Shown here: piece after piece, positions 1 through 34,517 of the stretch
How the letters are laid out: every line of letters begins with the position of its first letter
Numbering within the stretch: the first letter of the stretch is position 1
Source: a virus
IMG/VR virus record: IMGVR_UViG_3300037485_000922
Coordinates: 1 to 34,517 of that record
DNA: 34,517 nucleotides
Strand: one strand, 5' to 3'
The notes under the pieces: generated by a model
What the model saw: the letters and a program-made list of their open reading frames with translations, nothing else
The model's database searches: none
What the model was told of the DNA's origin: nothing
Translations under genes and position numbers: made by a program

Positions 1-127
1 CCCGGCAGAACTGTTATGCCTGATACTACTGTTGTAAAGTCAAATGCTACTTCAGGATCAACCGGAATATTTGCAGTTGCAAGAGCAGTATTGTAAAGAG
101 TATAAAAAGTATCAAAGCTTCCTGTTG
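1..127. repeat. 127-bp terminal direct repeat, left copy
   Basis: The first 127 bases are identical to 34391-34517. The length equals a common assembler k-mer (127), so this is best read as the overlap left when a circular or circularly permuted genome is assembled, not as a biological terminal repeat. It lies inside a coding region that reads through the join in frame. Confidence 0.95.
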
Positions 128-923
128 AATCAAATGTCCTGATGTAAAATCTAATGTTTGCTGTTTCACCTGGGAACAAGTTATCAGTGCCATCCCAAAC
201 AAACCTGCCTTGAATTGAGACAGATGCATTCACTGTCCTTGTAAAGCTTGAATTGTTTTGAAAGACAACATTGCTATTAGTGAAAGCACTCCCTTGGGTA
301 TCAAATGATCCACTAAATGAGCCTTTAAAATCTGAGTTATCCCAAAATACTGGCACAACATTGACATAGAGAGGATAATCCCAACTGTATGGAGATGAGC
401 CAATAGGTGAATATTGAAGTCTTGATGTTTGCTCAGAGTAATTCCTTGCTGAGCCTGCCAAGAATAGTTCTTGCTTGTGCAATCTTATCTCACGCATGAC
501 CAATGGGTCAATTGTGTTGCCATTTAGGTCTCTTGTGCTGTAAAGGTCAATCTCTACATCCTGCCGAGCCTTAAACTGCTCCCTGAAGTTGTCATCAATA
601 ATTCCAACTGTTATCTCCCAGCTGTCTGTATCGCATACATTAAACTCCTCATAGATTGCGAGATTAAGCATGCCATCAAATTGATATGGCTCACCATTGT
701 ATCCTACATCTGAAGTGATTTGGATGGTTATCTCGGCATTGATGAAATATAAATCATAAAGAGACTTGATAAGTTTAGCCCCTTTGTCATAAAATTTGAC
801 CTCTGTCGAGAATGGTTGGTCTATGCCATGTGATTCCATCCTGATGGCTGTGAACTCAATGGCATCCCAGCCTATTGGTTCTTCTACCTCAGTGCCATTA
901 AGAAAAAAATTCCATCCTGCCAT
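1..923 (-). CDS. Distal tail structural protein, N-terminal part (gene crosses the circle join)
   Basis: The ATG is at 923-921 (protein begins MAGWNFFLNGTE) and the frame stays open to base 1, giving 307 residues. It continues in the same frame at 34390 and stops at 32941, for 790 residues in all. The N-terminal part is rich in beta-type sequence with a motif of alternating aromatic and charged residues and no signal peptide. It follows the tape measure in the transcript, which is where siphophages place the distal tail/baseplate protein; the role is inferred from position because I do not recognise a specific family. A terminator (938-971) lies just upstream, so this gene probably begins a new transcript. 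Confidence 0.8.
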   Translation of the reverse strand, partial: MAGWNFFLNGTEVEEPIGWDAIEFTAIRMESHGIDQPFSTEVKFYDKGAKLIKSLYDLYFINAEITIQITSDVGYNGEPYQFDGMLNLAIYEEFNVCDTDSWEITVGIIDDNFREQFKARQDVEIDLYSTRDLNGNTIDPLVMREIRLHKQELFLAGSARNYSEQTSRLQYSPIGSSPYSWDYPLYVNVVPVFWDNSDFKGSFSGSFDTQGSAFTNSNVVFQNNSSFTRTVNASVSIQGRFVWDGTDNLFPGETANIRFYIRTFDSTGSFDTFYTLYNTALATANIPVDPEVAFDFTTVVSGITVLP

Positions 924-927
924 GTCC

Positions 928-935
928 CAAAATTA
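928..935 (-). promoter_or_regulatory. Possible -7 promoter element before the distal tail gene
   Basis: The minus strand reads TAATTTTG, a match to the Bacteroidota -7 box TAnnTTTG, directly after the terminator that ends the tape-measure transcript. No TTTG lies 19-21 bases upstream, and the box is only four bases from the ATG, so a transcript from it would be nearly leaderless. Weak call. Confidence 0.3.
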
Positions 936-937
936 GC

Positions 938-971
938 CAAAAAAAAGGGATAGCAATGCCACCCCCTTTTC
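938..971 (-). terminator. Rho-independent terminator after the tape measure gene
   Basis: On the minus strand an A-tract and G-rich arm (AAAAGGGGGTGGC) pairs across a short ATT loop with GCTATCCC and then runs into eight T residues. It begins 19 bases after the tape-measure stop codon at 990. Stem, U-tract and place all fit an intrinsic terminator. Confidence 0.75.
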
Positions 972-989
972 ACTAATCTAAACCAAACA

Positions 990-3410
990 TTAATTCTCAG
1001 TCCTAAATCTATTGTTTAAAATTTTAGTTGTCCTCCTTGGTGTTCTGATGAACTTCTCAAAACCTTTTTCATCCATGTTTAGCTGAGTGATGGGTAAGCC
1101 TTTAAGGATGCTTCCAAGTTCATCCAGTTTGCCTATCATTGGACTGCCACTGCCTGCTTGCTTACCTGACTGCATACTGCCCCAATAGATTTCCTGCTTG
1201 CTTAGGGCATGGTTTGGAATTACATGCGAGCCTTTAGGTAAGTCCACTAATGTGGCAGTTGCCGGAGTGAAGTAAACTTTGCCTGATTCAGTTACTACTT
1301 TCTCAACTCCTCTTTCTCCAACCATTGCCTTACCTCCTTTGAAGGCTTTGCCCTTAGTACCTTCAGCAAACTCAGGCACAGGCTGAGCAAGTACAAAGCC
1401 AACCTGGGCAGCAGCAATTGCTGCAACTAAGGCAGCTAAAGGAGGCGCACTAACTGAATACTTGACAATCTCAGGAGCAGCAGAAAAAGCTATGTTGGCA
1501 ATAGATGATAGTTGTTCTGCTCTAAATTGCTTGAGTTTAATTTCTTTTTCCTCTGCTGCCCTTTGTTGCTCCAGTTCAGCAAGCTTTTGCTTGTTGCCAT
1601 CTGCAAGCCTGACTTCCTCCTCATATCGTTTGCCAATTGATGAGAGTTCTTTGTTTAATCCTTGTTGGTATAAATCAAATGAACCTTGAACAATTGTTTG
1701 AGTGAGTTCAAGTGCTTTATCTTTAATGGCTTGTTTTTGTTCTTCTTGTTTTTTTAACCTGTCTAATTCTAACTCATGCATGGCTTGTGTTTTATCCATG
1801 CGCTGTTTCATGTCTTTATCTAAAGCATCTTGACCTTTCTTATAATTCTTATCGGTTTCAGTTCTAAGATAATCAAGCCCATCTTTATTCTTTAGTTTCA
1901 TTGCTTCAGTAGCATCATCAAGGTTCTTTATTGCCTTGTCCTTTTGCAGTTCAGCAACTTTTACTTCTTTTTGAGTTAAGCCTATATTCTTAGTACTGTA
2001 TTCTGCCTTTAGGTTGTAAACTCCTTCAGCATAAACCCTCTCAGCCCCGAATTCACCTAATTTCTCCCCTCTGATCTGAGCCATTAGGATTTGCTGCTGC
2101 TTTTCTAACTCAAGAAGTTTCATCCTTGCATCATACTGAGCCTTGATTTGTTTTTCAGTTTCTTTATCTACTTGAACATTTTTATTTTTTTCATCATATA
2201 GTTTAGTAAAAACATCAAGGTTTAATTGATATCCTTTTAAAATCTTTTCTTGATCGCTTATTTGTTGAGCAGTAACAGTTCTTGAAGTTGTTATTGTTTG
2301 CTGCTGAATGTCATCATATTCAGACCCAGCTGCCCGATACTCTTCTCTTAATACTTCTGCTGCATGACTTTCCTCAGCATAAGTCTTTTTAAGTGCATCA
2401 AGTCTTTCTTTAAGGCTTTTAACGGTATTGGCTGTATTTTTTATACCATTAGCAAGTGCTTCAGGGCTTGCTTTGCTAAACCTTTCATAAATCTTATTGA
2501 ATTCTTCTCCAGCTTGTTTAATCTGCTTACCACCAAATAGGTCATTAAGTTGATTCAAGAATGAAGAAGTCAATCCAAGTGCTTTTTGATAAATTGGAGC
2601 AAGGTTAGTTCCTATTGTATTTAAAAATGTATCCCATGAATCTCCAAGATTGCTAATCTGACCTCCTAATGTTTCAGATATAGCAGCCATTGAGCCACTT
2701 ACACCTTGCAAATCACCCAATGAAACTAAGTATTCTCTAATTGCATCATTGGTAAATTTAGTTTGAGTCTGAATGCCTTTAAAAGTAAAAGTAACCTGGT
2801 CGCCTGCTTTGCTGGCTCTAATGCCAAACTCCTTAAGCCTTTCAAATTCGCCAGTCTGAGCATCAATAATTGCCTCGGCTAATTGGTCAAATCCTTTGCC
2901 TGTTGATGATGCTAAGTCTCCAAGCTTTCTCAGTTGTGCTGTTGTTGGAGTAAATCCTTGATTGGCAAGTTTTACAAATGATGCAGTTAGTTCTTGAACA
3001 CTGAAAGGAGTTTGTGAAGCAAATTCTTGAATCTTAGTCATTGCTCCTGCTGCTGCACTTCTGCTTCCAAGTGTGTTAGTAAGAACAGCAGATAATTTTT
3101 GAAACTCAGCAGTAACAGCAATTACTTCTTTGGCAAATCCAATGACCTTGTCAGCAGCAAAAATGCCAGCTATAACAGGAGCAACTTTAGAGGCAATTTG
3201 CCCCATGCTTCCCATTGCATCACCACTGTCTTTTCCCGCCTTCTTAGCTTTATCTCCTAAATCATCAAACTGCTTTTTAAGAGCAGACAATTCTTTCAGC
3301 ATTGCCCTTTCTTCAGCAGTAATCTTATCAAATTGAGAAGTAGCTTCTTGAAGTTTACTCAGGTCAATGTCATACCTGATTTTTATATCATTGGTCGAAA
3401 TGGTTGCCAT
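990..3410 (-). CDS. Tail tape measure protein
   Basis: 806 residues. The protein sets tail length and sits inside the tail tube before DNA ejection. The N-terminal 60 residues are a charged coiled coil; residues about 60-290 resemble the TP901-type tape-measure core, with long Ala/Gly/Thr-rich helices; about 320-640 is almost continuous Lys/Glu/Gln-rich coiled coil; a hydrophobic Ala-rich stretch follows near residues 655-685. It is the longest coiled-coil gene in the genome and is flanked by small tail-assembly candidates upstream and a distal tail gene downstream, the standard siphophage order. By the 0.15 nm per residue rule the tail would be about 120 nm. It is transcribed alone: terminators lie on both sides and a -7 box precedes it. 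Confidence 0.93.
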   Translation of the reverse strand: MATISTNDIKIRYDIDLSKLQEATSQFDKITAEERAMLKELSALKKQFDDLGDKAKKAGKDSGDAMGSMGQIASKVAPVIAGIFAADKVIGFAKEVIAVTAEFQKLSAVLTNTLGSRSAAAGAMTKIQEFASQTPFSVQELTASFVKLANQGFTPTTAQLRKLGDLASSTGKGFDQLAEAIIDAQTGEFERLKEFGIRASKAGDQVTFTFKGIQTQTKFTNDAIREYLVSLGDLQGVSGSMAAISETLGGQISNLGDSWDTFLNTIGTNLAPIYQKALGLTSSFLNQLNDLFGGKQIKQAGEEFNKIYERFSKASPEALANGIKNTANTVKSLKERLDALKKTYAEESHAAEVLREEYRAAGSEYDDIQQQTITTSRTVTAQQISDQEKILKGYQLNLDVFTKLYDEKNKNVQVDKETEKQIKAQYDARMKLLELEKQQQILMAQIRGEKLGEFGAERVYAEGVYNLKAEYSTKNIGLTQKEVKVAELQKDKAIKNLDDATEAMKLKNKDGLDYLRTETDKNYKKGQDALDKDMKQRMDKTQAMHELELDRLKKQEEQKQAIKDKALELTQTIVQGSFDLYQQGLNKELSSIGKRYEEEVRLADGNKQKLAELEQQRAAEEKEIKLKQFRAEQLSSIANIAFSAAPEIVKYSVSAPPLAALVAAIAAAQVGFVLAQPVPEFAEGTKGKAFKGGKAMVGERGVEKVVTESGKVYFTPATATLVDLPKGSHVIPNHALSKQEIYWGSMQSGKQAGSGSPMIGKLDELGSILKGLPITQLNMDEKGFEKFIRTPRRTTKILNNRFRTEN

Positions 3411-3426
3411 GTTCTTCTATTTCTCG

Positions 3427-3434
3427 CAAAGTTA
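3427..3434 (-). promoter_or_regulatory. Promoter -7 box for the tape measure gene
   Basis: The minus strand reads TAACTTTG followed by C, matching TTAnnTTTGC seen at other gene starts here. It lies 16 bases before the ATG at 3410, with a purine-rich AGAAGAA between. No clear TTTG is found at the -33 spacing. Because a terminator sits immediately upstream, the gene needs its own promoter, which supports the call. Confidence 0.5.
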
Positions 3435-3435
3435 A

Positions 3436-3463
3436 TATAAAAAGCCCCCCAATTTGGGAGGCT
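3436..3463 (-). terminator. Rho-independent terminator between tail-assembly and tape measure genes
   Basis: On the minus strand AGCCTCCC, loop AAATT, GGGGGGCT forms an 8-bp stem (one G-U), followed by TTTTT. It lies 86 bases after the stop codon at 3549 and ends the long replication/terminase transcript. A second small inverted repeat (AAGTCT-AAA-AGACTT, 3508-3522) with a T9 run 13 bases later precedes it and may be a weaker stop. Confidence 0.8.
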
Positions 3464-3548
3464 CTTTGTCTGTAAAACGAAACACAAAAAAAAATGCCCT
3501 ACTTATTAAGTCTTTTAGACTTCTGTTCAGTTATCCAAGTCGAATATA

Positions 3549-4301
3549 TTAGATAGTATTCATAGATTGGCCTTTCGACCAAGAATTTAGCTCGGTAAGC
3601 ATCTCCACCTGCGATTCTAAGGACTTCAGCAAATCGCTGTCTGTGCTGTCTGATAATTGAAGTCCAATAATGTGCTTCAGGTTGTTTAGGCTTTGGAGAG
3701 TTTCTGCTTGCAAATAGGTCGGAAAATTCATGCTGTATTCTGTCAAAGAGGGCAGATAAGCGTACTCCGGCAGATTCAAAAAAAAACCTTCTACATCATT
3801 TGACTTCATCCAATGCTCAAGCTTCTGCTTGTTGTATGGGTACTGGTAATCAAGTGGATTTTCAACCTCATCAAAGTAAACAACTGTCGCAAGCTTCAAC
3901 TGCCTGAGCAGGCTCACAGACATTTCCATCTGCTCCTTGAGCCTTGAGGCCATCACACCTATCTCATAAAGCTTCTTATCATCCTTCTTCTTCTTGTCCA
4001 TCAGAAGATTGATTAGGCCGTTGTTCCAGCCTCTTAGATAGTCAGGATTAATCTGCCATAATTCCTCGGTGAATATATCCCTTGCAGCTACTGCCCTTTG
4101 AAATGGCACATTGACCTCAGATACGAATTTAAAGTATTTGATACCTCCACTTGTGAAGGCATACTCAATTTGATCCCATCTGTCCTTTGGTGCTACTCCC
4201 CTGTAAAGTATTCTGCTACTTTCTGCCCGAATAGCATCTTCTTTTGCCACTTGTTGAGCAGGAGGAGGAACAGATGATTTACTCCTAAAAAAATTGAACA
4301 T
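3549..4301 (-). CDS. Probable tail-assembly protein upstream of the tape measure
   Basis: 250 residues, mostly helical, soluble, with a Lys/Asp-rich patch near residue 100. I do not recognise the family. Its place directly before the tape measure is where siphophages keep the two tail-assembly chaperones, often linked by a -1 frameshift. The first codons (M F N F F R) contain a run of seven T residues, and the upstream membrane-type ORF overlaps it by 109 bp in the +1 frame; the overlap contains a T TTT TTA heptamer in the upstream frame. It could be a stand-alone protein, the downstream half of a frameshift product, or both. Confidence 0.75.
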   Translation of the reverse strand: MFNFFRSKSSVPPPAQQVAKEDAIRAESSRILYRGVAPKDRWDQIEYAFTSGGIKYFKFVSEVNVPFQRAVAARDIFTEELWQINPDYLRGWNNGLINLLMDKKKKDDKKLYEIGVMASRLKEQMEMSVSLLRQLKLATVVYFDEVENPLDYQYPYNKQKLEHWMKSNDVEGFFLNLPEYAYLPSLTEYSMNFPTYLQAETLQSLNNLKHIIGLQLSDSTDSDLLKSLESQVEMLTELNSWSKGQSMNTI

Positions 4302-4582
4302 AGATAGAATGGTTGGTTAAAGATTAGACAAGAGATAACCAGGAACTGCCAAGCCCCTGAGCAGAATGGGCATTCACCAAGTGGCTTTGCCCACAAAGTC
4401 GGCAACTTCTGAATTTGGGACAGATACCATTGCCCAAGAGGATGGTCGTCCAGCAGATAATCCAAGAACAAGGAAAAAGCTGCACTGATCAGAGCAATCA
4501 GAGTCAAATTCAGAAGGCTTAGGCAATTCAATAAGGCAACAGCCTCTGCGCTTGCCTCCACAATTAGCAACAAGTTCATCAT
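4193..4582 (-). CDS. Small two-segment membrane protein with CPFC motif
   Basis: 129 residues. Two hydrophobic stretches are visible, about residues 17-45 and 78-105. Between them is GECPFCSGAW, a Cys-x-x-Cys motif next to the second segment, similar in layout to DUF1360-type membrane proteins that carry a C-P-x-C-x-G-x-W motif. Function unknown. The ATG at 4582 overlaps the stop of the 137-residue gene (TGATG), typical of translational coupling. Its 3' end overlaps the next gene by 109 bp, unusually long for this genome, and holds a slippery heptamer at 4286-4292. Confidence 0.6.
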   Translation of the reverse strand: MMNLLLIVEASAEAVALLNCLSLLNLTLIALISAAFSLFLDYLLDDHPLGQWYLSQIQKLPTLWAKPLGECPFCSGAWQFLVISCLIFNQPFYLCSIFLGVNHLFLLLLNKWQKKMLFGQKVAEYFTGE

Positions 4583-4586
4583 ACAT
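4374..4586 (-). CDS. Alternative ORF nested in the membrane-protein gene
   Basis: 70 residues in another frame, starting at an ATG four bases before that of the 129-residue ORF. The first 40 residues are Cys-rich and acidic (CGGKRRGCC, then FDSDCSDQC) and look more protein-like than a chance reading, while the last 28 look random. It may be a real overlapping gene, or the shadow of the membrane-protein frame. I cannot decide from composition alone. Confidence 0.3.
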   Translation of the reverse strand: MYDELVANCGGKRRGCCLIELPKPSEFDSDCSDQCSFFLVLGLSAGRPSSWAMVSVPNSEVADFVGKATW

Positions 4587-4992
4587 AGTAAGGATCAGGG
4601 ATTAAGTCGGTGAAGATATTTAAAAAGACCTCATTGATGCCTTCGCCATTGGTGTAGGTTTGGGCAAATGAGAAGCAAATGCTTGAGTAGATTAAGCCAT
4701 CAACAGCAGTGAACTCATAAACCTTATTATTGGTGGGATTTATGAACTCTAACTCATATTGGCCTGCATAAGGATTGAAAAAGCCATCAGGACAGCCTGC
4801 TAAATCTATCTCAACATAGCCTAAGTAGTCAATCTGAAGAAGCTGACTGATTCGAGCATTCATGCCTGGCTTGTTGATGTTCAGGATGATTTCACTCTCC
4901 GGATAAGAAGGAGGCACAAGCACCAAGAAAGCATCAGGGCAACTGTTGAGAGGCTCACAGGCTTTGAAACAATTATTGCAGCATTGTGCCAT
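4579..4992 (-). CDS. Hypothetical phage protein, Cys-rich N-terminus
   Basis: 137 residues. The N-terminus carries CCNNCFKAC and one more Cys by residue 18, which could bind metal; the rest is beta-rich with many Asn, Tyr and Gly, as in small virion proteins. It overlaps the end of the large terminase gene by 20 bases and precedes the tail-assembly candidates, so a neck or tail role is plausible but inferred from place only. I do not recognise the family. Confidence 0.7.
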   Translation of the reverse strand: MAQCCNNCFKACEPLNSCPDAFLVLVPPSYPESEIILNINKPGMNARISQLLQIDYLGYVEIDLAGCPDGFFNPYAGQYELEFINPTNNKVYEFTAVDGLIYSSICFSFAQTYTNGEGINEVFLNIFTDLIPDPYYV

Positions 4993-6307
4993 ACTTTTCG
5001 AGATTGAAGTTGCTTGTTATCTCTGCAAAATTAGAGAAAATAAAATAACGGAAGGCATCTAATGCGTGAGACTTATCCGGGTTCTTATTCTTCCATGGGT
5101 CGAGGCTTCCCTGCCTGCTTACCTTAGCTTCCTTTAGGTCAATTACTAACTCATCACACCTCTTGCCACTGATTTGAACCTTGGCCTTCTGAAGCACTAA
5201 GATGGTCACAAGCCTGCTTGCTATGTGGCTTGGGTTAGCCCTTGGTACTTGAATCTGAATGTCAGAGATGCCAAGATAATTCTTGATGAGAGCATAAGCA
5301 CTGATATTGTCCTGAGTAAATGCGTTTCTGCTTGCACCGGATGCATCACCGTTGATTATGTAAGTCATGTCAGGAAACTCTTGCTTTATTATTTGGCATA
5401 AGCCTGCAAGATCACCAACCCTGTAAACCTTGATGACATTGATTGTGGCATAAAATAGACCTTCCTCTGAGTTCTTGATGTACTGACTTACAACGCAAGT
5501 ATTAGTGACATTGAAGTCAAAGGCAAGATAGAGATTGTGACCAGGAGAGGCTTTGATGTAGCCTTGGTAAACATGCTTGCTGAAGTCGAATGAAGTGGCA
5601 AACAAGCTTTCTCTGTCCCAAATGCCCCACTGCCCCAAGGCATAAACTTCATAGTAAGTTTGGCTTACTTCCTTGAGTGCCTCCATCCTAACTGGGTACT
5701 GTTCATCAAGAAAGTCAAGTGCATCAAGGTAAGTTCCGTGAAGCCTAAGCACATCATCTGCCTCCTTTGCTGGCACATCATCAAAGAATCTCTTTTTTAT
5801 CCAATGGCTATCTGACACCGGATTAAAAGTTAAGAAGAATCTCTTAGGATGGTCTGACTTGCCCCGAAGTCTTAGTGTTATTTGCGTGAAGTCCTCAAGT
5901 GTTAATTCTGTTGCCTCCTCAATCCAAATGTACTTGGCTTGACTCAAGGACTTCAGCTTCTCAGGATCATCACAGCCAAGAAAAACAATCTTATTGCCTC
6001 CTGATTGAATCTCAAGGTAACCAGTCTTAACTCGGCATAGCTTATTTAAGCCCCATTCAGTTATCTTGTTTTGAAAGTCAGCAAACACTGAGTTTCTCAA
6101 GGTTGAGGCCACTTTGCGGATAACAAAGTAAGTCTGAAACTGATTGGCCTTGTGGTCGCATATCTCAGCCAGCAATAGCTGAATCATTGTCTGACTCTTG
6201 CCTGATCCTGCCCCACCCCAAAGGATGTTGTAGGTCTTTGGGTCAGTTACTGCATCAAGATACTTAGGCTGCCATAAGTCAGCATCTGACAAGTCAAGCT
6301 TAGCCAA
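4973..6307 (-). CDS. terL: Terminase large subunit
   Basis: 444 residues, normal length for the family. It is the ATP-driven packaging motor and nuclease that cuts and fills DNA into procapsids through the portal. Walker A is GGAGSGKS at residues 31-38, Walker B is YIWIEE at 126-131 with the catalytic Glu, and the C-terminal RNase H-like nuclease shows acidic residues in AFDFN, NGDASG and SHALDAFRY. It overlaps the small subunit by 8 bp, so the two are co-translated. The gene lies about 20 kb from the portal gene, unlike the usual terL-portal adjacency. Confidence 0.96.
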   Translation of the reverse strand: MAKLDLSDADLWQPKYLDAVTDPKTYNILWGGAGSGKSQTMIQLLLAEICDHKANQFQTYFVIRKVASTLRNSVFADFQNKITEWGLNKLCRVKTGYLEIQSGGNKIVFLGCDDPEKLKSLSQAKYIWIEEATELTLEDFTQITLRLRGKSDHPKRFFLTFNPVSDSHWIKKRFFDDVPAKEADDVLRLHGTYLDALDFLDEQYPVRMEALKEVSQTYYEVYALGQWGIWDRESLFATSFDFSKHVYQGYIKASPGHNLYLAFDFNVTNTCVVSQYIKNSEEGLFYATINVIKVYRVGDLAGLCQIIKQEFPDMTYIINGDASGASRNAFTQDNISAYALIKNYLGISDIQIQVPRANPSHIASRLVTILVLQKAKVQISGKRCDELVIDLKEAKVSRQGSLDPWKNKNPDKSHALDAFRYFIFSNFAEITSNFNLEKYGTMLQ

Positions 6308-6770
6308 CTCTCTCCTCCGATTTTCTCTTCTTGAGACTTGTAGGCTTTATAACCTCACTGACCTGCATATTCACTTGCTCCTGGTTCATCAAGCCTAAGT
6401 CCCTTGCAATGATGTTGTGATTGAAGAAGCCACTTGCAGCCCCTTCCAGCTTGCTTGTGTAGATTGCCTGCTCTATGCGTGTAAAGACCTTAGCGAAATC
6501 TTGACTTTTATTCTTATAGACTGATAATGTTCCCCATGAGGCAAAGCCACAAGCAAGAGCAAAACCATCTTTTGTAAGCAGTCGCATCTTTGGCAATCTA
6601 ACCTCTGTCGCATCCTTTCCTCTGAAATCTACCTCGATAAGTGGAGTCTCTTCTGCCCACTGAACATACTGTTCAAAGTTCTCAAGTATCTCTTCAGGTG
6701 TTTTAAATTTACCATCAAGGCCATGCTTAAGCCTTAACATCCAACATTGATTTCCTTTTGGTGCTGCCAT
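6300..6770 (-). CDS. terS: Terminase small subunit, P22 gp3-like
   Basis: 156 residues. Small terminase recognises the packaging start and hands DNA to the large subunit. The N-terminus MAAPKGN, the block PKMRLLT and the C-terminal EGAASGFFNHNIIARDLGL match my memory of P22 gp3 (GP3_package family) closely in order and spacing. P22 gp3 starts headful packaging at a pac site inside its own gene; the same here would yield circularly permuted virion DNA, consistent with the circular assembly. Confidence 0.88.
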   Translation of the reverse strand: MAAPKGNQCWMLRLKHGLDGKFKTPEEILENFEQYVQWAEETPLIEVDFRGKDATEVRLPKMRLLTKDGFALACGFASWGTLSVYKNKSQDFAKVFTRIEQAIYTSKLEGAASGFFNHNIIARDLGLMNQEQVNMQVSEVIKPTSLKKRKSEERVG

Positions 6771-6807
6771 AATTTGTACCGGCCTTTCAGCCTTAATTTG
6801 TGGTTGA

Positions 6808-6954
6808 TTATTTCATTTTTTTAGCTGTCTTCTTGGCCTTCTTAGCCACAGAGAGAGCAATTGCTACGGCTTGCTTCTGAGGCTTGCCGGACTTCATTTC
6901 TGTCTTTATGTTCTTGCTAATGGTCTTAGCTGAATATCCCTTTTTTAATGGCAT
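6808..6954 (-). CDS. Small basic phage protein (48 aa)
   Basis: 48 residues, start ATG at 6954 and stop TAA at 6810-6808. It begins MPLKKGYS and contains GKPQKQAVAIA followed by a Lys-rich tail. This pattern (a lysine-rich head, a Lys-Pro-Gln-Lys-Gln-Ala-Val-Ala-Ile-Ala core, a basic tail) recurs in many phage genomes as a tiny protein of unknown role; nucleic-acid binding is a guess from charge. It sits between the helicase module and the terminase, with a -7 box just upstream. Confidence 0.8.
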   Translation of the reverse strand: MPLKKGYSAKTISKNIKTEMKSGKPQKQAVAIALSVAKKAKKTAKKMK

Positions 6955-6967
6955 AGCTTTAAATAGT

Positions 6968-7213
6968 TTACTGCAAAGGTAAGTGTTTTAGAATTGACTC
7001 ATAGAGGTCAAGTTGATTCTGCCATCTTGATTGGTAACCAGGTGCAGGATTTGCATCAAGTTTGGCTCTTAGTTGCTTGCACTTGCGATTGAGTAAGAAT
7101 CTGATGTCTTGGACTGTCATCTCTTGTTTGGGTTGGAAGTAAAACAAATCATTCTCATAGGTTGCAATGCCTTCCCACATAGAAGGCACTTGGCTGATGT
7201 TGATGTTATTCAT
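6968..7213 (-). CDS. Hypothetical protein in the replication operon
   Basis: 81 residues, soluble and helical, with no motif I recognise. It overlaps the end of the DnaB gene by 8 bp and is the last gene before the terminase block. The overlap makes co-translation with the helicase likely; a helicase accessory role is only a guess. Confidence 0.7.
   Translation of the reverse strand: MNNINISQVPSMWEGIATYENDLFYFQPKQEMTVQDIRFLLNRKCKQLRAKLDANPAPGYQSRWQNQLDLYESILKHLPLQ
6974..6981 (-). promoter_or_regulatory. Promoter -7 box before the small basic protein and terminase genes
   Basis: The minus strand reads TTACCTTTGC, matching the TTAnnTTTGC consensus found at other starts in this genome. It lies 19 bases upstream of the ATG at 6954 and inside the end of the 81-residue gene. 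No TTTG is seen at the -33 distance. It may give the terminase genes a transcript separate from the replication genes. Confidence 0.4.
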
Positions 7214-8534
7214 AGTTCCTGAGTCGCATTAATGCCCCATCAAAACGCAAAGGTATTACTCCTGTTGAACCTGAACGCATCTTGACCTGATCAATCAGGC
7301 AGAGGTCTTGGTTTGAAAGTTCAAGATTGCCAACTTTCGTGCTGGCTGATGGGTCAAAGTAAAAAGCTGGCCTCATCATCATCCAAATAACATCGGCATC
7401 CTGCTCCACTGAACCGGACTCTCTAAGGTCAGACATCAAAGGCATTTTATCAGGTCTTTCATCAACTCGCCTTGATAGTTGGCTAAGTGCCACAACCGGA
7501 ATCTGAAGTTCTTTGGCAAGAAGCTTAAGACCTCTTGAAATTTCACCGACAATGTTCACTCTGTTTGTTTCTTTAGGATTGACAGATTCAATCAAGCCAA
7601 TGTAATCAACAAAGATGACCTTGATGTTATACTTGTTTTTCCACATGGTTGCTTTAGTCCGGATTTTGCGGATGTTCATATTACCCTCATCGCAAATCTT
7701 GATGTTCCAATCCTTCATCCGGCTTACAGATTGCCTTAGAGCATCCTTGTCAAGTGTGTTCATATCTCCCTGCTTGATTTTAAAAGCATACACCTGAGAC
7801 TCTTGGCTTGCAAGCCTTTGGCAGAGTTCATGCTTGCTCATCTCAAGTGAGAATAGGCCACAGCCAATGCCTTGCTTGACAAGGTTACGCATTAGGCTTA
7901 CCACAAGTGCAGTCTTTCCTTGCCCTGGTCTTGCACCAACAACAGTCAATTCTGAATCTGTAAGTCCTCCACAAAGCTTGTCAAGTGATGAGATGCCTGT
8001 TGAATAGCCTGCAATTGTTCCGGCAGCTTTATTGAACCACATCTCGGCTGATATGTCAAGCTGGGTTTGAAAGTTATCATCTGACTTGTTCACTGTTGAA
8101 GTTAGGAGGCCATCAGTCTTGCCTTGCATCTCTGTGATAAGTTCAAAAATATCACCTGAGTCAGAATTGGCTTTGGTTAGCATCTCGGTTGCTATGTAAA
8201 GAAACTTTTGCCTCATGTATTGCTCAACAAGCATCCGGCAATGGATTTCAATATGCCCAGGATTCTTTAGGCTTGTAAAGACTGATGTGATATATTTCAG
8301 GCCTCCAGCTTCCTTGAGTAATCCTGATCGTTTCAAGGTCATGGCAATAGTCTCAAGGTTTACAGGCTCACCGGCATCTTGCTGGGCTTGGATAGCTTTA
8401 GCAATTATCTTGTTTGCCTCAAGCTGAAAAACCTCAACACTTGGAATGATTGAGAAAGCAGTGAGCCTCTCTTCATCATACATCATCATGGCAGAAAGGA
8501 CTTGCCTCTCTAATTCTTCGTTTGTAAAATTCAT
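7206..8534 (-). CDS. dnaB: Replicative DNA helicase, DnaB family
   Basis: 442 residues, full length for DnaB. It is the hexameric helicase that unwinds the phage replication fork. The N-terminal helical domain spans about 1-150; the RecA-like domain has Walker A GARPGQGKT near residue 200, Walker B VIFVDYIGL near 310, and the SQLSRRVDERPDK and DLRESGSVEQDAD motifs typical of the family. It follows the replication initiator with a 4-bp overlap, so loader and helicase are made together. No phage polymerase is present; it presumably recruits the host replisome. Confidence 0.96.
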   Translation of the reverse strand: MNFTNEELERQVLSAMMMYDEERLTAFSIIPSVEVFQLEANKIIAKAIQAQQDAGEPVNLETIAMTLKRSGLLKEAGGLKYITSVFTSLKNPGHIEIHCRMLVEQYMRQKFLYIATEMLTKANSDSGDIFELITEMQGKTDGLLTSTVNKSDDNFQTQLDISAEMWFNKAAGTIAGYSTGISSLDKLCGGLTDSELTVVGARPGQGKTALVVSLMRNLVKQGIGCGLFSLEMSKHELCQRLASQESQVYAFKIKQGDMNTLDKDALRQSVSRMKDWNIKICDEGNMNIRKIRTKATMWKNKYNIKVIFVDYIGLIESVNPKETNRVNIVGEISRGLKLLAKELQIPVVALSQLSRRVDERPDKMPLMSDLRESGSVEQDADVIWMMMRPAFYFDPSASTKVGNLELSNQDLCLIDQVKMRSGSTGVIPLRFDGALMRLRNYE

Positions 8535-9214
8535 AGGTTTGTTTGGTAAGATTCGTGAACTCTGATTGGCCTACTTTCGGCCGGAATAAATGTGGAAGCC
8601 TCTTTTTTGTTTTTACCGAACCAGTTTGTTTTTATAGTTCGTTTCCAGTCCTTGACTTTTTTGCCATCTCTGTTTGTCCAATTAGCATCGGAGTAATAGT
8701 AAAAGCATTTATCAAGTAAATCAAGAGATTCTTTATGCTCAATAAAAAAGGCTTTTACTTCTTCAAAAGTTGGAGCAATAAATTCACTTTTTGCTTTCTT
8801 AATGTTTAATGGTTTAATTGTTTCTTGGTTTAATTGTTTAACTATGGGTACAGTGTCGGCATCAGTGCTGTTACATTGCTGTATTATCGCCGAATCCAAT
8901 GCCGTATATAGTGCCATGGCATTTTCGCTATGGCACAACCTAATAATTCTACTGCTATTTTGATTTTTACTTTCTTGAATTACCTCAATAAATTGCCATT
9001 TGACTAAGTCTTTTAAGGCATCAAGAAAAGTATTTTTATTGCCTATAGAAAGTCCTTCCATAGTTGCAATGGTTGGCAATCCAAACTCTTGCTTCCATCC
9101 TAATCTATTATTTAACTCTACGCACCAGCAGTAAAGAGCTGTATGATGAGACTTGGCTTCTTTATTATCAAAAGCAAAATCAAACCATTTCCTAGTTAAT
9201 TGATAGCCATTCAT
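8531..9214 (-). CDS. Replication initiator / helicase loader-like protein
   Basis: 227 residues. The N-terminal half (1-105) looks like a winged-helix DNA-binding domain; a variable linker follows; the C-terminal block (about 145-205) with PTFEEVKAFF, CFYYYSDANW and DWKRTIKTNW is typical of phage replication proteins that pair with DnaB. It likely binds the origin and loads the helicase, by analogy with DnaD/replisome-organiser proteins; the exact family is not certain. It overlaps both the helicase and the upstream HNH gene by 4 bp. Confidence 0.75.
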   Translation of the reverse strand: MNGYQLTRKWFDFAFDNKEAKSHHTALYCWCVELNNRLGWKQEFGLPTIATMEGLSIGNKNTFLDALKDLVKWQFIEVIQESKNQNSSRIIRLCHSENAMALYTALDSAIIQQCNSTDADTVPIVKQLNQETIKPLNIKKAKSEFIAPTFEEVKAFFIEHKESLDLLDKCFYYYSDANWTNRDGKKVKDWKRTIKTNWFGKNKKEASTFIPAESRPIRVHESYQTNL

Positions 9215-9552
9215 TTTACATTTAATTTATAGGTATAATAATCCTGATTGGTTTTAACTCTGTGGCACTTTCTGCATAAAAATTGAAGATTTGATTCTTC
9301 ATTTTTTCCACCAGCTGCAATAGGTATTATATGATCTACCTCTATTTTATCTTGGCTACCACAATTTTTACAAACTGTTTCAGATGATAAATATTTTTTC
9401 CTAAAATCTCTTGTAAAATGACTTGCTGATTGTCTTAACTGAATCTTAGCATATCTAATACAATTATAGTCAATCCCATAACCGATTTTTTTTAACTCAT
9501 TAAAGAAGTCTTCAAATGTCCATGAGTAATAATCTCTAAAAGAACTTTTCAT
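9211..9552 (-). CDS. HNH endonuclease
   Basis: 113 residues. The HNH fold is clear: C61-x-x-C64, D73-H74, N88, C93-x-x-C96-H97, giving the zinc site plus the catalytic His. The N-terminal 50 residues are basic and may bind DNA. Free-standing HNH enzymes in phages are often homing endonucleases; some also help packaging, but this one sits by replication genes. It is AT-richer than its neighbours, a sign of separate origin. Its ATG overlaps the T-run that follows a strong hairpin, so the structured leader at 9557-9690 probably controls it. Confidence 0.88.
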   Translation of the reverse strand: MKSSFRDYYSWTFEDFFNELKKIGYGIDYNCIRYAKIQLRQSASHFTRDFRKKYLSSETVCKNCGSQDKIEVDHIIPIAAGGKNEESNLQFLCRKCHRVKTNQDYYTYKLNVK

Positions 9553-9556
9553 AAAA

Positions 9557-9690
9557 AGAAAAACCTCATCCAGTTTTCCCTGCTACGACCAGCCAAGGAA
9601 TAGGCTGACAGGTACTTACCGGATGAGGCTTTAATGTTTTTCATTTTCCTTTATTTAAACCGAGGTCGTAATTCGGTGGCCTAAGCCGAT
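9557..9690 (-). ncRNA. Structured RNA element in the HNH gene leader, ending in a terminator-like hairpin
   Basis: On the minus strand an 8-bp outer stem, CCTCATCC...GGATGAGG reading as GGATGAGG-side at 9571-9564 and its partner at 9628-9621, encloses CCTG/CAGG (9612-9609 with 9582-9579) and CAGCC/GGCTG (9607-9603 with 9594-9590) with loop TATTCCTT. The outer stem is followed by TTTTTCTTTTT, which runs into the HNH start codon. A bulge sequence, GGTCGTA (9590-9584), is the exact complement of TACGACC upstream (9670-9664), allowing a long-range pairing or pseudoknot. A near-perfect promoter precedes it. It could be an attenuator, a regulatory leader or a small RNA; I know no named family that fits. 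Confidence 0.6.
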
Positions 9691-9691
9691 G

Positions 9692-9724
9692 CAAATATAA
9701 TTACTTTTTCAAATGGTCATCAAA
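9692..9724 (-). promoter_or_regulatory. Promoter for the structured RNA / HNH gene
   Basis: Minus strand: TTTG (9724-9721), 21 bases, TATATTTG (9699-9692), then C. Both boxes match the Bacteroidota consensus TTTG-N19-21-TAnnTTTG. The start point would fall near 9688, so the transcript includes the whole structured element. The -33 box lies within the last codons of the 101-residue gene. Confidence 0.75.
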
Positions 9725-10006
9725 ATTATTAATGTATTCAATGAACCTATTAACCTCATCCTCTTCCATGTCAAAGATTTGCCAAACAAGATCAATGATT
9801 GAACTGTTGATTGTATCCTCTGCCTCTGCCATGTCTTTGCCTAACTGCTGGTGCAGGAACTTCTCAAATTCTACTGAGTGATGAAGTAGCCTATTGAAGT
9901 GAAGCTTCACATCATGCCTAAGAGCCTTGTCTGAATGCTTAATTACAAAGCCTGTCTCTATAATGCCCCGAACAAAACAGGTGAACTTGCTGAAATCATT
10001 TTTCAT
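9701..10006 (-). CDS. Hypothetical acidic helical protein
   Basis: 101 residues from the ATG at 10006, which overlaps the previous stop as ATGA; a longer reading from 10081 exists but would overlap the upstream gene by 79 bp and is Cys/His-rich nonsense-like. The protein is helical, with an acidic C-terminus (MEEDEVNRFIEYINNFDD). I do not recognise it. It lies between a small membrane protein and the HNH cassette. Confidence 0.7.
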   Translation of the reverse strand: MKNDFSKFTCFVRGIIETGFVIKHSDKALRHDVKLHFNRLLHHSVEFEKFLHQQLGKDMAEAEDTINSSIIDLVWQIFDMEEDEVNRFIEYINNFDDHLKK

Positions 10007-10260
10007 TTCCGTAAGCAGTGAAAGAATAGAACAGTCATGGCTAAGGCAAACACAGTGATGGCAAAGGTCACAGACCTCCAATAGTAATACTCCTTCTGAA
10101 GCTTCATGTAATCCTCATTACAATTGTTAAGCTTAAGCAGATTATCCTGGTTCAACTGCTTTACTTTGGCAGTCTGCTCCTTGTGATAGTCCCTTGCTCT
10201 CCGGTGATTGTCAGCAATTCGTTTGCACTCTGCAAGCTTGTCAATTAATTCTTGGCTCAT
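10003..10260 (-). CDS. Small tail-anchored membrane protein with coiled coil
   Basis: 85 residues. About 1-58 is a charged, Lys/Gln/Asn-rich helix that could form a coiled coil; about 62-81 (SVTFAITVFALAMTVLFFHC) is one membrane segment, ending in a short LRK tail. With the N-terminus in the cytoplasm it would be tail-anchored. Function unknown; early phage membrane proteins of this form may act in superinfection control or membrane attachment of replication, which is speculation. A promoter match lies just upstream. Confidence 0.7.
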   Translation of the reverse strand: MSQELIDKLAECKRIADNHRRARDYHKEQTAKVKQLNQDNLLKLNNCNEDYMKLQKEYYYWRSVTFAITVFALAMTVLFFHCLRK

Positions 10261-10279
10261 TGGTTAGATTATTTTTTTG

Positions 10280-10311
10280 CAAATAAAAAACCAAATAAAC
10301 CAACAATCAAA
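10280..10311 (-). promoter_or_regulatory. Probable promoter before the small membrane protein gene
   Basis: Minus strand: TTTG (10311-10308), 20 bases, TTTATTTG (10287-10280), followed by C; only the second base of the -7 box departs from consensus. The leader then reads AATCTAACCA before the ATG at 10260, as at several other starts. The segment is nearly identical to one at 18152-18172. Confidence 0.55.
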
Positions 10312-10316
10312 ATAAA

Positions 10317-10868
10317 TTATTTGAAAACCATAATGGTGTTCTTGAACCACCACAGGCTTGATTGTTTGCGAAGTGCTTTAGTAGCTACCTCATCAAGTGT
10401 GTAGGCTCTAAGGTGCATTTGGTCAATGATGTATTCATTGGTTTGGCAATTGACATGCCCAGCACCATCCTGCCCAGGCACTGCCCATGATAAGATGATC
10501 ATGCCCTTAGCATGCTTGCAAATGTTATCCAAATAGATGCTCTCAAATTCTGCTGGGATATGCTCCCCAACCTCAAGAGACAAGACACAATCAAACTTCT
10601 CATTAAGGTCAAACTCCACAGATAGGTCTTGAGTTCTGCCTGTGCCTAATGTGAGTGCATAGGTGTTTGGATTGCCATCATAGGCTTGGCAATAGATTCC
10701 AGCAAGCCTGAACTGCTCAGGATAGTAACCCATGCCACAGCCAAAGTCTACAAGTGTCTTGCACTCATCCTTCTTAAGCATTGCAAGGATAGCAGTTGCA
10801 AGCCTCTTATCATGGTGATGGCCTTCAGCAGTCTTATTCTCCCAAAAGCCTTTCTGATTTATCTTCAT
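10317..10868 (-). CDS. SAM-dependent methyltransferase, class I
   Basis: 183 residues. Motif I is VDFGCGMGYY near residues 40-49; an acidic motif II follows (YDGNPNTY), and post-motif LSLEVGEHIP is typical of type 11 methyltransferases. There is no DPPY/NPPY motif, so it does not look like an adenine or N4-cytosine DNA methylase; the substrate is more likely small-molecule, sugar or protein. The block SWAVPGQDGAGHVN is well defined. It overlaps the VRR-NUC gene by 35 bp and is the second gene of the leftward operon. Confidence 0.8.
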   Translation of the reverse strand: MKINQKGFWENKTAEGHHHDKRLATAILAMLKKDECKTLVDFGCGMGYYPEQFRLAGIYCQAYDGNPNTYALTLGTGRTQDLSVEFDLNEKFDCVLSLEVGEHIPAEFESIYLDNICKHAKGMIILSWAVPGQDGAGHVNCQTNEYIIDQMHLRAYTLDEVATKALRKQSSLWWFKNTIMVFK

Positions 10869-11283
10869 TTTTCTGATTTATGTTGTAATACCAATCAAGG
10901 ACAGTAATAACCTCATCAAGTGACCATGAGACAATGACAAGCCAATTCTGAGCCACTAACTTATCAAGAAATGACAACTGTTGCTCTGATGGTTTATTAT
11001 AGCCCACCTTCAATTCAATGGCTAATCCTGAGAAGCCTTTAAGCTGGTCAAGAATAAGACAGTCAGGCACTCCTGGCTTAGTTCCCATTGCTTTCAGTTT
11101 AGTTGCTTCTATGGCATTTCTGCTGCCTCCATTTGGGCAGTGAAACCAAGTGGCTTGGATGTTGTCAAGATATTTGGCAACAGACTTCTGAAAATCATCC
11201 TCTTTGCCTACATACTTCTTGAATGAGCCTGAGAGATCAATGAGTGGTTTATTGTGTAAATATTCAAAATAGAATCCTGCCAT
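10834..11283 (-). CDS. VRR-NUC domain nuclease
   Basis: 149 residues. VRR-NUC proteins are PD-(D/E)XK nucleases that cut branched or structured DNA in replication and repair. Visible features: EDDFQKSV with Glu and Gln near residues 28-32, the GTKPGVPD motif with D74, the E90-L-K92 catalytic pair, and QQ at 101-102. The domain fills the protein, as in the stand-alone phage type; it may act as a Holliday-junction or flap nuclease. It is the first gene of the leftward replication operon, facing the plus-strand island across a 48-bp gap. Confidence 0.88.
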   Translation of the reverse strand: MAGFYFEYLHNKPLIDLSGSFKKYVGKEDDFQKSVAKYLDNIQATWFHCPNGGSRNAIEATKLKAMGTKPGVPDCLILDQLKGFSGLAIELKVGYNKPSEQQLSFLDKLVAQNWLVIVSWSLDEVITVLDWYYNINQKNEDKSERLLGE

Positions 11284-11297
11284 AAATTTGTTGCACT

Positions 11298-11305
11298 TAC
11301 ATTTG
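11298..11305 (+). promoter_or_regulatory. Promoter -7 box at the 11.3 kb divergent junction
   Basis: TACATTTG within TTACATTTGCAAAC (11297-11310). The same 14-mer recurs with small changes at 18176-18189 and 24085-24098, each time at a divergent gene pair. The -33 TTTG is not seen at the right distance. It lies 26 bases before the ATG at 11332. Confidence 0.5.
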
Positions 11306-11331
11306 CAAACCTAAGCCAATTAGATTTAAGT

Positions 11332-11694
11332 ATGAATTTTTTAAAAATGAGTGACTTTTGTCGCAAATTCAACATCCCTCAACACAGGTTCAGCAGATAT
11401 AAGGATTGTTTTGCCATGATTCCTATGGAGGGCTACAGCAAGCCCTGGGTGCTTGTGAATGAGTATAACCAGGCAATGGTCAAGGAGATTCTGAGCATTA
11501 AAGGCACAAGGCCAAAGAAGGAGAGGCTGACTTATGAGGCTTACAAGCAGAAGTACAATCTCAGTGTTGATCACTTCCAAAAGGTGTGGCACAGGCTACA
11601 TTTGGAGGAGCAGGATGGTAAGATGATGATAGTTGATTCCAAGCAAAATCATGTGTTATTGAAGCATGGAAGGCTATACCGAAAAAAATCTTAA
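11332..11694 (+). CDS. Hypothetical protein, possible DNA-binding
   Basis: 120 residues, basic. Two similar segments, MSDFCRKFNIPQHRFSRYK near the start and YEAYKQKYNLSVDHFQKVWH near residue 80, each look like a helix-turn-helix with a following aromatic/basic helix, suggesting a duplicated DNA-binding unit. It opens the first plus-strand island, opposite the replication operon, where regulators are often found. The HTH call is mine from the pattern; no family is recognised. Confidence 0.65.
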   Translation: MNFLKMSDFCRKFNIPQHRFSRYKDCFAMIPMEGYSKPWVLVNEYNQAMVKEILSIKGTRPKKERLTYEAYKQKYNLSVDHFQKVWHRLHLEEQDGKMMIVDSKQNHVLLKHGRLYRKKS

Positions 11695-11711
11695 TTATTT
11701 TTGCAGATATA

Positions 11712-11742
11712 TTTGCAGATAAAAAAACAAGTATTACATTTG
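11712..11742 (+). promoter_or_regulatory. Consensus promoter for the SSB/Gp157 island
   Basis: TTTG (11712-11715), 19 bases, TACATTTG (11735-11742): a full match to the Bacteroidota consensus. Just upstream TTTGCAGATA occurs twice (11700-11709 and 11712-11721). Start expected near 11747, leaving a leader of about 45 bases before the ATG at 11792. Confidence 0.85.
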
Positions 11743-11791
11743 TATCACTGCAACGGAGCAGCACAAGTTCAAAACATAACCAAACAAAAAA

Positions 11792-12076
11792 ATGACAACA
11801 ATTATCAACACCAACTTCAACACCATCGCAACAATCGCAGATTCTTCTTTCACTTCATCAATGCAAAAAAGACAAGCATATCTTAATGCTTGCGATGAAT
11901 TTGAAAAACAAGCATCTGACTATGCTCACAACGAATCGTTTATGTCAAGAAAATCTGCAGAAGAAGTTTCTTTTTCATATAATATTGCCAAAGGCTGTGA
12001 ATGCGAATACTCGCTGTATCGTGCTGCATTGGCCTGTGAAGTATGGCTGTCTAAGGCTTGGAATAATGCAGATTAA
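11792..12076 (+). CDS. Hypothetical small protein
   Basis: 94 residues. Thr/Asn/Ile-rich N-terminus, then a helical region with several Cys (CDEFEKQ, GCECEY, ACEVW). No family recognised. It is preceded directly by TAACCAAACAAAAAA, the same 15 bases that precede the next gene, and is the first gene after the strongest promoter in the window, so it should be abundant. Confidence 0.75.
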   Translation: MTTIINTNFNTIATIADSSFTSSMQKRQAYLNACDEFEKQASDYAHNESFMSRKSAEEVSFSYNIAKGCECEYSLYRAALACEVWLSKAWNNAD

Positions 12077-12104
12077 ATTTTTCAAAATCTAACCAAACAA
12101 AAAA

Positions 12105-12332
12105 ATGATTCAGTCTTTTTCCCCAATGTCAGCAGAAGCTAATTACAGCACTCAGACACTTACCGTTAATTTTATCGCTGGTTTTAATCAGTACTTCCAC
12201 AACAGAGAAGATGCACAAGCTACTTTAGGCTTCCCATGCCAATTCTCTTCCAGCGACTATAAGCAATTCAAAAAGTCAGGTTGGACAATCATCAGGCTTG
12301 ATATGGGTGGTCAAATCATTAATCCTAAGTAA
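12105..12332 (+). CDS. Hypothetical small protein
   Basis: 75 residues, aromatic-rich and compact (FIAGFNQYFHNRED, then GWTIIRLDMGGQI). No family recognised. The leader TAACCAAACAAAAAA lies immediately before the ATG. Part of the SSB/Gp157 operon. Confidence 0.72.
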   Translation: MIQSFSPMSAEANYSTQTLTVNFIAGFNQYFHNREDAQATLGFPCQFSSSDYKQFKKSGWTIIRLDMGGQIINPK

Positions 12333-12334
12333 TC

Positions 12335-12430
12335 ATGCAACTTCCTGAAACCCCTTTCAAAGAGAATCTTTATCATCTGTTAAGATTCTTTGCCTTCCTA
12401 ATAGGCGCAATGGCAATCACATCTTTTTAA
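12335..12430 (+). CDS. Mini membrane protein (31 aa)
   Basis: 31 residues from ATG 12335 to TAA 12430, two bases after the previous stop. The first 14 residues are polar; residues about 15-31 (LLRFFAFLIGAMAITSF) are one hydrophobic segment that ends the protein. Its tight fit between two genes favours a real micro-ORF; function unknown. Confidence 0.5.
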   Translation: MQLPETPFKENLYHLLRFFAFLIGAMAITSF

Positions 12431-12448
12431 TTTTTAATCTATAACCAA

Positions 12449-13102
12449 ATGGCAATTATCGCAAAATCATCGGGAGAGACTACTCAGAGAGAGTTAATCC
12501 CAGCAGGCACTTACTTAGCAAGGTGCTATTCAATGGTTCACTTAGGCACTGTTAAACAGACCTACTTAGGTGAAGACAAGTGGACAAATCTTGTCCGCAT
12601 AACTTGGGAATTACCCACAGAACTTAAGTGCTTCAATGTAGACAAAGGAGAGCAGCCTTGTGTCATTAGTAAAGAAGTTACTTTGTCAATGAATGAGAAA
12701 TCAACTCTCAGAGCATTGCTCACAGGCTGGAGAGGCAAGGCCTTCACAGAGGATGAAGCAAAGGAGTTTGATGTAGCTAAGCTGCTCACAAAGCCTTGTA
12801 TGATTAGCATATTCCATCAGGCTTCTAAGTCAAACCCTGATAAGGTTTATGAAAGGATTGCAAGCATTAGCCCTGTGATGAAAGGCATGGAATGCCCTGC
12901 CCAAATCAACCCTACTTTTGAGTTCTCAGTCCTTGACTATAACCAGGCAAAGTTTGACACCATGCCTGAGTTCATGAAGGAGATGGTTAGAGGCTCTAAG
13001 GAGTTTCAGCAACTTCTACAGCCTAAGCCTGTGGCACAACCGACACAAGTGGCACAAGCCCCAGTAAGCATTCAAGATTCATTTGACGAATTACCTTTTT
13101 AA
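12449..13102 (+). CDS. Single-stranded DNA-binding protein-like
   Basis: 217 residues. A beta-rich core (about 1-160) is followed by a Pro/Gln/Val-rich linker and a last segment DSFDELPF. That acidic tip with a final Pro-Phe imitates the C-terminal tail by which SSB recruits partners. Phages with an initiator, DnaB and Gp157 usually code for such a protein. The core does not show an OB-fold motif I can name, so the family assignment rests on tail, size and context. Confidence 0.65.
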   Translation: MAIIAKSSGETTQRELIPAGTYLARCYSMVHLGTVKQTYLGEDKWTNLVRITWELPTELKCFNVDKGEQPCVISKEVTLSMNEKSTLRALLTGWRGKAFTEDEAKEFDVAKLLTKPCMISIFHQASKSNPDKVYERIASISPVMKGMECPAQINPTFEFSVLDYNQAKFDTMPEFMKEMVRGSKEFQQLLQPKPVAQPTQVAQAPVSIQDSFDELPF

Positions 13103-13104
13103 TC

Positions 13105-13395
13105 ATGACAGCAGTAACCATCACACAAATAACCTATCAGGAGTTAGAGTTATTAATTGAAAAGTCAATAAGAAACATTTTTTTAGAAAATAGTAATCAC
13201 ATATCTGCAATTGATAATTTAATTAATGATAGACAGCCAAAATTAATGACCATTGAAGAGGCTGCTACTTTTATTTCACTATCAAGACAAACTATTTATG
13301 GTTTGGTTGCTGGTAAAAAAATACCTTTTCACAAGAAAGGGAAAAGATTATATTTTTATGATAAAGAATTAACTGAATGGATTTCAAATAAATAG
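13105..13395 (+). CDS. Excisionase-like helix-turn-helix protein
   Basis: 96 residues. Residues about 47-94 match the HTH_17/excisionase-type domain: a start LMTIEEAATFISLSRQTIY, a short wing GKKIPFHKKGKRLYF, and a closing KELTEWI. The N-terminal half is helical and may dimerise. Such proteins are recombination directionality factors or regulators; no integrase is visible, so a regulatory role is more likely here. It is AT-richer than flanking genes, which suggests separate acquisition. Confidence 0.8.
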   Translation: MTAVTITQITYQELELLIEKSIRNIFLENSNHISAIDNLINDRQPKLMTIEEAATFISLSRQTIYGLVAGKKIPFHKKGKRLYFYDKELTEWISNK

Positions 13396-13397
13396 TC

Positions 13398-13901
13398 ATG
13401 GCATCACTTTGGCAACTAACTCAAGAAGAACTCTCCTTCATCAGCTTGATGGAGGAGAACGGTGGTGAGGTCACCGATGAACTTATGGAGGACTTGGCAA
13501 TTAGGAGAGAGAACTTCAGCCACAAGGCTGAGGCCTATGCTAAGTTTATATTGAAGCTTGAATCTGAGTCAGATCAGGCAGCTGCTGAAATCAAAAGGAT
13601 TCAGGCAATAAAGAAGGCAAAGGATAAGACTGTTGAGAGGCTCAGAGAGAACCTACTTGCTGCTCTCATGCTCTTTGGGCAAGAGGATAGCAAAGGAGTC
13701 AAAAGATTTGAAACAACCTTAGCCAAGCTATCAACAAGAAAAAGTGTTTCTGTTGAGATACTTGATGAGGATTCAATCCCTCCAGGCTTTTGGCTCATTA
13801 AGAAAGAGCCTTGGAAGGCAGAGATAGGCAAGGCTATTAAAGATGGTGAGCATGTACCTGGTGCGCAAATGAAAGAGAATATAGGTCTGAGCATTAGGTA
13901 A
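13398..13901 (+). CDS. Siphovirus Gp157 family protein
   Basis: 167 residues. The layout fits Gp157 (PF05565): LWQLTQEELSF at the start, a long coiled coil with KAEAYAKFILKLE and EIKRIQAIKKAKDKTVERLRENL, then the beta part VSVEILDEDSIPPGFW and GKAIKDGEHVPGAQM. Members occur next to SSB and recombination genes in siphophages and are thought to support DNA metabolism; one was linked to phage resistance in Streptococcus thermophilus. It ends the operon just before a strong terminator. Confidence 0.92.
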   Translation: MASLWQLTQEELSFISLMEENGGEVTDELMEDLAIRRENFSHKAEAYAKFILKLESESDQAAAEIKRIQAIKKAKDKTVERLRENLLAALMLFGQEDSKGVKRFETTLAKLSTRKSVSVEILDEDSIPPGFWLIKKEPWKAEIGKAIKDGEHVPGAQMKENIGLSIR

Positions 13902-13934
13902 TGTTAATTTGGTTAGTATTGAACGATTCCGAAC

Positions 13935-13968
13935 GAAAAAGGGAGGCTTGTGGCCTCCCTCTTTTTTT
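13935..13968. terminator. Bidirectional rho-independent terminator
   Basis: GGGAGGC (13941-13947), loop TTGTG, GCCTCCC (13953-13959), with A5 before and T7 after. It can stop both the rightward Gp157 transcript and the leftward capsid transcript, whose stop codons are at 13901 and 13984. It is the strongest hairpin in the window. Confidence 0.93.
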
Positions 13969-13983
13969 GAGCAGTGTGGTTAA

Positions 13984-15105
13984 TTAACCAGCAACAAATT
14001 GAGCCTTGAAGACACCATTTACTCCCTCGTTAGAATCCCCAGCTGGGAACATCGCAACAGGAGCAGCAAACAAATCAAAGAAGCACTCCATCCAAATTGC
14101 ATAACTCTCATCACAAGAATCTGGCAAAACTCTGATGTCGGTGCGAACAGAAGGCAATCCTGGGATTGGCATAGTGAATCGCTCCATTGTTCCGATTCTA
14201 CCATAATTACCTACATACTGAAGGTATGGCAAGTAAACAAGTGAACCAGGAGCAAACACGATTGCGCTGTCCTCATTGGTCATGTTACCAGCGATGTTGG
14301 TATCGAAATAGAAATCAGCTATGCCAGTGTTATCACGAACAGTTGCAAAGTTGATACCATTAGCACCTTGACCGAAGTAGCGAGAATCGTTCATCCATAC
14401 TCTTTGAAGCGCACCAGCTGCACCTACAATGATAGGCGCACCATTGAATCCGGTGTTCATGTATGACTGCTTCATCTCAAAAAGCCCTTTAGCCTTTACT
14501 GAGCCATCAGTTGAGTTTTCAACAGTGTAAGTAGGGTTAGCAGTGCCACCATACCAATCACCAACTCCACCAAGAGCAGCTGTAATCAAGTCATCATTCA
14601 TGGCCTGAACAAGAGCATTTGCAGAAAGTTGAAAATCAACAAAGATTTCACGAACTACTGACAAAGCACCTTGAGCAGCACCAATACCATTGGCTCTCTC
14701 TACGATTTGATTTGGGGCAGTGCTTCCGGTAAGTTGTACCAGTTCAGCATAAGAATCACAAAAAGTACGAAGTTGAGCCTCAGATAGAGTGAATGATACT
14801 CCACGATAATTGTTGATTGGAACTGTCTCCTCGATGTAGTTCATCTGACCATCGGCAGTACAATCTTTTGTATCGGTAGCAGAAGAAGCAAGCTTGCGCT
14901 CCTTATATACTACACGGATTTCTTTAGATTGTCCAGTGCCATTGTCATTGGCTTGGCGAATTACTTGACCAGCTGACAAATTAGATGGAGAATTTAGGGC
15001 AGCAAGCATACCGCCATGAATCTGCACATTTGCAGGGTTGTTTATTAAGTTATCTGAGAGCGATGTAAGAATCGCTGGGCAGATATTAGCTGTGGATAAT
15101 GACAT
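13984..15105 (-). CDS. Major capsid protein (probable)
   Basis: 373 residues. Place and size fit: it follows a scaffold-like coiled-coil protein, ends the head operon and is backed by the strong terminator. The sequence is Gly/Ala/Asn-rich, with an extended N-terminal arm (about 1-60) and alternating beta and helix afterwards, as expected of an HK97-fold shell protein. Repeated blocks such as YGGTANPTYT and PIPGLPSVRTDIRV are typical of Bacteroidota phage capsids as I recall them. No cleavage protease was seen nearby. Confidence 0.78.
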   Translation of the reverse strand: MSLSTANICPAILTSLSDNLINNPANVQIHGGMLAALNSPSNLSAGQVIRQANDNGTGQSKEIRVVYKERKLASSATDTKDCTADGQMNYIEETVPINNYRGVSFTLSEAQLRTFCDSYAELVQLTGSTAPNQIVERANGIGAAQGALSVVREIFVDFQLSANALVQAMNDDLITAALGGVGDWYGGTANPTYTVENSTDGSVKAKGLFEMKQSYMNTGFNGAPIIVGAAGALQRVWMNDSRYFGQGANGINFATVRDNTGIADFYFDTNIAGNMTNEDSAIVFAPGSLVYLPYLQYVGNYGRIGTMERFTMPIPGLPSVRTDIRVLPDSCDESYAIWMECFFDLFAAPVAMFPAGDSNEGVNGVFKAQFVAG

Positions 15106-15113
15106 TGTAATAA

Positions 15114-16019
15114 CTACAGTTTAGCTGCAAGGTTCGAAATATCAGCTAAGGCTGACCGAACGGAAGCAGGGATGGGAGTGCCTTGGCTTTGATTTGGAAT
15201 AAAAGCCGGGATTGTGTTTGTGCCTGCTGCTATATTAGAAGGAGTAGTGCCACCTTGTCCTTGCTCTTTTAGCAACTTATTCTCCTGCAAAACTAATGCA
15301 GATAAGTCAGAATAACTAAACTCCCTACCATTATGAACTAATGGAAGTGATGGGTCTTTAGCATTAACTAACTTAGCTGCATTCCTTTCCGCATCATAAA
15401 TTATTTGACCATCTAATTGATTTAGCTTGCGATCAAGTACTGCCTGGTAAGCAGGAATTCTTGCAGCCTCAGGTATTTGGTCATTCCATTGGATGCCATT
15501 AAGTTGGGTTTGCTCCCAAAGTTGCTTCATCTTGGTCACATATCTTTGCTCAATTAGCGACTTATCGGCCTCTGCTTTGCTTACTAAATCATCATACTTA
15601 GACTGTGCTTCTGCCATCTTCTTCAGAAACTCATCAGACTGATTAGAATTGACAGAGTTCTTTGCCTTCTCTTCAAGTTCCTTCATCTTCTTAAGAGCAA
15701 GCTTAATCTTGTCTCCTGAGTTCTTAGTGACTTTAAGTTCCTCAACGGCATTGCCATCAAGACCGTACTCTTTAGCCATGCGAACAATCTCCTCATCATA
15801 GCCCATCATGTAATTGCTGATGAAGTGCTTTTTAAGGTCAAGGCTTGTCTTGGCAAGTTCAAAGTCATACAGATTGGTATTGAACTTATTGCTCACAGCC
15901 TCCGGTACTTGAATGTCATTCAAAACAGATGCTGAAATCATCAAGTTAAATTCAGGATCATCTGATACCCCGGCTCTCTTAGCCTGAGAAATCAAAAATT
16001 CTTTAATATTCATACTCAT
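15114..16019 (-). CDS. Scaffold-like head protein
   Basis: 301 residues. Residues about 85-170 are Lys/Glu-rich coiled coil, the C-terminus is Gly/Pro/Asn-rich and flexible, and the gene lies directly before the capsid gene: the standard picture of a capsid scaffold that is lost on maturation. No enzyme motif is visible. It overlaps the preceding gene by 4 bp. Confidence 0.7.
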   Translation of the reverse strand: MSMNIKEFLISQAKRAGVSDDPEFNLMISASVLNDIQVPEAVSNKFNTNLYDFELAKTSLDLKKHFISNYMMGYDEEIVRMAKEYGLDGNAVEELKVTKNSGDKIKLALKKMKELEEKAKNSVNSNQSDEFLKKMAEAQSKYDDLVSKAEADKSLIEQRYVTKMKQLWEQTQLNGIQWNDQIPEAARIPAYQAVLDRKLNQLDGQIIYDAERNAAKLVNAKDPSLPLVHNGREFSYSDLSALVLQENKLLKEQGQGGTTPSNIAAGTNTIPAFIPNQSQGTPIPASVRSALADISNLAAKL

Positions 16020-16465
16020 ATCTGTGGATTGCTAAATGAATCGAATAGTGCAGCAGTGTCCAAAGTAGGCTCATCACCTGACTCCTCAACTACTTTCTTT
16101 TTGCGCTTAGGTTTCTCCTCAGATTCGGCAGCCAATTCAGCCTCAAGTTCTGCTCTTACTTGTGCCTTAAGTTCCTCCTTTAGTTTAGAAAGCAATTCAG
16201 GATTGCTAAGGCTATTCATATCTCCTCCGGCTGAAATTGTCTTGCCAATAATTACATCACCTAAAGGTCTGATTTTAGACCAGCTAAATGACCTCTTTTT
16301 AATTGGTTTTTGAAGTTCACGAAGTGCGATACGAGCATTGACTTCAAGATTAAACGGTTGGTCTTGCGCTCCTGTTGATGGGTTCATTTCCCACCTAACT
16401 ACTGTTACTTGTGTCCGGTTGCCTTTTTCTCTTATGGCATCCTTGATGTACTGTAAATTATCCAT
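16016..16465 (-). CDS. Hypothetical head-module protein
   Basis: 149 residues. The first 85 residues are mixed; about 90-125 is a strongly charged helix (KLKEELKAQVRAELEAELAA) followed by a Lys patch KPKRKKK and an acidic tail. It may be a second scaffold or decoration protein. Not recognised. It sits between the glycosyltransferase and the scaffold-like gene. Confidence 0.68.
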   Translation of the reverse strand: MDNLQYIKDAIREKGNRTQVTVVRWEMNPSTGAQDQPFNLEVNARIALRELQKPIKKRSFSWSKIRPLGDVIIGKTISAGGDMNSLSNPELLSKLKEELKAQVRAELEAELAAESEEKPKRKKKVVEESGDEPTLDTAALFDSFSNPQI

Positions 16466-16484
16466 TTATAAATTGATTAAATGA

Positions 16485-17150
16485 TTACCCTGTATGATGA
16501 ATAGTGGATTGCATTTTCCCTATTACTGTCTCTTGGCTTGCAATTGAAGGCTTAAATCCATAGGCAAGCATGTCCGATTGAATAACCGAGGTCATTCCAT
16601 CAAGCCCATTGTTTTGCACCCTTGTTCTTTCCTCATAAATGTTAGCACCATTAAGGCTTAAAATGTAGGCATGTGTCAGCCACATGCCATCTCCTTTCCA
16701 TAAGTTAGGCAAGCCATTAATCTCTACCTTTTCAATTGTCTGCACTCCATAGCCTGCATAATACTCCCAACCCAAATGCAATAATTCAAACTCAGGCAGA
16801 TGACTCCAATTTGTAGCCAACTCAATAAGCTTATCAACATCAAACCTTGCATCATCTTCTAAGACTAAAACATACTCAAGCCCCTGGTCAATTTGCTTCT
16901 GCCAAACTTCCCTATGAGAGGCACAGCATCCAATTTCTGAGATGCTCATCTTAGACCTCTTATGCTTAATCTTTAGGCTATTGTCAATCCGATGCTTGAT
17001 AAAGTTGCCATCATTGGCAACATGCAACTCAGCCTTATTTCCATGCTTATCAGTTAAGCCAATGGCATTAAGATGCTCAATCATCTTGACCTTCCTGACA
17101 GGAGTCTTTTTCAGGCTTATGAAATAGATTGCATCAACAGGCAACTTCAC
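16485..17150 (-). CDS. Glycosyltransferase family 25
   Basis: 221 residues from a GTG at 17150; a longer ATG reading from 17252 would overlap the upstream gene by 119 bp and adds only low-complexity sequence, while GAGAG lies 9 bases before the GTG. The hallmarks of GT25 (LPS glycosyltransferase) are clear: YFISLKKTPVRK at the start, GCCASHREVW, then YVLVLEDDARF with the Asp-rich nucleotide-sugar site. Enzymes of this family add sugars to lipopolysaccharide or protein hydroxylysine. Here it could alter host surface sugars or decorate virion proteins. Its place inside the head operon is odd. Confidence 0.85.
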   Translation of the reverse strand: MKLPVDAIYFISLKKTPVRKVKMIEHLNAIGLTDKHGNKAELHVANDGNFIKHRIDNSLKIKHKRSKMSISEIGCCASHREVWQKQIDQGLEYVLVLEDDARFDVDKLIELATNWSHLPEFELLHLGWEYYAGYGVQTIEKVEINGLPNLWKGDGMWLTHAYILSLNGANIYEERTRVQNNGLDGMTSVIQSDMLAYGFKPSIASQETVIGKMQSTIHHTG

Positions 17151-17619
17151 AATTGATTCTCTCTGTGATAGAGATGTCGATTGTGAAAAAGGCTGTTTCA
17201 AAGTTCCTCTCCTCAAGTCCGAAGTACTGTCTTGCGATGGCTTTTGAGTCATAATCTGTGGCTTCGTAAGTGATGCCTTTTGTCCGGTTGATTATTGAAG
17301 TTAGTGCAAATTCTGCACTTTCTAATGTTGTGTTTGCAACAAGCTTAATCCTGACTGTCCTCAGCAGGCTATTGGCTCTGCCTCCTGCTGGCTGTTGCTC
17401 TACTGAAGCTGATTCCCTTACTAAGAATAAAACAAGCTTGTAGGTATCATTTACAGCGCAATAAGTTGCACCATCCTTGGTCACATAATTACCTGCCTGA
17501 TTCTCAATGATGCTCTCAACTGCTTCACCATAGTTGAGCATCTCATAAGGATAACTCCCTGCGAAGTTACTGCATAGTTCAGCAAGTGCGCTTTGTACTG
17601 TTACCTTAGTTAATGTCAT
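17134..17619 (-). CDS. Neck / tail-terminator candidate
   Basis: 161 residues, alternating helix and strand. A long central beta part (TYKLVLFLVRESASVE, RTVRIKLVANTT) and C-terminal strand (FETAFFTIDISITE) resemble the tail-terminator or head-completion class. Role inferred from the place between a connector-like protein and capsid genes. It overlaps the next gene by 17 bp if the GTG start above is right. Confidence 0.6.
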   Translation of the reverse strand: MTLTKVTVQSALAELCSNFAGSYPYEMLNYGEAVESIIENQAGNYVTKDGATYCAVNDTYKLVLFLVRESASVEQQPAGGRANSLLRTVRIKLVANTTLESAEFALTSIINRTKGITYEATDYDSKAIARQYFGLEERNFETAFFTIDISITERINCEVAC

Positions 17620-18134
17620 CTTTTGAGATATTCGATTGCCAGTCTGTTGATGGTTTGCAGGCTTTGATCTAACTCCTTGTCAGAAAGCTCAAAGGTAATA
17701 CCAAATCTGCTTTCAAGGCTATTGGCAATGGCTAATTGTTCTGCTGAGACAAAGGTAACACCATAAGCAGTGTCAGAGATAGGCACAGGCCTCCAGGACT
17801 TCCACATATCTCCTGAGAAAGTAAAGTCAATGTAGGCAGTCTGCAAGCCTAACTTTTGCCTGAGTTGCTTGTAGCTATCTGTACTGGCAAGAGTTTTTAG
17901 CCTATTCTTATTGCCAAATGATTGAGCCTTTCCAAAAGCCGATGGAATCACCCTTTGACCATACTGACCTATCTGACCACCATCCGACTTTTGCCCATCC
18001 TGTTGAACCCTTGACTGCACTGCTGGAGCAGCATAAACAGCAGCAGCTCTAAGAACCTTACTGGCCTTAGAAGCATCACTGAAGTTCTTAAGTTGTTGCC
18101 TCAGGAAAGCAGATGTTGAATCATAGACAGGCAT
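17616..18134 (-). CDS. Head-tail connector / virion morphogenesis candidate
   Basis: 172 residues from the ATG at 18134. A reading from 18287 is open but its first 51 residues are the antisense of a divergent gene and promoter, so the later start is chosen. The protein starts with an amphipathic helix, has a basic Gln/Gly-rich middle and ends LESRFGITFELSDKEL, similar to neck or tail-completion proteins (HK97 gp10 type) in style. It is the first gene of the leftward head operon. Confidence 0.65.
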   Translation of the reverse strand: MPVYDSTSAFLRQQLKNFSDASKASKVLRAAAVYAAPAVQSRVQQDGQKSDGGQIGQYGQRVIPSAFGKAQSFGNKNRLKTLASTDSYKQLRQKLGLQTAYIDFTFSGDMWKSWRPVPISDTAYGVTFVSAEQLAIANSLESRFGITFELSDKELDQSLQTINRLAIEYLKR

Positions 18135-18152
18135 AAATATTTTAATAATAAT

Positions 18153-18189
18153 TTTGCAGATAAAAAACCAATAGATTACTATTGCAAAC
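18153..18189. promoter_or_regulatory. Divergent promoter region at 18.1 kb
   Basis: Plus strand: TTTG (18153-18156), 20 bases, TACTATTG (18177-18184), one mismatch from consensus. Minus strand: TTTG (18188-18185), 20 bases, TTTATCTG (18164-18157), two mismatches. Each -7 box lies next to the other strand's -33 box, and TTTGCA / TGCAAA form an inverted repeat around the region. It serves genes at 18134 (minus) and 18208 (plus). Confidence 0.6.
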
Positions 18190-18207
18190 AAATCTAACCA
18201 AAAAAAA

Positions 18208-18513
18208 ATGAATACAGAAAACGCAAGAGTAATGGATGTGATGGATGCAATATTCATAGACATCTTCTCAGATGAACTCAAAGACATTCAGGAATCAGTT
18301 TTCCGCTATGGTGGAACAATTATGATGTATGAGTTACATGATAGTTATCGCATGTCTTACACCTTACACGGCACTCCATTTCACTTGATGATTTATGGAA
18401 TTCACATAAGTAAAGAGCAATATGATGCTCAGGTAAAAGTTTTTGATGCTCAGTTTAAGGATTTCAAGAAAGGTGATAAATTGACTCTGATTGATAACCT
18501 CTATTTTGTATGA
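18208..18513 (+). CDS. Hypothetical protein
   Basis: 101 residues, acidic and Met/Ile-rich at the start, with strands such as SYRMSYTLHGTPFHLMIYG. No family recognised. First gene of the second plus-strand island, preceded by the A-rich leader TAACCAAAAAAAAA. Confidence 0.75.
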   Translation: MNTENARVMDVMDAIFIDIFSDELKDIQESVFRYGGTIMMYELHDSYRMSYTLHGTPFHLMIYGIHISKEQYDAQVKVFDAQFKDFKKGDKLTLIDNLYFV

Positions 18514-18629
18514 ACAGAGAAATAAAAGAAGGTCTTAAACAGGCTTTAGTCATAGCCTTGACCTATTCAGTTTATCTTATTCTTGCCGGATTGCTAATTA
18601 TTAAATTTGTCGCTTATGTCTACCAGTAA
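18510..18629 (+). CDS. Mini membrane protein (39 aa)
   Basis: 39 residues. It starts at an ATG overlapping the previous stop (ATGA) and overlaps the glycosyltransferase start by 14 bases. Residues about 12-37 (LVIALTYSVYLILAGLLIIKFV) form one membrane segment after a charged NREIKEGLKQ head. The coupled start and the clean hydrophobic segment argue for a real gene; function unknown. Confidence 0.55.
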   Translation: MNREIKEGLKQALVIALTYSVYLILAGLLIIKFVAYVYQ

Positions 18630-19314
18630 TGTAACCATCTGCCTGACCTCTTACAAGAGGTTTGACCTACTTGAAAGGACAGTCACAAGCCTTCTTCAGT
18701 TTTGGGATGATGTGCCACCTTATGAGTTTATAATTCATGAGGACTCAGGCTCTGTGCCTTCTGAGTTCAGGAGGCTTCTTGATCAATGTGTTTATGAGGA
18801 GTGGAAGCTTATGCCTATTTGGTTATTCTCTGAGAATGTAGGCCAAGTAAATGCCATTGATAAGATGTATAAGCTTGTTGAGACTGATTATATCTTCCAT
18901 TGTGAGGATGATTGGGAGTTTGATTGCTATGGGTTTATACAGGCTTCTAAAGAAGTCCTGAAAGATAATTATTCCATTGCTTGTGTTTGGCTTAGATACC
19001 CTGCTGACCGCAATGGTCATCCGGTAATTGGACATCCTTTGACCACAAACAAAGGCACTAAATACATACTGTTAAAACTTAATCACCGATCCATTTGGCA
19101 TGGATTCACTTGGAATCCTGGGCTAAGAAGGCTCAAGGATTATAAAGAGATAGGAGCATTTAGCAGCTTCACATACTTTCTGCCACATGACCCATGTAAG
19201 TCTGAGATTGATGCCAATGCTAAGTATTTAGAGCATGGCTTCAGAGCAGCTTCATTACTCAGAGGTTATGTCAGACACATAGGAGGTCAAAATTCAACAT
19301 CTAAATTCAAATAA
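18616..19314 (+). CDS. Glycosyltransferase, GT-A fold
   Basis: 232 residues from ATG 18616. It begins SNVTICLTSYKRFDLLERTV, the usual nucleotide-binding start of family 2-like enzymes, continues with IHEDSG and SENVGQVNA, and has an acidic metal-binding motif FHCEDDWEF near residue 95. The acceptor half ends with HGFRAASLLRGYVRHIGG. Together with the GT25 gene it suggests the phage changes host envelope sugars or decorates its own proteins. No signal or membrane segment, so cytoplasmic. Confidence 0.82.
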   Translation: MSTSNVTICLTSYKRFDLLERTVTSLLQFWDDVPPYEFIIHEDSGSVPSEFRRLLDQCVYEEWKLMPIWLFSENVGQVNAIDKMYKLVETDYIFHCEDDWEFDCYGFIQASKEVLKDNYSIACVWLRYPADRNGHPVIGHPLTTNKGTKYILLKLNHRSIWHGFTWNPGLRRLKDYKEIGAFSSFTYFLPHDPCKSEIDANAKYLEHGFRAASLLRGYVRHIGGQNSTSKFK

Positions 19315-19315
19315 T

Positions 19316-19528
19316 ATGGGAGAAAGAAATCCACTTTATGTAAAAATCACAGCAAGCTGCACAGAGGAAGAAAAGGACAGATGGCTTGTGGCAGTAGGTC
19401 AGCAATCTGCTTCAATGGTCTTAAGGAGATTGGTGCGAGAGTACTGCATTGAACAAGAGACAATGAAAGAGGAACTAAAAAACCTTAAACTCAATGGATC
19501 AACTGAAGCAACTTGTCATAATAATTGA
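19316..19528 (+). CDS. Small protein, possible ribbon-helix-helix
   Basis: 70 residues. LYVKITASCTEEEKDRW reads as a short strand followed by a helix, then SASMVLRRLVREYC as a second helix, the ribbon-helix-helix order of MobC/CopG-type DNA binders; the C-terminal third is a charged helix. It starts one base after the glycosyltransferase stop. Regulator is a plausible but unproven role. Confidence 0.6.
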   Translation: MGERNPLYVKITASCTEEEKDRWLVAVGQQSASMVLRRLVREYCIEQETMKEELKNLKLNGSTEATCHNN

Positions 19529-19655
19529 CAAGGAGATTAAGCAGAAAGGCTGGATGCAGGCCAATGATAAACTAAATCAAGAATATTATAAAGGTGCAAT
19601 GGCTATGCTGAAGTATCTTAGGCACATAATCCTTTCGATGATTAACGATAAATAA
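19494..19655 (+). CDS. Hypothetical small protein (53 aa)
   Basis: 53 residues from ATG 19494 to TAA 19655, overlapping the previous gene by 35 bp in another frame. Helical, with QLVIIIDKEIKQKGWMQ then YYKGAMAMLKYLRHII. No family recognised. It ends five bases before the tRNA gene. Confidence 0.5.
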   Translation: MDQLKQLVIIIDKEIKQKGWMQANDKLNQEYYKGAMAMLKYLRHIILSMINDK

Positions 19656-19660
19656 ACCTT

Positions 19661-19750
19661 TGCTGGTTGGTGTAAGTGCGAATAAATAGCACCATGGGTA
19701 ACAGGCTGACTCATAATCGGCAGATGGAGGTTCGAATCCTCCACCAGCAA
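19661..19750 (+). tRNA. tRNA-Met(CAU)-like gene with enlarged D-loop
   Basis: Acceptor TGCTGGT (19661-19667) pairs with ACCAGCA (19743-19749); discriminator A. Anticodon arm GCTGA-CTCATAA-TCGGC gives CAT at 19712-19714; T-arm GGAGG-TTCGAAT-CCTCC is perfect. The D-arm region is about 18 bases too long because GTGC-GAATAAATA-GCAC (19676-19692) forms an extra hairpin. With it removed, a normal D-loop with AA, GGG and TA remains. CCA is not encoded. CAU could be elongator Met or, if lysidine-modified, Ile; an initiator is less likely because base pair 1-72 is intact. Confidence 0.8.
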
Positions 19751-19765
19751 CTAAACAAAAAAACA

Positions 19766-19984
19766 ATGTCAGATATAGCAATGTGTGAAGGCACTGATTG
19801 TCCAATCAAAGAGCAGTGTGAGAGATTCACTGCCAAGCCTAATGAGTACAGGCAGTCGTATTTTGTGACTGTCCCAGGCAAGACTAATGATGGATTTTTC
19901 TCTTGTGATATGTTTTGGGGAGAGTCTCAGGATGCAATTTTCAATCAACTGAACGACATAATGAATGGCAAAGGCAATCTTTAA
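19766..19984 (+). CDS. Small Cys-rich protein
   Basis: 72 residues. The start at 19766 is chosen because the open frame upstream runs through the tRNA; an A-rich leader precedes this ATG. Four Cys in the first half (MCEGTDCPIKEQCERF) and another in FFSCDMFWG suggest a small metal-binding fold. The pattern C-x4-C-x5-C followed by an aromatic-rich part is seen in small phage proteins I cannot name. Confidence 0.7.
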   Translation: MSDIAMCEGTDCPIKEQCERFTAKPNEYRQSYFVTVPGKTNDGFFSCDMFWGESQDAIFNQLNDIMNGKGNL

Positions 19985-20051
19985 GTTTAGTAATGCCCTT
20001 ACTCTATGCTTAAATCTTGCTTTAATTGCCCCTATTCTTTACAAATAATTT

Positions 20052-20059
20052 TACATTTG
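20052..20059 (+). promoter_or_regulatory. Possible -7 promoter box
   Basis: TTACATTTGC matches the recurring -7 consensus but lies four bases before the ATG at 20064 and has no -33 TTTG at the right distance. A start from it would be almost leaderless. Weak. Confidence 0.3.
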
Positions 20060-20063
20060 CTCC

Positions 20064-20288
20064 ATGCAAAGGACTCAGATTCAGGAACTAATTGACTGGA
20101 TAATTGACCATGAAGGTCACATTGATTGCAATGATGTATTGATTAAGGCTGAACTGATAAACATGAGGACAAGGCCAAGAGTTGCTGGGTATCTTTACAA
20201 GGACAAACTTTACAAATCAATTGATGACTTCAGGCTAACCACCATGAATGAAGTGGATGATCCTAAGCCTTTATATTATTCTTGGTAA
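20064..20288 (+). CDS. Hypothetical protein
   Basis: 74 residues, acidic. The first part IQELIDWIIDHEGHIDCNDVLIKAEL is helical; the rest has LYKDKLYKSIDDFRL. No family recognised. A gap of 79 bases separates it from the previous gene, holding only the weak promoter box. Confidence 0.7.
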   Translation: MQRTQIQELIDWIIDHEGHIDCNDVLIKAELINMRTRPRVAGYLYKDKLYKSIDDFRLTTMNEVDDPKPLYYSW

Positions 20289-20296
20289 CTTGCAGT

Positions 20297-20497
20297 ATGG
20301 AAAATCTACAATTGAAAAATAAGCTGCTCTTTTTGAGCCTTGGAATTATGGCAGGAGTCTTTATGACTCTTGTGGCTCAATCAATCATACCGGAGGAAGG
20401 AGAGAAAGTTAATTGGATAAATATGAGCCTTAATGCAGTGGCTGTCTTGTTCCTGACTTACAGAGTTTATTATCACTTAGTAGCCAAGGACAAGTAA
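20297..20497 (+). CDS. Small two-segment membrane protein (66 aa)
   Basis: 66 residues from ATG 20297; a TTG start five codons earlier is possible but less likely. Two membrane segments: about 10-30 (KLLFLSLGIMAGVFMTLVAQS) shortened here for length, and about 45-60 (MSLNAVAVLFLTYRVYY), with a charged loop IPEEGEKVNW between. It resembles a holin in size and topology, but its place in a plus-strand accessory island away from the endolysin speaks against that. Confidence 0.65.
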   Translation: MENLQLKNKLLFLSLGIMAGVFMTLVAQSIIPEEGEKVNWINMSLNAVAVLFLTYRVYYHLVAKDK

Positions 20498-20754
20498 TGG
20501 GTGCAATCACAGACTACTTTGGAGAAGTAAGCAAGCAACAAGCCAACATCTTAATTGACCATCCTCAGCATTACGGAGGAGAGGAGAATCCTTATGAGGC
20601 CATCAAGGTAATAGAGGCTTGGAATCTTGACTTTGCCCTTGGAAATGTAGTGAAGTACATCAACAGAGCAGGGAAGAAGGGAAGCAAGATGGAAGACCTT
20701 AAGAAGGCTCAGTGGTACATGAACCGAGCCATTGAACAAGCAGAGAAGTTTTGA
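20497..20754 (+). CDS. DUF3310 family protein
   Basis: 85 residues. The block HPQHYGGEENPYEAIKVI then LGNVVKYINRAGKKG and EDLKKAQWYMNRAIE is the DUF3310 signature. The family is common in tailed phages, often near nucleotide-metabolism genes, and its function is unknown. Its ATG overlaps the previous stop (TAATG). Confidence 0.9.
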   Translation: MGAITDYFGEVSKQQANILIDHPQHYGGEENPYEAIKVIEAWNLDFALGNVVKYINRAGKKGSKMEDLKKAQWYMNRAIEQAEKF

Positions 20755-20756
20755 TT

Positions 20757-21368
20757 ATGGTAGATGCCAATAAATTAAAATCAATATCTGATTGCAAAGG
20801 CAGAATCAAAGATATTTTAAGTGATGATGATATTATAAGTCTTGCAAAAAATGAAATCTGCCCACATTATTTAATTACTAATCCAATAACAAAAGAGGAA
20901 ACGATTTGGTTTATACCATCTGAATTAAATGATTGGTTTGTAAATACATTTATTGAATATAAACAAGGGCATTTTGAGCAAAAACATAACTTCATTTATT
21001 TTGATAAATATGATTTTAAAGTAAAAAGTAAAATACCCGATGAACTTTCTATTATTGATAACTTATATGAATTGCCTATTGGAAATATTTTTACAACATC
21101 CGGCATATATTTTTTATGCTTACATGGTAAAATAAAATATATCGGTCAAGCAGAAAATGTAAGTGTGAGAGCTTATACTCACTATAAAGAAGGGATCAAA
21201 AATTTTGATTCTGTTTTTTTTATTACTTGTCCAAAAAAGCAATTATCCGAATTAGAAAATAGTTTAATTAAATACTTTAGACCAGAATATAATATTGCTG
21301 CTAAAGCAGAAATAAAATCTAATCATTTAGATGTTATCAAATCTATATCTAAGGCAGAGAAATCCTAA
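20757..21368 (+). CDS. GIY-YIG endonuclease
   Basis: 203 residues from ATG 20757, two bases after the previous stop. The C-terminal half is a GIY-YIG domain: GIY at 116-118, YIG at 128-130, Arg138, catalytic Glu167 in LSELENSL, and Asn179 in RPEYN. The N-terminal 105 residues form a separate domain that may fix the target. The gene is visibly AT-richer than its neighbours (long A/T-only runs, Asn/Lys/Ile codons), which together with its type suggests a free-standing mobile endonuclease. Confidence 0.9.
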   Translation: MVDANKLKSISDCKGRIKDILSDDDIISLAKNEICPHYLITNPITKEETIWFIPSELNDWFVNTFIEYKQGHFEQKHNFIYFDKYDFKVKSKIPDELSIIDNLYELPIGNIFTTSGIYFLCLHGKIKYIGQAENVSVRAYTHYKEGIKNFDSVFFITCPKKQLSELENSLIKYFRPEYNIAAKAEIKSNHLDVIKSISKAEKS

Positions 21369-21416
21369 TTATACCCGATAAGATATAGTTTGAGCATAAT
21401 TGCACAAATTATACCC
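21367..21416. repeat. Direct repeat and AT hairpin between convergent genes
   Basis: AATTATACCC occurs at 21367-21376 and 21407-21416, 40 bases apart. Between them ATAATT-GCACA-AATTAT (21396-21412) can form a weak 6-bp hairpin. This convergent gap has no strong terminator; the hairpin may serve poorly as one, or the repeat may be a protein site. Confidence 0.4.
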
Positions 21417-21446
21417 TTTCGCATATAATTGCCGTTGATTACTGCA

Positions 21447-22484
21447 CTAAGGCCTCACAAAGCCCTGCTGGATAAGTCCGGCATTGTCGCAGTTAAAGCA
21501 GAGGCCTTCACCTCTTAGATTCAACTGTCTTGCCCAAATAGCAAGAGACTGCTGATAGCCTTCAAGGAAGGTAGCCATTGCCCTCTCAGTAAACTCTCTG
21601 TTGCCTTGGCTGAAGTAGTTAGCCCTTGGTGATGCAACCTTAGCCCAAAGGATTTGATAGCAAAGAAGGTTTGCCCAAGCATCAACAAGGAACTCCTTTT
21701 GCTGACAGATGAAGCTATCAAGTGAGCAAAGCAATTGAGCATCCATGTAGATACCTGATTGACTATTGTCCTGACTCCAGCTATCTCCAAAGCCATAGCC
21801 TAAAGGAGCAGTAACTGGAAATATGCTCCAGCCATTGCGCCACAGATAGGTGAACCTTGTTGCACATTCCAAGTCCATTTGATTCCATCCCCAATCCACA
21901 AACATCCCGGTAGTTGTTTCTAAGTTGGTGCAATCAACAGCAGCCATGATGTTAATCTTATCAAAGTCTGAGTAAAACTCATTGTTGATAGGAATGTAAT
22001 TCATGCCTGGGGCAACATCATAAGTGCCTTGATCAAGTATCTTCCCATCCTGAGTCTGATAAATGAACCAGGGACAATTTGTCACGGTTACACTATCTGC
22101 ATTATAGACGAACAATTGCTTGATACGGAGGCTTAAATACTTGCTTCCCTGAATGCTTACGAATGCACCTTTCAAAATAGCCTCTGGAGCAACAGTCTGA
22201 ATCTGTTGCCACTGCTGTACAAAGTTCTTGCTTGTCTGAAATAGAACCTGATCAAGCTGAGCCTCTGCTGATTCAAATAAAGCAAGCTGAATGTCTCTCT
22301 TGATTCTCTGATAAGAGACAGCTTGTGCAGAGTTCCACATGCCTACATAAGAGGCTTGCTCAGGTGTAGCAATCTTCTCAAGAAGTTCAGAAGACATGCC
22401 AGGGTAATCATTAATGTATAACCCCGACAGAGGTGCATCAGTTGTGCAACCTTGTAGCCCGATGTAGTTCTGCAAGCAATTCAT
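21447..22484 (-). CDS. Putative structural protein of Bacteroidota phages
   Basis: 345 residues. The opening MNCLQNYIGLQGC followed by SGLYINDYPGMSSELLEKIA is a pattern I recall in structural proteins of Bacteroidota phages; I cannot give a named family. The body alternates helix and beta with many Trp/Tyr, and the C-terminus has a CFNCDNAG cysteine pair. It lies after the lysis genes at the end of a leftward operon. Adaptor, connector or tail roles are possible. Confidence 0.7.
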   Translation of the reverse strand: MNCLQNYIGLQGCTTDAPLSGLYINDYPGMSSELLEKIATPEQASYVGMWNSAQAVSYQRIKRDIQLALFESAEAQLDQVLFQTSKNFVQQWQQIQTVAPEAILKGAFVSIQGSKYLSLRIKQLFVYNADSVTVTNCPWFIYQTQDGKILDQGTYDVAPGMNYIPINNEFYSDFDKINIMAAVDCTNLETTTGMFVDWGWNQMDLECATRFTYLWRNGWSIFPVTAPLGYGFGDSWSQDNSQSGIYMDAQLLCSLDSFICQQKEFLVDAWANLLCYQILWAKVASPRANYFSQGNREFTERAMATFLEGYQQSLAIWARQLNLRGEGLCFNCDNAGLIQQGFVRP

Positions 22485-22497
22485 GAACGCAAGTTAG

Positions 22498-22698
22498 TTA
22501 TGTTTCTTGAGAAATTGCAGGAGCAGTAATTCTGAATATCTTGTTTGTCAATGCTACCCAAGCACCGAGTACTTGACCAAGAATGAACATCAGCACGCTG
22601 TCAGATGCACTTACTTTCTCTACTTGATACAAATACCCAGTGCCAAGAAGCATGCCTACAAGGACAACTGAAGTGCAAGTGTAGGCATATACTTGCAT
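22498..22698 (-). CDS. Holin-like membrane protein
   Basis: 66 residues from the ATG at 22698; an earlier reading overlaps the upstream gene by 94 bp and adds only a polar basic stretch. Two membrane segments are visible (about 8-24, TSVVLVGMLLGTGYLY; about 34-52, VLMFILGQVLGAWVALTN) joined by a charged turn, then a short tail. Size, topology and place three genes after an M15 endolysin fit a class II-type holin. Confidence 0.6.
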   Translation of the reverse strand: MQVYAYTCTSVVLVGMLLGTGYLYQVEKVSASDSVLMFILGQVLGAWVALTNKIFRITAPAISQET

Positions 22699-22721
22699 TC
22701 TCTTTGAATAAAGATGAGAAC

Positions 22722-23039
22722 TCAAATGCCCGGGAACAGACCTTTGATTAGCCCTCCCACGAATTTGCCTCTTCTCTCCGCTTTGTCTGCTTTTTGTGCC
22801 TTGACTTGATTGCATGAATCCAAATATAAGACAGTCTTAGCCAATGCTTGATTCTGCTTGTGAAGTGTATCCACCCTGTAATTAATGTTCGCCAAGTCAA
22901 TGCCTGAAGTAATGCAACTCTTCGCCAAGTACTGAACATCATCACTAATTTTTGATTCAACATCATAGGCATGGAATCTATCATAGGCAATGTAAATAAT
23001 AAAGAAGGCAAATAGCCACATAGTTTCAACTTTTCTCAT
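22722..23039 (-). CDS. Single-pass membrane protein of the lysis cassette, spanin-like
   Basis: 105 residues. An N-terminal hydrophobic segment (about 6-20, TMWLFAFFIIYIAYD) is followed by a polar helical region and an amphipathic basic C-terminus (RRGKFVGGLIKGLF). N-anchored topology with a periplasmic helix is the shape of an inner spanin. No embedded lipoprotein with a lipobox was found in the other frames. The role is inferred from place and shape. Confidence 0.55.
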   Translation of the reverse strand: MRKVETMWLFAFFIIYIAYDRFHAYDVESKISDDVQYLAKSCITSGIDLANINYRVDTLHKQNQALAKTVLYLDSCNQVKAQKADKAERRGKFVGGLIKGLFPGI

Positions 23040-23326
23040 TTCAGTAGTTTTTTAAGTTCTCTAAATATTTTTGCGTAGCCAGTAATTTTTACAGCTTCTC
23101 CAGCTTCATAGATGGTAACATGCTTGCTGAGTTTATGGTGTAAATCCCAAATCACATTTCCAAACCGAAGGACAAGTAACCACAGCCAACCATGATCATA
23201 CATGTACTTCTCTAAATCAGAAAAACCGCTGGTATTGATGTCTGCAATCTTAGTGAGCATTATTGCCCCATATGCAGGAAGGTCAAACCCAAACTTTACT
23301 AATTCATCCTTTAATTCAGCTGTCAT
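23036..23326 (-). CDS. Hypothetical protein in the lysis cassette
   Basis: 96 residues. Helical with a Trp-rich hydrophobic patch (HGWLWLLVLRFGNVIWDL) that is too short and mixed to be a sure membrane span, and a basic C-terminus. It directly follows the endolysin with one base between and overlaps the next gene by 4 bp. Not recognised. Confidence 0.6.
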   Translation of the reverse strand: MTAELKDELVKFGFDLPAYGAIMLTKIADINTSGFSDLEKYMYDHGWLWLLVLRFGNVIWDLHHKLSKHVTIYEAGEAVKITGYAKIFRELKKLLK

Positions 23327-23327
23327 T

Positions 23328-23687
23328 TTAATAAGTCCAAATCACATTGGCAGGCTTAGTCGGGTCACAATCAGCATGAATAAAACTGCTTGAAACTCCT
23401 ATTCTGTTTATACCGGCCTTGAGAAGAGCATTAATCATAATCCATCTCTTAGCCCCATCCTTGCAAGCAATATCAGCTGCCCATCCTTGGGTATGACTGC
23501 TTGAATCAACACCACCAACCTTAGCATTATGAGCAACTGTCCTAAACCCCGAATTGATGCCAAATGGAATCTTGGCAATTGACCTTGCATTATCAAGCCT
23601 TTGCAGAAACTCAGGTTTCATCTTAGCCCCTGAACCAGGAGCATCAGGTGAATCAAACTCTGAAAGTGTAAAGTGCTTAAGTTGCAT
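23328..23687 (-). CDS. Endolysin, peptidase M15 family
   Basis: 119 residues, the single-domain length of phage M15 peptidases. Zinc ligands are H65 and D72 in SSHTQGWAAD and H104 in FIHAD, with the catalytic D106 nearby; SGFRT at 46-50 is also typical. Such enzymes cut the peptide cross-links of peptidoglycan (L-Ala-D-Glu or D-Ala-D-Ala type). There is no signal peptide, so it relies on a holin for access. It leads the lysis cassette after two small basic proteins. Confidence 0.92.
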   Translation of the reverse strand: MQLKHFTLSEFDSPDAPGSGAKMKPEFLQRLDNARSIAKIPFGINSGFRTVAHNAKVGGVDSSSHTQGWAADIACKDGAKRWIMINALLKAGINRIGVSSSFIHADCDPTKPANVIWTY

Positions 23688-23696
23688 TGTGTAAAA

Positions 23697-23930
23697 TTAC
23701 TTAATCCGTGTGAACTTTTTAGCAGCACTTTTCACAGACTTTTTGCCAACACAACCCCAAGCTTTACGGCTTAAATCATTTGCACAAGGTGGCTTTGCAC
23801 ACTTCTTAATGCCTGATGATCTTGCACAATAGCTGTCACCCTTAGCAGTGCCTGGAGCAATGGAATAACCCTTTGCCCCGAACTTGACAGTCTTGCCATT
23901 GACCTTGGTTTTAAACTTCTTGTCTGCCAT
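23697..23930 (-). CDS. Small basic Cys-containing phage protein
   Basis: 77 residues, very basic. The order KFKTKVNGKTVKFGAKGYSIAPGT..KGDSYCARSSGI and later NDLSRKAWGC is one I have seen in many phage genomes next to late genes, without a known function. Four Cys could bind a metal. Its ATG overlaps the previous stop by one base. Residues are quoted in two parts because of length limits. Confidence 0.75.
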   Translation of the reverse strand: MADKKFKTKVNGKTVKFGAKGYSIAPGTAKGDSYCARSSGIKKCAKPPCANDLSRKAWGCVGKKSVKSAAKKFTRIK

Positions 23931-24061
23931 TATCTTCCTTGTCCTCTGTATTTCTTAGCCCTGCTATCCTTTGGCCTGTTGGATTTCCTATGCTTGCCTT
24001 CTCTTCGCTTGCCAAATGTGATTTTAGCAGCCGAATTAGTGCTGGTTTTGGCTTTTTTCAT
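23930..24061 (-). CDS. Tiny Lys/Arg-rich protein (43 aa)
   Basis: 43 residues, ATG at 24061, stop TAA sharing a base with the next start (TAATG). About 40% Lys/Arg, with GKRREGKHRKSNRPKD and a YRGQGR end. Such tiny basic proteins are common beside late genes in Bacteroidota phages as I recall. DNA binding or a head role is possible. First gene of the lysis operon, behind a promoter match. Confidence 0.7.
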   Translation of the reverse strand: MKKAKTSTNSAAKITFGKRREGKHRKSNRPKDSRAKKYRGQGR

Positions 24062-24064
24062 ACC

Positions 24065-24098
24065 CAAATATCCTTTTTTTTCGCTTATTATTGCAAAC
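24065..24098. promoter_or_regulatory. Divergent promoter region at 24.1 kb
   Basis: Minus strand: TTTG (24097-24094), 21 bases, GATATTTG (24072-24065), one mismatch from consensus, serving the gene at 24061. Plus strand: TATTATTG (24086-24093), one mismatch, before the GTG at 24110, with no -33 TTTG at the right spacing. The 14-mer TTATTATTGCAAAC (24085-24098) differs by one base from the one at 18176-18189. Confidence 0.55.
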
Positions 24099-24109
24099 TG
24101 ATTTATGAA

Positions 24110-24616
24110 GTGTCAATCAATTTTACGGATAGAGAAATCAAGTTTCTCAAAGTATTAGCATCAGGTAGGCATTATCTTAAGGATATAGTAAAACCCAATA
24201 GACAATCTGTTGCACGATGGGGAAACACTCAGGAGCAAGCAGACATGTTGGGTGTAATGGGTGAGTATGCCGTAGCTAAGTACTTAGGCCTTCCATTTGA
24301 CACAAGCATCAACCTTGATGGAGATGGTGGAGAGACTGACCTTATGCTTGGCTCTTACAACATTCAAGTCAAGTCCACTAAGTATAAGACAGGCAGGCTT
24401 GTTTTTAATAACCTCAAAGAAATAATTGCAGATTTGTTTGTCCTATGCTACTGCTCAGAGCCTGAGATGTATGTGGAGATATTAGGCTACATCAAGAAGG
24501 AGGAAATTAAGAATGTTTCTGAACTCAAAGACTTAGGCTATGGGCTTAGGATAGTTGTTGAGCAAAAACATCTGTTGCCAATTGCAGACTTGACAGAACT
24601 TGACAAGTCATTATGA
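24110..24616 (+). CDS. PD-(D/E)XK nuclease-like protein
   Basis: 168 residues from a GTG at 24110; no ATG is in frame until residue 47, and the longer open reading runs back through an oppositely oriented gene. Catalytic pattern: E52 in VMGEYAVAKYLG, D77 in GGETDLML, and Q86-V-K88 in YNIQVKST, spaced as in PD-(D/E)XK enzymes (Gln replaces the usual Glu, which is tolerated in some members). Possible restriction-like, resolvase or host DNA-degrading role; the target is unknown. Confidence 0.7.
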   Translation: MSINFTDREIKFLKVLASGRHYLKDIVKPNRQSVARWGNTQEQADMLGVMGEYAVAKYLGLPFDTSINLDGDGGETDLMLGSYNIQVKSTKYKTGRLVFNNLKEIIADLFVLCYCSEPEMYVEILGYIKKEEIKNVSELKDLGYGLRIVVEQKHLLPIADLTELDKSL

Positions 24617-24801
24617 GGATTCTTCTTGTGCTTACATTGTGCATACTTCTATCAAGTTGCTACAAGAGATTTAAATACAATGCTACTGCTGATAGATGGG
24701 AGACTTATATTGGCAGAGGCAGGCCATTCAGGAGCAAGAAGCATCCAACTAAGGCAAAGCATGTGCCTGCTCCTTTTTATAAGATGCTTAAGCTTGAGTA
24801 A
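24613..24801 (+). CDS. Small predicted lipoprotein
   Basis: 62 residues. N-terminal signal MRILLVLTLCILLSSC with lipobox LSSC, lipidation expected at Cys16. The 46-residue mature part is basic and Tyr/Arg-rich with no transmembrane segment. It overlaps the nuclease-like gene by 4 bp. Small phage lipoproteins are either outer spanins or superinfection-exclusion proteins acting in the periplasm or outer membrane; being on the opposite strand from the lysis genes, the second is more plausible. Its stop directly abuts the opposing stop at 24802. Confidence 0.7.
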   Translation: MRILLVLTLCILLSSCYKRFKYNATADRWETYIGRGRPFRSKKHPTKAKHVPAPFYKMLKLE

Positions 24802-25671
24802 TTACTTGACTCCGGTTCTGCCAGCTTCAGAGGCTGCATCATATTGCTCTTTGCTCACAGGCCATAACTGATGCCTGCAATTATATCCTCCTCTATAAAT
24901 AAAGATTGTGTTGGCATTAGTGCCTGCCATCCTTCCTTGCCATCCTTTAAGGCTTGCCCATTGCTTGACCTGATCAGTAGTAAAGAATCTGCCAGTCCTT
25001 GCCGAACAGAAAGGCCTTGTGTCCTCAATGATTGTGCCTGCATACAGATAGTACTCTACACCTAAATCCTCACTTACTGTCTGAATGTACTCTGCATTGA
25101 AGGCCATTACAGAGTCGTTTGTTGTCTGCTTGATGTATCTGTTCAAGAATGGCAAATCATCCGGTGTGCCTTCAATAAACTGCCTCAGAGTCTTGTTTAA
25201 CTCTGCCCTATTGCTTACTCCGGCAATGTTGCTCTTAAGCACTTCCTGAATGGCATTGCTAAAGTTGTTTCTAATCCCTCCTCCTATAAGAGCATCCTTA
25301 GTAACCTCAATATTAGTCTCAAGAATTGCTTTATAAAGTTCAGTTTTCGGGCTAAAGTCATCAAGTATAAGACTTAAATATTCATTTGATGCCTCTGCAA
25401 GTGCCTTATATCCATTAATGACAGCCACAACTTCAGTCTGATAGGCTGCATTATTTACAATGGTATCAGCAATGTCTTTCTTAAGCTTGACCATCTCTCT
25501 TAAAGTCTTAGCCCGATCCTTTGGATTAAGGCTAAGTCCAGATGCCAAGTCAATTACTTCATTGCTAAGGCTCTTAAATACTTTAGGCAAAGCATCAGCC
25601 ATCCCATTCTCAATATCCAACTGTATCTGCTGGATTTTCCTAATGATGGCTAACTGCTTCTCTGTAAGCAT
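24802..25671 (-). CDS. Minor head protein, MuF-like
   Basis: 289 residues. The N-terminal 200 residues are helical. The C-terminal part has the MuF-type pattern YAGTIIEDTRPFCSARTG ... WASLKGWQGRM ... GGYNCRHQLWPV: an Asp-Thr-Arg-Pro with Cys, then Gly-Tyr-Asn-Cys-Arg-His near the end. Such proteins sit near the portal and are injected or aid head assembly. It follows the portal gene with a one-base overlap, the classic portal-MuF order. Confidence 0.85.
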   Translation of the reverse strand: MLTEKQLAIIRKIQQIQLDIENGMADALPKVFKSLSNEVIDLASGLSLNPKDRAKTLREMVKLKKDIADTIVNNAAYQTEVVAVINGYKALAEASNEYLSLILDDFSPKTELYKAILETNIEVTKDALIGGGIRNNFSNAIQEVLKSNIAGVSNRAELNKTLRQFIEGTPDDLPFLNRYIKQTTNDSVMAFNAEYIQTVSEDLGVEYYLYAGTIIEDTRPFCSARTGRFFTTDQVKQWASLKGWQGRMAGTNANTIFIYRGGYNCRHQLWPVSKEQYDAASEAGRTGVK

Positions 25672-27476
25672 TACAAACCTTCAGGCATGATTGGAACAGA
25701 GGCAACCCTAATCTGAGCAACCTTAGCAGCAGCCATTGCATCTACTTGCATGCGCTGGATGTTGAATGGCTTATCATACCAGGTAGCATCAGCATCCACA
25801 AGCTGCATCACAAAGGCTGGAAGGTTAGCACTCAGAACATAATCCTGAAGAGAGCATCCTTGGCTATTTAGAAGCAATGTCTTCTCATCTGTTGTCTTAT
25901 ATGGTAACGGATCAAGTTGCTTCAATATCTTTAGGTAAATCTGCTGGATTGAGTTTTCACCATAAAGCTTCTCAACATAATCATCCTCAATGCCTGATAT
26001 AATCAGTGGGTCAAAATTACCCTGCCTTGCCTTAATCAGCATTTCACCAATCATATCAGTGGTCATGACATCAAAGTCAGTAGGCACAGTAATCTGAGGC
26101 AATGCTGCTTTGACCTTATCACTATCCATCAGAGAGGAAGAAAACAGGCTGTTGTACCTTTGATAAAGGATGTGAAAGCAAACCTTATTGTAAACCTGAG
26201 CCAAGTGAACAGTCACTGAATAGCAGAAGGTGTTTAGTTCCTTCCTGTCATACTCCTTGGCAATCCCTGATTGAGCAGCAGGAATCTGACCAAGCAATTC
26301 AAGACCTATTGCTTTGAAGCCTTGAAACTCTTTCTGAATGATGTCCTCCTGGAATAGTCTTACTGTCTCAGTAGGTCTTTCAATATATCCAGCCGGAGGC
26401 ACTGGTGGCACAAGTGGATTAGGATTAACTGCTGAAACTCTGTCAATGTTGATTTCCATCAAGCCAAATGGACTGCTTGAGGCTCTTCCTGAGCCTTGGC
26501 AATCATTACAGCCTACTCTCTCCTCCTTTCTGTTTGTCCTCTGTCCTGTGCCATTACAAGTCTTACAAGGAGACATTTTCAATGCCCACTTCTGAGGCAA
26601 GGCATGAGTTGCCCAAAGGATGTTTAGGTCATCTGTCCGAAATAAAACTTCATTCCAAGCAGGCAGACAAGGAGCAAGAACCGAATCAAAAACCAAATGA
26701 CCATCCTCTTCCTCATATATAACACTTCCAACCTTGATAACAGGGAGGTAGGTGAATGTATAAGGGAGAATAAAAACTTGGAACGGATTGTCATAAGTGT
26801 ACTGATTGACTTGTCTAAATAGAACCAAGCCTTCCATTGTAATGCACAAGAATTGATCCCATTTTTTGCGATTCATGTCCTCATATTCCTCAACTTTTAT
26901 GATGACAAAAGTCTCTTCCTCAAAAATTAAGTCTTCTGAGAAAATTGTCTGAGGGTAAGGCTTTAGCCAGTCTAAGGTTGTAACCCCTGCCGGGTTCTTA
27001 ATGAACTCATCATAATTAGGCAGAACTGCCACAATTGCATTGGCATCTTGCAGATAGGTCTTAAGAAACACATTGAAAGACCATGTCTCAAGACTGCCAA
27101 ACTTAGGCAGATTGTTTTCCACATAGAATTGCAATGTGTTGTCCTGCAAGCCTATTCTCTCAGCAACTCCTGTCTTTTGATAGTCACTTTCAAAAGTGAT
27201 TTTAAAGTCATCAGCCTGCTGAATCTTTTGCAGAAAGTTAAAAACTCTGCCTGTGGCTGTTGTGGTTGGTGCTTGCCATCTGCGCTTTCTGTAATCCTTC
27301 ATCCAAGGCTCTTCACTCGGATGTTGAGTAAGGAGGAGTTTAGTTGGATATTCATTTTCAAAGTGATACTCTAACTCTTCAGCCTTTTCCCTGGCACACT
27401 CAATGTACTCAAGTTTGCCCTCACGAATCTCCCGATCCATAAGAGTTGAAAATAATTGTCCAATTAACTCCTCCAT
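25671..27476 (-). CDS. Portal protein with DnaJ-type zinc-finger insert
   Basis: 601 residues, in the range for portals with inserts. It forms the ring through which DNA enters and leaves the head. Assignment rests on size, place before a MuF-like gene, and the helical/beta order with a C-terminal stem region. Residues 304-330 contain two CxxCxGxG repeats, CKTCNGTG (304-311) and CNDCQGSG (323-330), the motif of DnaJ zinc-binding domains, so one four-Cys zinc site is expected. A Pro-rich loop (PNPLVPPVPPAGY) follows. Confidence 0.8.
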   Translation of the reverse strand: MEELIGQLFSTLMDREIREGKLEYIECAREKAEELEYHFENEYPTKLLLTQHPSEEPWMKDYRKRRWQAPTTTATGRVFNFLQKIQQADDFKITFESDYQKTGVAERIGLQDNTLQFYVENNLPKFGSLETWSFNVFLKTYLQDANAIVAVLPNYDEFIKNPAGVTTLDWLKPYPQTIFSEDLIFEEETFVIIKVEEYEDMNRKKWDQFLCITMEGLVLFRQVNQYTYDNPFQVFILPYTFTYLPVIKVGSVIYEEEDGHLVFDSVLAPCLPAWNEVLFRTDDLNILWATHALPQKWALKMSPCKTCNGTGQRTNRKEERVGCNDCQGSGRASSSPFGLMEINIDRVSAVNPNPLVPPVPPAGYIERPTETVRLFQEDIIQKEFQGFKAIGLELLGQIPAAQSGIAKEYDRKELNTFCYSVTVHLAQVYNKVCFHILYQRYNSLFSSSLMDSDKVKAALPQITVPTDFDVMTTDMIGEMLIKARQGNFDPLIISGIEDDYVEKLYGENSIQQIYLKILKQLDPLPYKTTDEKTLLLNSQGCSLQDYVLSANLPAFVMQLVDADATWYDKPFNIQRMQVDAMAAAKVAQIRVASVPIMPEGL

Positions 27477-27487
27477 CCCTTAATCAA

Positions 27488-28378
27488 TTACTCTGGGCAA
27501 TTTACAATAAGTGTGATTGTCTCCTGACCAAAAACGCAGCCGTACTCATTAGTCACCGTTACTGTGAAAATGTAAGTGCCATCAACAACAGGACTCCAAG
27601 TAATAACACCAGTTGTATTATCAATCACAAGTGAAATTGCAGTAATGTCATCACTACCACTTACTTCGTCAATTGACCAACTTTGAGCAGGTGCGCCTGA
27701 AATAGCCCCGATGTTAAGAACAGCTGAAAAAGTAACAGTCTGTGGGTCTGTGCATCCACTTGTAATAGTGTTGCCAATGTAAGTACTACCTGAACCTCCG
27801 GTAAAGCTGATGATATAATACAAGCCCTCCAGGAAGCTATCAGTATCGAACTCATAAGGCAAAGGATTGACCTTGCTCACCCAGTTCACAGTCACCTCAG
27901 CCATCTGATATGTGTTCAGGTCAGCTGTGATAATTGGGTCACCAATTACAGTCACATAATAACCGGAAGCATCCCAAATTCTGCCAGGAGTGAAGTAGTA
28001 GAAGTCGTAGTTCTGAGCCGAGGCAAGAATGTCATTATAGAATTGTACATTATTTTGTACAACTCCTTGCATATCCTGATAGGTCAGAGTATGAGTCTTA
28101 GCAAGAGCCTTGGTGTTCTGCATACCTCTACCAGCAGTGGTAGCAGTGTCAGGCTTTGGCTTCTCACCTGATGTGTTAAGGACAAGGTAGCCTTCGCCAT
28201 CAAGGTATCTCTCATAAAGAGCAGCAATCCATGAGTCAGCAGTAGCTTTCTCAACAGATGACAATGCAGCTGACTTCTTTACATAAGCCACTGCAACAAT
28301 TTTATTTTGGAACTCAGGATCACACAGAAAGTTCTGGTAGCATCCTACATCCGGGCAAGTGAGTGAAAATATTGACAT
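27488..28378 (-). CDS. Probable major tail tube protein with Ig-like C-terminal domain
   Basis: 296 residues. The first 200 residues carry beta-rich blocks such as FTPGRIWDASGYYVTVIGDP and TYQMAEVTVNWVSK, which fit a tail tube subunit. Residues about 205-295 form an added domain with a repeat-like VIDNTTGVITWSPVVDGTY and FTVTVTNEYGC, typical of Ig/cadherin-like surface domains. Such decorations on tail tubes can bind carbohydrates. It sits between a large structural protein and the portal gene. Tube role is inferred; a fibre or collar protein is possible. Confidence 0.6.
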   Translation of the reverse strand: MSIFSLTCPDVGCYQNFLCDPEFQNKIVAVAYVKKSAALSSVEKATADSWIAALYERYLDGEGYLVLNTSGEKPKPDTATTAGRGMQNTKALAKTHTLTYQDMQGVVQNNVQFYNDILASAQNYDFYYFTPGRIWDASGYYVTVIGDPIITADLNTYQMAEVTVNWVSKVNPLPYEFDTDSFLEGLYYIISFTGGSGSTYIGNTITSGCTDPQTVTFSAVLNIGAISGAPAQSWSIDEVSGSDDITAISLVIDNTTGVITWSPVVDGTYIFTVTVTNEYGCVFGQETITLIVNCPE

Positions 28379-28382
28379 GTTA

Positions 28383-30539
28383 TTAGCAAGTTAAACAACT
28401 TGAGTTTTTAGGCTGGAAGCCCTGAAGAAGTGCCGAAAATTTGACCTGAGCCAAAGTTTCAAATGATGACTGTGTTGTGAAATCTTGAATGGTGGCAACA
28501 TCAATATCTCCCTTCACAAAGATTGACTTATTGTTCCAAACCAAATACGGATGTCGAGTGGCATCAACAAGCGCAAGCTGAGTCTGTTCATCAATAAAAT
28601 CTGAATGCAAATCTAATGATAAATCCTGCTTGTTTTGAGGCCTTTTGTGAACTCCATTTGATTGCCTGTATAAGTTTTCCTCAATCACAGGCTTTGCTCC
28701 TCCTCCATTTAGACCAAGCCTAATCCTTTGCTTCCAGCCATTGAAATACTCAAAGCCCTGAGCAATTGAGTTATCATTTGCCCAAAATTCAAGCATGGTG
28801 GAAAAGCAATCTGAGGCATCAATGTTAATGATGTTGCTTAGGGAATAGAGATAGAAGTTACCTTCTATTTCATCGTACATCCCAAGGCGGTAACATCCTG
28901 AAGCAACTGCTGGAATTAAGCTTGTGGCTTGAAATTGCTCTGGATCAATTGTACTGCATACACAACTATAAGCATCAGTTATAAATAACTGTTCTTCAAC
29001 AATTTCACCACCAGACACTTCATTGTTAAATGTGTAGTCAAATCCACATGCTAAATTAGAAGCTGTATAGGTGAATGTGTAATTGCCATCCTCCTCGGTT
29101 ATCACTATGCCAAATGATGATACAATGCCAGCAATGCTCATCATAGTTAAATCTGGATAACCAAAAATTAAAAGAATGTTACAAACAACAATAGTTGCAG
29201 GCTCATTACTTTCAATTGTCCAACTTAAATTTACCGGAGGGTCAAAAATAGTGGCAGGGATTGCGTTATTAATCGAATCCAAATAAGCCTCTACATTTTC
29301 CGCTGTCAATACATAACTAAATGTATTTTGACAAGTTGATTCACAAGTTATCGATGTTGGCCTGATTGCCTCACCTATCTGCTGAATGAATTGTCCACTC
29401 TCACTAAATAAGCCTACCAAAGCAGAATCAAGTCCAGTTAGATTGCCCTCATCAGATGGCACATTAAATTGCCAATTGTCTCCTGGGATTGCAGGCATAG
29501 CATAGAACTCAGGACTTACATAGCAGCTATCTGTGAACTCCACAAAATCCATATCATACCAATCACCATAGAGCCACTGAAAGCTTGAGAGTGGTGAGTA
29601 AGGCAAAGGAGTAGTTGATGCATAAGCATTGAAGTAAGTTATGTCACTGCTATCTATTTCATTAATAAACCTCTGCCAAAGCCAATTGGTGTCAAGCCTG
29701 CCAATCATTAGCAAGCTTCTGTCATCACGATACAATAAGCAGAAAACCCTTATGTAAGTTCCTGATACTATTGTAAATGAAGCAGTCCATCCATCAGGCA
29801 AAGTGAAGGTGTTAAAGTAAGCCTGAATCAATGTTTCATCAGTCTCGCTAAGGCTGAAGTTGATAACCTTCTCCATCACACTGATGCAATACCTATCCTC
29901 AGCAGTCTGAGGTGCAATATTGAATGTCCGTGCATTCTGTTTCGGCAATGTATCGGCAGGAAGCCTAACCGGATTGCCTGAAGAATCAAGCTGCCAGTTC
30001 TTGCCCCTTGCAAGTCCACTTGTCGCAATGCCAGTAATGGAATCATAAGAGTAAGGCATAGGGAAGAAGGCTGAACCATTCTGCTCAACAATCTGCAATG
30101 CCCGATCGACCTCTGCCTCAACTGGAATGGCTGAGAAATCAAATGTTCCTGAGTAACTGCCAGGAGTAAAAGCTACAACACTTGCATTAAGAACTTCCTT
30201 AGTTGTATTGTTGAAAAATCCATTAACTACTACAACCTGACTATTGTCTGTCTCAGCCAAGTCAGCATTCCTAATGTTGATATTGTATTCATAATTAGGG
30301 AAGTCAGGAATAGTCTGATAAGTCAATGTAAAGCCTCCAAAGTATGGAGATTCATTGAACACATCCATTTGACCCTTAACCCCTGCAACCAATTGACTCA
30401 ATGTTTTGCTTGGAAAGAAACCAGGCAACCATGCATCAACAGTTGTAGCCAATTCATTAAGTAGATTGGCAGTGATTTGGTTATCAGGGTAGAACCCTGC
30501 ATTCCAAGCAGGCTGAAATCGGTAGAATGAATTAGGCAT
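28383..30539 (-). CDS. Large structural protein
   Basis: 718 residues, beta-rich, with many Asn/Ser/Thr/Tyr and clustered Cys (CESTCQN, CVCSTID and the C-terminal CLTC). No enzyme motif. The style is that of baseplate or fibre-associated proteins. It lies between a 70-residue gene and the probable tail tube protein. The last Cys pair may form a disulphide or metal site. Family not recognised. Confidence 0.75.
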   Translation of the reverse strand: MPNSFYRFQPAWNAGFYPDNQITANLLNELATTVDAWLPGFFPSKTLSQLVAGVKGQMDVFNESPYFGGFTLTYQTIPDFPNYEYNINIRNADLAETDNSQVVVVNGFFNNTTKEVLNASVVAFTPGSYSGTFDFSAIPVEAEVDRALQIVEQNGSAFFPMPYSYDSITGIATSGLARGKNWQLDSSGNPVRLPADTLPKQNARTFNIAPQTAEDRYCISVMEKVINFSLSETDETLIQAYFNTFTLPDGWTASFTIVSGTYIRVFCLLYRDDRSLLMIGRLDTNWLWQRFINEIDSSDITYFNAYASTTPLPYSPLSSFQWLYGDWYDMDFVEFTDSCYVSPEFYAMPAIPGDNWQFNVPSDEGNLTGLDSALVGLFSESGQFIQQIGEAIRPTSITCESTCQNTFSYVLTAENVEAYLDSINNAIPATIFDPPVNLSWTIESNEPATIVVCNILLIFGYPDLTMMSIAGIVSSFGIVITEEDGNYTFTYTASNLACGFDYTFNNEVSGGEIVEEQLFITDAYSCVCSTIDPEQFQATSLIPAVASGCYRLGMYDEIEGNFYLYSLSNIINIDASDCFSTMLEFWANDNSIAQGFEYFNGWKQRIRLGLNGGGAKPVIEENLYRQSNGVHKRPQNKQDLSLDLHSDFIDEQTQLALVDATRHPYLVWNNKSIFVKGDIDVATIQDFTTQSSFETLAQVKFSALLQGFQPKNSSCLTC

Positions 30540-30744
30540 TTAGTGTGTCAATTATCATTTGAGCAGATGTTTGAAGGACTCCGTTTATGGTTGTTTCATT
30601 GGCAACAACTGCATAAGTAAAATTGTACTTATCACTATAAAGATTTAAGTAGGCAATCTCATCTGAAATTAAATCAATTGATGAAATCTCATAATTGACT
30701 CCTTCAAGAGTTAAGATAGGGTTATCATAAAGTAAATCTGTCAT
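30532..30744 (-). CDS. Small protein between fibre and structural genes
   Basis: 70 residues, acidic, alternating strands (ILTLEGVNYEISSIDLIS). Both ends overlap the neighbours (4 bp with the fibre gene, 8 bp with the 718-residue gene), so it is translated as part of the tail operon. Chaperone for the fibre is a possible role, from place only. Confidence 0.7.
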   Translation of the reverse strand: MTDLLYDNPILTLEGVNYEISSIDLISDEIAYLNLYSDKYNFTYAVVANETTINGVLQTSAQMIIDTLNA

Positions 30745-32939
30745 TGTGGTATTAATTGCATTGAGTTACATGTAACTGTACTTACTGCTGAACTTTGAGC
30801 AACACTTAGAACAAAGTATTGGTCAATTGACCAATCAATTGCACTACTGGACAAAGTGCCACCAGGCAGAGCATAATTGGTTGATCCTGTCGAGGGAACA
30901 AAAATTGTATTTCTTGATCCACCACTTGCAATTTGAACAAATCCAAGCCGACAAAAATGAAAGCTTGATGCTCCGGCAGATGCATTATTTACATAGCCTG
31001 TTCCTGCTAATGCTACTCCTCCAATTGCTGCGGTTGTATTAATATACATCCTAAATGTGACAGCATTTGAACCTGGATTTGTTCTTGAATTTGTGGACAT
31101 TACTTGCCAGCCTACACCATCTGTAAAGGTATTAGCAGGGACTAATAAACTTTGCAATAAAGTTTCAGGACTTGTATTTACTACTGTTCCACCATATGCT
31201 CGCCTATAAATAGAATTGGTTGTGCCTGGATTACTTGACCAAGATAAAACTCCTGAACCATCTGAAACCAATGTCTGACCACTGCCAGGAGTAGTGTTGG
31301 GAAAAGTCAAACTTAAATCTGCCCCTAAAGTAGTTGGTGACTTAAGAGCCACAAAATTAGTTCCACTGCCTGAGCCTTCAAGAAGCCTTACCTCCCCTGC
31401 ACTTGTGCCATTGCCAAAGGTCTTGATGCCAGTAAAGGTCTGAGCAGATAAATCTACTAATCCTTTGGTTGCTATGCCTGCACTGGGAATGGCAAAGGTG
31501 TGAGCATTGGCAGCTGATGTGATTGTCATATCACTACTGCTCAAAGTCTGTGTTGCTCCAGTCTGAGTAGAACCAGTAGTGCCAACCATTCCAGTAATGC
31601 CAGTGCCTGCCATGATGCCCGACTGCTGAGTTACTGTTAAAATTGCAGATGGTACTGATGGATGTGGAGGAGTTGCAGCTGATGCTAATAAAACTGCATT
31701 ATTATTACTTGTAGACCACATTAATTGAACATAATCTGTAGCAGCTAAATCAAGTACATAATTCCAAGCAGCAACAATAGGAGATGCACTAACACTGCCA
31801 GTTAATACTACTTTACCAGTAGTTGAAGGAATATCAACTCCATTTTTTCGAATCCAAATATCAACTATAAAGTTACCTGAACCACCAGTCTTTTCAAGTT
31901 GAAGTGAAAATTGAATGTTATATATCCCTGCATTTGCTAAAGTTATTCTTGTTGGATTGCCACTGCCATCATTAACTACAGTTACTGAATTGGTTAAATC
32001 GGTAGTATTAAATTTTACTGGGTATGCAGTATTTGCTGAAACTGCTGTTTGTGTTGTAGTGTCTTGAAATGCCCCATAATAACCCAAAGGAGTTGGTGTT
32101 GCAGTATTATTCAATGTGCCTGCCCCGGTGAGAGTCAGACCTGATCCAACAGTTATCTCCTGCATTATCCCAGTACTTCCTGCATACCTACCAACAAGCT
32201 TTTGGTCAGCCATTGATGTGGTAATTGTGCCTGATGTTGTTATTGTTCCTCCTGAGATTAATCCGGCAGTTGCTACTGATGTAACTGTTCCACTACCTCC
32301 TCCTCCTGATCCATTAGCAGCAGCAGTAATCCTTCCTTGTGCATCAACTGTGATGTTGGCATTGGTATAAGCAGCAGGAACAACAGTAGTATTAGCAAGG
32401 TCAATAGTCCCTGAAGTTGTAATTGTTCCTCCATTTAGGCCTGTGCCAGCAGTTATGCTTGTAACTGAACCTCCTCCACCTCCTCCACTTATTGCGAAGT
32501 AGCCAACAATCCTCCAATTGCCTGACCCCTCAGAGACAATCATGCAACAATCTCCGGCAGCAGCAGTCTTATTTGCTAATCCTGGTATAATAAGGCTTGT
32601 GGCATTGTAGGTCAAGGTTGCAGCAGCATCAAAGACAATGATGAACCTTGCCCCTGCCGGACAAGTACCAAAGGAGTTGATTGTTGCTGTGCCTGAAATA
32701 TGCAGATAGTTTCCTGTTGCAGTATTAAGGTCTACTGTTGCTCCTGATGCTAAGGTTGAACCTTGGTTCTCAAAGATTGCATTCTCAAGAGTGGACTTAT
32801 CTTTTTGCGTTACAAAGCTTGTTGTGCCATCCTCAAGCCACTGCCTAAGGTCAGCAGGGGAAATCTCTTGGGTATTGTTGTCAGGGAAAAGTGTTGCACT
32901 CTCCGTGATTAGATTGGCTCTGTTGTAATTAGTTGGCAT
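30741..32939 (-). CDS. Tail fibre-like protein
   Basis: 732 residues. N-terminus about 1-50 (FPDNNTQEISPADLRQWLED) looks like a phage attachment region; then come two Gly-rich linkers (SGGGGGGSV near residue 155 and GSGGGGSGTV near 210) each followed by a related repeat with GGTITTSGTI, then Ser/Thr/Gly/Ala-rich beta stretches typical of trimeric fibres, and a globular C-terminal part from about 590 that could bind the receptor. No chaperone-autoprocessing domain was seen. It directly follows the distal tail gene, one base apart. Confidence 0.8.
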   Translation of the reverse strand: MPTNYNRANLITESATLFPDNNTQEISPADLRQWLEDGTTSFVTQKDKSTLENAIFENQGSTLASGATVDLNTATGNYLHISGTATINSFGTCPAGARFIIVFDAAATLTYNATSLIIPGLANKTAAAGDCCMIVSEGSGNWRIVGYFAISGGGGGGSVTSITAGTGLNGGTITTSGTIDLANTTVVPAAYTNANITVDAQGRITAAANGSGGGGSGTVTSVATAGLISGGTITTSGTITTSMADQKLVGRYAGSTGIMQEITVGSGLTLTGAGTLNNTATPTPLGYYGAFQDTTTQTAVSANTAYPVKFNTTDLTNSVTVVNDGSGNPTRITLANAGIYNIQFSLQLEKTGGSGNFIVDIWIRKNGVDIPSTTGKVVLTGSVSASPIVAAWNYVLDLAATDYVQLMWSTSNNNAVLLASAATPPHPSVPSAILTVTQQSGIMAGTGITGMVGTTGSTQTGATQTLSSSDMTITSAANAHTFAIPSAGIATKGLVDLSAQTFTGIKTFGNGTSAGEVRLLEGSGSGTNFVALKSPTTLGADLSLTFPNTTPGSGQTLVSDGSGVLSWSSNPGTTNSIYRRAYGGTVVNTSPETLLQSLLVPANTFTDGVGWQVMSTNSRTNPGSNAVTFRMYINTTAAIGGVALAGTGYVNNASAGASSFHFCRLGFVQIASGGSRNTIFVPSTGSTNYALPGGTLSSSAIDWSIDQYFVLSVAQSSAVSTVTCNSMQLIPQ

Positions 32940-32940
32940 T

Positions 32941-34517
32941 TTAACCTATCTCATAACCATCATCAAAGCCTGTATCAAATGCTGCGCCTGTTGGAGCAAG
33001 TTGATTAGCCTGAAGAAGTGTGAACTTTGTCGTACCTCCGGAAGCATCCTCCGGCTGATTGGTGGCCTCCATTATGAAGCCTTGAATGTCCAAACTGCCT
33101 GAAGTGAGCCTGACTTTCCGGTATTGCTCATCTTGAGACAAAGTTAAGAAATCGCAGAGACTTTGTGGATAGCTAAATTCAACTCCAATAGGCTTGAATA
33201 AATACTCAGCAGCTTCAGGCACAATGATGTCTGCATAGATGTCTGAGTTTTCCGCAATGGTTACCTCAGAAGGTATCTGAATGCATGGCTCGACAGAGTC
33301 AGATATTGCGCTGGCATAGGCTGTCTGATACTCCCCAACCTGAAACTGAAGCCTTGGATTGATCAGGCCATAGGTATGCATGCCAAGAACCTTCCACCAT
33401 CTGCAAGCAATTCGTGCAGGAGTGTGGAAAATGTTGTAGAGGTTGCCTGCTGGACTGCTTGAGTAAGTAATTAGATTGCTTGACATACTTGCTTGACCAG
33501 GAGGAAAGGCTTTGAAGCCTGACTCTTCCCTAACTCCATAGGCAGTATTTTCAACATTCTCAAATTCTAACTCATATCTGTTAAGCCAAATTATAAATGT
33601 CTCCCAGTCGTTAGGCCTATCAGAACTTCCTGAGTCATCTCTGAGGAACTGAAGCCTCCTGCTAAACTCAATGGCATAACCTTCAGCAATTATTGAACTC
33701 TTAATGTCAAGCTTTGCACTTGATCCCTCATTCATTGCTCGATTATTGACAAAGTAATTCCTATCAGTGTGAATTGCCCATTGGCCTGAGACTGCAATAT
33801 TCTTCCACTTGTCATCATAGCCAAGCTGGATATTATTTGCAAGCATATCAACCTTAGCCATAGTCCTGACCTCTCCCACATTTGGGAAGGTTTGGCTGAT
33901 GCTGTTTTGGTAGAAGAACTCTCTTGGTTCAATCCTGATAATCCAATCTGTGCCTGTCCATTCGTATGCCCATCCGAGGCAGAAGATTCTATCAAGGCCT
34001 TCAAATATCTTCTTGAATGAATTTTTGTAACCTGTATTCTCCTCATCAATAAGACAGCCATTAACAATCTCATTGTTAGTCTTGGCATTCCTAATTTTAA
34101 GGCCATTGGTCAAGGCACTATTCCAATAGCAGCCATTTCCTGTTTCATCAAACACATCAGACCTTATCTGATTATTCTGCCCAGTGATTACATAAACAAG
34201 CCTATTTAGGCACTCACCTATGGTCATGCACTCAGTAGTTGATGCATATTCCCCTGGGTTCTGCTCATTCATAGTGAGGCAGACACTATCAATAGTCATG
34301 CTTAATGACCTTGTAAAGTTATCGGCAATAGGCAATGAAGGTCTAACTGAACCACCTTCACCCCAATAAGCCAACACAGCAACCCTATATCCCGGCAGAA
34401 CTGTTATGCCTGATACTACTGTTGTAAAGTCAAATGCTACTTCAGGATCAACCGGAATATTTGCAGTTGCAAGAGCAGTATTGTAAAGAGTATAAAAAGT
34501 ATCAAAGCTTCCTGTTG
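32941..34517 (-). CDS. Distal tail structural protein, C-terminal part (gene crosses the circle join)
   Basis: Open from the window end at 34517 to a TAA at 32941. Bases 34391-34517 duplicate 1-127, so this is the C-terminal 482 residues of the 790-residue protein that starts at 923. The part contains mixed helix and beta with Trp-rich blocks (GWAYEWTGTDWIIR, DDKWKNIAVSGQWAIH) and ends FDDGYEIG. No hydrolase motif was seen, so host-wall degradation is not supported. Distal tail or baseplate hub is the likely role, from place. Confidence 0.75.
   Translation of the reverse strand, partial: TGSFDTFYTLYNTALATANIPVDPEVAFDFTTVVSGITVLPGYRVAVLAYWGEGGSVRPSLPIADNFTRSLSMTIDSVCLTMNEQNPGEYASTTECMTIGECLNRLVYVITGQNNQIRSDVFDETGNGCYWNSALTNGLKIRNAKTNNEIVNGCLIDEENTGYKNSFKKIFEGLDRIFCLGWAYEWTGTDWIIRIEPREFFYQNSISQTFPNVGEVRTMAKVDMLANNIQLGYDDKWKNIAVSGQWAIHTDRNYFVNNRAMNEGSSAKLDIKSSIIAEGYAIEFSRRLQFLRDDSGSSDRPNDWETFIIWLNRYELEFENVENTAYGVREESGFKAFPPGQASMSSNLITYSSSPAGNLYNIFHTPARIACRWWKVLGMHTYGLINPRLQFQVGEYQTAYASAISDSVEPCIQIPSEVTIAENSDIYADIIVPEAAEYLFKPIGVEFSYPQSLCDFLTLSQDEQYRKVRLTSGSLDIQGFIMEATNQPEDASGGTTKFTLLQANQLAPTGAAFDTGFDDGYEIG
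34391..34517. repeat. 127-bp terminal direct repeat, right copy
   Basis: Exact copy of bases 1-127. Joining 34390 to base 1 gives a 34,390-bp circle. The copy should be trimmed before coordinates are used, because the tail gene crossing it is otherwise counted twice. Confidence 0.95.

Follow-up and report, generated by a model that had tools for sequence, protein, structure and literature searches.

Several described systems resemble the element reported here. Ribosome-mediated attenuators of the trp and erm type combine a promoter, a short leader open reading frame (ORF) and a terminator-like hairpin with a U-tract in front of an operon. In HK022, the structured put RNA occupies the 5' end of an operon of the phage; it is not known to have a terminator-like stem and U-tract of its own. 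The HEARO/omega RNA of IscB is a structured RNA beside an HNH gene, and the ToxI locus of type III toxin-antitoxin systems is made up of a promoter, a pseudoknotted RNA, a terminator, and a gene.

We analyzed a stretch of 34,517 bp, an IMG/VR virus record (the window), in which the element lies on the minus strand. It occurs in related phages as three types (A, B, and C), and the window copy is type A. Like the ribosome-mediated attenuators, it has a leader frame that runs through the hairpin (in types A and C), but its peptide and codons are unconserved, no antiterminator is evident, one or two pseudoknots covary, and type B is without a consistent ORF. Compared by description, it differs from put RNA in its own terminator-like stem and, in type A, in its two pseudoknots. 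Unlike HEARO/omega RNA, it has no Rfam match and persists without the HNH gene, whose 113-aa product in the window has no other domain match; no IscB-type RuvC-HNH protein was found downstream, as this protein matches HNH families only. Unlike ToxI, it is a single unit without tandem repeats and is followed by varying genes (replication initiators, methylase, endonuclease), and no ToxN-type toxin was identified among the scanned representatives of the 17 first-gene clusters.

At the gathering score, Rfam 15 gave no match in the window or in eight relatives, HEARO and the known riboswitches included, and permissive Rfam scans returned chance-level matches only; a known riboswitch or other Rfam family was rejected on these grounds. 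Phage and plasmid collections gave no match at the blastn level, two scans of genome contigs with patterns that need exact matches found no bacterial chromosomal home, and no description was found in the literature searched. Within the limits of these collections and this literature, the RNA is apparently previously uncatalogued.

Promoter and fold of the window RNA

Because the window ends in an exact 127-nt terminal repeat (1-127 and 34391-34517), it is probably a complete phage genome, circular or circularly permuted. The features of the locus, in order of transcription, are as follows.

9692..9724, minus strand: Bacteroidetes-type promoter, with TTTG at 9724-9721, a spacer of 21 nt, and the -7 box TATATTTG at 9699-9692
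9678..9687, minus strand: P1 hairpin, GGC-UUAG-GCC, whose first base is the predicted transcript start
9660..9676, minus strand: P2 hairpin, CCGA-AUUACGACC-UCGG, whose loop gives the 5' strand of pseudoknot 1 (PK1)
9664..9670, minus strand: PK1 5' strand UACGACC, in the P2 loop
9646..9651, minus strand: 5' strand of pseudoknot 2 (PK2), AAGGAA, directly 5' of the leader ATG
9549..9644, minus strand: leader ORF of 31 codons, MKNIKASSGKYLSAYSLAGRSRENWMRFFFL, running through P3, with its TGA overlapping the HNH ATG
9560..9632, minus strand: P3, with basal stem 9632-9619/9573-9560, internal loop, P3b, and P3c
9616-9613 and 9578-9576, minus strand: P3 internal loop, AGUA/GAA (from folding and covariation)
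9612-9608/9583-9579, minus strand: P3b (from folding and covariation)
9606-9603/9594-9591, minus strand: P3c (from folding and covariation)
9595..9600, minus strand: PK2 3' strand UUCCUU, in the apical loop of P3c
9584..9590, minus strand: PK1 3' strand GGUCGUA, in a bulge of P3
9553..9563, minus strand: U-tract TTTTTCTTTTT, 3' of P3, terminator-like, touching the HNH ATG at 9552
9211..9552, minus strand: HNH endonuclease gene, 113 aa (Pfam HNH, 1.3e-14; HNH families only)
8531-9214, minus strand: gene for a 227-aa replication protein, downstream of the HNH gene
7206-8534, minus strand: DnaB helicase gene, which completes the downstream replication block 7206..9214

In the Flavobacterium promoter consensus, TTTG/TANNTTTG, position -5 is taken by the final G of the -7 box (PMC6847099), and on this basis the transcript is predicted to start at G9687, the first base of P1. 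The -7 box also stands 5' of the RNAs of the relatives (in one descriptor list, the box was itself required), and TTTG at the 21-nt spacing was found in only 15 of the 69 members tested. The host apparently belongs to the Bacteroidetes, a placement for which the promoter type is the one pointer.

A sequence-only reading of this stretch had described a structured RNA-like element with its own promoter, and all of the parts that it described were found on the minus strand. The minimum free energy of 9690-9557 is -46.4 kcal/mol, compared with a mean of -30.5 for shuffled sequences (z = -4.4), and none of 200 shuffles was equally stable. As that reading had stated, GGTCGTA (9590-9584) and TACGACC (9670-9664), which lies 74 bases upstream, are exactly complementary, and the U-tract (9563-9553) adjoins the HNH start codon at 9552. 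The outer stem, which had been given as 8 bp, is 12 to 14 bp long (AAAGCCTCATCCGG at 9632-9619 with CTGGATGAGGTTTT at 9573-9560), and the element is larger than first described, P1 (9687-9678), the 31-codon ORF (9644-9549), and the AAGGAA/TTCCTT complementarity having been absent from the earlier account. Since PK1, PK2, and P1 to P3 can form simultaneously, the switch between pseudoknot and stems that had been suggested is not required.

The 3' end has the G+C-rich stem and following U-tract of an intrinsic terminator, with a loop region far larger than usual; a simple scan for terminators with loops of 3 to 8 nt only did not report it. At least four T's follow the stem in all 26 aligned type A members, and the U-tract is present in all 20 type B members, most of which had been selected with a pattern requiring TTTT.

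Covariation and RNA types in related phages

A TerL search recovered 80 related contigs, in which the element was located by tblastn with the 31-aa P3 frame and by blastn with the leader. Many of these relatives carry it at the same site, with homologues of the small upstream ORFs on one side and the replication genes on the other, and the RNA is present in every one of the 34 contigs spanning the site (type A in 26, type B in 8). The order of promoter, RNA, U-tract, next gene, and replication genes is constant in these 34 and in more distant phages. Comparison among them shows a conserved structured RNA composed of P1, P2, P3, and PK1, with PK2 in addition in type A, and the U-tract.

In an alignment of 26 type A sequences (A1), 94 cells of the whole structure are changed on both sides, compared with 29 +/- 4 after shuffling, and the covariation score is 0.285, compared with 0.104 +/- 0.008; the signal is lost when one strand is slid by 1 to 3 columns. 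P2, PK1, P3b, and P3c are 100% paired, and in P2, where every cell is paired, three of the four pairs have changes on both sides. The check for compensatory stem changes in relatives, which had been put forward with the sequence-only reading, thus came out in favor of the structure, with P2, P3b, and P3c covarying. The low score of P1 in A1 reflects a misalignment by one column between window-like and other rows. A 3-bp P1 was seen in each member of the descriptor list (the descriptor itself demanded P1), and the relatives have GCC, GGC, or GUC stems with a GAAA loop. G-U pairs are retained in P3 (A1 columns 75/142 and 82/135), which fits the minus, transcribed strand acting as RNA. A DNA hairpin, such as an origin or single-strand initiation site, was also considered; the conserved and variable G-U pairs of P3 favor a minus-strand RNA over it.

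PK1 also withstood the compensatory-change test among related phages. Its evidence is drawn from A1, from the type B alignment (A3), and from the matches of a covariance model, R1, that was built without PK1, and the descriptor list that demanded PK1 was excluded. Among the loci searched with R1, PK1 is Watson-Crick paired at 7 of 7 positions in all 45 distinct type A full matches, with seven different sequences (GAGACC, GCGAAC, TACGACC, and GACACC types and others). Only the bulge strand, not its partner, codes in the 31-codon frame, so that their joint change cannot stem from the peptide.

PK2 is formed in type A by the last 5 to 6 nt of the P3c loop and the linker 1 to 3 nt 5' of the leader ATG. 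Its strands change together (AAGGAA/UUCCUU in the window, AAGAG/CUCUU in L008, AACAG/CUGUU in L036, and CAGGU/ACCUG in L092), and at least five Watson-Crick pairs are found in 27 of 34 distinct linker/loop combinations (mean of 4.7 and maximum of 12 in 2,000 shuffles). The AAAGGA before the leader ATG is Shine-Dalgarno-like, yet it changes along with its partner, and this covariation identifies it as a pairing strand.

Type B is shorter and follows the same plan of P1, P2, PK1, and P3, with a single pseudoknot, the PK1 strand being in the P3b loop (GTAGGAG/CTCCTAC, GTAGAGG/CCTCTAC, GTAGCGG/CCGCTAC, and GTAGCAG/CTGCTAC). In A3 (20 sequences), 99.8% of cells are paired and 10 pairs are changed on both sides. 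The type A and type B models match each other's members weakly, and the AGUA/GAA internal loop is common to both types. Type C, with PK1 UUGGAAC/GUUCCAA, occurs in the larger phages L144, L146, L149, and L183, where it comes after a type B copy; these phages have two leaders, each before a successive and different gene set, and the 35-kb genomes have one copy. The pattern of promoter plus P1 alone retrieved further variants with other PK1 sequences (L168, L169, L171, and L182).

Some single loci depart from these plans. Local pairing between the invariant AGUAG of P3 and the CUAC strand used by PK1 is conceivable in type B RNAs, L164:3910-4015 among them, and type B, unlike type A, might thus switch between two pairings. 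A type B-like RNA at L175:7446-7600 keeps the PK1 complementarity (GGTAGGAG/CTCCTACC) and is without the AGUA/GAA loop. In L004 (1325-1625), a phage with a distant homologue of the replication gene, a further promoter and leader, in which CUCCUGAC is complementary to GUCAGGAG, has its terminator-like stem and U-tract in a different layout, possibly a type D.

The near-invariant unpaired motifs (the AGUA/GAA internal loop and AUU in the P2 loop), set in a compact pseudoknotted fold that is followed by a terminator-like stem, would suit an element that, like a riboswitch, senses a metabolite or ion. However, no metabolic gene lies downstream, the RNA is found in phages only, and Rfam gave no match, and we regard such sensing as distinctly improbable.

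Downstream genes and the leader frame

The window RNA heads a long minus-strand operon of replication, terminase, and tail genes. The earlier account had tied it to the HNH gene as its leader. The RNA with its promoter is supported (34 of 34 spanning contigs) and the link to HNH is not, since a homologue of the window HNH gene follows the RNA in one relative only, L040 (58% identity). L168 has a different HNH-like gene in this place, and in the nearest relative (L111/L189) a replication gene comes directly after the RNA, sharing its C-terminal part with the window 227-aa protein (89% over 63 aa). The first downstream genes of distinct members fall into 17 clusters, with 25 members in a replication-initiator-type cluster and the rest including small unknown proteins, a DNA methylase, and the HNH gene. 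Because the RNA is kept in the relatives while the first downstream gene varies, the element, by gene order, belongs to the replication operon rather than to HNH, and the HNH gene, which separates the RNA from the replication genes in the window, is on the same comparison a variable passenger.

A guide or cofactor RNA of the HNH protein, resembling HEARO/omega RNA, would account for the RNA abutting an HNH gene in the window and in L040 and for the HNH-like gene of L168. Such a role is very hard to reconcile with the many relatives, nearly all, in which no homologue lies beside the RNA, and with a 113-aa protein with an HNH match only and an RNA with no HEARO match, and we consider it extremely unlikely. 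A HEARO-like HNH-associated RNA was accordingly rejected as a class, since the RNA is retained where the HNH gene is missing and has no Rfam match.

The slot after the RNA holds an HNH-like gene with RDNFTCLLC in L168 (~1568-1850), a GIY-YIG-like protein with VYMIGPSIYLG and no Pfam match in L171 (~3720-4050), and a DNA methylase in L021 (4310 onward), and it may be where homing endonucleases and other mobile genes enter. Elsewhere, L011, L021, L065, L066, and L074 have 0.7 to 1.4 kb extra between the homologues of orf85 and orf126, which are adjacent in the window.

The frame of the leader ATG is open in 50 of 51 type A and C members (46 of 46 in a three-frame comparison, with 0 and 2 for the other frames) and mostly ends in the ATGA of the next gene or shortly past it. 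No conserved leader codons or peptide were detected in types A and C: codon position 3 does not exceed positions 1 and 2 in variability, and the synonymous share is not above that of the other frames. The idea that selection acts on a conserved leader peptide was rejected for want of a codon-position signal, though the frame stays open. By these measures, the frame is maintained open in types A and C and the peptide is not under selection. An ATG leader frame is found in only 4 of 18 type B members, and L171 has ATA in place of the leader ATG; because of both, translation cannot be a general trigger.

Regulatory readings of the leader

We give an even chance to a cis-acting attenuator that would control read-through into the replication operon. 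This reading is favored because of the constant position, the covarying structure, the stem with U-tract, and the open frame of types A and C, and the paired leaders of the larger phages, each heading one of two successive gene sets, are what cis-acting elements would be expected to show. Against it count the size of P3, larger than a typical intrinsic terminator, and the compatibility of all type A helices, with no mutually exclusive antiterminator to be seen among them. RNA polymerase would start at P1, and the first parts to form would be P2 and the linker preceding the leader ATG. As P3 emerged, the P2 loop would capture its bulge to give PK1, the linker would capture its apical loop to give PK2, and the finished fold would close P3 at the U-tract, stop transcription, and limit expression of the replication operon. 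The polymerase might be let through by a ribosome on the leader ORF (types A and C) or by a factor, from phage or host, that binds the fold. As PK2 lies 1 to 3 nt before the leader ATG (A/C), folding would also block leader translation; conversely, leader translation would dismantle PK2 and P3 and bring ribosomes to the overlapping start codon of the next gene.

A stand-alone small RNA would give the same sequence anatomy as an attenuator. The sequence-only reading had named both, and of its proposals it is the action together with the HNH protein that is not supported. An autonomous trans-acting small non-coding RNA of ~125 to 135 nt would extend from P1 to the U-tract, with the downstream genes expressed on read-through, and its target could be, for example, a host RNA, a host or phage protein, or a defense system for which it acts as counter-defense decoy. 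The promoter, compact double-pseudoknot fold, and terminator-like end outline a discrete RNA, the downstream gene varies, and there is one copy per 35-kb genome. However, the RNA always immediately precedes the replication operon and does not change its place in the genome, the two copies of the larger phages each precede different operon genes, and in types A and C a leader frame is open to the next ATG, so that we hold this role to be rather unlikely.

By analogy with HK022 put, the RNA could instead modify RNA polymerase for processive antitermination of the long replication and packaging operon. It does lie at the extreme 5' end of the long minus-strand operon transcript, and its structure is conserved while its sequence is not, but a terminator-like stem and U-tract of its own would be out of place in such an element, and we think this improbable.

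Beyond the attenuator reading, we see somewhat less than an even chance that types A, B, and C are interchangeable forms of a new class of phage regulatory RNA that times transcription of the replication operon in Bacteroidetes phages by a mechanism unmatched by any known leader RNA, with polymerase modification, sensing of a phage or host factor, and ribosome-gated unfolding as candidates.

Gene control in Bacteroidetes phages is poorly known. Recognition of the HNH gene as a passenger corrects a tempting reading of the locus as an RNA-guided nuclease, and what stands at the head of the replication operon is a compact, strongly supported RNA family with a covariation-defined fold, many natural variants, and predicted regulated termination. 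It would lend itself to definition as a new Rfam family and may offer a handle on replication timing in such phages.
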